The notes below the pieces were generated by a model, which did no database searches, was not told the origin of the DNA, and worked only from the letters and a program-made list of their open reading frames with translations. From Hydrogenovibrio thermophilus (GTDB lineage Bacteria; Pseudomonadota; Gammaproteobacteria; Thiomicrospirales; Thiomicrospiraceae), in assembly GCF_004028275.1 (NCBI RefSeq), contig NZ_CP035033.1, forward strand, positions 1,922,001-1,986,000: a stretch of DNA of 64,000 bases, read 5' to 3'. Positions within the stretch are counted from its first letter, which is position 1, and the number at the start of each line of letters is the position of its first letter. Positions 1 through 64,000 of this stretch are shown here, in pieces. The position numbers and the translations under genes are program-made.

Positions 1-616
1 TTTCGAACTGCTTCGTCAACTCCTTGGCAACGACCATTTCCCGGTCCGAACCAAACACGTTTTTGAAAGCTGCCAGACTTTCCAACAACCGGTGCGGCGA
101 TTCATAAAACACCATGGTTCTCGGTTCAGCCAACAACGCTTCTAACGTGTGTAAACGCTTCTGTTTTTTCGCTGGCAAAAATCCCTCAAACGTAAATCGG
201 TTAGTCGGCATCCCCGCCGCACTCAAGGCCGCAATCATCGCGGACGCTCCCGGTACTGGCTCCACTCGCACCTGCGCGTCACGCAATAAGCTCACCAAAT
301 GATACCCCGGGTCACTGATCAACGGAGTCCCGGCATCGGAAATCAACGCGCCTGTTTCGCCTTTTTCCAAGCGCGCCAGCAATTCGTCCCGCCGTTCCAG
401 TTCGTTATGGTCATGCAAACTGATCAAAGGCTTATTCACGCCATAATGCTGCAACAGCTTTTTGGAATGGCGCGTATCCTCCGCCGCCACCCAATCGACG
501 GCTTCCAACACCTCCAACGCGCGCAACGTAATATCCTTCAAATTCCCGATCGGCGTCGCAACAATGTAAAGGCACCCCGACATCGCATCCTGGGATTCTG
601 TCATTTTTTCAGTCAT
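1..616 (-). CDS. rsmI: 16S rRNA 2'-O-ribose C1402 methyltransferase RsmI (C-terminus outside window)
   Basis: The translated N-terminal ~205 residues match the tetrapyrrole-methylase-fold family RsmI, which uses SAM to 2'-O-methylate C1402 in the decoding centre of 16S rRNA. Visible motifs are LYIVATPIGNLKDITLRALE near the start, AAEDTRHSKKLL, then SDAGTPLISDPGYHLV and the P-loop-like VPGASAMIAALSAAG. The family is about 280 residues, so roughly the last quarter is beyond base 1. I start at ATG 616 (MTEKMTES), with a weak AGGT ribosome site upstream; ATG 604 is an in-frame alternative. It is divergent from lpoA-yraN, the usual arrangement in gammaproteobacteria, which supports the call. Confidence 0.93.
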   Translation of the reverse strand, partial: MTEKMTESQDAMSGCLYIVATPIGNLKDITLRALEVLEAVDWVAAEDTRHSKKLLQHYGVNKPLISLHDHNELERRDELLARLEKGETGALISDAGTPLISDPGYHLVSLLRDAQVRVEPVPGASAMIAALSAAGMPTNRFTFEGFLPAKKQKRLHTLEALLAEPRTMVFYESPHRLLESLAAFKNVFGSDREMVVAKELTKQFE

Positions 617-787
617 TCATTATTTACCTGTTTCGCCGTGACGTCTGCCGAACACATAAGACTTCATCATTCAATCCTTTCGTGACGGTCATGACATTAT
701 CAATCTCAACGTAATCCGTTATAATGGTTGCAATATTTCATCGCGACCATTTCATACAGACATTTAACTTGGGCCATTCTAACCAAA

Positions 788-2347
788 ATGCTTAAACAAA
801 TCGCTTTCATCTCCGTCCTTTTCTTCCCAGTTTTATGGCTGTCGAGCTGTAGCACGCCGTCCAAAAAAATCGAAACCGTCGAAAAGGTCATGACCGACCC
901 GAAAAGCAGCGCCGCCGAAAAGCAAGCCATTCTGCTTGAACTGGAAGACGCGATTCGCGATGCCAAAAAGCGCCAGGCCTGGCCAGATTATATTCAATTG
1001 AGCCAATCGCTATGGCAAAAAGTCGGCCCATCGGATCAACTCGCGATTGAATACCAAGTCTGGTCCACTTTGAAACAACTGCCGCCGAAAACCCTGGCCC
1101 AGTTACAAGCTCAGGCGGAAACCGACCAAAACATTGAAATGCTCGATTGGCTGGCGCTGGTGGAAGCCACGCAACAACGCCCGATTTGGCAAAAACAATC
1201 CCTGCAAGACCTGGCCGAGTTCAATACCGGCGCGTTTTACAACGAGCATTTGCTAGCCCAATTACAAACGCGCCTGGAACACCCGGTTCCCGTTAAACAT
1301 GTTGCTGTGCTCCTGCCGTTCAGCGGGCAGTACGCCAACATCAGCGAACAGATTCGTGACGGCATCCTGAAAAACCACTTCGCGCACCAGCGCGACACCA
1401 TCATTCGTTTTTACGACAGTTCGGACTTGAACAATCTCCAACAAACCTATTTAAACGCCGTTCACCAAGGTGCCGAATGGGTCATCGGCCCGCTCACCAA
1501 GGAAGCCGTGGAAACCTTAGCCGCCTTGAAACCAAACAACCTTATCGCCTTGAATCACGTCGACCAAAGCCACGTCAGACAATTCAATTTCAAATCGGAA
1601 TCCGAAGCGTATCAAATCAACCAGAAACTGCAATATAACAATATGAAGCGCATCGGCATCCTCACCAGCACGGCCAATTCCGACGCCGCTCTGGCATCGC
1701 AAATTGCCGGGCACTGGAAGCAAACCGACGGCCATGTCGCGGTGCTCAAAAGTTACCCGACCAAGAACCCGAATCTGCGTAAAGCTCTCGGCAGCGTCAT
1801 CAACGAAACCAACAGCCAGGCTCGCAAAAACAACCTCTACTGGCTGTTCCGGGAAAAAATCGAATTCACGCCGCGTACCCGCCAGGATTTGGATGCCATC
1901 GTATTGGTCGGCAACACGCGCCGCCTGGGCGTTTTCAAACCGCAGTTCAAATTTTTCGAACTGAACCTGCCAATTTATGGCACCTCGAAAATCACCCCGG
2001 CTCAGCTGGATAAAACCCCGGCCAATCGCGACCTCAGTGATTTGATTTTCCCAACCATGCCCGCCGCACTTAAACCGACGCCGCTCAACACACCGTTTGA
2101 GGCCTTCGGTTGGGACAGCCTGACCATTGTCATGAATCAAGACAACCTCGCGCCCGGCGTCTGTTTAAACAACGGCATGACGGGAAGACTCTCCATTCAG
2201 GAAAACGAAATCGACCACGACTATGTCTGGGGAAAATACAGTTCGGCCGGCCTGGCTGAAAAAGCGCCCGATATCCGACCGTCCAATACTCCGGAAACAC
2301 CGCTGGAAGAAACCGGCTCCGACACATTGGAAACGGCACAGAACTGA
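788..2347 (+). CDS. lpoA: LpoA-like outer-membrane lipoprotein, penicillin-binding protein activator
   Basis: This 519-residue protein begins with a lipoprotein signal (hydrophobic stretch ending LSSC, lipidated Cys21). An upstream in-frame ATG at 728 would put 20 extra residues before the signal, so ATG 788 is chosen. A TPR-like helical N-terminal region (~30-165) is followed by a periplasmic-binding-protein-like fold (~175-500) with [22 protein letters not shown] and the hinge-like [14 protein letters not shown]. LpoA proteins sit in the outer membrane and stimulate PBP1A peptidoglycan synthesis; that role is inferred from the family and from the rsmI/yraN neighbourhood. The stop overlaps the yraN start by one base, so the two are probably translationally coupled. 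Confidence 0.88.
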
Positions 2348-2706
2348 TGGGCTGGTTCAGCCAGAACAAAGGACGGCAAGCGGAACAAAACGCCAAACAT
2401 TGGCTGAACCAACACGGTATTCAAATCCTCGCCGAAAACCATCGCTGCAAAGGCGGTGAAATCGACCTCATTGGACTGGATACCGACAACACCTTGATTT
2501 TCATTGAGGTCAAAGCGCGTCAGAACCGCAATTATGGCCACGCCACCGAGTTTGTCGACACCCGAAAACAACAGCGCATCCGGCGCTGCGCTGAAGCCTT
2601 CCTGCTTCAACACAGCGATTACCAAAACCACGCCATGCGCTTTGACGTCCTCGCCTTTCACGACAACGCGTCAGACGCGCCGGAATGGCTGCAAAACGCT
2701 TTTTAG
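2347..2706 (+). CDS. yraN: YraN/UPF0102 family putative endonuclease
   Basis: A 119-residue protein of the usual UPF0102 size with the restriction-endonuclease-like core: GEIDLIGLD followed by [14 protein letters not shown], the E...D...ExK arrangement expected for this fold. The start ATG overlaps the lpoA stop (ATGA). The biochemical role of the family is unsettled; nuclease activity and a link to recombination have been proposed. The context (directly behind lpoA, beside rsmI) is conserved in many proteobacteria. Confidence 0.9.
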
Positions 2707-2733
2707 CGACGGCTTTTTGTAGAGCAAGTTAGG

Positions 2734-3693
2734 TTACTTTTCCACCACCAAACGCACAAAACGGTCATTGCGATAGCTCAAACGGTCCACCAACTTGAAA
2801 CCGCCGAGTTCCAACATATACACTATGTCATCCGGGTGATAACGATTGTGCTCCTGAAAATGCTCGAACGCATCTTCCAAGTCCGCCACAGTGGTGTCAT
2901 CACCCCAAACTTGGGTTTCAGTATAACGGTGCTCCAAATAGTCTTCGAGTGCAGTGAACAAAACGGTATGCTGCTTTAGAAGCGGCCCAAATTTCACAAG
3001 TCAAGGCAAGGTTTGCAGGTAATGGCTAGTCCTTGGCAAAAACCGTAACGCAGAATTGTGGGATTTGGGCGCTTCCCTTCGGGCGAGCCAGGAAAACGCT
3101 CTCTGCGTTGTTACGCCCCTTATAAAGGGCATGCCATTCACTGCGGCGCGTGCCTAGCAGAAAACATTTTCCTGACTCGCTAAAGTGCCATACCGTTTTG
3201 ATCACTGCACTGGCGGCTGTCGCACCACATCCACCACACACAAGCGACCGCCCGGTTTCAACCAATCGTAAGCCGCTTTGAACATCTTGATCGGCTGCGT
3301 CAATTCATGCACCACCATATTCGCCATCACCATCGACACGGAACCCGGCGCAATGTCCGCCTGCGGAAGATTCAAATCGTCTTGGACGAACCGGGCATTG
3401 TTCGGCAACTCAACGGTATGCTCCAGCATATAAGGCGCCGCTTCCAACCCAATGACCACCGAATCGGGATAACGCAACGCACAATCCCGCACGAACTGCC
3501 CGATGCCCGCGCCCATATCGACAATGCCATCGCTAGATTGATGGTTCGCGGCCACCGTCGCTTGCCAAAATTGCCAGAAATCGTCATCATGACGTCGGTC
3601 ATAACTGTTGGCAATGGCCTGCCGGGCTTGAGAACCATTGCCACCATGATGTTTTAAAATTTGTTGTTGCGTTTTTTCAATGGACACACTCAT
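2734..3693 (-). pseudogene. SAM-dependent methyltransferase gene split by an inverted-repeat insertion
   Basis: Reading on the minus strand from ATG 3693 (MSVSIEKTQQQ, RBS GGAAGAG inside the end of the upstream gene) gives a class I methyltransferase: SAM motif VDMGAGIGQFVRD, VIGLEAAPYML, and motif III-like LKPGGRLCVVDVVRQ. The frame then stops at 3202 inside a palindromic element. The missing C-terminus continues beyond the element at about 2948-2734 (EDYLEHRYTETQVWGDD... to LSYRNDRFVRLVVEK), a normal methyltransferase tail. The two parts are separated by ~260 bp with matching inverted ends. I infer a single ancestral gene of about 240 codons that is now inactive or encodes a truncated 163-residue protein. 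The substrate is unknown. Confidence 0.75.
2948..3211. mobile_element. MITE-like non-autonomous element with ~30 bp terminal inverted repeats
   Basis: The left end (from 2949) and the reverse complement of the right end (to 3210) share GTGCAGTGA[A/T]CAAAACGGTATG, then CTTTAG after three mismatches: about 27 of 31 positions. The ~260 bp between contains no credible ORF; the 79-residue minus-strand frame at 3026-3265 runs across the boundary and resembles nothing. It sits inside a methyltransferase coding sequence. No clear direct target duplication is visible, perhaps because the target is itself near-palindromic. A related autonomous transposase is not in this window. Alternatives are a REP/BIME-like repeat or an RNA-forming element. 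Confidence 0.65.
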
Positions 3694-3700
3694 CTCATTT

Positions 3701-6700
3701 TCACTCTTCCGGTTTGACTTCCACCCAGGCATCCAGCACGGTGAAATACAAAATCCACTTCTGCGGCCGCTCTTCCATGGCCTTAAACAAATCGCCGTAC
3801 CGAGCCAATTGCGGTCGGTAAACGGCCACCTGCTCTTCAATAAACACTTTTCGATACGCTTCGGACGCCTCGGCTTCCAACCAGCTGGTTTTATAATCCA
3901 CAATCCAGCGAACACCTTGGTCATCGACAAAGGTGCGGTCGACAATGTGGTTCGCCTGCCCGGCCTCGCTGATCGAACTCAACGCCAGCTCCACCGCCGA
4001 CTCGACATGCGACGGATTCAAAGCCCAAATCAGCGATTCGTTGTGGACGGCATTTTGCAATGAGCGCATGACTCGAACCATAGCCGTTTCCAGCAATTCG
4101 CCGTTCAACCCATCTTGCGACAGCTGGTGCCGATACAAGGCGTCATAGCCGGTTAATTCCAACTCTGTCGGTACGCCCTGGGCCACCCAAATTTCCAGCA
4201 TTTTATGCACAAAGTTGCCGACGCTTTTCGCCAACAAAGCGGCTTGCCAGTTCATGCGTTCCGCGGCGGCGTTAGAAGTGGCATTCGCCAAGACTGAAGC
4301 CTGTTCATGCTCGCCCGTTTCATCGTCCTGCAACAACGGTTCCGTCGCGCCGCGCTTCAACCAATCCGGCATCGCCACCGCGGATGAGGCAAACCCCGTT
4401 CGCATCAACGGCAATCGGCTCACCTTCGGAATAATCGCGCACTCTTCAACGGCTTCCTCCGAGGGCGCATAGCTCGACAACAACGTCTCAAATTCGGCCT
4501 GTACCTGCGGCCACAAACAATTCAATAAGCTTTTGCCCGGCGGTGCCAAGGGCTGGTCACCATCCAATTGTTTGGCCGACACCATTACCGACCCCAGCAA
4601 ATGCAAACGGCGCTTGGCCCGCGTGGCCGCCACATAGAACAAACGTCCCAATTCGTAATCCTGTTTCACGCTGTCGGTGCGTTTAATCAAATTCACCAGG
4701 CCGGGTGAATTGCTGGCTTGCGCGGCCTTGCCTTTTTGCTCAAAGGGCGCAATCACCAAGCGGTTATCATCACCGTCCGTGCCTTTAAACGACAGCCAGG
4801 ACAGCAAAGTGTTGTCGTCCGAACGCGGCTTACGCCCCAGGCCTGGCAGAATCACGGTATCGAATTCCAGCCCTTTGGATTTATGCATGGTCATCAACTC
4901 CACCCGGCCGCTTTCCGGCGAAGCATCCGGCAGGGCAAACAGTTTTTCCAGCGTGTCCGCCAATCCGGCCGCAGTCAACGCCTGGGCGTCATTTTGCGTT
5001 TGCAAGGCATTGAGCATCATCCAAAACGCCTCGACATTCTGCAACGCCAGTTCCGATTCCACCGTCTGAGCACCGTCCAATTCCAACCAGGCCTGACGCA
5101 CCACCTGCTCCAACCGGAAGGACCCCATCGACTTCAAGGCTTTATCCAAAACCGGCCAGGCCTGCGCCAAACGAGCCTGACCGGGTTTCGACAATTTCGA
5201 CCAGGCCTTTATGCCCTTTAGGGTGTGGTTGTTTTCGTCACTGACCGCCGCTTGCAGACTTTGCCAAACCGGAGTCTGATAATAATCGCCGTTTTCGCCC
5301 AACAGCGCATACAAATCGGCCAGTGACAAACCGACCAGCGGCGAACGCAGCAATGCAATCCAAGCCGGGCGGTCGCCCAAGTGCAGCAATGCACGTGTCA
5401 ACGCTTCGCAATCCTGAATTTCCTGACGCTCTTTCAAGCCTTCTAATTCCAGCGCCCGGAAACGAATGCCCGCTTGTTTTAAACGCACCGCAATCGGCAT
5501 CAGATGCGAACGACTCCGCCCCAGCACGCCAATGGCCGCACCCGGCTTCAAGTCCGGCAAGGTGGTTTGGATGATGTCGACCGCCGCATCGGCTTCCTCT
5601 CCGGCCGAACGCTCCAAGGCCCATTCCGCACGCACCGCCGGTTCGGCGCTATCGGAAAAGGCGGTCGCCGGGGAATAACACACGGCGCCCTGCTCGATGA
5701 CGCTGTGTTTCGGAAACACCTCGGCAAAGGTTTGATTGACCCAATCCACCACGCCCTGAGTGGAACGGAAGTTCACCGTCAGACTCAACGGCGTCAGCGC
5801 CACCTGCCCCAAACGCCCTTGCCAGGCCTGGAGGAAATTGCCCACTTCCGCCTCACGGAAACGGTAAATCGACTGCATCGGGTCACCGACGATAAACAGG
5901 CTGTGATTGTCTTCGGCAGTCCAACCGGCCACCAGTTTTTTCACCAATTCATACTGCGCCACACTGGTGTCTTGGAATTCGTCGATAAGCAAATGCTTCA
6001 AGGTGTAATCCAGCCGTTCGGCCAAATCGGTCGGTTCCAATTCGGTACCGAGCGCTTGCGACGCCGCCTGCGCCACTTCAATGAAATCCGCTTCGCCCTG
6101 TTGCTGGAACGCCAGCTTCAAGTGCGCCACCGCACGGCGTAGCAACGCAATCAAATGCCGCAGGCTTTGCCATTGGTCATCGTTATAGCGCCCGTCCGGC
6201 AGTTGCCGCAACTCATGCAACGCTAGTGCCATATCGCCGCGCAAATCGGCCAGGACAAAATCCGACAAGGCGTCCAGAAACCCGTCTTTATTGGCTTTGT
6301 TTTCGCCTTTTCCGGCCGGAAAGCCCTGCGCTTTATTAACCGTTTTTCGGCAAGCCGGGTCGCTTTTCGTGAGAATCCAATCGCCCAGTGTGCGCCAAAC
6401 CGATAAATCCGTTTCCGACGATAAAACAACCCCGGCCAAACGTTGCAATTGTGGCTGCTCATTGCCCGCGGCAAATTCGGCGTAATCGCATAATGCCTGC
6501 AATTTTCCCAGGCCTGACGACAGTCGCTGCACCGCTTGTTGTTGCTCCTGCGCCACCAACAAGGCCAAGGCATTTTCCAATTCGGCCCGCTCCGCAGCTT
6601 CATCCTCGGAACCGTATTGCAAGAGTGCGCCCATCCATTGGTCGCGCTTGGCCAACATCCCCACCAACAGGTTTTCCGCGGTGCGGAAAGAGCCGTTCAC

Positions 6701-7285
6701 CAGCCGCAACAAGCTCGCCACCGCTTCGCTGGTCTGACTGTCTTTCAACGCCTGTCGCGCGGCGTGCAAATACAGGGTTTCCGGCGACGCCGCCATCTGC
6801 GGCTGAGTGCCGAGTCGCGACAACAGCGGCATTTGTTGCACCAGATAACCGTTCATGGAGTCGATGGTGCGAATCCGCAAGCGATTCGGATTATCCAGCA
6901 ATTGCCAACCACGCTGTGCGGCATTCCGCAAAGCGGCTTGCGCCAATTGCCAAGTATTGTGATCGTAAAGCGAGGCCGTTTCCGGCAGAGGTTTCTGGCC
7001 GTCGGCCAAAGCTTCGAAAATCCGCTCGCGCATTTCGGCGGCGGCTTTTTTGGTAAAGGTCATAGCGACAATCTGTTCCGGCGCCTCCACCTGTGAGAGC
7101 AACGCCAAAAAGCGCTGGGTCAGCAAAGCGGTTTTCCCGGAACCGGCCGGTGCCTGCACAATAAAAGAACCTTGCGGGTGAATCGCTTGATAACGGGCTT
7201 CGCCATCCGGCAAGGCCGTGTCCAATTGCACCTGCGCCAAAGGGTTGATTGGTGTGTTTAACGACGCGCTCGACAATGCGTTCAT
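3701..7285 (-). CDS. UvrD/AddA-like helicase-nuclease subunit
   Basis: This 1194-residue protein is a superfamily 1A helicase fused to a C-terminal PD-(D/E)XK nuclease, as in AddA/RecB. Walker A is APAGSGKTALLTQRF near residue 45 with TFTKKAAAEMRERI after it, Walker B is LLIDEFQDTS, then GDPMQSIYRFREAEVG, MTMHKSKGLEFDTVILPG and motif VI LFYVAATRAKRRLHLLG. The nuclease core shows WIVDYKTSW near the C-terminus. It overlaps the upstream partner by four bases (ATGA) and would form a two-subunit AddAB-type double-strand-break resection complex. The symbol is withheld because gammaproteobacteria of this kind carry several UvrD-nuclease families. Confidence 0.87.
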   Translation of the reverse strand: MNALSSASLNTPINPLAQVQLDTALPDGEARYQAIHPQGSFIVQAPAGSGKTALLTQRFLALLSQVEAPEQIVAMTFTKKAAAEMRERIFEALADGQKPLPETASLYDHNTWQLAQAALRNAAQRGWQLLDNPNRLRIRTIDSMNGYLVQQMPLLSRLGTQPQMAASPETLYLHAARQALKDSQTSEAVASLLRLVNGSFRTAENLLVGMLAKRDQWMGALLQYGSEDEAAERAELENALALLVAQEQQQAVQRLSSGLGKLQALCDYAEFAAGNEQPQLQRLAGVVLSSETDLSVWRTLGDWILTKSDPACRKTVNKAQGFPAGKGENKANKDGFLDALSDFVLADLRGDMALALHELRQLPDGRYNDDQWQSLRHLIALLRRAVAHLKLAFQQQGEADFIEVAQAASQALGTELEPTDLAERLDYTLKHLLIDEFQDTSVAQYELVKKLVAGWTAEDNHSLFIVGDPMQSIYRFREAEVGNFLQAWQGRLGQVALTPLSLTVNFRSTQGVVDWVNQTFAEVFPKHSVIEQGAVCYSPATAFSDSAEPAVRAEWALERSAGEEADAAVDIIQTTLPDLKPGAAIGVLGRSRSHLMPIAVRLKQAGIRFRALELEGLKERQEIQDCEALTRALLHLGDRPAWIALLRSPLVGLSLADLYALLGENGDYYQTPVWQSLQAAVSDENNHTLKGIKAWSKLSKPGQARLAQAWPVLDKALKSMGSFRLEQVVRQAWLELDGAQTVESELALQNVEAFWMMLNALQTQNDAQALTAAGLADTLEKLFALPDASPESGRVELMTMHKSKGLEFDTVILPGLGRKPRSDDNTLLSWLSFKGTDGDDNRLVIAPFEQKGKAAQASNSPGLVNLIKRTDSVKQDYELGRLFYVAATRAKRRLHLLGSVMVSAKQLDGDQPLAPPGKSLLNCLWPQVQAEFETLLSSYAPSEEAVEECAIIPKVSRLPLMRTGFASSAVAMPDWLKRGATEPLLQDDETGEHEQASVLANATSNAAAERMNWQAALLAKSVGNFVHKMLEIWVAQGVPTELELTGYDALYRHQLSQDGLNGELLETAMVRVMRSLQNAVHNESLIWALNPSHVESAVELALSSISEAGQANHIVDRTFVDDQGVRWIVDYKTSWLEAEASEAYRKVFIEEQVAVYRPQLARYGDLFKAMEERPQKWILYFTVLDAWVEVKPEE

Positions 7286-10065
7286 GCATCCTCCTCCGAG
7301 CCTTGCCAGCCGGCTTTCGCCAACTGACTTTTCACTTCCGGCAGTCGCAACGCCAAAGCGCCGGCGGCATAAGCCAAATCCTTTTCATCGCGGAAGGTCA
7401 TTTCCGCACGGCCCTGCTGAATCGATTCGGCCAAGGCTTCGACTTCATCCCGTAAGCCGTTCAGGAAATCGGTCCAGGTGACACCTTCATAATCGCCGCC
7501 CTCTTTTCCCGATTCTTTGGCAAAGACCAACTGCGAGCGGTCTTTCAACATGACGCCGTCATCGGCCACCAAAGTATTGAACCGAACCCCGTCGTCACTG
7601 TGGAGGATGCCATAGCCCAAACCGGCCACCGCATCCCGGTAAGCGTGCAGATACACCGCCAGCTGCGGCGCTTCAATCGGCTCTTTCAATAGGTCTTTGA
7701 CGGAGGCTTTGCCGGTTTTGTAATCGAGAATGACCGACACGGCTTCGCCGCTGTTTTCGCCTTCCTCGGCCAGCACCGCATCCACCCGGTCGATTTTGAT
7801 TTTGAATTCAATGCCGGCAATCGTCGGCGTATGGACTTCTTCAAACGCCACTACCTTAAAGCTGGGCCGCTGTTTTTCCAACGCCAGCCAATTCATCAGC
7901 AGCTCGGTAATGCGTTCTTTTTCCAAGGCCAGATAATGGTCGTCGAACTGTTGCATCAGCGGCTGCATCGCCTCATCCAAAAACGTGTGCAACTTGGCGA
8001 CAAGGTTGTCGTCGTCCAAGGCCAGCAAGGTGTTTTGGGTTTGCACGTCACGCCAAAAAGCTTCCAATACCTCATGCACCAAGGTCCCGAGATGGTTGGC
8101 GCGCATGCCCTCGGCCACGTCTTCCAATTGCTGACGCGCACCCAGCCGGAAATCGATAAACGCCATCAGCGGGCACTTGTTCTGCGCCGTCAAAATCCCG
8201 GAACCGCCCGGCGCACGTTCGCCCAATGGAACCGGCGGCGCTTGCGCGTCCTCTTCCCATTCAATCGGAGCGGCTTGTTGATATTGCGCAACGGCCAGGC
8301 TGCGATAGTCGCGCGCCGGATACGGTTCCGCCATCGCCAGCGACGGCAAATTCAACAACGGCGATGGCAAAGCGACACGATCTTCCAATTGCGTGGCATA
8401 AGACCAGACGACCTGCTCGGCCGATGCCGCCAAACGACGGGTGATTTTTTGGGCGTACTGCAACTCGCGCTGGGCATCGGCGCGCGGCACGGCCCGTTCG
8501 CGTTGCATCGGCATCGGTAGGAAGGGATTCGGGCTGGGCGGTCGCGGCCAGGCTTCGTCGGTCAAGCCCAAAACCCACAAGGCATCAAAGGTTTGCCCGC
8601 CGGCTTCGAGCATCCCCACCACCTGAATGGGGACAACATCTTTGGTCTGGGGTTGATGCACGGTTTCGGCGACAAAGCGTTTCAGCAAATTCAGCCAGGC
8701 CTGGGCGTTTTGCGCTTCGTCGCCCAAATGCAGTTGCGAAAAGCGGCCGAGACATTCCAAAAACGCTTCTTTCTGCTGGGTTTCAATACTGGTTAAGGCG
8801 CGCTCCGGGCGTGAACCGCCCCATTGGAATTGCTGCAACACCCGTTCTACCCGCTCCAGAAAAGCGTGCAATGACAGGCGCCCGGTGTATTTTCGGTCAG
8901 AAGACTTGGCAGATATTTTTTGCAGCACCGTCATCAACGGCTTGGGCAAAAGGGTCGGCCAGTGGTTTTCCTGCTGTTCCAGCCAGGTCACCAAATTCGG
9001 CCATTTGAAACTGGCCCATTGCAGTCGCCGCAATTGGGCATCGGCTTTCTGTCGCTGAGGTAAGGCCCCCAGGGTATAGGGCGACACCAGCCAGGCCGAC
9101 CAGTCGGCGTAGCTTAAGCGTTTATCCGGCAAAAGCGCCAGGTTCAACGTTTGCAAGGCATTTTGCACAATCGGCGTGTTCGCCAAGGATTCGCCGAGCG
9201 AGACGTTATACAACACACGGCGCCCGGTTTTTAACGGCAATGCTTGGCCGAAGCGTTGAAACAACACCTCATCCAATAACGCACTGAACCCTTGTTGAAT
9301 GTCGTTGAGGTTCGGCGCCACCACGCCGATGCGAATATCTTTGGCCGCTTTGGTTTCACCGAGGCGTTGCAGGGTTTCCGCGCACCAAAGCGCCGCTTGT
9401 TGCATTTCGTCCTGGGGGTTCATGGCGGCGTAACGCCTCTGCTGCCGGGCCGGAGCCTCATCCGCTTCCGCGATCATGACCTCATTGCCGGCTTCTCGCA
9501 GTCGGTTCATCCATTGCTGCATAAACGGCGTGATTTCGTCAAAGCCATGCAAAACAAAGCGCGCCGATGTCACCGGACGTTCCTGTAACCAACGCAAGCG
9601 CCATTGCATGGTCAAGACATCGTCTTGCCAGTTCTGTTCTTTCAGCCGCTTCTGGTAATCGTCTTTCAGAGCCAAAAACAAACGCACTTCATCGGTTTGG
9701 AAAATTGTTTGTTCGTCCTGGTCATCGAAGTATTCCGACCAAAAGCACCAGGCCTGGTAGAGTTGTTTGGCGGTGGCCGTTTCGTTCAGCAACGCCAATT
9801 GCGGCTCGGCTTGAATCTTGTCGTCCACCAGGGACTCCCAAATCAATTGAGCCTCAAACGCCGACAAGCGTTTGGACGGCCAAGCGTTCAGCGCCAAGCG
9901 CCCGCTCAACAAAGCCTCTTGCTCCCATTCCTGCCACCATTGGTTCCAGGTCATCACCGCCGGGGTCTTCGCCACGGATTGCGTCGCCCACTGGTCGGCC
10001 AGCAAGGCTTGCTTCAAAAAGCCGGTCAAACGGCTGTTGGCGGTAATGTGAACAGTTGGCATCAT
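7282..10065 (-). CDS. AddB-like PD-(D/E)XK nuclease / inactive-helicase DNA repair protein
   Basis: At 927 residues this matches the proteobacterial family annotated as probable DNA repair protein, a distant AddB/RecC relative. The N-terminus (HITANSRLTGFLKQAL) lacks a clean Walker A, as in other AddB-like proteins of this type. The C-terminal quarter carries a RecB-family nuclease: HLGTLVHEVLEAFW (first conserved His), then IDRVDAVL and ILDYKTGKAS (D...DxK). The single QNKCPLMAF cysteine lies at the start of the nuclease region. ATG 10062 is an equally good start. Its last four bases overlap the helicase-nuclease gene, giving a bicistronic AddBA-like unit. Confidence 0.8.
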   Translation of the reverse strand: MMPTVHITANSRLTGFLKQALLADQWATQSVAKTPAVMTWNQWWQEWEQEALLSGRLALNAWPSKRLSAFEAQLIWESLVDDKIQAEPQLALLNETATAKQLYQAWCFWSEYFDDQDEQTIFQTDEVRLFLALKDDYQKRLKEQNWQDDVLTMQWRLRWLQERPVTSARFVLHGFDEITPFMQQWMNRLREAGNEVMIAEADEAPARQQRRYAAMNPQDEMQQAALWCAETLQRLGETKAAKDIRIGVVAPNLNDIQQGFSALLDEVLFQRFGQALPLKTGRRVLYNVSLGESLANTPIVQNALQTLNLALLPDKRLSYADWSAWLVSPYTLGALPQRQKADAQLRRLQWASFKWPNLVTWLEQQENHWPTLLPKPLMTVLQKISAKSSDRKYTGRLSLHAFLERVERVLQQFQWGGSRPERALTSIETQQKEAFLECLGRFSQLHLGDEAQNAQAWLNLLKRFVAETVHQPQTKDVVPIQVVGMLEAGGQTFDALWVLGLTDEAWPRPPSPNPFLPMPMQRERAVPRADAQRELQYAQKITRRLAASAEQVVWSYATQLEDRVALPSPLLNLPSLAMAEPYPARDYRSLAVAQYQQAAPIEWEEDAQAPPVPLGERAPGGSGILTAQNKCPLMAFIDFRLGARQQLEDVAEGMRANHLGTLVHEVLEAFWRDVQTQNTLLALDDDNLVAKLHTFLDEAMQPLMQQFDDHYLALEKERITELLMNWLALEKQRPSFKVVAFEEVHTPTIAGIEFKIKIDRVDAVLAEEGENSGEAVSVILDYKTGKASVKDLLKEPIEAPQLAVYLHAYRDAVAGLGYGILHSDDGVRFNTLVADDGVMLKDRSQLVFAKESGKEGGDYEGVTWTDFLNGLRDEVEALAESIQQGRAEMTFRDEKDLAYAAGALALRLPEVKSQLAKAGWQGSEEDA

Positions 10066-10165
10066 GAAGAGATCGATATCGCTTTTCAGTCAATTGGAAT
10101 CAAACCCAAAGGATACCAAAAATTACGATGGGAGGCGGTCTTTTGGCGGCAGATTACTGTCGATT

Positions 10166-11419
10166 TTAGCCCGAAACAAACGACACCCAACTCCAATAAA
10201 GCGCGATATTGAGCGGCATCAACCAGACGGCCGGCCATTGCCATTTGAACAGCAATACCAGATTCAGCGCCACCAGCACGCCGCTGGCCCAGTCCACTAA
10301 TGCATGCGGTAGAATCGGCACCACCAACGCAAACAGCAGAAAACCGACCACCCCGGCTTGCACCGCCACCAAACCGGCTTGCACCCGTTCCGAGGAAGTG
10401 AACGCTTGGTAAAACGGCAAAATGCCGATAATCAATAACAAACCGGGCAGGAAAATCGCCAGCGTCGCCACGACCGCGCCGAGCCAACCGGCCATGACAC
10501 CGCCCAAATAGGTCGCAAAGGTAAACAGGGGGCCCGGCAAGGCTTGCGCCAAACTGTAACCGGCCAGAAATTGCGATTCGGTCACGCGCCCGGTTTGCAC
10601 CCACTCCAATTCCAACATGGGCAGGACCACATGTCCGCCGCCGAACACCAGTGCACCGGCACGATAAAAGCCATCTCCGATCGACCAAATACGCTCGTCC
10701 GTCCATGCCAATAATGGCAAAATTCCCAATAAGCCAATCGCTAACACGATCAAGCTCCAGCCGGTCTTGATGGATAGCCTGCGCGATTCAAACGCGGGTG
10801 TCCGTTCGCCCGAATCCACCGAGTTATGAGAGGTCGCCACCGCCGCTAGAAAACCGAAACGGTGTTTGAAAAGCGTGCCGATGATGCCCAATCCTAACAA
10901 TAAAACCACCGGTGCCCACACCGACGGCCAAAGCATCAGTCCGAGCGCTGTCAGCAACGCCAGGAGCCTAAGTGACCAGGCCTGGCAGAATTGCCGACTC
11001 ATCTGCCAAGTGACCTGAATGACAATGGCGGCGGCCACCAGCACCAACGCATGCCAAACCGGCTGCCAGGTGTCATCCAGCCAGAACCAGCCGTACGCCA
11101 AACCCAACATGATCATGGCCGAAGGCAAGGTAAAACCGACAAACGCGGCGACGGCACCGGGCCAACCACCGCGTTGATAACCGATTAAAAACCCCAATTG
11201 CGAACTGGAAGGCCCGGGCAAAAGATGACACAAGGCAATCCAACGCGCAAAAGAGCCGTCATCAAACCAACGCTGTCGAACCACAAACGCTTGATGAAAA
11301 AAACCGATATGAGCCGCCGGGCCACCAAAACTGGTCAAGCCGAGCTTTAGAAACTGTGTAAAGATGGAAACTGTAACGGCCCAACGGGCCAAAAAGACAG
11401 GCAATGACATGCCGGGCAA
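10166..11419 (-). CDS. chrA: ChrA family chromate efflux transporter
   Basis: A 417-residue polytopic membrane protein with two repeats of the CHR domain. The first has LGLTSFGGPAAHIGFF, LCHLLPGPSSSQLGFLIGY and WPGAVAAFVGFTLPSA; the second has GALVFGGGHVVLPMLE and GYSLAQALPGPLFTFATYLG. Full-length ChrA proteins are chromate/sulfate-type antiporters that expel chromate. No ChrB regulator is adjacent. The nearby LysR gene belongs to the carboxysome region and is not expected to control it. Substrate is inferred from the family only. Confidence 0.9.
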   Translation of the reverse strand: MPGMSLPVFLARWAVTVSIFTQFLKLGLTSFGGPAAHIGFFHQAFVVRQRWFDDGSFARWIALCHLLPGPSSSQLGFLIGYQRGGWPGAVAAFVGFTLPSAMIMLGLAYGWFWLDDTWQPVWHALVLVAAAIVIQVTWQMSRQFCQAWSLRLLALLTALGLMLWPSVWAPVVLLLGLGIIGTLFKHRFGFLAAVATSHNSVDSGERTPAFESRRLSIKTGWSLIVLAIGLLGILPLLAWTDERIWSIGDGFYRAGALVFGGGHVVLPMLELEWVQTGRVTESQFLAGYSLAQALPGPLFTFATYLGGVMAGWLGAVVATLAIFLPGLLLIIGILPFYQAFTSSERVQAGLVAVQAGVVGFLLFALVVPILPHALVDWASGVLVALNLVLLFKWQWPAVWLMPLNIALYWSWVSFVSG

Positions 11420-11494
11420 ATCCTCAACGACAACATAAACGATTCATTTAAGCGATTCAGTTTACCGGCCGCTGAGACAGTTTGGATGACAGTT

Positions 11495-12499
11495 TTATGA
11501 GGATGCGGACTTCAAAGGCCCCGCAGGTTTATCCAATGCCGGTTTTTCATCCATATCCAATTCCAGGTATTGGTCGCCATGAGCTTGCAAGAACTTCAGG
11601 AATTCTTCCGCCAATAACGACAGTGACTTGGTTTTCGGATAAACGATATTCCATTCCTTGTGAATCGGAAAACCTTCCACATCCAGCTTGGCGATTCTCG
11701 CGCCCGGGCTAAGCAGGTCCAATGCATGCTCGGACACACAAGCCACGCCCAGTTCTCCCATGACACAATGCTTGATGGCTTCGTTGGTTTCCAGCATCAT
11801 GCGCTCTTTCACCGTCAAACCGTGTTGCGCGAACAGGTCTTCCACCGCCGAGCGAATGCCGGATCCTTTTTCACGCATGATGAAAGGTTCCTTTGCCAAA
11901 CGCTTCAAACTGACCTTGGTGCCCACCAATTCATGGTTGGCGTGCGCGATAATGACCAACGGGTTGGGCGCGAACGGAATCGCCTCCAGATCCATGTCCA
12001 TGCTCGGTACCTGACCGAGTATGTATAAATCGTCCAGATTACGATCAATACGTTTCAGAATGGTATTACGGTTGCCGACCTTGAGGCTCAGTTCGATGTC
12101 GGGATATTTTTTGCAAAACTTACCCAGCGCGACCGGCGCGAAATATTTGGCGGTGGTAATAACCGCAACGCGCAGACGCCCCCGTTTCAACCCACGGAAA
12201 TCGTCCAGCATGATTTCCAGATTGGATAACTGATCGATGATACCACGACAGCTACACGCCACCTCTTCACCGATTTCGGTCAGGAAAATCTGCCGCCCCA
12301 CCTGCTCGTAAAGCGGCATATCGATGGCTTCCGCCAGACTTTTAACCTGCGAGGAAACCGTCGGTTGCGTCAAATACAACTCTTCGGCGGCACGCGTAAA
12401 ACTGAGATTTCTCGCCACACACTCAAACACTTGAATTTGCCGAAGGGAAGCATGCCGAATCAAAAAATTTGACGTGGCCTTATTTAAATGTTCACTCAT
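11495..12499 (-). CDS. cbbR: LysR-type regulator, CbbR/CmpR-like
   Basis: From ATG 12499 (MSEHLNKATS, RBS GGGGGTGG directly upstream) the protein is ~334 residues. A GTG at 12517 would add six residues without a ribosome site. The N-terminal winged helix (ASLRQIQVFECVARNLSFTR, LTQPTVSSQVKSL) and effector domain (LRVAVITTAKYFAP, NRNTILKRI, MREKGSGIRSAVEDLF) match the CbbR group that controls Calvin-cycle and carboxysome genes. It lies at the downstream end of the carboxysome cluster on the same strand, not divergent from cbbL as is usual. A palindrome at 12569-12582 in its leader may be an autoregulatory site. Effector metabolites are not deducible. Confidence 0.85.
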   Translation of the reverse strand: MSEHLNKATSNFLIRHASLRQIQVFECVARNLSFTRAAEELYLTQPTVSSQVKSLAEAIDMPLYEQVGRQIFLTEIGEEVACSCRGIIDQLSNLEIMLDDFRGLKRGRLRVAVITTAKYFAPVALGKFCKKYPDIELSLKVGNRNTILKRIDRNLDDLYILGQVPSMDMDLEAIPFAPNPLVIIAHANHELVGTKVSLKRLAKEPFIMREKGSGIRSAVEDLFAQHGLTVKERMMLETNEAIKHCVMGELGVACVSEHALDLLSPGARIAKLDVEGFPIHKEWNIVYPKTKSLSLLAEEFLKFLQAHGDQYLELDMDEKPALDKPAGPLKSASS

Positions 12500-12568
12500 T
12501 CCCACCCCCAATATCACCCCAAACGATTTAAACCCTATCCTAAAAACGGATTCAAAAAACTAATTTAT

Positions 12569-12582
12569 TGTTATGAATAACA
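12569..12582. promoter_or_regulatory. Inverted repeat upstream of cbbR (candidate LysR operator)
   Basis: TGTTAT-GA-ATAACA, perfect 6-bp arms, in the short AT-rich gap between csoS1D and cbbR. The position ~70 bp upstream of the cbbR start fits autoregulation, but this is inference. Confidence 0.35.
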
Positions 12583-12596
12583 TAACGTTACGATTA

Positions 12597-13223
12597 TTAC
12601 CGGTTATCCGGCCGGCACTGTAAACCTTCCAAAGCCCGCGTTGCGGCACGGGCGGCTTCATTGATATCCGCTTCCTTACCACACATGATCAGACGACCAT
12701 AAGCCCCGACCGCACGCGCCTCGACCAAGGTCACATTGGACGCCTTTTCCGCTTCGTTGGCCGCATAAACGATGTACCCGGCCGGTTCGGTTTCCATAAT
12801 GAACATGCTTTGTCCGGCCAACGCCATCGACCCGCGACGGTTATCCCGGTTAATCAAGGTCGCATGGTCGGCGGTAATGCAGCGTATGGTTTCATTCCAC
12901 ATCACCAGACATTGCTGGCGATCAAATTCATGTGTTTGTAAATGCTGCAGAATCCGCTCGCCGGATTCCAGCACATCGCTTTGCGTGCGATGGTGAATCA
13001 CCATCGAACCGTAAGCCCGCTCCACTACCTGCTGCGCCAAACGTACATTGGAGGCTTTCAAGGCAATGTCGGACAAGCGGTGCACCGCCATCCCCGGTGC
13101 CACTTCCACCCACAGGCACGCATCGCCTTCAACCGGCAGAAAGCCCATGGAAGCCGTGGCCATATACGAAGCCAACTGCGGCTGCAAGGCGTCCAAAAAA
13201 ACATAAGTTCTGAGCTTAATCAT
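12597..13223 (-). CDS. csoS1D: CsoS1D tandem-BMC carboxysome shell protein
   Basis: This 208-residue protein carries two bacterial-microcompartment domains in tandem, roughly residues 1-100 and 105-200. Each has the BMC signatures (first: [20 protein letters not shown]; second: [20 protein letters not shown]). This is the double-domain BMC-T type, CsoS1D, which forms stacked, gated pseudohexamers proposed to let larger metabolites such as RuBP through the alpha-carboxysome shell. Its start overlaps the end of rdgB by eight bases. It lies beyond the terminator that ends the main cso operon and so is probably expressed with the PII-like gene and rdgB. Confidence 0.88.
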
Positions 13224-13830
13224 AAAAAGCGTTCGTCTCCAATTGCGTCATCACCGAATGAATCGCTTGCGTGCGATGACTCAAACGTATCTTTTCGTCC
13301 AGCGGCAGTTCCGACACCGTTTTCACCAACGCCGGAATCCACATGACATCGTCATAGCCGATACCCTGCCCCGTTCGTGGCGATTTCAATATCTCGCCGT
13401 ACCAATGACCGATGCCAATCACCGGCATGGGATCGCACTCATGCGATACATACACTACGGCACAGGAATAACGGGCCTTGCGTTCGCTGAAGTCCCTTCC
13501 ATCCAAATCGTCCAATAACTGACGGACATTCTCTGCTTCCGTCGGTTTATGGCTCCCTTGCGAGGCATAACGCGCGGAAATAATACCGGGGAGCCCTCCC
13601 AAGGACGCCACCTCCAAACCCGAATCGTCCGCCAGAGCCGGTAATCCGCTTTTTGCACTGGCAAAACGGGCTTTTTTCAAGGCATTCTCCACAAAGCTCA
13701 AACCGTCTTCCTCGACCTCTCCGTCAAAAAAAGTACTTTGTGCCAGCGGCTCCACACCGTATTGCCTCAATACCGGTGCCATTTCCGCGACTTTATATGG
13801 GTTGCCCGTGGCTAAAACCAAACGTTCCAT
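13216..13830 (-). CDS. rdgB: RdgB/HAM1 non-canonical purine NTP pyrophosphatase
   Basis: A 204-residue Maf/HAM1-fold protein starting [17 protein letters not shown] (the ATGNxxK substrate-binding signature), followed by [18 protein letters not shown] and SARYA. These enzymes hydrolyse dITP, XTP and ITP to monophosphates. The C-terminus departs from housekeeping RdgB: the usual GxxGFGYDPxF region appears as [16 protein letters not shown] Ham1-like gene is a recurrent neighbour of alpha-carboxysome loci; here it sits between a PII-like gene and csoS1D. It may be a carboxysome-associated paralogue, with the housekeeping enzyme encoded elsewhere. Confidence 0.83.
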
Positions 13831-13839
13831 AAATTCGCC

Positions 13840-14124
13840 CTAGGCAAAATAACTCGGCGTCAACACGTCCACATTCGCTGTGAACACCGTCAATTGATGA
13901 CTGCCGTCCAAATACACATTCAATTCGTTATACAGTCGGTTCAGCCGTTCTTCGGCCACCACCACCAAAAACAATATTTGCCCGGTGGTTTCATTTTGTG
14001 CGGGTTTGACATCAAACGCCGTCACTCGGCTCACAGATACCTGTTCAAACAAGGCGCGCAAATCGTTTTCCAATTCGCCGTTCGCCACGATGTGCACCAG
14101 TTTTTCGCAACAGGTTTCCACCAT
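13840..14124 (-). CDS. PII-superfamily protein of the carboxysome locus (CPII-like)
   Basis: Start ATG 14124 (MVETCCEKLVHIV) is set by a strong GGAGG seven bases upstream; the frame could be opened further but has no better site. The 94-residue product reads as a small alpha/beta ferredoxin-like PII fold: a first strand with an acidic helix (KLVHIVANGELENDLRALFE), a second strand SRVTAFDV, a T-loop-like stretch, then ILFLVVVAEERLNRLYNEL and a short C-terminal strand. A bicarbonate/adenine-nucleotide-binding PII homologue, CPII, is known from the Thiomonas carboxysome operon, so this is the likely counterpart. Fold and ligand are inferred; motif-level identity to GlnB is low. Confidence 0.6.
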   Translation of the reverse strand: MVETCCEKLVHIVANGELENDLRALFEQVSVSRVTAFDVKPAQNETTGQILFLVVVAEERLNRLYNELNVYLDGSHQLTVFTANVDVLTPSYFA

Positions 14125-14530
14125 ATTCAATCCTCCGTCGAATTCCTGAGAAGGATTGCCATGGCTCGGACAACTCCAGGACTCTGCATTTGCTTCATGC
14201 CATTTCATATCTGTTCGCCATCTCTTTTGTTCGTACTCAATCCGATCCACCGACCAAAGGCCACATCGTGAATCCTCTTCATCGCGACGTCATGTATTCC
14301 ATTACGATGACGGACGCTTTTTTCCTGAACTCCATGCTAGTGAAATCCACTCGACATGAAAAATTGATTTTTCAACTTGCAGCCATAGACTCGAATCAAT
14401 GAATGCCTGGCCGACACATGCACCCCCGGCTTAAGTTTTCCGATCGCACATAAAAAAACGGGCAGAAAAATCTGCCCAAACGACTAAGACTAACTAACTT
14501 AACGAAATACTTAAAACGTGATACGTGACA
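14125..14530. other. Intergenic gap between the main cso operon and the PII-like/rdgB/csoS1D group
   Basis: About 400 bp without a credible gene; short plus-strand frames here (e.g. 14190-14402) lack family features and ribosome sites. It contains the terminator at 14451-14477 and, on the CPII side, the GGAGG ribosome site. A promoter for the CPII group must lie here if the terminator is efficient; I see no convincing -35/-10 pair. Confidence 0.6.
14451..14477 (-). terminator. Rho-independent terminator after the McdB-like gene
   Basis: On the minus strand GGGCAGA-TTTT-TCTGCCC is followed by a run of seven T after CG. It lies 54 bases beyond the stop of the McdB-like gene and marks the end of the main carboxysome transcript. 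Confidence 0.85.
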
Positions 14531-14830
14531 CTAGTCCGGCCACACGCGTCGACTCGGAAAACGTTTGACGGCTTCCGCAATGTGCTCCTGCCCGGCATTG
14601 CCGGAACCACTGGATTTTGCAGGTGGTTCCTTCTTCCGTGCAGGCGTCGACTTAGCGGCCGGCTTAGAAGCCGTCTTCTTACTCGTGGTTGCCGGCGTCG
14701 ATTTTTGAGATGCCGTCGCAGATTTTGGGGCCGCTTTAGGCGTCGGTTTTGAAACCGGTTTTTCCGCCGTGTCCGTTGACGTCGGTTGAGCCGCCGTCGA
14801 CGGCTTGGTTTTGTCTGATGGGGTCGTCAT
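14531..14830 (-). CDS. McdB-like carboxysome positioning adaptor (disordered, C-terminal Trp)
   Basis: A 99-residue, low-complexity protein made almost wholly of Thr, Ser, Pro, Lys and Ala until residue ~70, ending ...EAVKRFPSRRVWPD. Alpha-carboxysome McdB proteins are small, intrinsically disordered and end in a short segment with an invariant tryptophan that anchors them to the carboxysome; this one has exactly that layout and lies in the cso operon directly after the acRAF-like gene. RBS AGGAGA precedes ATG 14830. The usual partner, the ParA-type ATPase McdA, is not in this window. It could alternatively be an unrelated disordered protein; the tail and position are the main support. Confidence 0.6.
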   Translation of the reverse strand: MTTPSDKTKPSTAAQPTSTDTAEKPVSKPTPKAAPKSATASQKSTPATTSKKTASKPAAKSTPARKKEPPAKSSGSGNAGQEHIAEAVKRFPSRRVWPD

Positions 14831-14842
14831 AAGACTCTCCTT

Positions 14843-15103
14843 TTAATGCAGATTAACGCGACTGAAACCTTCATCAATGCCATCCGCCAGCGCAAAATCG
14901 ACATCCTGCAACTCTTGCGCTTGGGAATAGATGATGACCGACACATGCTCACGACCAAAACTGATGTTCGGGTGGTGATTCAGATGCTCGGCTTTTTCCG
15001 CCATATCGTCGAGAAAGGTCCGTAGGGTTTCGAAATCCTCGAATTCAAAACGGGCCTCTAAACTGGCGGGTTTCTTTTTGAGCTTCCATCGTTGTTCGTT
15101 CAT
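14843..15103 (-). CDS. acRAF-like RuBisCO assembly factor (pterin-4a-carbinolamine dehydratase fold)
   Basis: An 86-residue PCD/DCoH-fold protein: RWKLKKKPASLEARFEFEDF, a central helix, then the motif HLNHHPNISFG and HVSVIIYSQ. In alpha-carboxysome operons this gene is the RuBisCO assembly chaperone acRAF, which lacks useful dehydratase activity. It follows the ferritin-like gene with a four-base ATGA overlap and precedes the McdB-like gene by 12 bases. A metabolic PCD role is unlikely given the context. Confidence 0.82.
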   Translation of the reverse strand: MNEQRWKLKKKPASLEARFEFEDFETLRTFLDDMAEKAEHLNHHPNISFGREHVSVIIYSQAQELQDVDFALADGIDEGFSRVNLH

Positions 15104-15648
15104 ACAAAACTCCTATTGGGCTGTTGCTGCATCATCAAAGATCCATAATATTCTTCCAACCAGGACTGCACTCTCACAAGCTGAGATTGCTCTTCTTCCA
15201 AAAGCCGGTTAAACAGCATCAAATCTTCTTGAGCACCAAAATTGGCGCAATATTGTGAAGCTTCCGAATAAAGCTGAATAAGAGCCATTTCCCTTTCTTC
15301 ACAACTTCTCAGAGCTTCAACCATATTGGTTGCCGGTCCAGCCGGACGTAAGACACTCCCCGCAGGAAGGGCTCCTTGTGCAACCATACGATCCGTAATC
15401 AAGTTCGCATGTTGGAACTCTTCATTTGCCAGGGTCACAAACCCTTCGGCATATGAAATTTCTTGGCGAAATTTCGCCAGCGAAGCCTGTGCGAGGTAAT
15501 GCTGACCGGCCGAAAATTCCAGGCTCAACGCTCGCCCCAAATACCCCAGGATTTGACTGTTTGCAACAGCCGTCTGTGCCTGGGGGATTTGTGGGTATGC
15601 GCCTGCTCCTGGCATTACGGAACCGGGCATTCTTTGTGAATAACGCAT
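15100..15648 (-). CDS. Ferritin/bacterioferritin-like carboxysome-associated protein
   Basis: A 182-residue protein with a ~30-residue Pro/Gly-rich N-terminal tail and a ferritin-like four-helix region. The helices show ALSLEFSAGQHYLAQASLA, LANEEFQHANLITDRMV (ExxH pair), REMALIQLYSEASQ and LLEEEQSQLVRVQSWLEEYY. A bfr-like gene occurs at this place in cso operons of Halothiobacillus and relatives; its function is unknown. The E...ExxH spacing suggests a possible di-iron centre, but I cannot confirm the complete ligand set. It overlaps the next gene by four bases. Confidence 0.75.
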   Translation of the reverse strand: MRYSQRMPGSVMPGAGAYPQIPQAQTAVANSQILGYLGRALSLEFSAGQHYLAQASLAKFRQEISYAEGFVTLANEEFQHANLITDRMVAQGALPAGSVLRPAGPATNMVEALRSCEEREMALIQLYSEASQYCANFGAQEDLMLFNRLLEEEQSQLVRVQSWLEEYYGSLMMQQQPNRSFV

Positions 15649-15700
15649 TTTTCCCTCCTAACTTCCAAATGAGGGTTAAAGACTAACCCTCGACATTCAA

Positions 15701-16006
15701 TCAGCTACGGGTTGCACCGTTACCAATTGTCAAAACAGGTTCCACTTCTTTGTGTGGACGAGCAATGATGTGCGCGGCTACCAGACCGTCACCAACACGT
15801 TCACAAGCGTCTGCTCCGGCACGAACCGCAGCGTTAACCGCACCGGTTTCACCACGAACCATTACCGTGACATAACCGCCGCCAACAAACTCACGACTGA
15901 CCAGGCGTACTTCCGCCGCTTTCGTCATCGCATCTGCTGCTTCAATCGCTGGCACCAAACCACGGGTTTCAATCATGCCCAGTGCAATTCCATATTCCGT
16001 ACTCAT
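15701..16006 (-). CDS. csoS1B: CsoS1 hexameric shell protein, third copy (C-terminal extension)
   Basis: From ATG 16006 (MSTEYGIALGMIETRG, RBS TAAGGAGAAA) this is a 101-residue single-BMC-domain protein that tiles the carboxysome facets. It carries the classical core AADAMTKAAEVRLVSREFVG, VTVMVRGETGAVNAAVRAG and HIIARPHKEVEPVLTI. The body is identical to the copy at 16110-16403; only the tail (GNGATRS) differs. The longer tail and last position correspond to CsoS1B of Halothiobacillus. A hairpin at 16050-16074 separates it from the preceding copy. Confidence 0.95.
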   Translation of the reverse strand: MSTEYGIALGMIETRGLVPAIEAADAMTKAAEVRLVSREFVGGGYVTVMVRGETGAVNAAVRAGADACERVGDGLVAAHIIARPHKEVEPVLTIGNGATRS

Positions 16007-16049
16007 AGCCTTTCTCCTTAGAGGTAAAAAGAATTGTTCCCGCATCAAG

Positions 16050-16074
16050 CCCCTAAACATTAAGTGTTTCGGGG
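16050..16074. promoter_or_regulatory. Hairpin between csoS1 copies two and three
   Basis: CCCCTAAACA and TGTTTCGGGG are inverted arms of ten bases with one mismatch and a five-base loop. There is no U-tract, so it is more likely an mRNA processing or stability element than a full terminator. Confidence 0.5.
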
Positions 16075-16109
16075 TACTTTCTGTTTAGAGACTTTTAGCG
16101 AAAGACAAA

Positions 16110-16403
16110 TTACTTACTTTCAATTGTTAAAACAGGTTCCACTTCTTTGTGTGGACGAGCAATGATGTGCGCGGCTACCAGACCGTCACCAACACGTTCA
16201 CAAGCGTCTGCTCCGGCACGAACTGCGGCGTTAACCGCACCGGTTTCACCACGAACCATTACCGTTACATAACCGCCGCCAACAAACTCACGACTGACCA
16301 GGCGTACTTCCGCCGCTTTCGTCATCGCATCCGCTGCTTCGATCGCTGGCACCAAGCCACGGGTTTCAATCATGCCCAGTGCAATTCCATATTCCGTACT
16401 CAT
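16110..16403 (-). CDS. csoS1A: CsoS1 hexameric shell protein, second copy
   Basis: 97 residues, single BMC domain, start ATG 16403 with AAGGAGAAAG upstream. The sequence matches its two neighbours over the whole domain and ends VLTIESK. Hexamers of this protein form the main facet layer of the alpha-carboxysome; the central pore is thought to pass bicarbonate and other small anions. The order csoS4A-csoS4B-csoS1C-csoS1A-csoS1B seen in Halothiobacillus fits, and the letter is assigned from that order. Confidence 0.95.
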   Translation of the reverse strand: MSTEYGIALGMIETRGLVPAIEAADAMTKAAEVRLVSREFVGGGYVTVMVRGETGAVNAAVRAGADACERVGDGLVAAHIIARPHKEVEPVLTIESK

Positions 16404-16431
16404 AGCCTTTCTCCTTTAATAAAGAACTAAA

Positions 16432-16722
16432 TTACTTTTGATCAATTGTTAAAACAGGTTCCACTTCTTTGTGTGGGCGAGCAATGATGTGCGCGGCTAC
16501 CAGACCGTCACCAACACGTTCACAAGCGTCTGCTCCGGCACGAACCGCAGCGTTAACCGCACCGGTTTCACCACGGACCATTACCGTTACATAACCGCCG
16601 CCAACAAACTCACGACTGACCAGGCGTACTTCCGCCGCTTTCGTCATCGCATCCGCTGCTTCAATCGCTGGCACCAAACCACGGGTTTCAATCATGCCTA
16701 ACGCAATACCGTAATCACTCAT
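16432..16722 (-). CDS. csoS1C: CsoS1 hexameric shell protein, first copy
   Basis: Start ATG 16722 (MSDYGIALGMIETRG) with AAGGAGAAAG upstream; the 96-residue product differs from the next two copies mainly at the N-terminus (MSDYG against MSTEYG) and tail (TIDQK). The frame could be extended upstream to 16776, but that would overlap the end of csoS4B and lacks BMC homology. It is a facet-forming BMC-H protein. Nucleotide similarity to the other two copies is very high, including third codon positions. Confidence 0.95.
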   Translation of the reverse strand: MSDYGIALGMIETRGLVPAIEAADAMTKAAEVRLVSREFVGGGYVTVMVRGETGAVNAAVRAGADACERVGDGLVAAHIIARPHKEVEPVLTIDQK

Positions 16723-16754
16723 AACTTTCTCCTTTGAGTTGCTCACTTTAAAAC

Positions 16755-17009
16755 TTACTTCTGTTCTGGTTGCCAATCATCGATGATGCCGCCAACCGTT
16801 AAATCCGTTAATAATCGTTTGTCTCCTGCCGCGTCTCTCGCCGCAGAATTGGCGATGGTAAACACCCAGTCACCCAACTTTGTTCCAACGGGATCCATCG
16901 CCACAAGTACTTCGCCTGTCTGGCTAACCAGCGCTTTGATCGGAAGATGACCTAACCCTTCCAAGCGACTGGTCAGAACCAGCTCTTTTTTAACTTGTAG
17001 TATCTGCAT
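16755..17009 (-). CDS. csoS4B: CsoS4B pentameric carboxysome vertex protein
   Basis: Start ATG 17009 (MQILQVKKELVLTSR), inside the tail of csoS4A (20-base overlap). The 84-residue product is a BMC-P/EutN-CcmL protein: VDPVGTKLGDWVF-type core (here AMDPVGTKLGDWVFTIANS) and SAARDAAGDKRLLTDLTVGGIID. Pentamers cap the vertices of the icosahedral shell. CsoS4B is normally the less abundant paralogue. Confidence 0.94.
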   Translation of the reverse strand: MQILQVKKELVLTSRLEGLGHLPIKALVSQTGEVLVAMDPVGTKLGDWVFTIANSAARDAAGDKRLLTDLTVGGIIDDWQPEQK

Positions 17010-17262
17010 CCTCTGGCACTTCCCATTTATCGATAATTCCAACGATGGTTAAATCACTTGGATATCCTTTTACACCTGTCGCATCTCGGGCCGCCGAGCT
17101 ACCACAACAAATAACCCAATCTCCCGGCTTGCACCCCACCGGATCAACCGCTACTTGAGGGGTACCGCCATCTTTTTCTCGCACCACCAGCAGAGGCTTG
17201 TGCTCCATCATGGCGATGCGATTGGTCGAAACGAGTGTCTTATCGACTTTATAAATTTTCAC
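16990..17262 (-). CDS. csoS4A: CsoS4A pentameric carboxysome vertex protein
   Basis: A 90-residue BMC-P protein: MKIYKVDKTLVSTNRI at the start, AVDPVGCKPGDWVICCGSSA in the core and DLTIVGIIDKWEV at the end. Pentamers close the 12 vertices of the shell. It lies 27 bases downstream of csoSCA and overlaps csoS4B, consistent with co-translation of the two vertex proteins. Confidence 0.95.
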   Translation of the reverse strand: MKIYKVDKTLVSTNRIAMMEHKPLLVVREKDGGTPQVAVDPVGCKPGDWVICCGSSAARDATGVKGYPSDLTIVGIIDKWEVPEDADTTS

Positions 17263-17289
17263 CTTCTACTCCTTTCTAAGCAGTGCTTC

Positions 17290-18861
17290 TCAAGCTGAAA
17301 AATCTGCCAGGCTGGGTAGTCTTTCCGCTGGCTGACAGCCGGTAAAATCTCTTAAGGTCGGCATGGTTTGCAACAAACCGGATGCCGACAATTCCTGATA
17401 ACGGTTGTGCAATGCCTTTTCGATTCTCACCGCTTTGGCTTGCGCTCTATCTTTAGAGCCTGGAACGCGTCCGTCGTAATCGCAACGGATGATGATCGGA
17501 ATCGGTCGCCCTTTTTTAACGTTCAGACCTTTAAAAATCTTGATACCGACATCCACATCGTTCACACCTTCTTCCACCGTATCGAGGAAGCTGTAATAAC
17601 TCAGATTGCGAAGTTGCACTTCTTCGAAGCCGTTACCGACGCCGATAAACCTTTCCGCATGACCGATATCGCTATAGCAACCGTTTTCATATCGGTTGAC
17701 ATAGGCCAGTTGCGAGAAATTGTTCGCAATCAACCAGGCAATCAGGGTATTCACCCCTGGCTGAGGTGCGGTAGAGCTTCGATTCAAATTGCAATCGTCG
17801 ATTGCGTGCTCAATCGCTTGCTTCGCCTGGTCTGCCGACAGGTCAGCGGTTTGCTGATATAACTGGTCGGTTTCCACAAAACGCTGCAAACACACCTTGC
17901 CTTGCTCGTTAGGGATATGGATTTTCAAACTGTCGTCGTCGGTATTCATTCCGATCAACAAGGTTTGAACACTGGCACCACACCCGAAACGGTTTTCAAT
18001 TGCCTGCCTAAAATCCTTGAGCTTTGTCAATGCAGCCTCCGCTGCTTTTTGGTCATCACTCCCGTGTGCGGCACAACCTTGATGGGTCGGGTCGGCTTTC
18101 GAAAAGTGATATACCGCAATCTTTAAATAACGCGTCGGTTCTTCAGCCGCATTTGGCTTACCTTCTCTGAACCGCGTGTGTTCAATAAACACCCAGTTTC
18201 TGACACTTTCACTGATATCGAATAATGAACCCGCATGGGCCTTTCTTCTCACAGCGTCATAAGGCAGTCTGAGTACATAACTGACTACATGAGCAAGACG
18301 TCCATCCGCACAAGGCGCAATGCCTACTGCGTGAAACCCTGCTTCTTTAAAAATACGTTCGGCTTCTTGTTTTCGCTGGCCCATTAATGGGTCATTGATA
18401 TAGAAGTCTTCCGACATTCGAATAAATTGTGCAAAGAGGATTTTGGCGTACAGTTTCTGAAACGCTTTCTGAGATTGAAAATTCAATTCAGATTGCCAAT
18501 CGTCTTCTGTCAGCTTTACACCCAACTTTGCAAACAACGTTTGGTTAGCCCAAGCCACAAAGCCCGGTTTGCCCTGCTGCGTCAAAATGTCTTTCAAAAC
18601 GGCTTCGATATCATCAAAACGTGCCTTGATATCCATTTCATAGCGACGCAACAATTCATTTTGAGCCTCGTTAACCAAAACATGAGTGCCGGTCATTGCC
18701 AGAGTTGTATCAACTCTGTCCTGTCTTCCGATTTCATCCATCGTATCCGCTACAACCGTTGAACCATGAGCAGTCGGCTTCTGTTGTTGCCACAAAGGAT
18801 TCGATGGAATCGGCTTCCAGAACAATGACTTTTGACGATAGTTCTTTTTTGTAGAATTCAT
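17290..18861 (-). CDS. csoSCA: CsoSCA carboxysomal carbonic anhydrase (beta-type, epsilon subclass)
   Basis: A 523-residue protein of the normal CsoSCA length. Zinc-site elements are visible: the PCADGRLAHVVSYVLRLP loop (Cys and Asp/Arg dyad) and the THQGCAAHGSDDQ segment (His and Cys). The first ~40 residues are basic and Gln/Ser-rich, resembling the disordered tail that tethers CsoSCA to RuBisCO. The enzyme converts bicarbonate to CO2 inside the shell. It sits between csoS2 and csoS4A, the canonical place. Confidence 0.95.
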   Translation of the reverse strand: MNSTKKNYRQKSLFWKPIPSNPLWQQQKPTAHGSTVVADTMDEIGRQDRVDTTLAMTGTHVLVNEAQNELLRRYEMDIKARFDDIEAVLKDILTQQGKPGFVAWANQTLFAKLGVKLTEDDWQSELNFQSQKAFQKLYAKILFAQFIRMSEDFYINDPLMGQRKQEAERIFKEAGFHAVGIAPCADGRLAHVVSYVLRLPYDAVRRKAHAGSLFDISESVRNWVFIEHTRFREGKPNAAEEPTRYLKIAVYHFSKADPTHQGCAAHGSDDQKAAEAALTKLKDFRQAIENRFGCGASVQTLLIGMNTDDDSLKIHIPNEQGKVCLQRFVETDQLYQQTADLSADQAKQAIEHAIDDCNLNRSSTAPQPGVNTLIAWLIANNFSQLAYVNRYENGCYSDIGHAERFIGVGNGFEEVQLRNLSYYSFLDTVEEGVNDVDVGIKIFKGLNVKKGRPIPIIIRCDYDGRVPGSKDRAQAKAVRIEKALHNRYQELSASGLLQTMPTLRDFTGCQPAERLPSLADFSA

Positions 18862-18890
18862 CTAACACTCACACTTTCGTTACACAATCA

Positions 18891-20888
18891 TTAAGCTCTA
18901 GCACCGCCCGACAAAGTCACTTTCGCGCCCGTGTCGGTATTACCGGATGACCCCGTAATCGGACTCATAGGTACTTCGGCATTGGCCCCTGGCGTAAACT
19001 GCGCAGCCGCCATAGGAGACTGTTTAGCTGTACCACGAACCGACGCATTACGCTGTGCCGCCCAAGGTCCATCCGTACCGGTTACTTTGGAACCTCTGTC
19101 CCATCCGTCACCGGTAATTCTCGACCCTTGTTCCGGCGCTGGCTCAGCCATGGCCACCGGAGCGGCTTGTGCTTGTGCTTGCCCCAGCATCATCGGAAAA
19201 TCCGACTCGCCCGGTGCGGCGGCATTGTTAGAGTCACATACCATGGCCGTTTGATCCTTGCCTTGATAATGCGTCCCGGAAACCAATTCACAAGCACCTT
19301 TTTGTGCACCTGTTAGTCCCTGAGGCCCCGGTTGAACACCTGAAATGGATGGGTTAGCGCCTTGACGCTGCCGAACCTTTATTTCAGTTTGCTGATCAAC
19401 CGAACACAATTGTGTTTGCTCAGCGCCCGTATAAGGTGTGCCGGTTACCGCTTGACAATCACCCGTTTCCGCGCCGGTCATACCGTAGTAAGCACCGCTG
19501 CGTTCCCCTGTGACCTTTTGACCACGGCTGGTTCCAGAAGCCGTTACCTTAGTTGCGGTATCCGTTGCCGGCATTTGACATAAAGTCTCAGCTTCTTCGG
19601 CACTTTGATAACCGGTTCCTGTAACAGACTTACAAGTTCCTGCGTCACCGCCAGTCACCGCTTGCAAACGACCAACCTGCGTTCCTGTCGTGGTATTGCC
19701 TTTTGCAGTTTGCGAAGGCATTACCTTTTGAGGTGCTTTCGCTGGTGTTTTTGGCTTGATCGTTGTCGATTGAGACCGACGATTGTCGCCACCGGTGATT
19801 TTTTCACCACTTTTCTGCGCCGGCTGAGACATCACCGAAAATCCGGTTGCCTTAGCTTTTGCAGGGGTTGCACCACAGTACATTTGGCTTTGGTCTGCCG
19901 GTAAGTACTCGGTCCCTGTAATGGATGAACAAGTCCCTGTTTCGTTACCCGTCATCTTCTCGGCACGTCCGACTTCCGTTCCGCTGACACTTTGACCACG
20001 AGTGGTTTGTGTCTGCGTGACTTTTGCAGGCTTCGCCTCCGGTTGAGAACCACAGTTTGTATGGAACTCTTCCGAACCCAAATACTCCGTGCCACTCACC
20101 AATTGACATGCACCGGTTTCGGCACCTGTCATTTTCTTTTCACCTTGACCGACTTGCGTACCGGAAACAGCTTGACCGCTTAAGGTTTGTGACTCGCCTA
20201 CTTTTTGTGGCAAAGACTCGCTATTTCTCGGTTGGCGCATGGGGCGTGAACCACCAGTTGAACAGGTTTTGCCTTTAGCGCATTTTTCTGCACGAACTTG
20301 TTTTGCAATTTCGCGTGTCGATGCATCCGGGTTCGCCAACTTGGCTTTCGCACCAGATTGACTTGTTCCTTTGGATTTAAAGGCCTCCTGTCCAGCTTTG
20401 CCTTTAGCTTGTGCCTGACGGTATGCCTTCGATTGAAGGCGTCCGCTCGGTTGCACGGCCACTTCAGGTTTTACCGCTTTACGGCGTTCTGAGCGAGCTG
20501 CAGGCTTAGGTGTCTTAGACTGACGAGGTTCCACAATCGGCTCTTCCGGTTTTTGCTTGGCTTTCGCCTTCTGACCAGGGCGAGACGTTGACTTAGCCGC
20601 ATCTGCCGCACTTTTCCCGTGCTTCTGTTGCTGTCTTTTCTGCTTCGCCGCTTCACGACCTGCCGCGGACGCCGGAGTTGGCGCTGCAGCAGAGACTTGA
20701 CGACGAGAGCGAGACGGCTTAGAAGCAACCGGAGTAGGTGCAGGCGCCGCCGTTGTCGCAACCGGCTCGGGTGTGGATGGACGCTGACGAGTCGCTGTCG
20801 AAGCCGACGACTGTCCTCCCTTCCCTTTTACCTGTGATTTTCGGCGTGCAATCGCTGCGGCTCGACCGCTTTGAGCATTGTTACTCAT
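18891..20888 (-). CDS. csoS2: CsoS2 carboxysome assembly scaffold
   Basis: ATG 20888 (MSNNAQSGRAAAIARRKSQ, RBS AAAGGAGG) gives a 665-residue intrinsically disordered scaffold; the upstream extension to 20993 runs into cbbS and is rejected. Three regions are clear. The N-terminal basic ~230 residues carry RuBisCO-binding N-repeats such as GRAAAIARRKSQ and SKAYRQAQAKGKAGQEA. A middle region has five Cys-paired M-repeats of the form TGxxxGxCxxVTGTxYxG...C alternating with RGQxVSGTxVG units. The C-terminal ~100 residues (SRITGDGWDRGSKVTGTDG, NASVRGTAKQSP) contact the shell. I could not decide whether it uses the programmed frameshift known in Halothiobacillus. Confidence 0.95.
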   Translation of the reverse strand: MSNNAQSGRAAAIARRKSQVKGKGGQSSASTATRQRPSTPEPVATTAAPAPTPVASKPSRSRRQVSAAAPTPASAAGREAAKQKRQQQKHGKSAADAAKSTSRPGQKAKAKQKPEEPIVEPRQSKTPKPAARSERRKAVKPEVAVQPSGRLQSKAYRQAQAKGKAGQEAFKSKGTSQSGAKAKLANPDASTREIAKQVRAEKCAKGKTCSTGGSRPMRQPRNSESLPQKVGESQTLSGQAVSGTQVGQGEKKMTGAETGACQLVSGTEYLGSEEFHTNCGSQPEAKPAKVTQTQTTRGQSVSGTEVGRAEKMTGNETGTCSSITGTEYLPADQSQMYCGATPAKAKATGFSVMSQPAQKSGEKITGGDNRRSQSTTIKPKTPAKAPQKVMPSQTAKGNTTTGTQVGRLQAVTGGDAGTCKSVTGTGYQSAEEAETLCQMPATDTATKVTASGTSRGQKVTGERSGAYYGMTGAETGDCQAVTGTPYTGAEQTQLCSVDQQTEIKVRQRQGANPSISGVQPGPQGLTGAQKGACELVSGTHYQGKDQTAMVCDSNNAAAPGESDFPMMLGQAQAQAAPVAMAEPAPEQGSRITGDGWDRGSKVTGTDGPWAAQRNASVRGTAKQSPMAAAQFTPGANAEVPMSPITGSSGNTDTGAKVTLSGGARA

Positions 20889-20947
20889 GCTAAAGCCTCC
20901 TTTTCGTCTTGATGACTCGTTTAATCTCGTTATTCGTTCCGTGCGAA

Positions 20948-21289
20948 TTACATTCCGCGAGGACGGTAAACTACAAAGTTGTGCCCTTGGCACTGAGTGT
21001 AGTTGTCATATCCGATCAAACGAATCAAGTGGTTTGGGTAAGCGGCGCGACAAGCGTCCAACTCAACCAACACTTCATTTGGATCACGTGTACCAAACAA
21101 TGGCAACTTCCACATTCCCCAGTAATGCGCTGAGGCATTGGCCGGATCTTCATGCTCTAGAGCTGGCGTCCAACCCTGGTTGATGATGTAAACAATCTGA
21201 TCGTAAACTTCATCCGCATTGAACTCCGGTAAAAACGAGAAGGTTTCCAACGTGTACTGAGTACGGTAATCATCTGTTTGCATTGACAT
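20948..21289 (-). CDS. cbbS: RuBisCO small subunit, form IA
   Basis: A 113-residue RbcS with [12 protein letters not shown] at the start, the [15 protein letters not shown] segment and [13 protein letters not shown], ending ...[14 protein letters not shown]. The short betaA-betaB loop and the carboxysomal gene order mark it as form IA of the cso type. It follows cbbL by 45 bases, with a GGAGAT-type ribosome site. Confidence 0.97.
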
Positions 21290-21334
21290 TTTTATCTCCT
21301 TGTATTGTTAGGATTCATTCAAATAAGATGCGGC

Positions 21335-22750
21335 TTAGCCCACATCCAATTTGTCAACGGTATCGAACTCGAACTTGATTTCTTTCCAAGTCTCCAGAGC
21401 GACTGCCAATTCTTTACTCGTACGAGCCGCGTCTCTCAAGATGTCTCCACCCTCTCTTTCCAGGTCACGCCCTTCGTTACGTGCTTTAACACAAGCTTCC
21501 AACGCCACACGGTTAGCTGCCGCACCGGCTGCGTTACCGCCTGGGTGACCTTGCGTACCGCCACCGAACTGAAGAACGGAATCGTCACCGAAGATATTCA
21601 CCAATGCCGGCATATGCCATACGTGGATACCACCGGACGCCACGGCCATAACACCTGGCATGGAACCCCAATCCTGATCAAAGAACACACCACGTGAACG
21701 ATCTTCCGGAACAAAGGCTTCACGAAGCTGATCAACGAAACCAAGCGTTGAAGCACGGTCACCTTCCAACTTACCAACAACCGTACCGGTATGTAGGTGG
21801 TCACCACCTGACAAACGTAGACACTTAGCCAATACACGGAAGTGGATACCATGGTTCGGGTTACGGTCGATTACGGCGTGCATCGCACGGTGAATGTGCA
21901 ACAACATGCCATTCTCACGGCACCAGTTCGCCAACGTCGTATTGGCCGTGAAACCTGCAGTCAAGAAGTCATGCATAATGATTGGCTGACCCAGTTCTTT
22001 AGCGAACTCGGCACGCTTCATCATTTCTTCAACGGTACCGGCGGTAACGTTCAAGTAGTGACCTTTACGCTCACCGGTTTCCGCAGTCGCTTTATCAACC
22101 GCTTCGGCGACGAATTCAAAACGATCTCTCCAACGCTGGAATGGTTGTGAGTTGATGTTTTCGTCATCCTTGGTCAAATCCAGACCACCGCGCAAACATT
22201 CATACACGGCACGTCCGTAGTTCTTAGCGGAAAGACCTAGTTTTGGCTTGATGGTACAACCCAACATAGGACGACCGTATTTGTTCAACTTGTCACGCTC
22301 AACTTGAATCCCGGATGGTGGTCCACCACACGTTTTGATGAATGCCATTGGGAAACGTAGATCTTCCAAACGAAGTGAACGTACGGCTTTAAACCCGAAT
22401 ACGTTACCTACCAATGAAGTCAATACGTTTACAACAGACCCTTCTTCGAAAAGATCCAACGGGTAAGCGATGAATGCATAGAATGCGTTCTTGTCACCAG
22501 GTACATCTTCGATTCTGTACGCACGACCTTTGTAGAACTCCATGTCTGTCAACAAATCCGTCCAAACTGTCGTCCAAGTACCCGTTGATGATTCTGCCGC
22601 TACAGCTGCTGCTGCCTCTTCACGCGGTACACCTTCTTGAGGGACAACTTTGAAACAAGCCAATAGATCTGTATCCAGAGGCGTATAATCTGGTGTCCAA
22701 TAAGTCAGCTGGTAATCCTGTACACCAGCGTCAAACGTTTTACTCGCCAT
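21335..22750 (-). CDS. cbbL: RuBisCO large subunit, form IA
   Basis: At 471 residues this is a full-length form I large subunit. Active-site elements are present: [17 protein letters not shown] (catalytic Lys), [11 protein letters not shown] (carbamylated Lys with Asp-Glu metal ligands), [12 protein letters not shown], and the loop-6 region [12 protein letters not shown]. It fixes CO2 onto RuBP inside the carboxysome. It is the first gene of the cso operon, with RBS GGAGAG. The 477-base upstream gap should hold the CbbR-regulated promoter. Confidence 0.98.
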
Positions 22751-22844
22751 AAATGCTCTCCTTGTTTTTGGAGTTGAAATAAATTCAAGTGCAATATTAG
22801 TGCGCCAACCTATAGGTGACTAATTGAAAGGCATGATGATTAGA

Positions 22845-22860
22845 ATTGACGATAATCAAT
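22845..22860. promoter_or_regulatory. Inverted repeat upstream of cbbL (candidate CbbR site)
   Basis: On the minus strand ATTGA-TTATCG-TCAAT, perfect 5-bp arms about 95-110 bases before the cbbL start. The dyad with central AT-rich spacer is like LysR boxes; assignment to CbbR is inferred from position. Confidence 0.4.
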
Positions 22861-23009
22861 GCTTTGAAAATATATCCTTACTTTTCAATCACTTAAAAAC
22901 CATTGATTTTTCTTAAAATTCAAAATGAAAGGGCTTTTTTTTTAATTGAAGGGTTTGACGGCCACATAAAATCCATCCCAATGAGGGTGAATCCCCATCC
23001 AAAAAGCGA

Positions 23010-23019
23010 CCAGGCCTGG
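23010..23019. repeat. CCAGGCCTGG palindrome, intergenic copy upstream of cbbL
   Basis: Embedded in the 14-bp perfect palindrome GACCAGGCCTGGTC and followed by AAAAATGA. One of 17 exact copies of the 10-mer in the window. Confidence 0.8.
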
Positions 23020-23133
23020 TCAAAAATGACCCTATCGAAAAGCGGTTCATCCCGATAGGAAAGCTTGGAACAAAATGCGGTAAAACACCATTCCAAGATG
23101 GCTGGTATACAGTCCTATACGGAGGCTGTAAAT

Positions 23134-23164
23134 AAAAAAGGCCCCATCATGGAGATGGAGCCTT
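23134..23164 (-). terminator. Rho-independent terminator after the metallo-beta-lactamase-fold gene
   Basis: On the minus strand GGCTCCAT pairs with ATGGGGCC (one G-T pair) around a seven-base loop, followed by TTTTTT. It separates the 23228-24778 transcript from the cbbL promoter. Confidence 0.8.
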
Positions 23165-23227
23165 GAAAGGTTAGTCACGGTTCACCCTAAATCCGACTGT
23201 CGGTGCGGATGAACCAACCTCTTGACG

Positions 23228-24325
23228 TTACTCGAAGTTTTCACCTAAATCACCGCCGGTCATCTCTCGGTAAATATGACTGGCGTTGTTTCGATGGGTC
23301 TGCTCGAAGACCGGACGATCTTGGTACATTGACTGGTCGATTTCCAAAGCGTCCTCTTCCACACCATCCCGGTCGATGATTTTCTGCACTTCGGTTTGCA
23401 TATAGGTCAAATAATCATACGTATCGCGTTTGATGGTCGCCATATCAGTCGGCGCACCGTGCCCCGGAATCACTTTGACATCGTTGGGCATCGCGGCCAT
23501 CATCCGGTCGAACGACTCCACCCAATGCAAGGTGTTGGTGTAGGAGAACAATGCCAGCATCCGGCTATTATAAGCCAAATCCCCGGTAAGCAACAGTTTT
23601 CGACTCGGCACATACACCAATGTCGACCCCGGCGTGTGTCCCGGCCCGAAGTTCAGCACCTCGACGGTTTCTCGGCCGCCGACATCCACGGTCAGCTTAT
23701 CTTCAAAGGTGGTGAATTGATCCGACACGTCACGTGCCGAATGGGTGATTTCCCTTCCCACACGAGTGGACCAATGTTCTTTGATATGGGCAAATCCTTT
23801 ATGGAAATCGTCATTGGCGCGTTTGTGCGAATACAGGTTCTTCACGCCCACATCCACCCAATAACTCGCTCCGAGGTAAGCATGTCCCTGGCTGTTTTCC
23901 ACGGCCACCCATTTCACCGGCTTATCGGTATAGGAGCGGATCATTTTATGAAACGCCGCGGCCACCGCAGGGTTCGGCCCGGCATTGAAGACAAAAACGC
24001 CGTCTTCAAAAATCATAAACGTCAGATTGTTGTTCAACCCGTAATTGGATGGATTATGCCAAATCAGACTGCCGACCACGGTATACACTCCGTCCATGAC
24101 TTTCACCGGCTTCGGTAAATACACCGTCGGACCAATGTAACCGGCCTTGCGTTCGGTTTTGACCACTTCTTGTGCATAGCCGCTGTAAGTGGCGTCTCCG
24201 CCCATTTCCTTGGCATAGATTTCAAACCCCATCACATACGGGTCTCCGGTTTTATCCCCTGCGGCCAGGGCCGCACAGGACATGAAACCAGACGACAAAA
24301 TCAACGTTGATAATAAGTGTCGCAT
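23228..24325 (-). CDS. Exported metallo-beta-lactamase-fold protein with eroded metal site
   Basis: A 365-residue protein with an N-terminal signal peptide (cleavage likely after ALAAG). The MBL fold is clear: LTFMIFEDGVFVFNAGPNPA strands, GPGHTPGSTLVYVP (His230), LLLTGDLAYN (Asp249) and VIPGHGAP (His289). The first ligand motif, normally HxHxDH, reads NSQGH (144-148), so the usual His-His-Asp set is missing and only the last His is kept. It probably binds metal differently or has lost hydrolase activity. It lies behind a small membrane protein gene with 54 bases between them. A link to the adjacent sulfide operon is possible but unproven. Confidence 0.8.
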   Translation of the reverse strand: MRHLLSTLILSSGFMSCAALAAGDKTGDPYVMGFEIYAKEMGGDATYSGYAQEVVKTERKAGYIGPTVYLPKPVKVMDGVYTVVGSLIWHNPSNYGLNNNLTFMIFEDGVFVFNAGPNPAVAAAFHKMIRSYTDKPVKWVAVENSQGHAYLGASYWVDVGVKNLYSHKRANDDFHKGFAHIKEHWSTRVGREITHSARDVSDQFTTFEDKLTVDVGGRETVEVLNFGPGHTPGSTLVYVPSRKLLLTGDLAYNSRMLALFSYTNTLHWVESFDRMMAAMPNDVKVIPGHGAPTDMATIKRDTYDYLTYMQTEVQKIIDRDGVEEDALEIDQSMYQDRPVFEQTHRNNASHIYREMTGGDLGENFE

Positions 24326-24379
24326 AATATTTTCCTTTCAAATACGTTCAATCAATTCACTCTTTAAAATCCGTTTTAT

Positions 24380-24778
24380 TCAGGCTTTCTGCACCGAGCC
24401 GTCCACCGGTTTGGAAAAGAAGGTGGAGCGAATCAATCCCCAGCTGAAGCGCTCGGAGTGATTCCACGGCATCAGCGACATGAAACGCGCCAGGAAGCAA
24501 TAGTCGAAGAATACCATCGCGGAAGTGCCCAAAATAATGAGGTAATACAGGAAGAACAACGGCGGATACAACGCGACCAGCAACAGTGCCAGATAGGCCA
24601 AACGCACTTGCACGGGGAAGGCTTTTACATCCGGAGTACGGGCATAGAAATGCACCACCTGTATCACGTTGAAGACAATCGCCGCCTCAATGCCATAAGA
24701 CACACCCGCCACACCGGCAATCAACAGCGCATCCGTAATGGCCCAATACCACCAAATCAAATCCATCTTTAAAGTCAT
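24380..24778 (-). CDS. Small polytopic membrane protein, unknown function
   Basis: Start ATG 24778 (MTLKMDLIWWYW) is set by AAGGAG six bases upstream. The ~132-residue product has about four hydrophobic segments: WWYWAITDALLIAGVAGVSYG, AAIVFNVIQVVHFYA, LAYLALLLVALYPPLFFLYY and a further one ending before MPWNHSERFSW. It does not match a family I recognise. It heads a two-gene unit with the MBL-fold protein and is preceded by a long inverted repeat (24872-24891). The His/Tyr-rich VIQVVHFYART segment could be functional, but no cofactor is evident. Confidence 0.7.
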   Translation of the reverse strand: MTLKMDLIWWYWAITDALLIAGVAGVSYGIEAAIVFNVIQVVHFYARTPDVKAFPVQVRLAYLALLLVALYPPLFFLYYLIILGTSAMVFFDYCFLARFMSLMPWNHSERFSWGLIRSTFFSKPVDGSVQKA

Positions 24779-24871
24779 TTTCGCTCCTTGAGGTTTATTG
24801 TGAGAGCTTTGCACGAGATGGATGCACGGCTAAAAATGGCTAAAATCTTCCTGAATGTCGTTGAAAAACTC

Positions 24872-24891
24872 GTTAATAGCCAGCTATTAAC
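24872..24891. promoter_or_regulatory. Long inverted repeat upstream of the small membrane protein gene
   Basis: GTTAATAGC-CA-GCTATTAAC: perfect 9-bp arms with a two-base centre, ~95 bases upstream of ATG 24778. Likely a dimeric repressor/activator site; the tight centre argues against a terminator. Confidence 0.5.
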
Positions 24892-24993
24892 TTCATTTTC
24901 CGTCTAATTCAGAAAAACTTTATCTCATTTTTTACTCGCGCCCCACTCGTGCAAAACTCTCATTGTAAAAATATGTTCATCGAACTGACGCCA

Positions 24994-25587
24994 TCATTCC
25001 GCCGCCAAAGCCCGCCAAGCCGCCTCGGTCAGCTCGTCGAAATGCGTCATCAACGGTGTGCTCAAGACACCGTCCAAATACAGTTGAATCAAACGCAAAA
25101 CGCTGCCATAGGCAATGGACGATGCCACCATCACATCCATTTGTCGCAATACACCGGTTTCCTGTCCTTCCAGAATGACGTCCCGTAATGTCATAAAAGG
25201 TTTCGCCGAGCAGATCGGTTTCACCGACGGCATGAATTCCTTGTGGCGCGCATACAAAATAAACTGCTCCACATCCGGATAGGCTTCCGCAAAACGCAAC
25301 ATCCACTCCACCAAGGCGAAATAACGCGCTTTAACCGTTTGGTGCCGCGCCAAAATATCGGCCTGCTCCGCTTCGATGGTGGCCAGCAAATGGTGCATCA
25401 ACTCCGTGGCCAGCGCTTCCTTGTCTTTAAAGGCATGGTAAATCGAACCGGTGCTGACACCGGAGTGCTCCACCAGGTCCGGAATCGAGGTATTGAAAAA
25501 CCCTTTTTCCACGAACAAGGTCAATGCACTTTGCAAAATACGTTTCTTAGACGGACTGATATCGGAAGCATCGAAAAAATTCGCCAT
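24994..25587 (-). CDS. TetR/AcrR family transcriptional regulator
   Basis: A 197-residue one-component regulator. The N-terminal helix-turn-helix is typical: SPSKKRILQSALTLFVEKGF, then TSIPDLVEHSGVSTGSIYHAFKDKEAL. The C-terminal ligand domain contains several Cys/His (EFMPSVKPICSAKPF) but no recognised binding motif. RBS AGGAGG precedes ATG 25587. Two TAGAA/TTCTA palindromes directly upstream are probable operators, so it likely controls itself and perhaps the divergent bd-like/sulfide dehydrogenase operon starting at 26018. Confidence 0.9.
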   Translation of the reverse strand: MANFFDASDISPSKKRILQSALTLFVEKGFFNTSIPDLVEHSGVSTGSIYHAFKDKEALATELMHHLLATIEAEQADILARHQTVKARYFALVEWMLRFAEAYPDVEQFILYARHKEFMPSVKPICSAKPFMTLRDVILEGQETGVLRQMDVMVASSIAYGSVLRLIQLYLDGVLSTPLMTHFDELTEAAWRALAAE

Positions 25588-25608
25588 GCATTCCTCCTTG
25601 AATTAATT

Positions 25609-25624
25609 TAGAATAATTATTCTA
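25609..25624. promoter_or_regulatory. TetR operator candidate 1
   Basis: Perfect 16-bp palindrome TAGAATAATTATTCTA, 22 bases upstream of the tetR start codon. Confidence 0.6.
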
Positions 25625-25639
25625 GAACATTCATTCTAG
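25622..25639. promoter_or_regulatory. TetR operator candidate 2
   Basis: CTAGAA-CATTCA-TTCTAG, sharing its half-site and overlapping the end of the first palindrome; a second copy of the same half-sites supports a real binding region. Confidence 0.6.
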
Positions 25640-26017
25640 TTCCAATCAAAAAAACTGATTGGGGTAAAAAAGAAGTCTGCGTTTTGATTCCAAAAACGGT
25701 AAAAACCTTACAAAACAAGAGGTTTAAAAATAGACTTAATGCAAGAAAAGGGTTTTATTGTATGTACATTTACCTATAATGAATTTTGACCTTTTCATTG
25801 AAATGTGAAAAAACCATGGAGGCTTTGATTCAAGTGTGACGCTAGTCTTTCCATAACCGATTGATTCTTAGCGCATTTCACTTATCATTAAAATTTATAC
25901 ACCCATAAATATAAATATTTTCTAATTCCATAAACCACGTTGAATATTTAAGATTGCCGCAAAGCCATAACTTAGGCTTATATAAGATAAAAGATATTAA
26001 TATCGAGGAATAGCAAG

Positions 26018-27475
26018 ATGGATTTAATCAGCTTATATCCAACCTGGTACGAACCAATCGTCGGTTCGGGCTGGGTGGTTGCGCTTATCGCAACCTTTCA
26101 TGTGTTAGCCTCCCACACTTCCGTGGGGGCCGCACTTCTCTTTGCCTACCTGTCTCACAAAGCCTACAAAGAAGACCGTGAAGACTTGCTGGATTTCATC
26201 AAGAAATACGGCCTTTTCCTATTGGTCTTCACCTATGTGGCCGGTTCCATAACCGGTCCGGGCATCTGGTATTCGACCACCGTCGCCAGCCCGAATGGGA
26301 TCGGCGCGCTGATTCACTCCTTCGTATGGAAGTGGGCCACCGAATGGGTCTTCTTCGTGATCGAAGTGGTCGGTGTATATATGATTGTGTATCTGGTCGG
26401 CAAAGTGGATAAGAAAACCCACATGAAGATTTCGCTGATTTTCGGGATTGCCTCTCTGGCCACCATGGTCATCATCGTCGGGATTCTGTCGTTCATGATG
26501 GTTCCGGGAAAAGAGATGTGGTTTGAAGAAGGCGGTTACCTGAACGGTTTCTACGGCACCAACACCTTTGCTCAACTGGGTATGCGTATGGCGTTCATGT
26601 TCACCATGACCGCGGTGGTCGGCGGTATCATCATCTCCGGCATCAAAGACCCGGCCTTCAAAAAGGAAATGGCGCGTAAATTGGGTTGGCTGGGGATTAT
26701 CTCCACCTTGATCGGTGCGGCCATGTTCCAATGGTATATGACCTCCGTTCCAGGCCAAGCGATTCTGGTCATGGAAAACCGTTTGCCGGATTACTTCCAG
26801 GCCAGCATCATGGCGGTCTTGGCAGGTACCCTGGCGTATTTCATCATCACCATGCTACGTCCTCAAGTATTGGTTCAAGGCTTTGCCGGTGCCATGGCGG
26901 TCATCATTCTGGTGGCCGGTCTGTGGCCGGAGGAAACCGCACGTGAATCCATGCGTAAACCCTGGGTCGCCGGTCAATACGTTTACTCCAACCAGGTCGT
27001 TGGACGCGACGTCCCGGGTATGGACATCAAATCGCAACTGCCAACCATCGAAAAAGTCGGTATCCTCAAGGCGCACCCTTTTACGCCTGAACACCTGAAA
27101 GAAGTCAATAACGGCAATATGATCCAAGCCGGTGAATTCATCGCCATGACCTATTGTTCAAACTGTCACTCGCCAAGTGAAAGCGGCATTCGTCCGCTAC
27201 ACCGTTACTTCCCGGACGGCATCACGCAAGCACGCATGGAAGAGTATGTACGGGGTGTCCTCACCACCGGCAACATCGCTTACATGCCGAAAATGCCGAT
27301 GCTGGAGTCGGAAGTCAAAGCCTTGTCGGCCTTCTTGGTCATGAACAAGGAAGGCGGACAAGCCGCCGTCACTGCGGCGATTGACAAAGAAATTTCAGAC
27401 CGTGACCGTGCGTTGGCCATTAAACAAGCCGACGACAAAGTTGCACGTCTGACCGTTGAACAGGAGGGCAAATAA
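26018..27475 (+). CDS. Cytochrome bd-like (CydA-type) membrane subunit fused to a c-type heme domain
   Basis: 485 residues: about nine membrane helices (1-310) followed by a soluble domain with one heme c motif, CSNCH at 380-384, and a candidate Met ligand in PKMPM. The membrane part resembles CydA. FHVLASH (His28) near the N-terminus corresponds to the FH of CydA helix I. TEWVFFVIEV has Glu109 and Glu116, like the oxygen-site acids. MRKPWVAGQYVYSN recalls the GRQPW motif with Q changed to K. CydA itself has no heme c and has a Q-loop, which I do not see here. It probably receives electrons from cytochrome c and/or exchanges them with quinone or oxygen. It is the first gene of a six-gene operon; RBS GAGGAA. 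Confidence 0.75.
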   Translation: MDLISLYPTWYEPIVGSGWVVALIATFHVLASHTSVGAALLFAYLSHKAYKEDREDLLDFIKKYGLFLLVFTYVAGSITGPGIWYSTTVASPNGIGALIHSFVWKWATEWVFFVIEVVGVYMIVYLVGKVDKKTHMKISLIFGIASLATMVIIVGILSFMMVPGKEMWFEEGGYLNGFYGTNTFAQLGMRMAFMFTMTAVVGGIIISGIKDPAFKKEMARKLGWLGIISTLIGAAMFQWYMTSVPGQAILVMENRLPDYFQASIMAVLAGTLAYFIITMLRPQVLVQGFAGAMAVIILVAGLWPEETARESMRKPWVAGQYVYSNQVVGRDVPGMDIKSQLPTIEKVGILKAHPFTPEHLKEVNNGNMIQAGEFIAMTYCSNCHSPSESGIRPLHRYFPDGITQARMEEYVRGVLTTGNIAYMPKMPMLESEVKALSAFLVMNKEGGQAAVTAAIDKEISDRDRALAIKQADDKVARLTVEQEGK

Positions 27476-28722
27476 TGGATGCTGCTCAAGTTGCTCAGGT
27501 TACTGAGATGATGTATGCCCTGCGTAACCCCGCAGGGATTCCAACCTATCCGATTGTTTTCATTGCGTTAGGGGTATTGACCTTCGCCATGCACATTTTC
27601 TTTGTGCAGTTGATGCTGGGCACCTCTTTGATTACGCTCATCGGCGCTTTCAGCCAGAACGCTTACTGGCGTCGCCTGGGCGCCGCCATGCTGGAAATCG
27701 CCAAGGTGTCCGTTTCGGTCGCCATTGTAATCGGGGTCGCTCCGTTGCTGTTCGTGCAGGTCACCTATGATCCGCACTGGTACACGTCCAACGTGCTGTC
27801 CGCCGACTGGGTCATCTCCTTTATCGTCCTTCTGATTCTGGCGTATTGGGCGATGTACTTCTATTACTTCCGCAACAACAAAGAAAAAGACAAAACTCTT
27901 CAGCCGAAATCACGCTGGTCGATGGTTGTCAGCTTGGCGTTGATGTTGGTCGTCGGTTTCATCATGCACAGTTTGACCAAACAAATGTTGCACCCTGAAC
28001 TGTGGCAAGAATGGTATATGCAGAACGGCACCCTGGACTATTCCGGTTCCCAACTGCATGCCTTCAGCCCTTGGCGCTTTGCGTTCTTCATCAGTTTGGC
28101 GATTCCGGTTGCCGGTGCGATGTTGGTCACCTACCGTCGCTTTAAGTCGGTGCGTGAAGATGCCGATCACGACTACTTGAACTGGGCGGCAAGCGTCGGC
28201 AAAAAATGGATGCTGGCCGGTTCGGTGATTTCAACCGTGCTGTACATCGGTTGGATGATGACCTTACCGGAAACTGCCGGCAATTTCGCCACGTCCTTCT
28301 GGGGTATCCTCGGTGGCGCCGCGGTTCTGTTCTACGGTATTTGGGGCTTGATTCGTCTCAGAGGCGAAGCCCGCATCTGCAGCTACATGGCCTTGCCAAT
28401 GGGCCTAGTGGTCGGTTTGATTGTCGCCATCTCACGTGAAGTGTTGCGTTACGACATCCTGAACGGATTCTTCAACTACAGTTTCTTCGACTACAAAGTG
28501 ATTACAGACTGGTATTCCACCGGCTTGTTCTTCCTGACCTTTGCGATTGTCGGCGGTAGCGTCTTGGCTTACTTCCTGACCATCGCTTGGAAAGCCGGGC
28601 AAACCGTCGGCGTTTACACGCCGGGCGAAACCGTCAATAAGATGGGCACCATCGCAATTTGGATCATGACCCTGTGGATGGTCCAGTTCTTTGCGGTTGG
28701 CTTCTATATCTGGTCACTGTAA
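27475..28722 (+). CDS. Second bd-like polytopic membrane subunit
   Basis: A 415-residue protein with roughly ten membrane helices; ATG overlaps the preceding stop by one base. The N-terminus FAMHIFFVQLMLGTSLITL (His40) is a second copy of the CydA-like first-helix pattern. It is followed by VAPLLFVQVTYDPHWYTSN and a helix rich in Tyr/Trp (LAYWAMYFYYF). Conserved-looking charged or liganding residues in the later helices include His (HSLTKQMLHPELW) and SREVLRYDIL. It is not a normal CydB. With the first subunit it probably forms a heterodimeric heme-bearing membrane complex. Heme content is inferred, not shown. Confidence 0.7.
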   Translation: MDAAQVAQVTEMMYALRNPAGIPTYPIVFIALGVLTFAMHIFFVQLMLGTSLITLIGAFSQNAYWRRLGAAMLEIAKVSVSVAIVIGVAPLLFVQVTYDPHWYTSNVLSADWVISFIVLLILAYWAMYFYYFRNNKEKDKTLQPKSRWSMVVSLALMLVVGFIMHSLTKQMLHPELWQEWYMQNGTLDYSGSQLHAFSPWRFAFFISLAIPVAGAMLVTYRRFKSVREDADHDYLNWAASVGKKWMLAGSVISTVLYIGWMMTLPETAGNFATSFWGILGGAAVLFYGIWGLIRLRGEARICSYMALPMGLVVGLIVAISREVLRYDILNGFFNYSFFDYKVITDWYSTGLFFLTFAIVGGSVLAYFLTIAWKAGQTVGVYTPGETVNKMGTIAIWIMTLWMVQFFAVGFYIWSL

Positions 28723-28732
28723 GGAGAAGACA

Positions 28733-29125
28733 ATGAAAAAACAATTATTAACCGTCTCATTCTGTGCCCTCACCCTGGCCGGAACGCACGCTGCGCAAGC
28801 GGATGTTAAAACACCAACGGCCTCCGGCCAGGCCATGGCTTGGCAATGTGCACCTTGCCACGGCACCAACGGGCAGGAACTGCAAGAAGCCATGCCGCCG
28901 TTGGCGGGCATGTCGGTCGAACAATTCACCGAAGCGATGATTGCTTATCGTGAAGGTACGCGCCCGGCGGTCATTATGGACCGAGTCGCGCGCGGCTTCA
29001 CAGATGAAGAAATCAAAGCCATGGCGGAATGGTTCGTCAAACAACCGATGAAGCCTTGGGAAGAAACCAGTTTAAAAGAGTCGTTGGCGGCACAGAAAGC
29101 CGGTTCGACAGGAGGTCAAGAATGA
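28733..29125 (+). CDS. Monoheme class I cytochrome c, periplasmic
   Basis: Start ATG 28733 (MKKQLLTVSFCALTLAG) with RBS AAGGAGA; the 130-residue precursor has a signal peptide ending THAAQA. One heme site, CAPCHG (Cys39, Cys42, His43), and likely axial Met in MPPLAGMSVEQF; the sequence resembles c4/c553-type domains. It overlaps the flavoprotein gene by ATGA. It is probably the soluble or complex-bound electron carrier between the sulfide dehydrogenase and the membrane subunits. Confidence 0.88.
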   Translation: MKKQLLTVSFCALTLAGTHAAQADVKTPTASGQAMAWQCAPCHGTNGQELQEAMPPLAGMSVEQFTEAMIAYREGTRPAVIMDRVARGFTDEEIKAMAEWFVKQPMKPWEETSLKESLAAQKAGSTGGQE

Positions 29126-30453
29126 GCCAATTAGAAAACATGACTTTCGATCGTAAAATCACACGACGCGATCTGATCAAAGTGTTCGGTGCCGCGGCTG
29201 TGGCCGGGACCGGCATTTTCGGCGCAAGTAATAAAGCCTACGCCAAGTCCGCGCCACACGTTGTGGTACTCGGCGGCGGTGTCGGTGGGTCCACTTTTTC
29301 AAAGTACCTGCGATTTGCCGATCCGGACGTCAAAATCACCATCATTGAACAGTATCCGGAATACATCACCTGCTTGCGAAGCAACGACGTCATCGTCGGT
29401 ATGCACACTTTGGATGATTTGACGTTCAACCTGAACACCATCAAGTCAAAATACAACGTGAATGTGGTCATCGACAAAGTCGTCGGTGCCGACTTCGACA
29501 AGAAAACCGTGCGCACCGAAAAAGGCCACAGCTTCCAATACGACAAACTGGTGGTCTCACCGGGTATCGACTTCAAATTTGAAGATTACGAAGGCTATAA
29601 CGCCGAGTTGGCCGCGGGCGATTTCCCGCACGCCTACAAAGCCGGCCCGCAAACCTTGAAGCTGCGCGATCAATTGTTCGGCATGCGTAAAGGCGGCGTC
29701 GCCATTATCGCACCACCGCAAAACCCGTTCCGTTGCCCGCCTGGGCCTTATGAACGCGCGTCCTTCTTTGCGGAGCACTTCAAGAACTTCAACCCGACAG
29801 CCAAGCTGATTGTGTTGGACCCGAAAGAACGCTTCACCAAAGACGTACCGTTCAAAAAAGCTTGGGAACGCCTCTACGGTTATAAAACCGATAACGCCCT
29901 TCTGGAATGGATACCGGGTTCCGATGGCGGTAAAGTCGTTGGGCTGGACGCCAAAAACAAAACCGTCCTCACCGAATTCGGCGAGTACAAAGCGGATGTC
30001 ATCAACATTATCCCGAACCAACGTGCCGGTAAACTGGCGCAAAAACTCGGTTTGACGGATCGTTCCGGCTGGTGCCCGATTGACCGTAACTCGTTCGAAT
30101 CCACGATTCACAAAGAAGTTTACGTTCTGGGCGACAGTAGCATTGCCGATGCGATGCCGAAATCCGGTTACTCCGCCAACTCGCAGGCCAAAGTCTGTGC
30201 GCAAGCGGTGGCCGATACGTTGAAAGGGAATCAACTGCAAAAAGCCATTTACTCCAACGTCTGTTACAGCTTGGCTGGTCAGAACTACGGGGTATCCATT
30301 GCCGCCATCTACGAGGTGCGTGACGGTTTGATTCAGCCAAAAGGCAAATCGGCCGGTGTTTCGCCGATTACCGACAAACCGGCTCAGCCGATTCTCGAAG
30401 CCGTTTATCAAAAGAACTGGCAACGTGAATTTGTGAAAGACGTATTCTCTTGA
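29122..30453 (+). CDS. fccB: Flavocytochrome c sulfide dehydrogenase, flavoprotein subunit FccB
   Basis: 443 residues from ATG 29122 (MSQLENMTFDRK). A Tat signal, KITRRDLIKVFGAAAVAG, sends it folded to the periplasm. FAD-binding VVVLGGGVGGSTFSKYL follows, then YITCLRSNDVIVG, whose Cys corresponds to the residue that covalently binds FAD in flavocytochrome c. The redox-active disulfide pair is likely in PFRCPPGPYE and SNVCYSLAGQNYG. The enzyme oxidises sulfide to sulfur species and passes electrons to cytochrome c. Being co-transcribed with bd-like membrane subunits is unusual; FccB normally pairs only with FccA. The RBS is AGGAGG. Confidence 0.92.
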   Translation: MSQLENMTFDRKITRRDLIKVFGAAAVAGTGIFGASNKAYAKSAPHVVVLGGGVGGSTFSKYLRFADPDVKITIIEQYPEYITCLRSNDVIVGMHTLDDLTFNLNTIKSKYNVNVVIDKVVGADFDKKTVRTEKGHSFQYDKLVVSPGIDFKFEDYEGYNAELAAGDFPHAYKAGPQTLKLRDQLFGMRKGGVAIIAPPQNPFRCPPGPYERASFFAEHFKNFNPTAKLIVLDPKERFTKDVPFKKAWERLYGYKTDNALLEWIPGSDGGKVVGLDAKNKTVLTEFGEYKADVINIIPNQRAGKLAQKLGLTDRSGWCPIDRNSFESTIHKEVYVLGDSSIADAMPKSGYSANSQAKVCAQAVADTLKGNQLQKAIYSNVCYSLAGQNYGVSIAAIYEVRDGLIQPKGKSAGVSPITDKPAQPILEAVYQKNWQREFVKDVFS

Positions 30454-30468
30454 TAAAGGTGTGAGGTA

Positions 30469-31188
30469 ATGACAATGTTAAAACGAACTTTAATTTCCGC
30501 CTGCACGGCCGCCTTTATCGGACTCAGCGGTGCGGCGTTAGCCGGTGGTCACGGTGAAAAGCCAGAGGCCAACCCTTGGACCAACTTCGCGTTGCAGAAC
30601 ACGCTCAACAAAATGCCGGCTGGTAATGCTGCCAACGGCAAAGAATTGAGCGACCAATGGATGTGTGCCGCCTGTCACGGCGAAACGGGTAAATCCCCTT
30701 CCCGTAACTACGCGTCCATCAACGGGATGCCGAAAGAATACACCATCAAAATGATGTTGGATTATCGCGATGGGCGTCGCTGGGAAAACTACAAACAAGC
30801 CAATATTATGGTGAAACTGGCGCAAAGCATGAACGATCAGGAAATCGCCGATTTGGCGGCTTTCTATGCCGAGCAACCGCTGACCAACTGGACAGACAGC
30901 ACCGATGTTGATCCTAAAATTGACCGTTTGGTACGTAAAGGTGACGTCAATCGTATGATTACGCCTTGTGCGTCCTGCCACGGTGTACACGGTGAAGGCC
31001 ACGGTGTCGTACCGTCCTTGGCCGGTCAGGTACCGGAGTACTTTGTCCGCACCATGAAAGCCTATCAGGACGGCCAACGCCATAACGACGTCAACCAAGG
31101 GATGTCGCAATTCACTCATGACCTGACCGACGAAGAAATTCAAGGTCTGGCGGATTACTACGCAGCCATGCCGGCTGTTAAGGAGTAA
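30469..31188 (+). CDS. Diheme cytochrome c (FccA/c4-like) subunit
   Basis: 239 residues with signal peptide (ALAGGHG) and two heme c motifs, CAACH at 66-70 and CASCH at 167-171, each followed by a c4-type domain with a candidate axial Met (INGMPKEY and VNQGMSQF). It sits 15 bases after fccB, the place of the diheme FccA subunit in flavocytochrome c operons. It is therefore the likely immediate acceptor from the FAD of FccB. The two halves look like an internal duplication. Confidence 0.88.
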   Translation: MTMLKRTLISACTAAFIGLSGAALAGGHGEKPEANPWTNFALQNTLNKMPAGNAANGKELSDQWMCAACHGETGKSPSRNYASINGMPKEYTIKMMLDYRDGRRWENYKQANIMVKLAQSMNDQEIADLAAFYAEQPLTNWTDSTDVDPKIDRLVRKGDVNRMITPCASCHGVHGEGHGVVPSLAGQVPEYFVRTMKAYQDGQRHNDVNQGMSQFTHDLTDEEIQGLADYYAAMPAVKE

Positions 31189-31192
31189 TATT

Positions 31193-31291
31193 ATGAATGG
31201 CATTAAAGCAATTATCTGGGGCTTGATCCTGACCTTTGGTTCAGTCGCACTGATGTGGTGGCTGAGTACCATCACCGTCGTCGCGGTTTAA
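31193..31291 (+). CDS. 32-residue single-pass membrane peptide (CydX-like position)
   Basis: ATG 31193 begins four bases after the diheme cytochrome stop, with GGAG in the end of that gene as ribosome site. The product is one hydrophobic helix (MNGIKAIIWGLILTFGSVA, then LMWWLSTITVVAV) and stops at 31291, just before the terminator. Small one-helix peptides (CydX, CbdX) are known accessory subunits of bd oxidases, so a similar role in this complex is likely. Nothing but size, hydrophobicity and position supports it. Confidence 0.6.
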   Translation: MNGIKAIIWGLILTFGSVALMWWLSTITVVAV

Positions 31292-31314
31292 GCCCAACCC
31301 ACTCTCCTCAGCCG

Positions 31315-31351
31315 ACCTCCCTTTTCAGGATGAAAATGGGAGGTTTTTTTA
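31315..31351 (+). terminator. Rho-independent terminator of the sulfide/bd-like operon
   Basis: ACCTCCC...GGGAGGT, extended by TTTTC/GAAAA, closes a small loop and is followed by TTTTTTT. It lies 24 bases after the 32-residue gene. Confidence 0.9.
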
Positions 31352-31461
31352 TTTCTGACCCACGCACATTAATGGCCCGACAAGCCCCTCTTCAAGTTTC
31401 GTCCTCCGTCTGAACGCGTTACAATAAATGCTTTCAAATTAAACACGAACCGACCAAATCC

Positions 31462-32685
31462 ATGCCATCCCTTTCATCGTCCAACCCTTCGGCCGCCAAT
31501 CTGTCACCGATGTTCTTAATCGTGGTCGTCGCCATGATTGGCATGCTCGCGCCTTTCACCATCGACACCTATTTGCCCTCTTTTCCGGCCATTGAAGCCG
31601 AGCTGTCCGCGAATCGGGATTTACTCTCGCAAACGCTGGCCATTTACCTCATCAGTTTCGCCTTGGCAACACTGTTTTGGGGGCCGATGGCCGACCGTTG
31701 GGGACGCAAACCGATTATTCTCATCAGCTTGGTTGGGTATTTGGCCGCCTCCATTCTCAGCGCCTTGGCACAGAACATCGAAACCCTGTTGCTGGGTCGC
31801 GCCTTGCAAGGCACGATGTTGGCGGGCAGTCTGGTCGCGAGCCGCGCCATGTTGCGCGATTTCTTTCAGGGCGACGAAGCGCAAAAAGCCATGGCGTTGA
31901 TGATGATGCTGTTCACCGCGGCCCCGGCATTGGCCCCGATTATCGGCGGTTGGTTGGAAATGCACCTGGGCTGGCGCTCGGTGTTTTATTTTCTGGCGAT
32001 TTACAGCGTCATCATCATTATGCTGTTTTCCCTGCGGGTGAAAGAGTCCCAATCCCCCGAACACGTACAATCCATTCACCCGCTTCGCATCCTCAAAGGC
32101 TACTGGCAAAGTCTGGTGCATCCGCAGTTTTTGCGGCTGGTGGCCGCCCAAGGGTTTATTATCGGCGGATTCTTTGTCTATGTGGCCGGTGCCGCCAGCG
32201 TGGTGTTCGACCACCTGAAACTCGGTGAACGGGATTTCTGGATACTGTTTGTGCCGGTGGTGTCCGGCGTGCTGGTCGGTTCCATTCTGATTCACCGCCT
32301 CACCCACCGATTCAAAGCCACCACCTTAATCAATGTTGCTTTTGCGCTGGCAAGTTTGGCGGTCATCATCAATCTCATCTTTGAAAGCTTCTTGCCGGTT
32401 CAGGCCTGGCTGGTCATTGCGCCGCTGGTGCTCTATTCGTTTGCGTTTGCCATGGCGAACCCCGGCCTCAGTTTGGTGGCACTGGATTGCTTGCCGAGCC
32501 AACGCGGTCTGGCCAGTTCGGTGCAAAGTCTCTTTCAAATGGGGATGGCGGGATTAGTCGCCGCGCTGGTGGTGCCGTATGTGCAGCACAGTCTGCAATG
32601 GATGGCGATATCGCAAGCGATACTGGTGATGCTGGCGCTGTTGCTCTGGCTGAGTGTGCGCCGTCAGATTCAAACCACGGCCTGA
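31462..32685 (+). CDS. Bcr/CflA family MFS multidrug transporter
   Basis: A 407-residue, 12-helix major facilitator. The N-terminus (TIDTYLPSFPAIEAEL, then ALATLFWGPMADRWGRKPII with the loop 2-3 signature) and RALQGTMLAGSLVASRAMLRD are characteristic of drug:proton antiporters of the Bcr/CflA group. It exports drugs or related small molecules at the inner membrane. It stands alone and converges on the RDD gene. The substrate cannot be told. Confidence 0.88.
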   Translation: MPSLSSSNPSAANLSPMFLIVVVAMIGMLAPFTIDTYLPSFPAIEAELSANRDLLSQTLAIYLISFALATLFWGPMADRWGRKPIILISLVGYLAASILSALAQNIETLLLGRALQGTMLAGSLVASRAMLRDFFQGDEAQKAMALMMMLFTAAPALAPIIGGWLEMHLGWRSVFYFLAIYSVIIIMLFSLRVKESQSPEHVQSIHPLRILKGYWQSLVHPQFLRLVAAQGFIIGGFFVYVAGAASVVFDHLKLGERDFWILFVPVVSGVLVGSILIHRLTHRFKATTLINVAFALASLAVIINLIFESFLPVQAWLVIAPLVLYSFAFAMANPGLSLVALDCLPSQRGLASSVQSLFQMGMAGLVAALVVPYVQHSLQWMAISQAILVMLALLLWLSVRRQIQTTA

Positions 32686-32717
32686 GCGGCGTCATACATT
32701 GTCAGAAACAAAAACGC

Positions 32718-32727
32718 CCAGGCCTGG
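32718..32727. repeat. CCAGGCCTGG palindrome between convergent genes
   Basis: Lies between the MFS transporter and the convergent RDD gene in the context AAAAACGCCCAGG, and may take part in a weak terminator. Confidence 0.75.
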
Positions 32728-32745
32728 TGAAAATAAAGATAAAAC

Positions 32746-33246
32746 TTAACGTTGATTGACGACCAAAGTGCGCGCCAAAATATCGTGCAAGCCTTGTTTT
32801 CGGGCGGTGAAGGCAATCATCAGGAAACCGATCATCAACAAAATCGCCGACAGGTATTTTCCGAAAAAGCGCCCGGTAGCACGCAGAAACGAAATGCGCT
32901 GACCGTCGTAATCGGTAACTTTAATGCCCAGTGCCATCTTGCCCAACGTGCCTTGCTTCGACGACGATTCCATCAACGCAAAGTACCCCCAGGTAATCAG
33001 AATCGACCCCAAATCCACCGTATTGTCGTATTCCTCCATCGGCACTTCCTGATTCAAGTCCACCAACCCCATCAAGGCCAGGGCAAAACCGATGATGACA
33101 AACACAAACGAAATCACCACAAAGTCGATGATATACGCCGCCAAACGCTTCCAGAAACCGGCGTACCGGACTGGCGCTTCCGGTTCGGTCACGGGCGTGA
33201 TTTCATTTTCCACAATGGGTTGAATGTCTTCCTGCTTCTTATCCAT
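32746..33246 (-). CDS. RDD family membrane protein
   Basis: A 166-residue protein with the RDD pattern: RYAGFWKRLAAYIIDFVVIS (Arg and Asp residues in helix 1), two further helices, and GKMALGIKVTDYDGQRISF. The first ~25 residues are acidic and probably disordered. RDD proteins are small polytopic membrane proteins; some are linked to ion transport, but most have no known role. No operon partner is evident. Confidence 0.85.
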   Translation of the reverse strand: MDKKQEDIQPIVENEITPVTEPEAPVRYAGFWKRLAAYIIDFVVISFVFVIIGFALALMGLVDLNQEVPMEEYDNTVDLGSILITWGYFALMESSSKQGTLGKMALGIKVTDYDGQRISFLRATGRFFGKYLSAILLMIGFLMIAFTARKQGLHDILARTLVVNQR

Positions 33247-33307
33247 ACTGCGTCCTTTCCTAGGGTTTGAATTTAGGTTTGAAATTTGGGTTTAAAACTT
33301 CCGTCTT

Positions 33308-34069
33308 CTAAAAGGCAATCAGTGCCGCGCCGTTATCTTTCAGCCACTGTTTATGGGTCTCGAAATCCGGGCAATGGCGCGCCACCAGCGCCCAGTAATC
33401 GGCGGAATGATTCGGATGAATCAAATGACACAACTCATGTTGAATCACATAATCCACCACCGCTTTCGGCGCCATCGCCAGCCGCCAGTTGAACTGCACT
33501 CGCCCGTCGGTGTAGCAACTGCCCCAACGGGATTTGTAATTGCGGATGGTCACTTCGGTGGGCTGCACCCCGATTTGCTCAGCAAACATCTGTAAGCGCG
33601 GTTCCAGATAAGTTTGCAGTTGCTCGCTGAAAAACTGCACCACTTTTTTGCGCTGTGTGGCTTGCGGGTCTTTCAAAGCGCGGGCGGTTTTCATATACGC
33701 CATCAAATGCGCGCCGTCCAGCGCCACCGACAGGGTTTTCACCGGGGTATGATGATCTTCTTTGAACAGGATTTTTTCGCCGAACAGCAACAGCTCGTGG
33801 CCGTTTTTCAACAGCAGGCGTTTCGGCATTTCCGCCTGATGCTGGCGGATTTGCTGCAACAACCAATCCCGCTCGTTTTCGATCAGGGATTCGATTGTCG
33901 CATCGGAAAATTGTTTCGGCACCATCAGGGCGATGCGGTCGGGTTCGACTTTCAGGGCAATCGAACCGCGGCGGGTGGTTTTAACCACCTCGATTGTTTC
34001 AGTATCCAGTTGTAATGTTTGCACTCGGCTGAACCATCTTTGATTGCAATGCGACAAATTGTACTGCAA
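33308..34069 (-). CDS. YgjP-like (SprT-related) zinc metallopeptidase
   Basis: A 253-residue protein of the WLM/YgjP family. The metal site is VDYVIQHELCHLIHPNHS (HExxH with a third His downstream), preceded by YKSRWGSCYTDGRVQFNWRL, the family signature. The N-terminal half is a beta-rich region (GSIALKVEPDRIALMVPKQF). Such proteins are predicted zinc-dependent peptidases related to SprT and M48. Substrate unknown. The start at 34069 is not supported by a strong ribosome site; a start ~17 residues later is possible. Confidence 0.85.
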   Translation of the reverse strand: MQYNLSHCNQRWFSRVQTLQLDTETIEVVKTTRRGSIALKVEPDRIALMVPKQFSDATIESLIENERDWLLQQIRQHQAEMPKRLLLKNGHELLLFGEKILFKEDHHTPVKTLSVALDGAHLMAYMKTARALKDPQATQRKKVVQFFSEQLQTYLEPRLQMFAEQIGVQPTEVTIRNYKSRWGSCYTDGRVQFNWRLAMAPKAVVDYVIQHELCHLIHPNHSADYWALVARHCPDFETHKQWLKDNGAALIAF

Positions 34070-34138
34070 AAACCGTCGATGCTCGACAATTTACCGATGA
34101 AGCCACCGCAAGTCATGAGAATCCCGTAAAATATTCCC

Positions 34139-35104
34139 ATGACCACGACACCCGACATCGAAAAGACCACCGAAACACCGTTTGAATGCCACTTTACGCT
34201 GGCGCAGGAACAATCGCTTCTGGACGCCTTGCAAACGCATTTACCGGACGGCGTGACCTTTTCCAATCAAGCCTTAAAACGCTTTTGCCAACAAGGCGCG
34301 GTCTGGGTGGCCGAACCGTTAAAAAAAACTGACGCCAACAGCGACACCCCAAAATTAACCCGACCTGGCCGAATCCGCCGCGCCAAAAAAGTCCTGCCGG
34401 CCGGTAGCGAGGTGTCGTTTTACTACAATCCAACAGTGTTAAGCAGCGAGATTCCCTCGCCTGTATTGATTGCAGACGAACAGACATACAGCGTTTGGTA
34501 CAAGCCCAAAGGCGTACTGTCGCAAGGTTCGAAATGGGGCGACCACACCACTTTGTACCGCTGGGTGGAAAGCGAATACCATTTCGAGCAACCGCCGCAC
34601 CAACGCCCCTGCTGGCCGATTCACCGTCTCGACAAAGCCACCGACGGCCTGATGCTGTTGGCGCACAATAAGAAAACCGCCCAACAACTCGCGCAGCGTT
34701 TTGAGCGCACAAATGCCGAAGACGAGCCGGATGAGCCGCGACAACCGCACATTCGTAAAATCTACCAGGCCTGGGTAAAAGGGGAATTTCCGCCGGACAC
34801 CGTCACATTGGATGCCCCGATTGACGGCAAAGCCGCGCGCAGTCATGTCACGCGGCTGGCCTATGATGCCGAGCGACATCAAAGTCGGGTGGAAGTGACC
34901 ATCGACACCGGCCGTAAACACCAGATTCGCATTCATCTGGCGCAGGCCGGTTTTCCGATTATCGGCGACCGCCTGCACGGCGACGCTGACGAAAACGCGC
35001 CGGACTTACAGCTCACCGCCGTGCGTTTGACGCTGCTTTCCGAAAACGGTGAGATGGAACAGGACTACCGTTTGCCGGATGCACTCAATACGCTGATAGC
35101 TTAA
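34139..35104 (+). CDS. RluA-family pseudouridine synthase
   Basis: A 321-residue enzyme with an N-terminal extension and the catalytic core WPIHRLDKATDGLMLLAHNK, where the Asp in HRLD is the nucleophile. VWYKPKGVLSQGS is motif I, IDTGRKHQIRIHLAQAGFPI motif III. It isomerises uridine to pseudouridine in RNA. The N-terminal ~90 residues (SNQALKRFCQQGAVWV) look like a degenerate S4-type RNA-binding region. The target RNA is not deducible. It is divergent from the YgjP-like gene. Confidence 0.85.
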   Translation: MTTTPDIEKTTETPFECHFTLAQEQSLLDALQTHLPDGVTFSNQALKRFCQQGAVWVAEPLKKTDANSDTPKLTRPGRIRRAKKVLPAGSEVSFYYNPTVLSSEIPSPVLIADEQTYSVWYKPKGVLSQGSKWGDHTTLYRWVESEYHFEQPPHQRPCWPIHRLDKATDGLMLLAHNKKTAQQLAQRFERTNAEDEPDEPRQPHIRKIYQAWVKGEFPPDTVTLDAPIDGKAARSHVTRLAYDAERHQSRVEVTIDTGRKHQIRIHLAQAGFPIIGDRLHGDADENAPDLQLTAVRLTLLSENGEMEQDYRLPDALNTLIA

Positions 35105-35137
35105 AACGTCCGATTAAACGCCGACCTGAGCGAACCG

Positions 35138-35296
35138 TTATTCTTTAACTTTTTCCGCTTCGCGGCTCAGTTCCTGATGCGACTCCTTAGCCGCTTCCTT
35201 TTGATATTCTTTCTGATAGGCGCGTTCTTCCGCCGTCGAACAACCGTTCAACACAAACACCGCCCCCAACACCAAACTCAACCAAGCTAATTTCAT
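35138..35296 (-). CDS. Small lipoprotein, 52 residues
   Basis: From ATG 35296 (RBS AAGGAGAA) the product is a lipoprotein signal (MKLAWLSLVLGAVFVLNGC, lipidated Cys19) followed by a charged helical tail of ~33 residues rich in Glu and Lys (EERAYQKEYQKEAAKE...). It resembles other short entericidin- or Lpp-like helical lipoproteins, without a specific match. It faces the pseudouridine synthase gene tail-to-tail. Confidence 0.7.
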   Translation of the reverse strand: MKLAWLSLVLGAVFVLNGCSTAEERAYQKEYQKEAAKESHQELSREAEKVKE

Positions 35297-35616
35297 CGCA
35301 TTCTCCTTTCCGGCCCACCGTCGCGAAAACGTCATAATATTTGCAGATTCCCGACGCTTTCGGCGTGTATCCTAATTTCGATTGTTCCAACCCAAAAATT
35401 TCATAAATTTGCGCCAAGATCGCGCAGAAACTTGGTTTCACAAGGAAATTTTCGAAGAAATGTCGTATCCACGATTACGACCGACTGAGAAAATATTTCT
35501 TGTGGAATCAAGTAGCAAGCTAGATGGTGTCTAATTTATGAATTTTTCGGGTTAAAATAGAAACATTCATTCCGGTCAAATATACCCGATAAAACCACAC
35601 ATGCAAAGGAGCTTTC
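35297..35616. other. Intergenic region upstream of korAB
   Basis: About 320 bp, no gene supported. The half near korA is AT-rich with a possible -10 TAAAAT at ~35555 but no good -35; the korA ribosome site AAAGGAG is clear. No repeats or operators stand out. Confidence 0.5.
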
Positions 35617-37389
35617 ATGTCGGACAACGCCTCGTCTTCGTCGCCGCCCCAAGCCTCAATCGAACCGCGCAACACCTTGGCGGTGTCCATTTCCGGCTCC
35701 GGCGGCACCGGCGCCGTCACCGTCGGGTTGATTCTGCTGGACGCGGTGGCCAAGGCGGGCTTTTACGGCGTAATGAACCGCTCCTTCGGTCCACAGATTC
35801 GCGGCGGAGAATCGGCCGTGATGCTGCATTTTTCCGACCGGCCCATCGAAACCCTTGCCGAATTCTCTCACCTGCATCTGGCATTGGATTGGTTAAAGTT
35901 CGAACGTTTCCACGATGAAATCCCGCTGACCTCGGACAGTCTGGTGATTTACGACAACAGCCGTGAAAAACCGCCAGGCCTGGTGGAAAACACCGGTGCC
36001 ACCTTGATTGGCGTCGCCTTGCAAGAAGCGGTGCGTAACCTCAAAGGTAGCCGCATCAACATGTTCGCGCTCGGCATTCTCGCCCAACAAATCGGCCTGT
36101 CGTTGGACACCTTAGAAGCCGCCCTGCGCAAAACCCTCGGCAAAAAAGGCGACGAGGTTGTCCAGCAATCGCTGGAAGCCGTCAAAATCGGCACCACTCT
36201 GGTGGCGGAAACACCCTATTGCCGTCTGCCGGATTGGACGCCCACCGACACGCCGCGCTGGAACATCAGCGGCAACGAAGCTTGCGGACTGGGCGCCCTG
36301 CGCGGCGGCTTGAAGCTGGCCGCGGCCTATCCGATCACCCCCGCCACCGACATTGTCGAATACCTTGCGCCGCGCATCGAACAACTGGGTGGCAATGTAC
36401 TGATTGCCGAAGACGAGCTCGCCGCCATGAACATGGTCATCGGCGGTTCTTTCGGCGGTTTGCCGAGCATGACCGCCACCTCCGGCCCCGGCTTTGCCTT
36501 GATGACCGAAGCCATGGGCCTCGCCATCGCCAGCGAAACACCCGCGCTGGTGGTGACGGTGATGCGCGGCGGGCCGTCCACCGGCATTCCCACCAAATCC
36601 GAACAAACCGATTTGAACCAAGTGCTGTATGCTTTCCACGGTGAAGCGCCGCACGTGGTGGTTGCACCGTTGAACGTGCAGGAAATGGTGCCGATTTCAC
36701 AATGGTCGCTCGGTCTGGCCGAAGCCCTGCAAACGCTGGTGGTGGAAGTCACCGACCAGCATTTGGGACAATGCCGCGCCATTATCGACCCGGTGCCGCC
36801 GCAGGATTTCGGGTTGCAACGCAAAACCGCCACACCGCAGGAAGGCGCTTATCGCCGCTACCAACTGACCGAAGACGCCATTTCACCAATTGCCTGGCCG
36901 GGCATGCCGGACACCCAATACACCGCCGACGGCCTGGAACACACCGAAGTCGGCGTGCCGTCCTCAATGGCCTCCGACCATTCGGAACAACTGGCGAAAC
37001 GCGCCCGCAAAATCGCCGAGTTCGATTACGGCGACCGATGGGCCAGCCTCGACCTGCCACCGAAAACCAAAACCGTCGTCATCACCTGGGGTTCCAGTTA
37101 TGAAGCGGTGCGCGTGGCCATCGACAACCTGAATGCCGACGGCGCCAACATCGGCTTGATCGCTTTGCGTCTGTTGATGCCGCTGCAAACCGACGCCTTG
37201 CAAAAACACTTCAAAAGCAAACAGGTCATCGTCATCGAACAAAACGCCAGCGGCCAGTTGTATCATTATCTGCTGTCGCAAAATGCGATTCCGGTCAAAG
37301 CCGTTTCTATCGCCGAAGCCGGGCCGATTCTGTTCAATCCCGCCCGTGTCGAACACCACTTGACCGCCTGTCTGGAGAATAACCAATGA
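35617..37389 (+). CDS. korA: 2-oxoacid:ferredoxin oxidoreductase, fused gamma-alpha subunit (KorA-type)
   Basis: 590 residues. The gamma domain comes first (SISGSGGTGAVTVGLILLDA, FGPQIRGGESAVMLHF, ~1-190) and the alpha domain follows (AAYPITPATDIVEYLAPRIE, GLPSMTATSGPGFALMTEAM). This layout is found in 2-oxoglutarate:acceptor oxidoreductases. With KorB it interconverts 2-oxoglutarate and succinyl-CoA with ferredoxin, which in such autotrophs completes a modified Krebs cycle and can supply biosynthetic 2-oxoglutarate. The stop overlaps korB by four bases. Substrate preference (2-oxoglutarate against pyruvate) is inferred from the fusion type. Confidence 0.85.
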   Translation: MSDNASSSSPPQASIEPRNTLAVSISGSGGTGAVTVGLILLDAVAKAGFYGVMNRSFGPQIRGGESAVMLHFSDRPIETLAEFSHLHLALDWLKFERFHDEIPLTSDSLVIYDNSREKPPGLVENTGATLIGVALQEAVRNLKGSRINMFALGILAQQIGLSLDTLEAALRKTLGKKGDEVVQQSLEAVKIGTTLVAETPYCRLPDWTPTDTPRWNISGNEACGLGALRGGLKLAAAYPITPATDIVEYLAPRIEQLGGNVLIAEDELAAMNMVIGGSFGGLPSMTATSGPGFALMTEAMGLAIASETPALVVTVMRGGPSTGIPTKSEQTDLNQVLYAFHGEAPHVVVAPLNVQEMVPISQWSLGLAEALQTLVVEVTDQHLGQCRAIIDPVPPQDFGLQRKTATPQEGAYRRYQLTEDAISPIAWPGMPDTQYTADGLEHTEVGVPSSMASDHSEQLAKRARKIAEFDYGDRWASLDLPPKTKTVVITWGSSYEAVRVAIDNLNADGANIGLIALRLLMPLQTDALQKHFKSKQVIVIEQNASGQLYHYLLSQNAIPVKAVSIAEAGPILFNPARVEHHLTACLENNQ

Positions 37390-38336
37390 GCACCGACGCC
37401 TTGAACCACGTGGAAGTCAGAACCACACAAAATGCCGCCGAATCGGATAATCCCGCTAAGCCTGCCAGACCGGCCAAACCCAATGATTATATGTCCGACA
37501 TTCACCCGGTCTGGTGTCCGGGCTGCGGTCACTTTTTCATTTTGCGCGCCTTGACCAAAGCCCTGGCCTGGTTGAATTTGCCGAAAGAGAAAATCGGGCT
37601 GGTGTCCGGCATCGGGTGTTCCTCCCGCTTGCCCGCCTACCTGGATGTGTACGGATTCCACGGCGTCCACGGACGTGCTCTGGCCGTGGCCAGCGGCTTG
37701 AAATTGAATCGCCCGGATTTGACCGTGTTGGTCGCCGGCGGCGACGGTGACGGCTACTCCATCGGCGGCAACCACTTCATTCACGCCTGCCGTCGCAATA
37801 TGAACATGACCTACATCGTCATGGACAACGAAGTTTACGGTATGACCAAAGGCCAACCGTCGCCCACCACCGCGCCGGACTGGCACAGCAAACTCGCGCC
37901 GCACGGCACCGGCATCCGCTCCTTCAACCCACTGGGCATTGCACTGGCCTCCGGCGCCAGCTTTATCGCCCGCGGTTTTTCCGGCGACCCGAACGGCTTG
38001 AGCAAATTGATTGTCGAAGGCATTCAGCACAAAGGCTTTTCGTTGATTGAAGTGAAAAGCCCCTGCGTGACCTTCCGCCCCGAAGAAAAGGAATGGCAAA
38101 AAACCATGCGCCCGTTGAATGTCGAACCCACGTCCGACGTCATCGAAGCCGCCAAAGCCATTCACGCCAGCGACGGCTTCGATACCGGCATTTTCTATCA
38201 GGCCGATTTGCCGATTTACCCGGACGGTGACAGCACGGTCAAAACTGGGCAAACCGAACAAGCCACCTCCGAAGCATTGGCCGACGACCAGGCGCAAACC
38301 ATCCTGAACCGTATTGAAGAGGGCCATTTGGTATGA
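37386..38336 (+). CDS. korB: 2-oxoacid:ferredoxin oxidoreductase beta subunit (KorB-type)
   Basis: 316 residues. The thiamine-diphosphate and 4Fe-4S subunit: WCPGCGHFFILRALTKAL and SGIGCSSRLPAY hold cluster cysteines, GGDGDGYSIGGNHFIHACRR with MDNEVYGMTKGQPSPT forms the GDG...N cofactor motif, and SPCVTF has the last Cys. It works with the preceding gamma-alpha subunit. The first ~35 residues are a low-complexity leader. ATGA overlap on both sides ties it to korA and the next gene. Confidence 0.9.
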   Translation: MSTDALNHVEVRTTQNAAESDNPAKPARPAKPNDYMSDIHPVWCPGCGHFFILRALTKALAWLNLPKEKIGLVSGIGCSSRLPAYLDVYGFHGVHGRALAVASGLKLNRPDLTVLVAGGDGDGYSIGGNHFIHACRRNMNMTYIVMDNEVYGMTKGQPSPTTAPDWHSKLAPHGTGIRSFNPLGIALASGASFIARGFSGDPNGLSKLIVEGIQHKGFSLIEVKSPCVTFRPEEKEWQKTMRPLNVEPTSDVIEAAKAIHASDGFDTGIFYQADLPIYPDGDSTVKTGQTEQATSEALADDQAQTILNRIEEGHLV

Positions 38337-38872
38337 ACGCACTCCACACCAAAACCCAGCCACGCCCGCACCTGAAAACCAGCCATAAAAACCTGGCCTG
38401 GGTGCTGGCGGCCGTCAATGAGATGATTGAAGAATCCATGTACCATTGCCAAACCTTCGGCCACACCTTGCAGGCGCATCACAACCCGAACGCCGCGCGG
38501 ATTTTCGATTCCATGCTGCCGCATTTCGAATCCGAACAATCCTTCCTGCTGGACAAACTGCCCAAGGTGCAACTGCCGAGCATTCCGCCTTGGGAGATTC
38601 CGCATCAGGAATACGAACACCCCGCCATGCGCCTGTTCCAAGCCCATTATCTGATGACCGAAGCCGAAGCCTGGAAACTGATGGGCGAAATGATTCAGGT
38701 GCACACCTGTTTTTACAACCAGCTTTTGGAAGAACTGCAACAGGACGAAATCCGCGAACTGCTGCAATCCCTGCAAAAGCACTGCCAGATCTGCCGGGAA
38801 ATGTGCAAACAGCAAAGCCTCACCATCGAACCACATCCCGAGGATTTGGACCCGCCGAATATCCAAGGATGA
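38333..38872 (+). CDS. KorAB-linked helical Cys/His-rich protein, unknown function
   Basis: 179 residues, overlapping korB by four bases, so very likely co-expressed with the oxidoreductase. The sequence is helical with scattered His, Cys and Glu: MIEESMYHCQTFGHTLQAHH, MLPHFESEQSFLLDKL, MIQVHTCFYNQLLEEL and the cluster CQICREMCKQ near the end. This could be a ferritin- or hemerythrin-like metal-binding bundle, but I cannot place the family. A third gene of unknown role after korAB may help electron transfer or cluster protection. Confidence 0.7.
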   Translation: MNALHTKTQPRPHLKTSHKNLAWVLAAVNEMIEESMYHCQTFGHTLQAHHNPNAARIFDSMLPHFESEQSFLLDKLPKVQLPSIPPWEIPHQEYEHPAMRLFQAHYLMTEAEAWKLMGEMIQVHTCFYNQLLEELQQDEIRELLQSLQKHCQICREMCKQQSLTIEPHPEDLDPPNIQG

Positions 38873-38900
38873 AAGGTTAGAAGACTCGAAAGGATAACTC

Positions 38901-39290
38901 ATGCTGTCCACCTGGTTTCAGAAACTCACCCAAAGAATCCTGCACCCGTCTTTAAGCTGGGTGCTGCCGGTCAAAGGTGTGTATTTCTATGAAACCGACG
39001 CCGTGGAAAATCATGGCTTGCTGACGCCGGGCGCCATCGTCACCCTCAAACCGGAACCCGATAATGAATTCGACCGCCATGCCGTGCAAATCTGGCTGAA
39101 CGGTTCGCCCTGCTTGCTCGGTTACATCCCGCGCAGCCATTCGCGCCGCATCGCCTGGCTGTTGCAACACGCCCAGCTCAAAAGCGCGGAAATCGAATCC
39201 GCTTATCGGCAATATCACCGGCTGTATATTTACGTCCGCCTGCAGTTTGACGTGCGCTGGTGGCAAGCCGTGCAATATTGGATTCGATAA
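38901..39290 (+). CDS. Stand-alone HIRAN domain protein
   Basis: 129 residues, essentially one HIRAN domain: PVKGVYFYETDAVENHGLL, PGAIVTLKPEPDNEFDRHAV and LLGYIPRSHSRRIAWLL. In Rad5/HLTF the domain binds 3' DNA ends; in bacteria small stand-alone HIRAN proteins are common with unknown function. RBS AAAGG precedes ATG 38901. It is between korAB and an exonuclease gene, the latter perhaps functionally related to DNA. Confidence 0.82.
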   Translation: MLSTWFQKLTQRILHPSLSWVLPVKGVYFYETDAVENHGLLTPGAIVTLKPEPDNEFDRHAVQIWLNGSPCLLGYIPRSHSRRIAWLLQHAQLKSAEIESAYRQYHRLYIYVRLQFDVRWWQAVQYWIR

Positions 39291-39387
39291 CTCACACCGC
39301 CAACCGCTTCGCGAAACAGTTGCCCGCCCTGCCGAGTTTTGTCACAATGGGCGTTCACATCTTTAACACAGCGAATCACACAAGCCT

Positions 39388-40269
39388 ATGACAACCGACA
39401 CCAATCTGGAATCCCTCGCCCAACAACTCGATGCCTCCGGCGACTATCAAGTCCTGCGCCGTTTTCAAGCCGTTTCCCAATATCAGGCACCGCAAGGCGA
39501 TGATTATCATAAAGTCTGCATTATCGACACCGAAACCACCGGGCTGGACACCTCGGTGTGCGAAATCATCGAACTGGGTTATCAGGTAGTGGAATTCGAT
39601 TCGCAAGGCCACTTCTATCGCGTATTACTCGCCAAAAACTTCCTCAACGAACCGGAAGGCGAAATCACGCCCGAAGTCACCCAAGTGACCGGCCTGACCC
39701 TGGAAGACGTGCAAGGCCACCGCATTCCGTGGGAAGAAGTCGAAGCCGATCTGGCGGACGTGCAACTTTGCGTGGCGCACAACGCGGCTTTCGACCGCCC
39801 CGTGGTGGAACGTTATAACGATTTGTTTGTGGAAAAGGTTTGGGGCTGCTCCGCCAGCCAGGTGGACTGGTTTCACCTCGCCAAAGTCGGCTCGCGCAGC
39901 CAAGAGTTTTTATGCTGGAAAGTCGGGCAGTTTTTCTATGGCGCGCACCGCGCCTTGGACGACGTGCAAGCCCTCACTCATTTGCTGAGTTTCCCGATTT
40001 CCGAATCGCAACTGCCCGCCTTCCACTTCCTGCTGGCGTCCGTGCGCCAGCAAAAAGTGCTCATCAAAGCCACCGGCGCGCCGTTTGATTTGAAGGATGC
40101 GTTGCGCCAACGCGGTTACCGCTGGCAAGTCTCGGAACGCGTCTGGCAAAAAATCTTCGACGCCAGCCAACAACAAGACGAAATCGCCTGGCTGATTGAA
40201 AACAACACCCCTAATCCAGACGTGATTAAAATCAAAGCCACCGATACCTTTTCAGTGCGTGCGCAGTAA
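39388..40269 (+). CDS. DnaQ-like 3'-5' exonuclease
   Basis: A 293-residue DEDDh-type exonuclease: motif I CIIDTETTGLDTSVCEIIEL (Asp, Glu), motif II LCVAHNAAFDRPVVER (Asp) and motif III FYGAHRALDDVQALTHLLS (His, Asp). The ~95-residue C-terminal part (KVLIKATGAPFDLKDALRQRGYRW) is an extra domain seen in some proteobacterial epsilon-like exonucleases. It removes nucleotides from 3' ends, possibly in repair; it is not the polymerase III epsilon subunit itself by length and context. Confidence 0.85.
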   Translation: MTTDTNLESLAQQLDASGDYQVLRRFQAVSQYQAPQGDDYHKVCIIDTETTGLDTSVCEIIELGYQVVEFDSQGHFYRVLLAKNFLNEPEGEITPEVTQVTGLTLEDVQGHRIPWEEVEADLADVQLCVAHNAAFDRPVVERYNDLFVEKVWGCSASQVDWFHLAKVGSRSQEFLCWKVGQFFYGAHRALDDVQALTHLLSFPISESQLPAFHFLLASVRQQKVLIKATGAPFDLKDALRQRGYRWQVSERVWQKIFDASQQQDEIAWLIENNTPNPDVIKIKATDTFSVRAQ

Positions 40270-40279
40270 GATGAATACA

Positions 40280-40305
40280 AAAAACGCCCAGGCCTGGGCG
40301 TTTTT
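40280..40305. terminator. Bidirectional terminator built on CCAGGCCTGG
   Basis: A 26-bp perfect palindrome: AAAAACGC, then CCAGGCCTGG at 40288-40297, then GCGTTTTT. It lies 11 bases after the exonuclease stop and can end transcription from both sides. Confidence 0.85.
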
Positions 40306-40395
40306 AGAAAAGGTTCCTAGACTTAATTAAAATCAACCAAGCCGATGGCTATCGACGTTGTGCTTACCAAGCAAGAATATTTTTAGTTATTAATC

Positions 40396-40986
40396 TTACG
40401 CCTGTGTAATGCCTCTTTGCACTCGACTCGGTAAAACAAAAAGTATTTCTGCTAGTGCCATAGCAAAATCAACCACTCTCTCCGCATCCGCCTGAGAAGG
40501 AAGACTTGCTTCTTCATCGGCATGACGTTGATCATTTGCATCCAACCTTACCTCATGCGCCCAAGTAGCCATATCTTGCGTTATTACGTGATCTTTTACT
40601 GTTTTTTCAATTCGATCATAGAGGCTTCCTTTAGCATACCCCTTTAGTTTCAACATTGAATCCACAGCGCTTGCTGCGAGCATGACTGCTCCTGATGGTG
40701 CATGCAAACTATCTATAGCTTGTTGCAAAAAAGAACGAGGCCTTTCAGGTATATCTTCTTTTATCGATTTTGGCAAAGGATAGATTTCTACTACTTCACC
40801 ACGATCAGCGAAACTAGCAGCAGTCACAACACCACCACACCTCTCACATGCATAGACATTCCAAACCCTGTAATTCGCCCCCATATGATCTCTAGTGTCT
40901 AATTGTTGTTTTGCAGATAGATTTGGATTAGCAACCGAACAATGAGGACAACGGTCAATTACTAAATTTTGCGATAATGTTGGCAT
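40396..40986 (-). CDS. DUF4145 domain protein with N-terminal zinc ribbon
   Basis: 196 residues. The N-terminus carries CPHC and, ~35 residues on, CERC, a zinc-ribbon pattern; the remainder is helical (FLQQAIDSLHAPSGAVMLAA, EVRLDANDQRHADEEASLPS), the DUF4145 fold common in defence-associated and orphan proteins. Base composition here is visibly lower in G+C than in the flanking genes and codon use differs, which suggests recent acquisition. There are no partner genes, so no defence system is claimed. Confidence 0.75.
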   Translation of the reverse strand: MPTLSQNLVIDRCPHCSVANPNLSAKQQLDTRDHMGANYRVWNVYACERCGGVVTAASFADRGEVVEIYPLPKSIKEDIPERPRSFLQQAIDSLHAPSGAVMLAASAVDSMLKLKGYAKGSLYDRIEKTVKDHVITQDMATWAHEVRLDANDQRHADEEASLPSQADAERVVDFAMALAEILFVLPSRVQRGITQA

Positions 40987-41116
40987 AATACTCTTGATCC
41001 CTTATGGCTATAGTAAAAATACCTAGATAATTAGAGAAACCCCCACCCTCGAAACTTTCTCACTTAGTGTAATTATCCTACACACTTTTCAACTTAAACG
41101 TTAATCAAAAAAACCA

Positions 41117-41126
41117 CCAGGCCTGG
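41117..41126. repeat. CCAGGCCTGG palindrome downstream of the GIY-YIG gene
   Basis: On the minus strand ACCAGGCCTGGT is followed by GG and TTTTTTT, so it may act as the terminator for the GIY-YIG/ggt unit. It is one of the 17 exact copies. Confidence 0.7.
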
Positions 41127-41146
41127 TAAGTTTTGGATAATCCAAT

Positions 41147-41431
41147 CTAGCTAATACAAAGCCCTTCTTTCTGGCTTCTCGGCCATTTTTTGATTTGCAG
41201 TTCGCGCTTTAAAGCTTGGCTTTTGTCGGGATGGTTTTCGGAATAGACCAGTTGGCAGGGTCGGCGGCCTTGGGTGTATTTGGCGCCGCCGTTAATTTCG
41301 CCATTGTGTTGGCGCAGTCGGCGTGGCAGGTCGTTGGTGATGCCGCAATAGAGGGTGTTGTCGGCGCAGCGTAATAAATACACTTGCCAGTCGTTTTTAG
41401 AGGTTTCGGTTGTTTGCGTTTCGTCAGTCAT
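41147..41431 (-). CDS. GIY-YIG nuclease family protein
   Basis: Start ATG 41431 (MTDETQTTETSK) overlaps the end of ggt by eight bases; the 94-residue product is a typical UPF0213 GIY-YIG protein: WQVYLLRCADNTLYCGITND (the GIY-YIG analogue VYLLRC...YCGIT), RRLRQHNGEINGGAKYT and ALKRELQIKKWPRSQKEGL. These single-domain proteins are predicted DNA-acting nucleases of unknown purpose. A longer upstream frame (to 41524) is not credible. Confidence 0.85.
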   Translation of the reverse strand: MTDETQTTETSKNDWQVYLLRCADNTLYCGITNDLPRRLRQHNGEINGGAKYTQGRRPCQLVYSENHPDKSQALKRELQIKKWPRSQKEGLCIS

Positions 41432-43193
41432 CTTTGGAAACGCTGGGCGGAATATCAAACACCTTGGCGACACCTCGGCCGCGCACATCGGCGGCGGCTT
41501 GCAGGCCGTTGTCGTCCTGCACAATCAATTGCACGTCGCCCAAGTAGTTACCGCGTTTCAAACGGTAGCCCATCAATTCCAACGCCTGACGGGTGTCGGT
41601 GTCGAGTTCGGGGTGGTATTGAATCAAATCCTTCGGCAGCAGTTGATGATGCACGCGTGTGGCATCCACCGCTTGCTGGGCGGGCATTTTGCGGTCCACC
41701 ACATTGACGATGGTTTGGAACACGGAGGTGATAATGGAGGAACCGCCCGGTGTGCCGACCACGACTTCGGCTTGATTGTCCTTGACCAGAATGGTCGGTG
41801 ACATGGAGGATAACATGCGTTTTTCCGGGGCGATTTCATTGGCTTTGCCGCCGACCACGCCGAACACATTCGCCACTCCGGGTTTGGTGCTGAAGTCGTC
41901 CATTTCATCGTTCATCAGAAAACCGGCACCGGAAACCACCACGCCGCTGCCGAACGGCATATTCAAGGTGTAGGTATTCGACACGGCATTCCCGTCACCG
42001 TCCACCACCGAGAAATGCGTGGTATCCGGCGATTCGCCCAGGCCTGGTTGAATTTGTTCCGATTCGGAAATCTCGTCCATTTTCACTTCGCTGGCGCGGC
42101 GTTGCAGATACGCATCCGAAATCAATTGCTGAATCGGCACTTCGACGAAATCCGGGTCACCGAGGTATTTGGCGCGGTCGGCATAAACGCGTTTTTCCAT
42201 TTCCGCATAGAAGTGGGCGCGCGTGGCGTCCGGCGGAATACCGGCTTTGTCCATCGACACCAGCGCGTCTTGGAATTCGTCGTCCAGCAAGGCTTTCATT
42301 TTCAGCAGTTGCACGATGGCGATGCCGCCGGAGCTGGGCGGCGCGGCGGAAATGACTTCGCGCCCTTTCCATTCAGCGACAATCGGCTGACGCCATTTCA
42401 CGCGGTAATCGGCCAAATCCTGACGGGTAATCAAACCGCCGTTGGACTGCATTTCCTTGACCAGTAAATCGGCGGTTTCACCAAAATAAAAATCGTAAGG
42501 CCCGAGTTTGGCGATGCGTTTCAAGGTTTCCGCCAACTCCGGTTGCTTGAAGGTTTGCCCGGCTTTGAGATGACCAAAATAGGTTTTGAAATTGAGCGGT
42601 TGTTTGGATTTGTCGGCAATCCAGTTTTGATACCATTGGGCGACTTTGACCAGATGCTCGGACACCACAAAACCGTTTTCGGCGTAATCAATCGCCGGTT
42701 GCACCAGCATCCACCACGGCATGGAACCAAATTTTTGGTGCGCTTCCCATAAACCCAACACCGTGCCCGGTACGCCGGAAGCTTTGTAGCCGACCAGAGA
42801 CTGATACGGAATCACGCGTTTTTTGGCATCCAGATACAAATCACGATGCGCGGCTTGCGGGGCTTTTTCGCGGTAATCGAGGAAATACGCCTGCTGATTC
42901 TGTTGCGCTGCGTCAGCCGAGGATTTCGGCTTGGGAAAATACAAAGTCATAAAACCGCCGCCGCCCAGGTTTCCGGCCTCGGGATAGGTCACTGCCAAGG
43001 TCAGGGCCGCGGCAATGGAAGCGTCCACCGCATTACCGCCGCGTTGCAGAACCTGCTGGGCGACTTTGGCGCTGTATTCGTCCGGCATGGCGACGGCGGC
43101 TTGTTTGGTCGGCGAGGTTTGTGCGGCCTGAGCACTGCCCCAAACCGCAACGGCCACCACCAAAAACGAAACGACTTGTAACATTCGACGCAT
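41424..43193 (-). CDS. ggt: Gamma-glutamyltranspeptidase
   Basis: From ATG 43193 (signal peptide MRRMLQVVSFLVVAVAVWG, AGGA eight bases upstream; ATG 43202 is an alternative) this is a ~589-residue periplasmic autoprocessing enzyme. The catalytic Thr is in PDTTHFSVVDGDGNAVSN, the start of the small subunit after self-cleavage; GGIAIVQLLKM and SSMSPTILVKD with GGSSIITSVFQ are family signatures. It hydrolyses or transfers the gamma-glutamyl group of glutathione. Context gives no pathway link. Confidence 0.93.
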   Translation of the reverse strand: MRRMLQVVSFLVVAVAVWGSAQAAQTSPTKQAAVAMPDEYSAKVAQQVLQRGGNAVDASIAAALTLAVTYPEAGNLGGGGFMTLYFPKPKSSADAAQQNQQAYFLDYREKAPQAAHRDLYLDAKKRVIPYQSLVGYKASGVPGTVLGLWEAHQKFGSMPWWMLVQPAIDYAENGFVVSEHLVKVAQWYQNWIADKSKQPLNFKTYFGHLKAGQTFKQPELAETLKRIAKLGPYDFYFGETADLLVKEMQSNGGLITRQDLADYRVKWRQPIVAEWKGREVISAAPPSSGGIAIVQLLKMKALLDDEFQDALVSMDKAGIPPDATRAHFYAEMEKRVYADRAKYLGDPDFVEVPIQQLISDAYLQRRASEVKMDEISESEQIQPGLGESPDTTHFSVVDGDGNAVSNTYTLNMPFGSGVVVSGAGFLMNDEMDDFSTKPGVANVFGVVGGKANEIAPEKRMLSSMSPTILVKDNQAEVVVGTPGGSSIITSVFQTIVNVVDRKMPAQQAVDATRVHHQLLPKDLIQYHPELDTDTRQALELMGYRLKRGNYLGDVQLIVQDDNGLQAAADVRGRGVAKVFDIPPSVSKDD

Positions 43194-43308
43194 GAACAAC
43201 ATCCTGTTTTATCTTTTTATTATTTAAACAATCCGCCTATTGTAACAAACCTTGTTTTTGTTACGGTTTTATCCGTTTCGCCGGTGAGACAGACAATTCG
43301 AAGAACCG

Positions 43309-43318
43309 CCAGGCCTGG
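43309..43318. repeat. CCAGGCCTGG palindrome between ggt and the DUF815 gene
   Basis: Context ACCGCCAGGCCTGGTGAAAA; the same 14-base core GCCAGGCCTGGTG is found at 35974. It lies 28 bases after the DUF815 stop and forms at best a weak terminator. Confidence 0.7.
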
Positions 43319-43345
43319 TGAAAACCGGGATAACCGTTTGCGAGT

Positions 43346-44140
43346 TTAACCTTCGTTGTCCGAACCGGATATTTGCGTGGCGAAATAATTGTAGAACTGT
43401 TTGGCCACCCGGCCACTGCGCCCGCCGCGAGCGGTGGCGAAATTAATGGCTTCACGATGCAACATTTCACGGTCGCCCGCATAATCGGTAAACAATCGAT
43501 CCACCATTTGCAGGTATTGATCCTGCGGCGGCGCGTAAAAGGACAAACGCAAACCGAAACGGTCCGCCAGCGAGGTGCTTTCTTCGACGGTATCACCATG
43601 ATGGATTTCACCGTTCGGGCCAAGCGTGGCGGCGAGGTTGTCCTGCATTTTTTCGCTGACCAAGTGACGACGATTCGACGTGGCCATCATCAGAATGTTT
43701 TCCGGCGGGCGCTCGATGGAACCTTCCATCAACACTTTTAAATAACGATAGCGCGGGTCACCGGCTTCGAAGGTCAGGTCATCGCAATACAGCAGGAATC
43801 GCCACGGCAATTCGCGCAACAAGTCGCTGATTTCCGGCAGGTCGTCGATGTCTTGCTTTTCCACTTCCACCACGCGAAGTTTTTGATCGCCATAAGTGTT
43901 CAGCGCGGCTTTGACCAAAGACGATTTGCCCGTGCCACGCGCACCCCACAGCAACACATGGTTACGCGGTCGGCCGTCCAGAAACTGTTCGAGGTTTTGA
44001 CGGAATTCGGCTTTTTGGGTGTCGATGCCCAGCAAGTCGTCCATTGCGATGCTGTCCAAATCGGAGACGGCGCGTAAACGCCCTTTTTTACCGCGCCAAA
44101 CGGCGGCGTAGGTCTTTTTCCAGTTGATGTCTTTTGCCAT
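43346..44140 (-). CDS. DUF815 family AAA+ ATPase
   Basis: A 264-residue single AAA+ module: Walker A WGARGTGKSSLVKAALNTY, Walker B RFLLYCDDLTFE, and arginine-finger region MMATSNRRHLVSEKM. DUF815 proteins are widespread single-copy bacterial ATPases of uncertain role. The C-terminus carries ARGGRSGRVAKQFYNYFA, typical of the family. Monocistronic here. Confidence 0.88.
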   Translation of the reverse strand: MAKDINWKKTYAAVWRGKKGRLRAVSDLDSIAMDDLLGIDTQKAEFRQNLEQFLDGRPRNHVLLWGARGTGKSSLVKAALNTYGDQKLRVVEVEKQDIDDLPEISDLLRELPWRFLLYCDDLTFEAGDPRYRYLKVLMEGSIERPPENILMMATSNRRHLVSEKMQDNLAATLGPNGEIHHGDTVEESTSLADRFGLRLSFYAPPQDQYLQMVDRLFTDYAGDREMLHREAINFATARGGRSGRVAKQFYNYFATQISGSDNEG

Positions 44141-44345
44141 GATTCTTTACGCTGAATGAGTGTGAACGTCGGATGAAACGGCGCCTAAAAGAGTTTAAAA
44201 CTCGACGGATTGAATCATGATAGCGCAAATTCGCGACAAGACAAACGCAAAAACAATGAGGGAATAAATTTAGAAGAGGAGGAAGAAAAAGGCCGGTGAA
44301 CCGAAGTCCACCGGTTGACATTACGTCAAGGAAGGATTGCCTGAA

Positions 44346-44513
44346 TTATTGGTAATCGGTATACGAATGGTTTTCGTGATAGAACGAATAAACAATCACG
44401 CCAAGCGTCACCAATACGGACAAGCCAAGAATCAATCCAATCATGGTCGGATTATTCGCAAACGTGAAGTAGGCCGTGGCCCCTTCCCAACTGGTAATTG
44501 GACTCGCATTCAT
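44346..44513 (-). CDS. 55-residue single-pass membrane protein behind the Amt gene
   Basis: ATG 44513 has GGAGAAA upstream and reads MNASPITSWEGATAYFTFAN, then one hydrophobic helix (PTMIGLILGLSVLVTLGVI) and a Tyr/His-rich cytoplasmic tail (YSFYHENHSYTDYQ). It lies 43 bases downstream of the amt stop on the same strand, so it may be a small partner of the transporter. I know no family for it. Confidence 0.6.
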   Translation of the reverse strand: MNASPITSWEGATAYFTFANNPTMIGLILGLSVLVTLGVIVYSFYHENHSYTDYQ

Positions 44514-44556
44514 CGTATTTCTCCTTTATTACGTTGAATATTACTCTGAAATCAAA

Positions 44557-45903
44557 TTAAGCGGTTTTTCCGACGGAAACACCGGAATCATCTTTGCCGT
44601 TATAAGCCGGAACCGATTCAGGATACGCTTGCAACGGTACTTCGACGATGTCCAAACCGGCCATTTCGGCTTTCGGTGGCACACGCAACAAACCGAACTT
44701 CGCCAATACCAACGATACGAAGTATCCAGGAATGAAGCCGACTAGCGCCATGACAACCGCACTTTGCAATTGACCCATGAAGGAAATGTTCGGCGCACCT
44801 TCGACCACATTCGGGAAGCCGCTGAACACACCCAGCATCAACAAACCGACCACACCACTGGCACCGTGCACACCGAAGGCACCGACCGGATCGTCGAGTT
44901 TGAAACGCGAGGACAGTATCTTATCGACCATTGGCGCGACGGCACCACCGATGAAGGCGATCAGGAACGCAAGCGGTGGATAGTAAAGATCCAGACCTGG
45001 CGCGGAAGCCACGATACCGGCAATCGCACCGGACAACATCCAGAACGGCTGACGTGTCATGACATAAGCCCCGATAATCCCGCCGGCAATCGCCATCAAG
45101 GTATTGAAACTAATCGCGGAAAGCGTGGTTTCGTTACCGAAAATAGACGTCCATTGCGCGCCCGGCATATAGATGATACAACCGCCCAGGAAACCGAAGA
45201 AACCGACCACGATCAACATCAAACCGATCATGCTCATCGGTACGCTGTGACCGACAATCGTATTCACTTCGCCCTTCGGACCGAATCGACCGATACGTGC
45301 GCCCAGATTCAGCAACACACCCAAGGCAAAGAAGCCCGCGACCATGTGCACGGCACCGGCGGCACCAAAGTCATGATAGCCCCATTCGGTGGTCAACCAA
45401 CCGGTTGGGTGCCAACCCCAAGACGCGGCCAAAATCCACACCACAGACCCCAGCAGAACCGCCAGAACCAGGAAGGAACTCATGCGAATACGCTCGATGA
45501 CCGCGCCCGAGAAAATCGACGCCGTGGTCGCTGCGAACAGCACGAAAGCACCCCAGAAGATACCGGAGGCATTATCCGACAAGTTCGGCCCCATGTTTTC
45601 CGACCAAGGCAACCCGGCGGCGCCTGCTTCGAAATCCGGAACGAACCCGTTGTACATACTCAAATAAATCCACCATCCGATGAAAAAGAAAGTGGGAACC
45701 ATAAACGCAAACGCCAGAATATTCTTAACCCCGGACGCCAATGCGTTCTTAAGACGGGACGCGCCCATCTCATAGGCCAGGAAACCGACGTGAATAATGA
45801 CCATCAGACCGGTACAGAACCAATAGAAAATTTCCATATTGATTGTATCGGACATTTCAATCATCGCCTGTAAACTGGCTAATGTAGGTGCTGATTGCTC
45901 CAT
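44557..45903 (-). CDS. amt: Amt/Rh-family ammonium (or methylamine) transporter
   Basis: A 448-residue, ~11-helix channel. Amt hallmarks are visible: DFGAAGAVHMVAGFFALGV (pore His), FGVHGASGVVGLLMLGVFSG (second pore His), MPGAQWTSIFG, and SGAVIERIRMSSFL. The N-terminus departs from the enteric AmtB type (TGLMVIIHVGFLAYEMGASR in helix 1). No GlnK gene is next to it. Its position between a 55-residue membrane protein and tdm suggests ammonium or methylammonium uptake tied to methylated-amine use. Substrate is inferred from the family and context. Confidence 0.85.
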   Translation of the reverse strand: MEQSAPTLASLQAMIEMSDTINMEIFYWFCTGLMVIIHVGFLAYEMGASRLKNALASGVKNILAFAFMVPTFFFIGWWIYLSMYNGFVPDFEAGAAGLPWSENMGPNLSDNASGIFWGAFVLFAATTASIFSGAVIERIRMSSFLVLAVLLGSVVWILAASWGWHPTGWLTTEWGYHDFGAAGAVHMVAGFFALGVLLNLGARIGRFGPKGEVNTIVGHSVPMSMIGLMLIVVGFFGFLGGCIIYMPGAQWTSIFGNETTLSAISFNTLMAIAGGIIGAYVMTRQPFWMLSGAIAGIVASAPGLDLYYPPLAFLIAFIGGAVAPMVDKILSSRFKLDDPVGAFGVHGASGVVGLLMLGVFSGFPNVVEGAPNISFMGQLQSAVVMALVGFIPGYFVSLVLAKFGLLRVPPKAEMAGLDIVEVPLQAYPESVPAYNGKDDSGVSVGKTA

Positions 45904-46264
45904 AATTGAAACCTCTTAAAGTTGATTAAAGGACCCATCTAATCGTTCAAAAAAACTCAATCCCGATACGCGGTGCGTTTCGAATCTCAATTTTTTCGAA
46001 CAACTTCCTCAGGTCTAACACGACACGCCGAGCATCCAAAACCGAACCTTTCCCGACAATGCCAAACAAAACCGCCCCTTTTGGAACGCTCAAAACAACA
46101 CGTTTTTAACCACCTTTAAAGTCCCCGATGACTGAAAATGGCATCCAAACGCAAGCCACAAAACCAATGCCTGTCAGCATTGCAAATAAATGATGTCGCC
46201 TTCGTCGGCCCCCTGACATCACTTAAATTCATTGAAATGGAGCAAGATAAGCCCCATTTATAGA
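45904..46264. other. Intergenic region between tdm and amt
   Basis: 361 bp with no supported gene. The tdm end is to the right and the amt start to the left, both on the minus strand. I looked for a sigma-54 motif (TGGCAC-N5-TTGC) upstream of amt and found none, and saw no strong terminator. Confidence 0.5.
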
Positions 46265-48535
46265 TTAACTTCTCACCCGGGTTCGTTCCGGATCGTAAAA
46301 CGGTAAGGCCACCACCTTGGCCGGAATGCGTTTTTGCTGCCCGTCCAGCTGCCCGACTTCCAGCTCGGTATCCACCGCGGCGAAGTCGGGTGCCAGACGG
46401 CACAGCGCGATCTGTTTTTTCAAAATCGGCGAAAAGGTCGCGCTGGTGACAACGCCGACCGGGAAACGCCCGTTGTAAATCTTGTCGCCGTGATGCACAG
46501 GTTCATTGCTTTGCACCGCCAGCCCCATCAATTTATGACGGCTTTCCGGTGCCTGACGCTCAATCGCCTGACGCCCGACAAAATCTTCATCGTTGGTTTT
46601 CAGCGGCGTGGTAAAACCGATGCCCGCTTCAAACGGATTGGTTTCCGGGCAGAATTCATGCTCGGCGAAAATCAAACCGGCTTCGATGCGCAGCTTATCC
46701 AGCGCATCGAAGCCCAAGGGCGCGATGCCGTATGCCTGACCGGCTTCCCAAATCACATCCCACAAGGTTTCCGCATCGTCCGGGTGGCACCAGACTTCAA
46801 ATCCCAGCTCCCCGGTGTAACCGGTACGGGACACCATCACCGGCGTTCCGGTCGGCCCGCCTAGGCGTCCGATGGTGAAATGGAACCAGGCCAGGTCCGC
46901 CACATCCGTTTGGTGTTCCGGCGTCCAAATCAGCTCTTGCAACAGCGCCCGACTGTTCGGGCCTTGCACCGCGACATTGTGGAGCTGGTCGGTCGATTCG
47001 CGCACCGTGACCTGATGCCCGGTTTTCTCCGCCAACTCGCGCAACCATTTGCCGGTATAAGGATCACCACACACCCAACGGAACGCCCGGTCGCTCATTT
47101 TGAACAAGGTGCCATCGTCAATCATGCCGCCGGTTTCGTTGCAAATCGCCGAATAGACGATTTCCCCCACCGAGACGCGTCGAACATTACGGGTAATGGC
47201 ATACTGCATGAACACTTCGGCATCCGAACCGACCACTTCGAACTTACGCAGCGGTGTCAGGTCAATCATGGCGACCTTTTCACGGCACGCCAGATATTCG
47301 GCATTGACGCCCCAGCCTTCGTATTCGGTCGCCACCCAGTAACCCCGGTATTCGGCAAAATGTTTGGTGAGTTTCGACGTTCGACTGTGAAAGCCGGTTT
47401 GCTTGGTCATGCGGGACAACTCCTCTGGAATGGTTCGATAAGCGATGGAACGGGTAAATTGTTCGTTCTCATCGTAGATTCGGACATGAATGTCGGTCGG
47501 ATGCCAACCGTTGGCCGGGTCGATGTCATCCGGGCAGGCCGACGAGGCACACAACAAATCCCGATTGGCTTTCAACAAAACGTAATCGCCGGGGCGAGAC
47601 CAGGGTTCCGCAAACCCGATGGTGCCACACGGCTCGACATAGGTATTGAAGAAGAAATTAATCGCCGGCCAGCCACTGCGCGGTTGAATACCGTATTTTT
47701 TCAAAGCGTTGTTGAAGTTCTCGGTACAACTGATGTGACCGAAATACCCCTGGTCTTCATAAAACTTCGGACTGCAGGCGAACAGGAAGCTGTCATGACA
47801 ACCGACCGTATCCTGAACCACTTCCAACATGGTTTGCTGGTCTTCGTCCATGAACTTGGAAAACAATCCCGGTTGCGGTAAGGACAAACCCATATTGGTT
47901 CGGGTCGCGGTGCCGTCGATCATCTTTTCTTGCCCGGCTTCCAGCGCGGCCTTATCGAATGCGATGAAGTCGGAGCTTTGTTTGCCTTGCACGTCGATGA
48001 TTTGAATCCACTGCCCGGCTTTCACTTCATAAGTGCGTGCGCTGCTGTGCGGAACGCGGATTTCCTGTACCGGTTCGGCCAGCGGTTCCGGCAAATCAAC
48101 CGGCGCCTGGGCATAATGCACCACCTTCAACTCGGTGGTCGGCTGATGGGCATCCACCGCCATGTTGTCGCCCGCGGCCACCACAACGAGTGTGACATCC
48201 TGCTCGGGTGAAATATCCGGTAAAGCTTGCGCAGTAAACGTATAGGCGTCACTCAAGGCCGCCTCTTTCACCTGCCAATTCTGAAACCGCGCTTTCAAAC
48301 GATTAGAGGCCTGACCGTTGGCGGCCATCAGATTTAGGGTGCCATTCGCCGGACCGACCGTCACGGCGTCCGAAACCGGTAACCGATAACCGTTGTCGGA
48401 AGCGAAGAACACTTCACATCCCTGACAACCGTCGACCGAAGCCACTTGCACCCGATCGCCCGCTTGGACCGACAGACAGATGGCGTCCTGTCCGGGAATC
48501 CGGTACCCCTTTACATAGGCATGTGTTTGCGTCAT
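46265..48535 (-). CDS. tdm: Trimethylamine N-oxide demethylase (DUF1989-GcvT fusion)
   Basis: From ATG 48535 (MTQTHAYVKGYRIP) 756 residues. The N-terminal ~380 residues are DUF1989-type, with candidate zinc-site segments IDVQGKQSSDFIAF, TVGCHDSFLFACSPKFY, YFGHISCTENF and LLCASSACPDDIDP. The C-terminal half is a tetrahydrofolate-binding GcvT domain (MIDLTPLRKFEVVGSDAEVF, SRTGYTGELGFEVWCHPDD, EFCPETNPFEAGIGF). This fusion is the architecture of Tdm, which splits TMAO into dimethylamine and formaldehyde, the latter caught on folate. Tmm and the dimethylamine demethylase genes lie nearby. A separate role in DUF1989-linked urea metabolism is less likely. Confidence 0.88.
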   Translation of the reverse strand: MTQTHAYVKGYRIPGQDAICLSVQAGDRVQVASVDGCQGCEVFFASDNGYRLPVSDAVTVGPANGTLNLMAANGQASNRLKARFQNWQVKEAALSDAYTFTAQALPDISPEQDVTLVVVAAGDNMAVDAHQPTTELKVVHYAQAPVDLPEPLAEPVQEIRVPHSSARTYEVKAGQWIQIIDVQGKQSSDFIAFDKAALEAGQEKMIDGTATRTNMGLSLPQPGLFSKFMDEDQQTMLEVVQDTVGCHDSFLFACSPKFYEDQGYFGHISCTENFNNALKKYGIQPRSGWPAINFFFNTYVEPCGTIGFAEPWSRPGDYVLLKANRDLLCASSACPDDIDPANGWHPTDIHVRIYDENEQFTRSIAYRTIPEELSRMTKQTGFHSRTSKLTKHFAEYRGYWVATEYEGWGVNAEYLACREKVAMIDLTPLRKFEVVGSDAEVFMQYAITRNVRRVSVGEIVYSAICNETGGMIDDGTLFKMSDRAFRWVCGDPYTGKWLRELAEKTGHQVTVRESTDQLHNVAVQGPNSRALLQELIWTPEHQTDVADLAWFHFTIGRLGGPTGTPVMVSRTGYTGELGFEVWCHPDDAETLWDVIWEAGQAYGIAPLGFDALDKLRIEAGLIFAEHEFCPETNPFEAGIGFTTPLKTNDEDFVGRQAIERQAPESRHKLMGLAVQSNEPVHHGDKIYNGRFPVGVVTSATFSPILKKQIALCRLAPDFAAVDTELEVGQLDGQQKRIPAKVVALPFYDPERTRVRS

Positions 48536-48854
48536 GATGTTGCTCTCACTGTGCTCAATAAACGATTTGGTACATAACAGCGCATTTGCACTCAATCAGT
48601 GCGATTTCGGCAAAAAGACGATATGACTTTTCCCGACAAAATGCGGATGACTGACCCGATTTATTGATTCCTGATAATAAACAAAATTTACTGATATGAT
48701 TTATTATTCAAGGACTTTGCACAATACTCCGTTGGCAGTAACCCCAATGGAGTAGGCCTGAATTCCGCTCCATGGCATGTTTGGTGCTTCTTCTCGTATC
48801 TGGGTAATAAATTGCACAATCAATGAGCCAAAAAGGTGAGCAAGGTGAGTCGGA
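48536..48854. other. Divergent promoter region between tdm and the sensor kinase gene
   Basis: 319 bp between tdm (minus) and the kinase gene (plus). It is AT-rich on the tdm side and contains an 11-bp inverted repeat at 48725-48754. A minus-strand frame of 71 codons across it has no family features and is not annotated. Confidence 0.5.
48725..48754. promoter_or_regulatory. Inverted repeat in the tdm/sensor-kinase intergenic region
   Basis: TACTCCGTTGG and CCAATGGAGTA, arms of 11 bases with one mismatch and an 8-base spacer. A plausible target for the adjacent NarL-type regulator. Confidence 0.45.
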
Positions 48855-50018
48855 ATGGTTAACCTGGGACAACTGTTATCGTTCAACATTTCCACACTTT
48901 GGCATCGTTCCGTCCGCAAGACAGCGCCTCATGCTTTAAACGCGCTTGATTATTCGGATATCGCCTTCCAGCTGGCCACCACCGACAACCTGAATAACCT
49001 ACTGCCCAGCCTGCTTTCCCAAAGCGCTCTGCAAGCCCAATGCACAGCCGAACTGCCTCATTACGACAGTCTGTTCATCCTGACACCATTGGCCGGTCAT
49101 AAATACCATGTACACGCGTCGGCCCTCCTGCCGCCCAATCCGCAACTGATGAATTATTTCGAATCCCTGCGCATCCGCACACCGGGGCTCAGCAACTCGC
49201 AGCGCATCGACCAGGTCGGCGCGCACAATATTGTGTTCTTCCCGCTGCAAAACCGTGAAAGCCATGAAGAAGCCTATCTGGTGGTGGTTTTCAAAGGTCC
49301 GATTCCCGGGGACAATCACGCCGCCAACCTATTACGTCCATTACGCAACGCATTACAGAAAGGGCTACAGGCGCATCAAAAACACCAGCAGCAAATCGAC
49401 CAGGCCGTGCAGCAGGAACGCGAAGCCCAGGCCGCCGATTTACACGACTCCATCGCACAGATACTGAGTTATCTCAAAATGCGGGCTTATACCTTAAACA
49501 GCGCGTGCCTGGAACTCGAAGACCCGACCTTCCGAAAACTGAGCAAAGACATTGAACAACAAATCGGCTTTGCGCACCGCTTGACCCGCGAGATGATTTC
49601 GTCCTCCCGCGTGACCTATGAAGAACCGCACCTGTCAAGCGCCATCGAAAACACCATGAATGAATTCGAACAGCTTTCCGGCATCGTCTTCGAGCTGGAT
49701 AACCGGGCGAAAGAACCGCTGGAAACCGTCTCGCATCCGAATGAAGTGCTGTTCATCGTGCGTGAAGCGCTGTGTAACCTGGTGCGGCACTCCCATGCCT
49801 CCCACGCACGGATTGTCATGACCCATCGCGCCGATGTTGGCATCAGCATCACCGTGGAAGACAACGGCATCGGCATCCGCCCGGACCCCGCCCGAAAGGA
49901 CAGTTTCGGGCTCCGCATAATGGAAGAACGCGCCCGCAAACTGGGCGCCAAATTACAAATCGAAACGCGTCAGCAAGGTGGCACGCGCGTTTGTTTACGG
50001 CTACCAAGGAAACACTGA
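48855..50018 (+). CDS. NarX/DegS-type sensor histidine kinase, soluble
   Basis: A 387-residue kinase. The HisKA_3 dimerisation helix has the phosphorylated His in AADLHDSIAQILSYLKMRAY (residue ~199), and the ATPase domain shows IVREALCNLVRHSHAS and VEDNGIGI, then DSFGLRIMEERARKLGA. There is no membrane segment; the N-terminal ~160 residues look like a GAF-like sensor region (HYDSLFILTPLAGHKYHVHA). It overlaps the promoter side of tdm and precedes its response regulator by four bases, so it probably senses an internal signal connected to amine or nitrogen metabolism. Confidence 0.88.
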   Translation: MVNLGQLLSFNISTLWHRSVRKTAPHALNALDYSDIAFQLATTDNLNNLLPSLLSQSALQAQCTAELPHYDSLFILTPLAGHKYHVHASALLPPNPQLMNYFESLRIRTPGLSNSQRIDQVGAHNIVFFPLQNRESHEEAYLVVVFKGPIPGDNHAANLLRPLRNALQKGLQAHQKHQQQIDQAVQQEREAQAADLHDSIAQILSYLKMRAYTLNSACLELEDPTFRKLSKDIEQQIGFAHRLTREMISSSRVTYEEPHLSSAIENTMNEFEQLSGIVFELDNRAKEPLETVSHPNEVLFIVREALCNLVRHSHASHARIVMTHRADVGISITVEDNGIGIRPDPARKDSFGLRIMEERARKLGAKLQIETRQQGGTRVCLRLPRKH

Positions 50019-50022
50019 CACC

Positions 50023-50718
50023 ATGAAATCCCCTACGACAGCGAATGCTATCGTCGTCGACGACCACCCTTTATTCCGACGTGGCGTCGTTGAACTGCTG
50101 AATGAAAGCGACCGTTTTGACGTCATGCAATCCTACGGATCGGCATTGGACTTGATTGAAGACATGCCGGAGATACCGCCGGACTTATTGCTGCTGGATT
50201 TGCAGATGCCCGACATGAGCGGCATCGAAGCACTGAAAGCCCTTCGCCCGCAACTGACCGACACCAAAATCGTCATGCTGACGGTGTCGATGGATAGTCA
50301 AAGCCTGATGGAAGCCATCAGCATCGGTGCCGACGGATATCTGCTGAAAGACACCGACTCCGAGCAGATTCTCGACCACCTGTCGGCGGTGCTGGCCGGA
50401 AAAATCGCCATCGACGAATCCGCCGTGACCTTGCTGGCCCAAGGCATTCGCACCCAAGGCCAACCGGCGCCCACGCAACGCGAACCGGAAAACCACGAGG
50501 ACATTCTCAACGAACTGACCGAACGCGAACGCCAAACGCTGGAATTGATTTCAAAAGGCCTCAGCAACAAGCTGATTGCCCGCGAACTCGGCATCAGCGA
50601 CGGTACGGTCAAAGTCTACGTTAAAAATCTGCTGCGCAAACTCGACCTGCATTCCCGGTTGGAGCTTGCGGCCTGGAATCATCGCCTGAAAGCGTCGCAA
50701 ACGGACGAATCGTCATGA
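50023..50718 (+). CDS. NarL/FixJ-type response regulator
   Basis: Start ATG 50023 (MKSPTTANAIVVDDHPLF), since the frame can be opened into the kinase gene but the receiver domain begins here. 231 residues: receiver domain with VVDDHPLFRRGVVELLN and phospho-acceptor Asp in LLLLDLQMPDMSGIEAL, switch Thr in MLTVSMD, Lys in LLKDTDSEQ. The LuxR-type helix-turn-helix is LTERERQTLELISKGLSNKL, GISDGTVKVYVKNLLRKL. The cognate of the preceding kinase, presumably acting on the tdm and tmm promoters. Confidence 0.92.
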   Translation: MKSPTTANAIVVDDHPLFRRGVVELLNESDRFDVMQSYGSALDLIEDMPEIPPDLLLLDLQMPDMSGIEALKALRPQLTDTKIVMLTVSMDSQSLMEAISIGADGYLLKDTDSEQILDHLSAVLAGKIAIDESAVTLLAQGIRTQGQPAPTQREPENHEDILNELTERERQTLELISKGLSNKLIARELGISDGTVKVYVKNLLRKLDLHSRLELAAWNHRLKASQTDESS

Positions 50719-51503
50719 CCGCCTGGCTGCAAAGCGCGGCCGATTGGCTGCGAAGCCCCCAAAGTTTGAATCTGGAGACGCTGATCGACAGCCTCAACGA
50801 CGCCGTCATCGTCATCGAAAAACACAATCGGTTGCAGTACGCCAACCGCCATTGGTCACAATTGACGGGACACGCTTCCGCCGACTGTCAGTACCAACCC
50901 TTCACCCAATTCATCCACCCGGAAGATCGCGTCAACTGGCAAATCGCTTTCCAGAAATTTCACCAGGCCTGCGACAGCCAATTATTATGGCTACGCATTC
51001 TCGATAAGGAGGATGTGGTGCATTGGTGCGAAATACGGGTGCAACCGCTATTGCCCGACCGGCCTTACCCATTAAGCGCCACTTTGTGCGACATCACCCC
51101 GCAAATCCGTTCCGACCAAATAAAGGAAGCCCGTTACCGCAGCCTGAACCGTTTAGTCGACCGGGTGCCCGCGATGATTTATCGCTCCCGCAACAACATC
51201 CACTGGACCATGGAGTTTGTCAGCGATGGTTGCCGGGAGCTGACCGGTTACACGCCGGAAAAGATGATTAACAATGCCGAACTGTCTTACGGTTCGCTGA
51301 TTCACGACGACGACCAGGAAGACGTCTGGTGCAATGTCCAAAAAGCCATACAGGACAACCGTTGTTTTGAAATTGCCTACCGTTTGCGCCACGCGGACGG
51401 TCATACCCGCCAAGTGTACGAAAAAGGCTGTGCCATTTATTCCGATACCGGTTCCATTCTCGGCATCGAAGGCGTGATTTTCGCCTTGGACAGCGTGCTT
51501 TAA
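50715..51503 (+). CDS. Double-PAS domain protein
   Basis: 262 residues overlapping the response regulator by ATGA. Two PAS/PAC units are visible: NDAVIVIEKHNRLQYANRHW (residues ~30-140) and WTMEFVSDGCRELTGYTPEK (~155-262), the latter followed by the PAC-like YRLRHADGHTRQVYEKGCAI. There is no kinase, GGDEF or DNA-binding output, so it probably acts as a sensory partner for the kinase-regulator pair. Ligand unknown; residues for heme or flavin binding are not obvious. Confidence 0.85.
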   Translation: MTAWLQSAADWLRSPQSLNLETLIDSLNDAVIVIEKHNRLQYANRHWSQLTGHASADCQYQPFTQFIHPEDRVNWQIAFQKFHQACDSQLLWLRILDKEDVVHWCEIRVQPLLPDRPYPLSATLCDITPQIRSDQIKEARYRSLNRLVDRVPAMIYRSRNNIHWTMEFVSDGCRELTGYTPEKMINNAELSYGSLIHDDDQEDVWCNVQKAIQDNRCFEIAYRLRHADGHTRQVYEKGCAIYSDTGSILGIEGVIFALDSVL

Positions 51504-51543
51504 CACATCACCTACCCCACTCGCACTACCCCGTTACCCTTTT

Positions 51544-51558
51544 AGAGTTACTAACTCT
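51544..51558. promoter_or_regulatory. Inverted repeat upstream of tmm
   Basis: AGAGTT-ACT-AACTCT, perfect 6-bp arms, ~130 bases before the tmm start. The 184-base gap also has a hairpin-like AAGAAACTT...AAAGAAACG stretch. A candidate regulator site. Confidence 0.4.
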
Positions 51559-51687
51559 TAGGAATACCGAACTCCGGTTAAATCCATTAACTTATCTCCT
51601 AACGAAACAAAGAAACTTTTTTTCTTTAAAAGAAACGTCGTTTCATTACCACACTTATTTTATTAGGTTTCATTAGGAGACATCACC

Positions 51688-53061
51688 ATGACAAAACGTG
51701 TCGCGATTATCGGCGCCGGGCCTAGCGGGCTGGCACAATTGAGAGCTTTCCAATCCGCCCAATCCAAAGGCGCGGACATTCCGGAACTGGTTTGTTTTGA
51801 GAAACAAAGCGATTGGGGCGGTTTGTGGAATTACACCTGGCGCACCGGGCTGGACGAAAACGGCGAGCCGGTGCATTGCAGTATGTATCGTTATCTATGG
51901 TCAAACGGCCCGAAGGAATGTTTGGAGTTCGCGGATTACACCTTCGACGAGCATTTCGGCAAGCCCATCGCCTCCTACCCACCGCGTGAAGTGTTGTGGG
52001 ATTACATTAAAGGCCGGGTCGAAAAAGCCGGTGTCCGGGATTACATCCGTTTCAACACCGTGGTCCGCAACGTTTCATACGATGACGCCTCCGAAACCTT
52101 CACCGTCACGGTTCAAGACCACAATGAAGACAAAATCTATTCCGAAGAATTCGACTATGTGATTTCCGCCTCCGGTCACTTTTCCACACCGAAAGTGCCT
52201 GAATTTGAAGGCTTCCAGACCTTCGGCGGCCGTATCCTGCACGCCCACGATTTCCGCGACGCCTTGGAATTCAAAGACAAAGATATTTTATTGGTAGGCG
52301 CCAGTTACTCGGCGGAAGACATCGGATCGCAATGTTATAAATACGGCGCCAAAAGCATCACCACCTGCTTCCGATCGGCACCGATGGGCTATAAGTGGCC
52401 GGAAAACTGGGAGGAAAGACCGCTTTTGGAGCGCGTCGACACCCACCGCGCCTATTTCGCCGACGGCAGTTCCAAAAAAATCGATGCCATCATCCTGTGC
52501 ACCGGCTATTTACACCACTTCCCATATCTGCCGGACTCCCTGCGTTTGGTGACGGACAACCGACTTTGGCCGCTTGACCTCTATAAAGGCGTGGTCTGGG
52601 AAGATAATCCGAAGTTCTTCTATCTCGGTATGCAAGACCAGTGGTACACCTTCAATATGTTCGATGCCCAGGCCTGGTATGTCCGCGACATCATTCTCGG
52701 GCGCATTCCATTGCCGAGCAAAGCGGAAATGACCCAAAACTCCCAGGCCTGGCGGGAAAAGGAATTGAAGCTGGAAACCGCGGAAGAAATGTACACCTTC
52801 CAAGGCGATTACATTCAGGAACTGATCGACGCCACCGATTATCCGTCTTTCGATATTCCGGCCGTCAACCAGACCTTCCTGGAGTGGAAACACCACAAGA
52901 AGGAAAACATCATGACCTTCCGCGATCATTCCTACCGCTCTTTGATGACCGGCACCATGTCGCCGAAACATCACACGCCGTGGATTGATGCGCTGGACGA
53001 TTCGCTTGAAGCGTATCTCGCGGACGGCCCACAGGACGAAAAACTCGCATCCAACCAATGA
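51688..53061 (+). CDS. tmm: Trimethylamine monooxygenase (bacterial FMO)
   Basis: A 457-residue flavin-containing monooxygenase. FAD-binding [17 protein letters not shown] at the N-terminus, the FMO fingerprint [24 protein letters not shown]-binding [15 protein letters not shown], and [13 protein letters not shown]-type C-terminal region are present. Length and motifs fit Tmm, which oxidises trimethylamine to TMAO (and related thio/nitrogen compounds) with NADPH and O2. RBS AGGAGA precedes ATG 51688. It heads the run tmm - N-demethylase subunits and so would make the substrate for Tdm encoded upstream. Confidence 0.9.
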
Positions 53062-53087
53062 ACCCGGTCAGACATCAGGAGGCGTTT

Positions 53088-53654
53088 ATGCAACCCGTTC
53101 CCAGTATCAAAAGTCGGCCGGTCTATGAAGACATCGGCATCGACCCGTCCGTGCAAAAACATCTGTTCATCGCGCAAACCGGCAGCTTCGACAAATTGGC
53201 GAAAATCTACCAGGCCTGCCCGAGTGATAAAAGTTGCTGGATTGTCGGCGACGACACTCAAGAAAGCCTGCCCGACAACAGTCGTTTCGTTTCGCAGGAC
53301 GGCATCGACACGGTGTTCGGCGAACAGTTCGCCGACCTGCCGATTTCCAGCCACATCTATGTGGCCGGGCAAAACGAATCTTTTTTGTGGGACATCCACA
53401 ACCTCGCCACCCGGGCCGGACTCGCTTCGGAACAGGTGAAGATGTTCGAACCCGTCACCAACCAGAGACGGCTGTTCTGCACCCATTGCTACACCCTCAC
53501 CGAGGGCGTGACCCATTCGCCTTACGAATGCCCGGGCTGCGGTCGCCTATTGTTGGTGCGTGACCATTTCTCCCGCATCCATGCGGCCTATGTCGGCGTC
53601 ATCATCAATGCGGAAGACCCGAACGACATTCCCGAAACAGAGGAGTTGAGCTAA
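53088..53654 (+). CDS. Heme-dependent oxidative N-demethylase, small (gamma-like) subunit
   Basis: Start ATG 53088 (MQPVPSIKSRPVYEDIG), chosen for the strong AGGAGG seven bases upstream; the frame opens at 53058 without a site. 188 residues. The C-terminal third carries a zinc-ribbon-like Cys set, FCTHCYTLTEGVTHSPYECP, then GCGRLLLVRDHFSR. A small subunit of this kind accompanies the reductase and DUF3445 subunits of dimethylamine N-demethylases (HODM, also reported as DmmDABC). Letters are not assigned because I am unsure of the mapping. Confidence 0.72.
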   Translation: MQPVPSIKSRPVYEDIGIDPSVQKHLFIAQTGSFDKLAKIYQACPSDKSCWIVGDDTQESLPDNSRFVSQDGIDTVFGEQFADLPISSHIYVAGQNESFLWDIHNLATRAGLASEQVKMFEPVTNQRRLFCTHCYTLTEGVTHSPYECPGCGRLLLVRDHFSRIHAAYVGVIINAEDPNDIPETEELS

Positions 53655-54601
53655 TGAGTGCCGCTATGAAAGTCCATGTCAGCGCCATCCGTAAAGTGGC
53701 GCCGACCATCAAGGAATTCACCTTGACACCGGTTGACGGTGAATTCTTTCCCTTTTCACCCGGTTCCCACATCGTGGTGGAAATGCAGGCCGACAGCAAA
53801 ACCATCCGCAACGCTTACTCTTTATTGAGCGACCCGATGGATAACCGCCAATACCGCATAGCGGTTCGCTTACAACCCGAATCGCGTGGCGGTTCCGATT
53901 TCATGCATCAGGAAGTGCACGAAGGCGACGAATTGACGATTACACCGCCGAACAACCTGTTTTCGCCGGACTGGCGTGCCAAGAAACACGTGTTCTTCGC
54001 CGGGGGCGTCGGCATCACACCCTTTATGTCGTACATCCCGGAAATGCTGCGCCGCGGCGCGGACTTCGAACTGCACTACATGTATCGCAGCACCCAGACT
54101 GGCGCTTATGTGGAAGCGCTCCGCAACCTGATCGGCGAGCGTTTGCACACCTACGACTCCATCACCTCCAGCCGGGCGGAAATCGCCGACATCATGGCCC
54201 ATTGCCCGCAAGGCACGCACCTTTACATCTGCGGGCCGGAATCGTTGATCGACACAGTGCGTTACCGCGGCCAACAAACCGGCTGGCCGGCGTCCCACAT
54301 CCATTACGAAGCCTTTGCCGCGCCCAAACCCGGCAAACCCTTTGTGGCGGAATTGAAGAAATCCGGTAAAACCATTTATGTGCCGGAAGACCAATCGCTT
54401 CTGGAAGCTCTGGAGGCCAACGAAGTTGAGATACCGAACCTGTGCCGTGGCGGCGTTTGCGGCCAGTGCATGAGCCCGGTATTGGATGGTGATATCGAAC
54501 ATCGGGATGAGTTCCTATCCGAAAAAGAAAAGTCCGGCAACCGCTGCATTATGCCTTGCGTGTCTCGCGCCAAGTCCAGCCGGTTACACCTAGACATTTA
54601 A
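53654..54601 (+). CDS. N-demethylase reductase subunit (FMN/2Fe-2S, phthalate-dioxygenase-reductase type)
   Basis: 315 residues overlapping the previous stop by one base. The flavin-binding beta-barrel has IRNAYSLLSDP, then the NAD domain with FFAGGVGITPFMSYIPEML. The C-terminal 2Fe-2S ferredoxin domain has NLCRGGVCGQCMSPVLDG, and CIMPCVSRAK supplies the last Cys. It transfers electrons from NAD(P)H to the heme oxygenase-like DUF3445 partner in dimethylamine demethylation. Confidence 0.87.
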   Translation: MSAAMKVHVSAIRKVAPTIKEFTLTPVDGEFFPFSPGSHIVVEMQADSKTIRNAYSLLSDPMDNRQYRIAVRLQPESRGGSDFMHQEVHEGDELTITPPNNLFSPDWRAKKHVFFAGGVGITPFMSYIPEMLRRGADFELHYMYRSTQTGAYVEALRNLIGERLHTYDSITSSRAEIADIMAHCPQGTHLYICGPESLIDTVRYRGQQTGWPASHIHYEAFAAPKPGKPFVAELKKSGKTIYVPEDQSLLEALEANEVEIPNLCRGGVCGQCMSPVLDGDIEHRDEFLSEKEKSGNRCIMPCVSRAKSSRLHLDI

Positions 54602-54617
54602 TCAAAGGAAATTGACG

Positions 54618-55637
54618 ATGAGATTAGCCCCAAAACCCGTACAAACTTTCCGAGACGACTTCACCTACACCAACAGTGACGAAGCCATCAAACGCTTTCC
54701 GTTCCCGTTTCCGGAAGACGAATACATGTATTCGGTCAATATCGAACCCCACACCCTGCCCGGACCGGAAGGGTCGGTCTACGAACACCTGTTCGACATC
54801 GACGAACACTATCTGTCGGAAATGGCGGAACGCAAACAGGTTCTGGCCGAAAACCCGAAACGCTGTTTGGCCATGGACCACATGGACCTCGCCTGCTGGG
54901 ATTTCATCGACCGCGCCATGACGACCATGTCGCAGGATTATCCGAATTATTTCACATTAGAAAAAGATGGAGAACATTGGACATGGGAAAACAAACTACT
55001 CGGCATCAAGGACACCTTCACCTTCGGCGACAGCCGCACGCTGCCCCAACCCCCGATGGAGTACATGGGCTGTCAGGTGCAAGGCGATATCGCCCTGCTC
55101 GACCAACGGGACAACGACCTGTTTATGGACGCGGGCATCATCACCTGCCCGGCGGATTGGTCGCTGGCGTTCGACGCTGGTATGAGCTTTTCGCAATGGC
55201 ATGGTCCAGTCCCTTTGGCGCATGAAGCCGGCATTTTCGAACGGGCCCTGAAATACCTGACCGCCATCCCGGTCGACCAACCGGTGCGTCGTTTGAACTG
55301 GACGTTGACCATCAACGCCCGCATGGACACCTCACCGGAAACCTATCCGAACTGGGGCACCGACCGCGACAGCGTCACCCCGGAAAACGTCGGCGAAAAG
55401 GTCTATCTGCGTGTCGAACTTCAGGTGTTGGATCGCATGCCGCGAAGCAATGCGCTGATGTTCAGCATCCGCACTTATCTGATCAGCATGAACGACCTGG
55501 TCACCAACCCGGAATGGGCCAAACGCATGCACCGCGTCATGAAAACCCTGCCGGAAGAGTTGATTGAATACAAAGGCTTAACACGCTATCACCCCATCCT
55601 GTTGGACTGGCTGAAACAGTTCGATTTGGAAAACTGA
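54618..55637 (+). CDS. Heme-dependent oxidative N-demethylase, catalytic DUF3445 subunit
   Basis: From ATG 54618 (MRLAPKPVQTFRDDFTYTNS, RBS AAAGGAA; a TTG six bases earlier is rejected) 339 residues. DUF3445 proteins bind heme in a PAS-like fold and demethylate dimethylamine to monomethylamine. Segments typical of the family: FPFPFPEDEYMYSVNIEPH, QDYPNYFTLEKDGEHWTW and LTINARMDTSPETYPNW. Together with the two preceding genes it makes a complete three-subunit enzyme. Confidence 0.87.
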   Translation: MRLAPKPVQTFRDDFTYTNSDEAIKRFPFPFPEDEYMYSVNIEPHTLPGPEGSVYEHLFDIDEHYLSEMAERKQVLAENPKRCLAMDHMDLACWDFIDRAMTTMSQDYPNYFTLEKDGEHWTWENKLLGIKDTFTFGDSRTLPQPPMEYMGCQVQGDIALLDQRDNDLFMDAGIITCPADWSLAFDAGMSFSQWHGPVPLAHEAGIFERALKYLTAIPVDQPVRRLNWTLTINARMDTSPETYPNWGTDRDSVTPENVGEKVYLRVELQVLDRMPRSNALMFSIRTYLISMNDLVTNPEWAKRMHRVMKTLPEELIEYKGLTRYHPILLDWLKQFDLEN

Positions 55638-55659
55638 TACACACGAATCATTGTTTACC

Positions 55660-55687
55660 CGCTCGGCGGCAGCGTCGGGCGATTTTT
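55660..55687 (+). terminator. Rho-independent terminator after the N-demethylase operon
   Basis: CGCTCGGC and GTCGGGCG pair with two G-U pairs around a six-base loop, followed by ATTTTT, 22 bases after the DUF3445 stop. Confidence 0.65.
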
Positions 55688-55721
55688 ATCACGCACTCAA
55701 AAAGTAGTAAAGGAGAACGTC

Positions 55722-56078
55722 ATGGCGATGACACATTACCCACAAGCGACGAAACGTACCGAAATCCCGAGCATGGGCGTTAATAACTGCAATGCCTTCC
55801 TGACGGATTTGGTGGTTTCCGAAGACCCGGACAAGACCATTGTCGGCGGATTTTTCAAGATCGAAAAATCCGATGAGCCGTTGGTGTACACCTACACTTA
55901 TCATGAAATGAAAATCATCGTCGAAGGCGAGATGATCATTTCCGACGAAACCGGTCAAGAAGTCCATGCCCGAGTCGGGGATGTCTTTCATTTCCCGAAA
56001 GGCAGCGTCATCACCTTCCAGTCCCCAAGCGTCGGGTTAGGTTTCTTCTGCGGTCAACGTCGCGAAGGCGAAGGCTAA
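55722..56078 (+). CDS. Cupin domain protein
   Basis: 118 residues, a single cupin barrel: YTYHEMKIIVEGEMIISD (His and Glu of motif 1) and GDVFHFPKGSVITF (motif 2, GDxxxxPxG). RBS AAAGGAGA precedes ATG 55722, after a terminator, so it may have its own promoter although it follows the amine operon. Small EutQ-like cupins often bind small molecules or metals. It could serve formaldehyde or amine handling, but this is conjecture. Confidence 0.8.
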   Translation: MAMTHYPQATKRTEIPSMGVNNCNAFLTDLVVSEDPDKTIVGGFFKIEKSDEPLVYTYTYHEMKIIVEGEMIISDETGQEVHARVGDVFHFPKGSVITFQSPSVGLGFFCGQRREGEG

Positions 56079-56101
56079 GAAATTAGCAACCGCACAAAAT
56101 A

Positions 56102-56127
56102 AAAAACGGCCAGGTCTGGCCGTTTTT
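56102..56127. terminator. Bidirectional terminator with a CCAGGTCTGG core
   Basis: A 26-bp palindrome with one mismatch: AAAAACGGCCAGG and TCTGGCCGTTTTT. A one-base variant of the CCAGGCCTGG element between the convergent cupin and ppiC genes. Confidence 0.85.
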
Positions 56128-56150
56128 GAAGGTGAATCAAACCGGGTGGT

Positions 56151-56432
56151 TTATTCGGTTCTGTCCGTCACTTCCACCAAGTGATAGCCGAATTGGGTCT
56201 TGATTGGCCCTTCCAAAGAGCCGACCTCGGCCGAAAAACAGACCTTATCGAATTCCGGTACCATCATGCCCGGTCCGAATTGTCCCAAATCCCCGCCGCT
56301 ACGGCTGGATGGACACTGAGAATTTTCACGCGCCACATCGGCGAAATCCGCACCCTCTTCAATTTGTTTTTTCAACGCCAACGCTTTCTCTTCGGTATCG
56401 ACAAGAATGTGTCTCGCGGTCGCTAATGCCAT
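56151..56432 (-). CDS. ppiC: Parvulin-type peptidyl-prolyl isomerase
   Basis: Start ATG 56432 (MALATARHILVDTEEKAL) fixed by AAGGAAA; longer frames upstream lack a site. 93 residues, a single rotamase domain: ARHILVDTEEKALALKKQIE, GADFADVARENSQCPSSRSG, GGDLGQFGPGMMVPEFDKV and TQFGYHLVEVTDRTE. No signal peptide, so cytoplasmic, as E. coli PpiC. It accelerates prolyl-bond isomerisation in folding proteins. Confidence 0.92.
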   Translation of the reverse strand: MALATARHILVDTEEKALALKKQIEEGADFADVARENSQCPSSRSGGDLGQFGPGMMVPEFDKVCFSAEVGSLEGPIKTQFGYHLVEVTDRTE

Positions 56433-56549
56433 TTTTACTTTCCTTTTCATTTCGATGGTCGCTCCGGTTCGATTGCAATGCCCGAACCCCAAAAGCGACC
56501 ACCATTTTTTCAATCAATCATTGCTTCAGTTCGCATATAATACCCCAAT

Positions 56550-57620
56550 ATGAAAAATGAATCATCCGACAAAACCGCCATGCACTTTGCACAGATTCCC
56601 ATGCAATCGGTCGGCCCGTTCAAACTCATCGGCGAGGTGGACACCGACGACCTGATGGTGCCTATGGCGACCTATGAATCGCCGCTTTGGCCGTCGGTGG
56701 CTCGTGGCGCCCGCGTCACTCATCATGCCGGCGGCATTCGCGTCACCGTCATCGACGAGCGCATGACCCGCTCGGTCCTGCTGGAAGCGCCGAATGCCGA
56801 AATCGCCCTGCGCGACACCCGCGCCCTGCAACAACGCCAGGACGACTTGCAAGCCGTGGTATCGGAATCCAGCCGCTTCGCGAAACTGCTGGACACCCAC
56901 GTGCAGATTGTCGGCAAACTGATTTATTTACGTTTGGAATTCCATACCGGCGACGCCTCCGGCCACAACATGGTCACCAATGCCGCCGACCGTCTGATTC
57001 CGTGGATTCTGCAACAGTATCCGGAACTGGATTACGTCTCCATTTCGGCCAATTACTGCACGGACAAGAAAGTCTCCGCCGTCAACGGCATTCTGGGGCG
57101 TGGTAAAAACGTGGTGTGCGAAACCACCATCCCGCGCAAACTCTGTCAGCGTTTTCTGAAAACCACCCCCGAAGCGCTGGTGGATTTGCACATCAAAAAA
57201 GACCTGATCGGCAGCATCGTTTCCGGCGGCTTGCGCAGTGCCAACGCCCATGTGGCGAATATGCTGCTCGGCTTTTACCTCGCCACCGGCCAGGATGCCG
57301 CCAATATCGTCGAAGGCTCGCAAGCCATCAACCACGCCGAAGTCACGCCGGACGGCGACTTATATTTTTCCACCACATTACCGAATCTGATTGTCGGCAC
57401 CGTCGGTAACGGCAAAGGCCTGGACTTCGTTTTGGACAACCTCAAGCAACTCGGTTGTGACGACAAAACCGCCAGGCCTGGTCAAAATGCCCGTCGCCTG
57501 GCCTGCATCGCCGGCGCCACCGCTTTATGCGGCGAACTGTCATTGCTGGCGGCGCAAACCAATCCCGGCGAATTGATGGCCGCCCATTTGAAACTCGAAC
57601 GCCAAGCAGATTCCGATTAA
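56550..57620 (+). CDS. mvaA: Hydroxymethylglutaryl-CoA reductase (mevalonate pathway)
   Basis: 356 residues. The class I-like reductase motifs are visible: LEFHTGDASGHNMVTNAADR, RGKNVVCETTIPRKLCQRFL, ANAHVANMLLGFYLATGQDA and IVGTVGNGKGLDF; the catalytic His is probably in MAAHLKLER. It reduces HMG-CoA to mevalonate with NAD(P)H. It lies ten bases upstream of the isomerase and forms an operon with it and HMG-CoA synthase. Use of the mevalonate instead of the DXP route is uncommon in gammaproteobacteria. Confidence 0.87.
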   Translation: MKNESSDKTAMHFAQIPMQSVGPFKLIGEVDTDDLMVPMATYESPLWPSVARGARVTHHAGGIRVTVIDERMTRSVLLEAPNAEIALRDTRALQQRQDDLQAVVSESSRFAKLLDTHVQIVGKLIYLRLEFHTGDASGHNMVTNAADRLIPWILQQYPELDYVSISANYCTDKKVSAVNGILGRGKNVVCETTIPRKLCQRFLKTTPEALVDLHIKKDLIGSIVSGGLRSANAHVANMLLGFYLATGQDAANIVEGSQAINHAEVTPDGDLYFSTTLPNLIVGTVGNGKGLDFVLDNLKQLGCDDKTARPGQNARRLACIAGATALCGELSLLAAQTNPGELMAAHLKLERQADSD

Positions 57621-57630
57621 CGGCTCCCCC

Positions 57631-58662
57631 ATGACCGATTCGAATATCACACAGCGCAAGCAGGATCACATCCATTTTCTTTTGCAGGATGCCGACATCG
57701 AACGCGGGCAATCGGGCTTCGAACGCATCCGACTGACCCATCGTGGCCTGCCGGAATGCGATTTCGCGGACATCGACAGCGGCACCGACTTTCTCGGCAA
57801 GCCTCTGTCTAGCCCGTTACTAATTTCCTCCATGACCGGCGGGGCGGCCGCCACGCTGCAAGCCATCAACCGCCGTCTGGCCGAAGCCGCCGAAAGCGCC
57901 GGCATGGCGATGGCGGTCGGTTCGCAACGCGCCATGATTCAGGACCCACAAGCCCGCGCCAGTTTCGAACTGCGCCAATACGCGCCGACCATCCCGCTGA
58001 TTGCCAATATGGGTGCAGTGCAGTTGAACTATGGTTTCGGCCTCGACGAAGCGCAACGCATGGTGGACGTATTGGAAGCGGATGCGCTTTACCTGCACCT
58101 CAACCCGTTGCAGGAAGTCATTCAACCGGAAGGCAACACCAACTTCGCCCAATTGACCGATAAAATCGCACAACTGGCCGAAGCCTTACCAGTGCCCATC
58201 ATTTTGAAAGAAGTCGGCTGCGGCTTATCCGCCAGAGACATCGAACTCGGCTTGTCGGCCGGCATTCGGTGGTTCGACCTGGCCGGACGCGGCGGCACTT
58301 CCTGGAGCCGAATCGAGTCGCATCGCGCCCATTCCAGCCAGTTGGCCAGCCTGGGTGAAACCTTCCAGGACTGGGGCCTGACCACGCCGCAAGCCCTGTT
58401 GCAAGCTCGCCCGTTTCAGGACCGGGCACACTTTATCGCCAGTGGCGGAATTCGCAATGGCATCGACATGATTAAATCGGTTATAATGGGCGGCCAAATT
58501 TGCGGGGTCGCCGCGCCGTTACTGAAACCGGCCATGGATTCCACCGCCGCAACGCTGGCAACGATAGAACAATTGAAGCAGGAATTCCGTACCGCGCAAT
58601 TCCTGCTGGGTGCGCCGACACTGGCGGATGTATTTTTAAACGATTCACTGATAGAGCCGTAA
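57631..58662 (+). CDS. fni: Type 2 isopentenyl-diphosphate isomerase (FMN)
   Basis: 343 residues: RKQDHIHFLLQDADIERGQS at the start, LLISSMTGGAAATLQAINRR, MAVGSQRAMIQDPQARASFE and LNPLQEVIQPEGNTNF, then LAGRGGTSWSRIE and ASGGIRNGIDMIK for FMN binding. It interconverts IPP and DMAPP using FMN, NADPH and Mg. Its place between HMG-CoA reductase and synthase genes is typical of bacterial mevalonate clusters. Confidence 0.92.
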   Translation: MTDSNITQRKQDHIHFLLQDADIERGQSGFERIRLTHRGLPECDFADIDSGTDFLGKPLSSPLLISSMTGGAAATLQAINRRLAEAAESAGMAMAVGSQRAMIQDPQARASFELRQYAPTIPLIANMGAVQLNYGFGLDEAQRMVDVLEADALYLHLNPLQEVIQPEGNTNFAQLTDKIAQLAEALPVPIILKEVGCGLSARDIELGLSAGIRWFDLAGRGGTSWSRIESHRAHSSQLASLGETFQDWGLTTPQALLQARPFQDRAHFIASGGIRNGIDMIKSVIMGGQICGVAAPLLKPAMDSTAATLATIEQLKQEFRTAQFLLGAPTLADVFLNDSLIEP

Positions 58663-58681
58663 CGGAATTTCCTTTTAACGC

Positions 58682-59857
58682 ATGAAAGTAGGTATTGATC
58701 TCATTCACTTCGCGACCTCGGACTACGCCCTGGGGCTGGACACTTTTGCCGAAGAAAAAGGAACCGACGTCAACAAATACCACATCGGTATCGGGCAGGA
58801 ACAAATGTCCATCGCCCCACCGGACGAAGACATCGTGACCCTCTCCGCCAAAGCGGCGGCACCGATCATCAACCAAATCGACCGCAACGACATCACCGCC
58901 GTGCTTTTCGCCACCGAATCCGGGGTGGATCAGTCCAAATCGGCCGGCGCTTTTTTGCACGGGTTGCTGAAACTCTCCAACCGATGCCGCGTGGTTGAAT
59001 TCAAGCACGCCTGCTACGCCGGCACCGCAGCCTTGCAAATGGCCACCACCATGGTCAAGGCCAACCCGAAAGAAACCATTCTGGTCATCGCCGCCGACAT
59101 CGCGAAATACGATGTCGATTCGTCCGGTGAAGCCACCCAAGGTTGCGGCGCGGTGGCCATGCTGGTCAAAGCGGAACCGCGCATTCTCGCCATCGAACCT
59201 GGTTCCGGTTATTACACCGACGACGTCATGGATTTCTGGCGCCCGAACAAACGCACCACCGCATTGGTGGACGGCAAATACTCCACCAAGGTTTACCTGA
59301 ACAGCTTGAAGCAGGCCTGGGAACATTTCGTGGAAGAAACCGGACGTCACTTTGAAGACTTCGACGCTTTCTGTTACCACATTCCGTTTTCCCGTATGAC
59401 CGAGAAAGCGCATAAAACGCTGGTTAAAAAAGTCGGCGCCAAACTGAGCAGCGACACCTTTCGTGAGCAGACCGCGCCCGGACAGGTTTACAACCGCGTT
59501 GTGGGTAACAGTTACAGCGCCTCTTTATTCATCGGTTTCTGCTCGTTTCTGGATAACGCCATCCAGGATTTGACCGGTAAACGTTTCGGCTTTTTCAGCT
59601 ATGGTTCCGGTTGTGTGGCGGAATTCTTCAGCGGCATCATCCAACCGGGCTACCAACAACATTTGATGACCGAAAGCCATCGCCAACAAATTGAATCCCG
59701 CCAGCCGTTGGATTACCAACAATACTTGGCGTTCTATCACCAAACGGACAGCGACGTCGAGAACATCACCTTCCCGCACAACAACAAAGGGCCTTTCCGT
59801 TTGGCGGGCATCGAAAACCACATCCGTCGTTACGAATCGGGTATCCAACCGGCTTAA
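58682..59857 (+). CDS. mvaS: Hydroxymethylglutaryl-CoA synthase
   Basis: 391 residues. The thiolase-fold N-terminus MKVGIDLIHFATSDYALGL and the acetyl-accepting Cys in VVEFKHACYAGTAALQMATT are clear, with HIPFSRMTEKAHKTL and YNRVVGNSYSASLFIGFCSF downstream. It joins acetyl-CoA to acetoacetyl-CoA. The gene follows fni by 19 bases. The order reductase-isomerase-synthase suggests one transcript. Confidence 0.92.
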   Translation: MKVGIDLIHFATSDYALGLDTFAEEKGTDVNKYHIGIGQEQMSIAPPDEDIVTLSAKAAAPIINQIDRNDITAVLFATESGVDQSKSAGAFLHGLLKLSNRCRVVEFKHACYAGTAALQMATTMVKANPKETILVIAADIAKYDVDSSGEATQGCGAVAMLVKAEPRILAIEPGSGYYTDDVMDFWRPNKRTTALVDGKYSTKVYLNSLKQAWEHFVEETGRHFEDFDAFCYHIPFSRMTEKAHKTLVKKVGAKLSSDTFREQTAPGQVYNRVVGNSYSASLFIGFCSFLDNAIQDLTGKRFGFFSYGSGCVAEFFSGIIQPGYQQHLMTESHRQQIESRQPLDYQQYLAFYHQTDSDVENITFPHNNKGPFRLAGIENHIRRYESGIQPA

Positions 59858-59966
59858 ACAGCTCTCAAACGATTCCCAACCGTTTCTAGCCGGGTGTAAC
59901 GCCCTTTCACGTCCAGACGTCACTTCTGCTAAAATTCAAAATATCCCGCTTCGATAAGGCTTGTGC

Positions 59967-60917
59967 ATGTCGTCTTTAAACACTTTTCCCGCCATTGCCG
60001 TATTGATTGCCTTGATTTCACTGGTGGTCGCGTTACGCGCATCCGGCCTTTTGAAAACCGATGACGGCCCCTTGTTTGCTCGCATCGTGACCCACTTAAC
60101 ACTCCCGGCCACCATCTTTTATGCGCTCGCCCATGCCCGTGATTTGCAGTGGGATTATGCGCTGGTGGTGCTGTTCTTATTCGCCGCGGAAACCTTGCTA
60201 TTATTACTCGCCTGGCTGACGGGACGAGCCCTCAAATTATCGCGCCCGCAACTGGGCAGTTTGATGTTGGTATCGGCCTTCGGCAGTTCTGCCTTGCTCG
60301 GTTATGCGCTGGTCGAACAACTTTTCCCGAATGATGTCGAAGCCTTATCCGAAGCCGTGTTCATTTCCGAACTGGGTGTGGGCGTCGGCTTATTCACACT
60401 CGGCACTTTGGTAGCCATTCACTTCGGCCAGGCAACCAACTCGACCAACTCAATGCTTCGAAGCCTTGGACTCTTCGCCAAATCTCCGATTTTCCTGTCC
60501 ATTTTGGCGGGCCTAGCTTACGGCCAGTTTCAGGCACCGGTGGATAGCCCGTTTTTCAAAGAACTGTTTGCTGCGTTGCATTTGGTGGCGCAAGCCAATA
60601 CCTTTTTTGTGATTCTCACCATCGGCGTGATGTTGCAATTTCATGGTTTGAAGGCGTTGGCAGGTTTGGCAGCCGTTGCGATTGTGCTGAAGCTTCTAAT
60701 CAGCCCTTTATTGGTTTGGTTACCGTCTCTGGCCATGTCGTTGCAGACTTGGCAAATGGATGTGATTTTATTGGAGTCGGCCATGCCATCGGCCTTGTTA
60801 AGCGTTGTTCTGGCGGCGCGTTACGGCTGCGATGCACCATTGGCGTCAAAACTGGTCTATGTCACCACACTGGTCAGTGCCGGTTCGATATTACTGGTAT
60901 TGGCAATATTGGGATGA
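59967..60917 (+). CDS. AEC family (auxin efflux carrier-like) transporter
   Basis: ATG 59967 (MSSLNTFPAIAVLIALISL) with AAGG upstream gives 316 residues with about ten helices: TIFYALAHARDLQWDYALVV, LGSLMLVSAFGSSALLGYAL and VILLESAMPSALLSVVLAAR. The AEC family includes malonate and other organic-acid carriers. The substrate is unknown; it is not functionally tied to the mevalonate genes that flank it. Confidence 0.82.
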   Translation: MSSLNTFPAIAVLIALISLVVALRASGLLKTDDGPLFARIVTHLTLPATIFYALAHARDLQWDYALVVLFLFAAETLLLLLAWLTGRALKLSRPQLGSLMLVSAFGSSALLGYALVEQLFPNDVEALSEAVFISELGVGVGLFTLGTLVAIHFGQATNSTNSMLRSLGLFAKSPIFLSILAGLAYGQFQAPVDSPFFKELFAALHLVAQANTFFVILTIGVMLQFHGLKALAGLAAVAIVLKLLISPLLVWLPSLAMSLQTWQMDVILLESAMPSALLSVVLAARYGCDAPLASKLVYVTTLVSAGSILLVLAILG

Positions 60918-60960
60918 CTCGAAAAAGAACAAGTCGGTAAGAAAATAAAGGGAAAAATAA

Positions 60961-61051
60961 TGGCGGATAGCGGGGGATTCGAACCCCCGATAGGCTATTA
61001 ACCTATACACGCTTTCCAGGCGTGCTCCTTCAACCGCTCAGACAGCTATCC
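60961..61051 (-). tRNA. tRNA-Ser (anticodon GGA), 3' CCA encoded
   Basis: On the minus strand the acceptor arm GGATAGC (61051-61045) pairs with GCTATCC near the 3' end, followed by discriminator G and CCA. The anticodon arm is CACGC-CTGGAAA-GCGTG with GGA in the loop; the long variable arm is TATAGGTTAATAGCCTAT; the T arm is CGGGGGTTCGAATCCCCCG. All class II serine tRNA features are present. Confidence 0.95.
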
Positions 61052-61166
61052 GAAAGAAGTGGCGTATTTTACTGTCAAATCCTTACAAAGTCTAGCCTCG
61101 AATGCAAAATTATCACAGGGTTTTGTATTTGTCGAAAATCCCCGGTGCAGGCGCTTTTCAATCGGC

Positions 61167-61193
61167 ATAAAAAAACCGGCCCGAAGGCCGGTT
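61167..61193 (-). terminator. Rho-independent terminator, minus strand
   Basis: AACCGGCC-TTCG-GGCCGGTT on the minus strand followed by a run of seven T. Second of two stacked terminators after the GlcG/HbpS-like gene. Confidence 0.85.
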
Positions 61194-61203
61194 AAGGAGA
61201 AAC

Positions 61204-61229
61204 AAAACCGACCAGGCCTGGCCGGTTTT
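61204..61229. terminator. Terminator-like palindrome with a CCAGGCCTGG core
   Basis: AAAACCG-A-CCAGGCCTGG-C-CGGTTTT, symmetric except for one position; the 10-mer is at 61212-61221. It lies 23 bases after the stop of the minus-strand GlcG/HbpS-like gene. Confidence 0.75.
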
Positions 61230-61252
61230 CTTCAATCACGATCATGACGTGA

Positions 61253-61753
61253 TTACATCATTTCTAAATCCATTTGTACCGCTTCCACACCGGCTGCGGC
61301 GCATTTTTCATCGTCCATACCATCCGGCGCACCACTGACGCCCACGGCGCCATACAATTTACCGCCGGCTTGAATCGGCACGGAACCGGCCATGAATGCC
61401 AAACCTTCACCCATGGTTTGCAACGGACTGTTGGCACGTCCACTTAGCTGGGAACCTTTCACGTTAAACATAACGGCCGTATAGGCTTTTTTCTCACTGA
61501 TGGACCAGGAAACCGGTGGTGCCATGGTGTCACGTAACTTCGCTTGCGGAATTCCGTTACGCTCGACAACGGTCACACTAACCGGGATGCCTTTCTCACG
61601 GCAGGCTTCAATCGTGGCCATGGCGATTTTATTGGCGACATCCATCGACAGACGGCTGACATTAACGGCCATTTCTTCGGCTTGAACAGGCAAAGCAGCG
61701 GACACACCGATGGCGGCGGCCAAACTCAATTGCGTTAGTTTTTTCATTTTCAT
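61253..61753 (-). CDS. GlcG/HbpS-like (DUF336) exported protein
   Basis: 166 residues with a signal peptide (MKMKKLTQLSLAAAIGVSA, cleaved after VQA). The mature part is a single GlcG/HbpS domain: ANKIAMATIEACREKGIPVS, ISEKKAYTAVMFNVKGSQL and KLYGAVGVSGAP. Relatives bind heme or cobalamin-type cofactors, or small organic molecules, and stand near redox or glycolate genes. Here it stands alone. Confidence 0.82.
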   Translation of the reverse strand: MKMKKLTQLSLAAAIGVSAALPVQAEEMAVNVSRLSMDVANKIAMATIEACREKGIPVSVTVVERNGIPQAKLRDTMAPPVSWSISEKKAYTAVMFNVKGSQLSGRANSPLQTMGEGLAFMAGSVPIQAGGKLYGAVGVSGAPDGMDDEKCAAAGVEAVQMDLEMM

Positions 61754-62088
61754 ACTCGCTCCAAAGTATTGTTTAAGTCAAAGACTGAGGTTTACATGCC
61801 GGGCGGCCAACATTGTGGTCCCGTGCTAACGTATTTAGGAGATACAGATTTTCATTCTAAAGATTTTTACTCACTTGTAAAACGACCACCCGATTCCCCG
61901 GGTGAAATTCGCGGTTGTCTTTAAGGCATTTTATCGATGAAACAAAGGTTTTTCGGGGGCTGACGGACATTGTGAAAAGATTATGCAATGCCGCAACACA
62001 AGAGACCCTCCAGTGGTTCCGGAGGAAACTCAACTCGTTTTCAGGCGGCATTCGTTATAATAAGGCCAATACCCTGAATGGAACACAC
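61754..62088. other. Intergenic region upstream of the GHMP kinase pair
   Basis: 335 bp between a minus- and a plus-strand gene. The kinase frame is open from 61915, but these codons show no GHMP homology and no ribosome site; I see no terminator or clear operator. A short GC-rich stem (ACCACCCG...CGGGTGAA region, ~61887-61906) is visible. Confidence 0.4.
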
Positions 62089-63129
62089 ATGAAGACAGTC
62101 TGTACCACACCCGCCAAGCTGATTCTGACCGGCGAACACTCGGTTTTGTTCGGCGCCCCGGCGTTGTGTATGGCCGTCGCGCTGGACACGGTGTGCGAGA
62201 TTGATTTCAACCCGTTGGAAACGGCCGACCACCAGCCTTTTTTGGAGATTGAACTCACCGATTTCAACCAGAAAATGGCGTATCCCTACCTGACTTGGCA
62301 AAAACGTGTCACCCATATCGAATCGCGTTATGCGCTCTATGAAAAGAATGCCCTCGCCATCCAAACGGTGTTACAGCAACCCGTGGACTTGGTATTGCTG
62401 ACATTACAGCAATTCCACAACCTGCAGCGATTAAAACCGGGGCATTGGCAAATCAAATTACGTTCGCACAATCTGAGCGGCAAAGGCCTGGGCAGTTCGG
62501 CTTCCATTATCATCAGTCTGCTGCACAGCTTATTCGTTCACCACCAAATCGACATCAGTGAAATCGACCTTCTGGCACTGGCCCAGCAGGTGGAATCCCG
62601 CCAGCATGGCGCCTCCAGCGGATTGGACCCGACGACGGTTTTCCGCGGCGGTTTATTGCGTTTTCAACAAGGCGTGCCGTTGCAACAACTGACACACCAG
62701 AATTTCAATGCCTGGGTGATTGACACCGGCAAGCCCAGTTCCACGACCGGGCAAGCGGTGAACCATGTCCACCATCACTTCACCCACCAAAGTGCCATCT
62801 GGCAGGATTTCAAGCAGGTGGCTTCAAACATGGAGTCGGCGTGGGACACCTCGGATGCCGAACGCCTGAATCAGGCCATCCGAGACAATCAAGCGTTGTT
62901 GGAGCACATCGGTGTGGTGCCGGACAAAGTGAAAACCTTTATTCAGGCATTGCACAAGACCGGCTACTCGGCCAAAATCTGCGGTGCGGGCAGTATCAGC
63001 GGCGACCAAGCCGGTGTTGTACTTTGCATCGGTCCGGATGCGCCGTCGGAAGTCTGCGAGGCTTACGGTTACGATTACTACCCTTTGAAACTCAATGAAA
63101 CCGGGAGTCAATGTGAAGTGCATCACTAG
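62089..63129 (+). CDS. GHMP kinase of the mevalonate pathway (mevalonate or phosphomevalonate kinase)
   Basis: ATG 62089 (MKTVCTTPAKLILTGEHSVL) gives a ~346-residue GHMP kinase. Motif 1 is PAKLILTGEHSVLFGAPAL, the phosphate loop GKGLGSSASIIISLLHSLF, and motif 3 AKICGAGSISGDQAGVVLCI. The substrate region HGASSGLDPTTVFRGGLLRF is like mevalonate kinase. The next gene is a second GHMP kinase with an almost identical motif 1, so one is expected to be mevalonate kinase and the other phosphomevalonate kinase. I cannot assign them with certainty. Confidence 0.8.
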   Translation: MKTVCTTPAKLILTGEHSVLFGAPALCMAVALDTVCEIDFNPLETADHQPFLEIELTDFNQKMAYPYLTWQKRVTHIESRYALYEKNALAIQTVLQQPVDLVLLTLQQFHNLQRLKPGHWQIKLRSHNLSGKGLGSSASIIISLLHSLFVHHQIDISEIDLLALAQQVESRQHGASSGLDPTTVFRGGLLRFQQGVPLQQLTHQNFNAWVIDTGKPSSTTGQAVNHVHHHFTHQSAIWQDFKQVASNMESAWDTSDAERLNQAIRDNQALLEHIGVVPDKVKTFIQALHKTGYSAKICGAGSISGDQAGVVLCIGPDAPSEVCEAYGYDYYPLKLNETGSQCEVHH

Positions 63130-64000
63130 CGCTCCCGCCAATATCATGCTGATGGGTGAACACAGTGTGGTGGCCGGAGAAAAGGCCATCGCTTGCGGCC
63201 TGAACCAGCGGCTGCGCATCGAATGGCAAAGCCGTACCGACCGACGGATTCTTATTCGTTCCGAACTGGGGGACCACGAAACCGACTTGGACACTCTGGC
63301 CCCTCATCCGAAACTGACTTGGGTGCTCGCCGCCCTGCGCCATTATCAGCCGACCTTATCGCATGGTTTGACACTCACCATCGAAAGCGACTTCAAATCC
63401 ACGCTGGGGCTGGGCAGTTCCGCCGCATTGTTGGCCGCTTTATTGGGGGGACTCGATGCGATTACCGACCGAACCCCCGACTTTAAAGCGCGCTTTGACA
63501 CCGGACTGCATCTGATACACGAATTGCAGGGACGCGGGTCCGGTACCGATTTGGCCGCCAGCTTGAGTGGCGGCGTGGTGCTGTTTGACCCGAAAGAGCG
63601 CCAGACCGAATCGCTGACCGTCGAATTCCCGCTCACGCTGGTCTATTGCGGCTACAAGACGCCGACGGCTAAAGTGTTGCAAAAAGTGGCCGACGACTGG
63701 CAACATCAACCCGATTTGCTGGCCGCGCTTTACCGCTTGATGGGTCAAACCACCGACGCGGCTTACCAAGCCTTGAAAACTGACGACACGACCGAGTTTT
63801 ATCGTTTGGTGAATACGTATCAGGGATTGATGGATGCTTTGGGCGTCAACGACCCGGTGTTATCGGACTTGATCGTTCGCCTGCGTCAGGACCCCGGCAT
63901 TACCGCCAGCAAGATTTCCGGTTCCGGCTTGGGCGACTGTGCGTTAGGGTTCGGGCGGCTGGCCGAGCCGCTGACCGGCTTTGAGCCATTGCCAATTGCC
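63113..64000 (+). CDS. Second mevalonate-pathway GHMP kinase (C-terminus outside window)
   Basis: GTG 63113, overlapping the previous gene by 17 bases, starts MKCITSAPANIMLMGEHSVV. The 296 visible residues hold motif 1 (APANIMLMGEHSVVAGEKAI), the phosphate loop TLGLGSSAALLAALLGGLDA, LHLIHELQGRGSGTDLAASL and SKISGSGLGDCALGFG, the last close to mevalonate kinase. No alternative ATG fits before motif 1, which supports the GTG. The continuation, probably a diphosphomevalonate decarboxylase gene after it, lies beyond the window. Confidence 0.85.
   Translation, partial: MKCITSAPANIMLMGEHSVVAGEKAIACGLNQRLRIEWQSRTDRRILIRSELGDHETDLDTLAPHPKLTWVLAALRHYQPTLSHGLTLTIESDFKSTLGLGSSAALLAALLGGLDAITDRTPDFKARFDTGLHLIHELQGRGSGTDLAASLSGGVVLFDPKERQTESLTVEFPLTLVYCGYKTPTAKVLQKVADDWQHQPDLLAALYRLMGQTTDAAYQALKTDDTTEFYRLVNTYQGLMDALGVNDPVLSDLIVRLRQDPGITASKISGSGLGDCALGFGRLAEPLTGFEPLPIA

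Follow-up and report, generated by a model that had tools for sequence, protein, structure and literature searches.

The window, which here means the whole stretch of 64,000 nucleotides of Hydrogenovibrio thermophilus DNA that was analysed, contains an uninterrupted plus-strand operon of six genes at positions 26018 to 31291, followed by a terminator. The features are listed below with the evidence for each, where MbA and MbB denote the two membrane proteins.

26018–27475, plus strand: MbA, 485 residues, bd-type (CydA-like) membrane protein with a C-terminal CxxCH cytochrome c domain (PF01654 in relatives, model, Foldseek, invariant residues)
27155–27169, plus strand: CSNCH heme c attachment motif of MbA, residues 380–384 (motif, conservation)
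27475–28722, plus strand: MbB, 415 residues, second bd-fold membrane protein, paralogue of MbA (model, profile match to MbA)
28733–29125, plus strand: gene 3, FccA-like exported monoheme cytochrome c, 130 residues (PDB matches to FccA chains)
29122–30453, plus strand: gene 4, FccB (PF21706, PF09242, 1fcd_A, catalytic cysteines)
30469–31188, plus strand: gene 5, exported diheme cytochrome c, cytochrome c4-like, 239 residues (match to 6q2u_A)
31193–31291, plus strand: gene 6, 32-residue single-helix protein (relatives in several loci)
31314–31350, plus strand: intrinsic terminator, hairpin and T run (folding energy against shuffles)

The sequence-only reading had described six uninterrupted genes and a strong terminator, and both points were borne out. 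The junctions in gene order are a 1-base overlap, a 10-base gap, a 4-base overlap, a 15-base gap and a 4-base gap, where the overlap between gene 3 and FccB is an ATGA; a longer FccB reading frame, from 29029, has its start within gene 3, and the FccB gene is 29122–30453. The terminator hairpin at 31314–31345, with the T run 3' of it, has a folding energy of −17.6 kcal/mol (z −3.2), which was equalled by 1 of 200 shuffles. A simple consensus scan for terminators and promoters gave 8 sites against a shuffle mean of 7.6, missed this hairpin and was uninformative. The divergent TetR gene (24994–25587, minus strand) was considered as the regulator of the operon and rejected, as it has no general link to it: by tblastn it was found only at L001 (the window itself), L085, L009, L110 and L111 among 113 loci, many of which are short. 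RuBisCO and carboxysome genes also lie within the window, at 17290–22750.

Fold and heme ligands of the membrane proteins

The MbA and MbB of the window left the CydA and CydB models of Pfam and NCBIfam unmatched at E ≤ 0.1, and when used by themselves as profile queries they retrieved no solved structure covering their membrane parts. Against the PDB, the profile of MbA relatives retrieved cytochrome c domains only, and that of MbB relatives retrieved nothing. PF01654, however, was matched by 39 of 71 MbA-type relatives taken from the best 80 of 569, with a best value of 6.1e-11; it was matched by 0 of 60 MbB-type proteins, and the CydB models were unmatched by the MbB relatives as well.

The predicted structures of MbA (pLDDT 88.0, pTM 0.83) and MbB (pLDDT 91.0, pTM 0.89) were compared with the PDB using Foldseek, where bd-oxidase chains occupied ranks 1–19 for MbA and ranks 1–11 for MbB, so that among solved structures both proteins come nearest to bd oxidases and not to another well-characterised family. 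The membrane subunits of alternative complex III (ActC/ActF, NrfD-like) were distant fold matches ranking after the bd oxidases, with E of at least 0.04, and the operon encodes no iron-sulfur or molybdopterin-type partner. The MbA profile matched a profile of 13 CydA proteins (E 9.5e-6, probability score 82.7) and the MbB profile matched that of MbA over 281 columns (E 1.9e-8, score 95.4); the match of the MbB profile to CydA was not significant (score 1.1). The CydA-like status of MbA and MbB rests on the PF01654 matches of the MbA-type relatives, the predicted fold and the profile comparison. MbA and MbB share the cytochrome bd fold and are paralogous to each other. The bd-like module of two CydA-type proteins and a fused heme c that had been read from the sequence is supported; their paralogy, the lost b558 histidine and the distribution among genomes go beyond that reading.

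The conservation of residues was determined using an MbA alignment of 71 rows, drawn from the best 80 of 569 confirmed relatives, a collection that leans to close relatives, with nine loci omitted as near-copies or fragments. H28, E109, E310, R313, K314 and the CxxCH (C380, C383 and H384 in CSNCH) are invariant in these 71 rows from the best 80, while E116 and M423, the latter a candidate sixth ligand of the heme c, are each kept in 70. The profile alignment places H28 on CydA H19 and also covers E116; for E109 and E310 the match to CydA comes from the motif, and in the case of E310, which falls beyond the aligned profile columns, from the motif spacing only. The proton-path acids E109 and E116, shared with cytochrome bd, align to CydA E99 and E107, although their spacing is 7 in 71/71 rows (from the best 80 of 569) and 8 in 13/13 CydA. 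The Glu-x-x-Arg-(Gln/Lys)-Pro motif is also common to both. In MbB, which was matched in 111 of 113 loci, H40 is kept in 60/60 rows, only loci with a closed MbB frame having been read. As judged from these residues, MbA keeps the ligands of both O2-reducing high-spin hemes of cytochrome bd, from which its heme content and chemistry would follow.

The features of a quinol oxidase are absent from MbA, whose fold and active-site heme ligands are those of the bd superfamily. The sequence-only reading had noted a missing Q-loop and a GRQPW motif altered to RKPW, and both were found: the site of the Q-loop, between membrane helices 6 and 7, is a loop of 16 residues in 70 of the 71 rows and of 14 in one (rows from the best 80 of 569), whereas the matching stretch has 82–154 residues in 13/13 CydA, and RKPW occupies residues 313–316. 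The column of the b558 histidine holds Gln in 39 of the 40 FccB-linked rows and His in one, and it holds His in 15 of the 25 rows without FccB (rows again from the best 80 of 569); the alignment has no conserved counterpart of the b558 Met. MbA has eight membrane helices, where CydA has nine, and the fused heme c domain occupies the position of the last CydA helix; from this topology, the predicted structure and the charge pattern, the domain is probably periplasmic. The partner subunit is the paralogue MbB and not CydB.

OR-C proteins carry a C-terminal cytochrome c, and a C-terminal CxxCH is present in 71/71 MbA rows (from the best 80 of 569). The MbA/MbB module probably belongs to the OR-C branch of the bd superfamily; OR-C and OR-N, treated by Murali et al. 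2021, are reportedly families of this superfamily without a quinol site. In the portions of PMC10839748 and PMC12342949 examined, the OR-N CydAA' is described as a pair of CydA paralogues that presumably uses cytochrome c, and those portions contain no link of OR-C or OR-N to sulfide dehydrogenase.

Partnership with the sulfide dehydrogenase

FccB matches PF21706 and PF09242 above the cut-off, and its best PDB match is 1fcd_A (E 8e-118), with FccB chains at 1e-112 or better; the best match to a sulfide:quinone reductase reaches only 1.8e-14, over the N-terminal part. The catalytic redox cysteines C205 and C381 are present in 41/41 linked FccBs, and the covalent-FAD cysteine, C84 in the window FccB, in 12/41. 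The best PDB matches of gene 3 are the FccA chains 5n1t_B (9.1e-14), 3vrd_A and 1fcd_C, so that genes 3 and 4 resemble FccAB in both subunits, including the FCSD domains, the redox-active cysteine pair and the cysteine for covalent FAD. Canonical FccAB passes its electrons to soluble cytochrome c, whereas this operon includes a membrane acceptor. Gene 5 matches cytochrome c4 (6q2u_A, 1.8e-20) over 181 residues (51–231); cytochrome c4 is a donor to cbb3 oxidase (PDB 8smr/8snh), whereas gene 5 is encoded with a bd-like module. Relatives of the 32-residue protein were found in six loci (L005, L006, L007, L009, L011 and L012) plus L159 and not in most other linked loci, and its role as a universal CydX-like subunit was rejected on this distribution. 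A scan 3' of gene 5 gave a helix-like short reading frame with a ribosome-site-like motif in 5 of 37 linked loci.

Close MbA copies (at least 54% identity) in 62 genomes from the window's bacterial family have FccB beside them in 43 of 44 cases, at 3.4–4.05 kb or next to an adjacent tandem copy; the sole unlinked copy sits at a contig end. This count omits a 33-residue match in G017, and one distance (−2123) belongs to the neighbour of the tandem copy in G024. In the alignment, 40 of the 71 MbA rows from the best 80 of 569 are FccB-linked, across 13 named families of Beta- and Gammaproteobacteria, and four loci (L026, L033, L036 and L040) keep the gene set in a rearranged order. The gene set is thus conserved, and with bd oxidases as the nearest solved structures and invariant active-site heme ligands, none of the outcomes that the sequence-only reading had named as refuting it occurred. 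No FccB lies nearby in 25 of the 71 rows (from the best 80 of 569). In a class-wide sample, 16 of 185 genomes were matched, of which 11 were dropped as matching the cytochrome c part only, at <26 bits, and FccB was found at 3 of the 5 MbA loci counted. The rows and loci without FccB, including two of these five, indicate that a link to sulfide is not a general property of the membrane module. The neighbour listing of the loci without FccB is given little weight, since the crude ORF picker behind it failed to recover the anchor gene at 5 of 28 loci.

In the FccB tree, 41 linked FccBs and one unlinked FccB form one branch with support 99, and the other 13 of the 14 unlinked FccBs, which come from the window's bacterial family, stand apart. 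The tree has no FccB row for L147, one of ten fetched regions, nor the MbA-linked FccB of L027, because false ORFs masked both. Unlinked FccBs exist with cytochromes of their own, and the linked ones have about 40–55% identity to other FccBs. Among loci of the window's bacterial family, MbA and MbB stay alike while FccB and gene 3 diverge strongly, which indicates that the contacts are not tightly specific. The distances of MbA and FccB are correlated (r 0.67, n 36, 0 of 2000 permutations), as shared descent would also predict.

Probable electron route and alternatives

The operon rather probably encodes a sulfide oxidase that bypasses quinone, with electrons passing from sulfide through FccB and the c-type hemes to MbA/MbB and O2. 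FccB, which would be exported folded through the Tat system, is expected from its family and its catalytic cysteines to oxidise sulfide in the periplasm. Its electrons would pass to the FccA-like monoheme cytochrome, the c4-like diheme cytochrome or both, from these to the fused heme c domain of MbA, and then to two high-spin hemes held by H28/E109 and E310, where O2 may be reduced with protons from the cytoplasm. MbB would stand in for CydB as the other membrane subunit, with H40 as a possible heme ligand. Because the FccB-linked branch lacks the quinol site and has Gln in the b558 histidine column, heme c may there replace quinol and heme b558 as the electron entry.

The electron sinks were examined in 26 genomes with the linked operon by searching for heme-copper oxidase (PF00115), bc1 cytochrome b (PF13631) and CCP_MauG (PF03150). 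Heme-copper oxidase and bc1 are present in 22 of them, where the module is therefore not the sole sink. In the other four, Sutterella wadsworthensis, Duodenibacillus massiliensis and two uncultured Duodenibacillus, no Pfam match to any of the three was found; canonical CydA is present in all four, so that electrons could in principle reach O2 via quinone and CydA. The part of PMC4815019 examined reports that E. coli bd oxidases resist sulfide, and if bd-type sites resist sulfide in general, the enzyme could sustain respiration in places where sulfide poisons heme-copper oxidases. In its full form, to which we give about even chances, the proposal is a self-contained sulfide:O2 oxidoreductase that combines FccAB, c-type hemes and a bd-type O2 site of two CydA paralogues, has heme c in place of quinol and b558, and burns sulfide independently of quinone at sulfide levels that block heme-copper oxidases, the gut Sutterella and Duodenibacillus included. 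If so, a bd-superfamily branch whose donors are only guessed at would gain a physiological donor and a substrate, sulfide would be respired with O2 without quinone, and gut bacteria would possess a sulfide-consuming route. It would also offer a testable case of an O2-reducing site at which heme c has taken over electron entry from quinol and heme b558.

The sequence-only reading had suggested either a sulfide oxidase or a sulfide:quinone/oxygen complex; the bd-like module partnered with FccB stands, and of the two routes that to O2 is the likelier. It is unlikely, in our estimate, that MbA/MbB passes electrons from FccAB and cytochrome c to quinone, using the proton motive force where necessary, with other quinol-dependent enzymes then reducing O2 or other acceptors, or with CO2 fixation as the use. 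Autotrophs need uphill electrons, and the RuBisCO and carboxysome genes at 17290–22750 fit this; the canonical CydA of the gut genomes could drain the quinone pool, and the fold matches past the bd oxidases, weak at E of at least 0.04, are quinone-handling alternative complex III subunits. However, MbA misses the quinol-site region, its invariant O2-site heme ligands would be needless in a quinone reductase, and the step from FccAB to ubiquinone would, by the redox potentials, be somewhat uphill. The route to O2 is favoured by the conservation of the O2-site ligands and by the genomes in which neither bc1 nor heme-copper oxidase was found.

Methylosinus and Agrobacterium plasmids carry related MbA-MbB pairs followed by an ATP-binding protein with a histidine-kinase-like annotation and a response regulator, as would suit an O2- or NO-scavenging or redox-sensing device that conserves no energy and that FccAB only keeps reduced. 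Regulator genes are, however, absent from the window operon and were not seen in FccB-linked operons by tblastn with the window genes as queries, and two cytochromes next to FccB suggest flux, which makes such a device improbable here. Slightly less credible still is that FccB acts here on a different substrate, a thiol or some other reduced sulfur compound, and that the electrons then follow the same route: the separate branch of the linked FccBs, their identity of about 40–55% to other FccBs and the covalent-FAD cysteine in only 12/41 of them (though the window FccB has one) would fit it, and the catalytic cysteines in 41/41 and the best PDB match to 1fcd_A at 8e-118 speak against it. It is very improbable that the genes are chance neighbours, with an ordinary FccAB that supplies the general pool of cytochrome c lying beside an unrelated membrane pair, even though the surroundings of fccAB are not conserved in four named sulfur bacteria (in the portion of PMC6382920 examined), because the linkage holds in 43 of 44 family copies and 13 named families, the set is kept despite changed order, and the linked FccBs form a separate branch of the tree.

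Operon layout and fold of the membrane proteins

The window occupies positions 1922001-1986000 of a 2.61-Mb single-contig genome. The six-gene operon proposed in the sequence-only reading, which joined a sulfide dehydrogenase to a bd-like membrane module with a fused cytochrome c, was confirmed on the plus strand; neighbouring genes overlap at two junctions, by 1 and by 4 bases, and are 10, 15 and 4 bases apart at the other three. The operon and its surroundings are as follows:

26018-31291 (+), six genes: MbA, MbB, FccA-like monoheme cytochrome c, FccB, cytochrome c4-like diheme cytochrome c and 32-residue helix protein
31314-31350, terminator after gene 6 of the operon
17290-22750 (-), carboxysome operon close to the sulfide module (RuBisCO large subunit, CsoS2, carboxysomal carbonic anhydrase)
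35617-38336 (+), two genes of 2-oxoacid:ferredoxin oxidoreductase (POR_N/POR and TPP_enzyme_C domains)

Full-text searches of one open-access library found no title or abstract describing this operon.

In profile searches, the products of genes 1 and 2 alone matched no membrane-protein family above its cut-off. Among relatives taken from the best 80 of 569, PF01654 (CydA family) was matched by 39 of 71 MbA-type proteins (best 6.1e-11) and by none of 60 MbB-type proteins; in the same best 80, the window's MbA is nearest to Thiomicrorhabdus and Thiomicrospira proteins. The predicted structures have pLDDT values of 88.0 for MbA and 91.0 for MbB, and bd-oxidase chains took ranks 1-19 in the structure search with MbA (best E 2.3e-6) and ranks 1-11 in that with MbB (best E 3.3e-5). 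The MbA profile matched the MbB profile (prob 95.4, E 1.9e-8, 281 columns) and a CydA profile of 13 proteins (prob 82.7, E 9.5e-6), and the MbB profile gave no match to the latter (prob 1.1). The structure-search ranks and the two MbA profile matches indicate that two bd-fold paralogues make up the membrane module, as in CydAA' enzymes, rather than CydA plus CydB.

Members of the OR-C group carry a C-terminal cytochrome c, and MbA would fit this group by its own C-terminal cytochrome c. The bd superfamily is split into qOR, OR-C and OR-N in passages of PMC13189123, PMC11707229 and PMC10839748, and cytochrome c is thought to be used by the OR-N CydAA' in passages of PMC10839748 and PMC12342949. 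Two loci, L143 and L144, hold divergent PF01654 matches (69 and 67 bits, 229-236 profile positions, frames of 806 and 606 aa), which are possibly further unusual bd-superfamily members.

Heme ligands, Q-loop and topology of MbA

As read from the profile alignment, H28 of MbA is aligned to the helix-1 histidine of CydA, E116 to the second helix-3 glutamate, and H135 and T149 to the histidine and serine further on. E109 and E310 were equated with CydA residues by motif, and E310-x-x-R313-K314-P315 has the spacing of E-x-G-R-Q-P in CydA. In the 71 MbA rows from the best 80 of 569 relatives, H28, E109, E310, R313, K314 and CxxCH are present in every row, E116 and M423 in 70 each, and H135 in 62.

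According to PMC8951039, heme b558 is ligated by His and Met, and a histidine and a glutamate bind the other two hemes. The b558 His column of the same 71 rows has Gln 53 times, His 17 times and Met once; Gln occurs in 39 of 40 rows linked to FccB, that is, with FccB beside MbA, whereas 15 of the 25 rows that lack FccB have His. In the MbA rows, the helix expected to bear the second b558 ligand showed no conserved Met. The Q-loop is absent from MbA, with 16 residues in its place in 70 of 71 rows.

The E109-E116 distance is 7 in 71/71 MbA rows, compared with 8 in 13/13 CydA proteins. A passage of PMC8951039 ties one additional leucine at this helix-3 site to the heme arrangement and describes the G. 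thermodenitrificans enzyme as being without it. Since the spacing in MbA is one shorter than in CydA, its heme arrangement may, judging from the sequence, be the same as in that enzyme.

The MbA model has eight long hydrophobic helices, one fewer than CydA. By direct reading, the short loops that follow helices 1, 3 and 5 carry abundant positive charge, so both ends of MbA and the heme c domain are probably outside.

Conservation of the FccB-MbA partnership

The product of gene 4 is FccB, with FCSD domains in the profile search and a match to 1fcd_A (E 8e-118); its leader is of the Tat type by direct reading, with a weak Pfam TAT match (0.049). The best matches of genes 3 and 5 are FccA-type cytochromes (5n1t_B, 9.1e-14) and cytochrome c4 (6q2u_A, 1.8e-20), respectively. 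Both catalytic cysteines are kept in 41/41 linked FccBs, and the covalent-FAD cysteine, placed by the 1fcd alignment, is present in 12 of them, including the window's, and absent from 29.

MbA is present in 42 of 62 genomes of the Thiomicrospiraceae, the window's family. Of the 44 copies there at 54% identity or more, 43 are near an FccB gene of the same orientation, the sole exception (genome G048) stopping at a contig edge; five copies with about 50% identity lack a nearby FccB. Of the 71 MbA rows from the best 80 of 569 relatives, 40 are linked and 25 are not, the other 6 being at contig edges. On the tree, the linked rows group together, with 2 state changes when edge rows are left out, and they span at least 13 named families, among them Comamonadaceae, Sutterellaceae, Chromatiaceae and Thiotrichaceae; in L026, L033, L036 and L040, the set is intact although its order differs (c-FccB-MbA-MbB-diheme).

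The 41 linked FccBs share one tree branch (support 99) with a single unlinked FccB, that of the c-FccB-diheme trio of L027. The other 13 unlinked FccBs lie outside this branch, and because all come from the window's family, the unlinked sample is narrow. The distance correlation is r 0.67 for MbA-FccB (n = 36) and higher, r 0.94, for MbA-MbB (n = 28), with 0/2000 permutations as high in either case; common descent contributes to both values.

In the class-wide sample, MbA occurs in 5 of 185 genomes, the window's own included, with MbB next in 5/5 and FccB in 3/5; by these counts, the operon is rare across the class at large and stable where it is found. PMC6382920 reports that in four organisms, which it names, the genes around fccAB are not conserved; the linkage of FccB to MbA and MbB contrasts with this.

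The half comprising FccB and gene 3 exists in two versions among loci that share 78-88% MbA identity with the window: FccB is 44-47% identical to that of the window in L005, L006, L011 and L012, and 79-82% identical in L007, L009 and L010, which group with the window. L007 has two operon copies in tandem, one of each version, and genome G024 has two MbA copies in tandem.

MbA-MbB pairs without FccB are plasmid-borne in Methylosinus and Agrobacterium, where an ATP-binding protein and a response regulator follow, and the Methylosinus pair sits between feoB and methanobactin genes. In Thermus, the pair stands on its own. The loci with these pairs are L002 8001-12943, L004 8010-12554 and L003 6001-8567.

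Proposed electron route and acceptors

Based on the genes, the fold, the ligands, the missing Q-loop and the linkage, the operon most likely works as follows. FccB would oxidise sulfide, its presumed donor, and the electrons would pass through the c-type hemes to the heme c of MbA, and from there to two putative high-spin hemes of MbA, where O2 would be reduced. The bd oxidases of E. coli are resistant to sulfide (PMC4815019), and an enzyme of this kind could go on respiring at sulfide levels that poison heme-copper oxidases.

A heme-copper oxidase (PF00115) is encoded in 22 of 26 genomes with the linked operon, and bc1 cytochrome b (PF13631) in the same 22. Both are absent from Sutterella wadsworthensis 2_1_59BFAA, Duodenibacillus massiliensis and two uncultured Duodenibacillus, which are two named strains and two metagenome bins, all four of unstated completeness; CCP_MauG was not found in these four either, and ordinary CydA is present in all four. 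If FccAB works there, MbA/MbB would be the sole encoded acceptor that we know of among the sinks searched (PF00115, PF13631, CCP_MauG), because bc1 and heme-copper oxidase are closed to FccAB electrons. This result is compatible with MbA/MbB handing electrons either to O2 or to quinone.

The full sulfide dehydrogenase-bd-like set is found in gut-associated Sutterella and Duodenibacillus (L056, L057, L063, L064), which suggests that these bacteria use or remove sulfide in their gut habitat.
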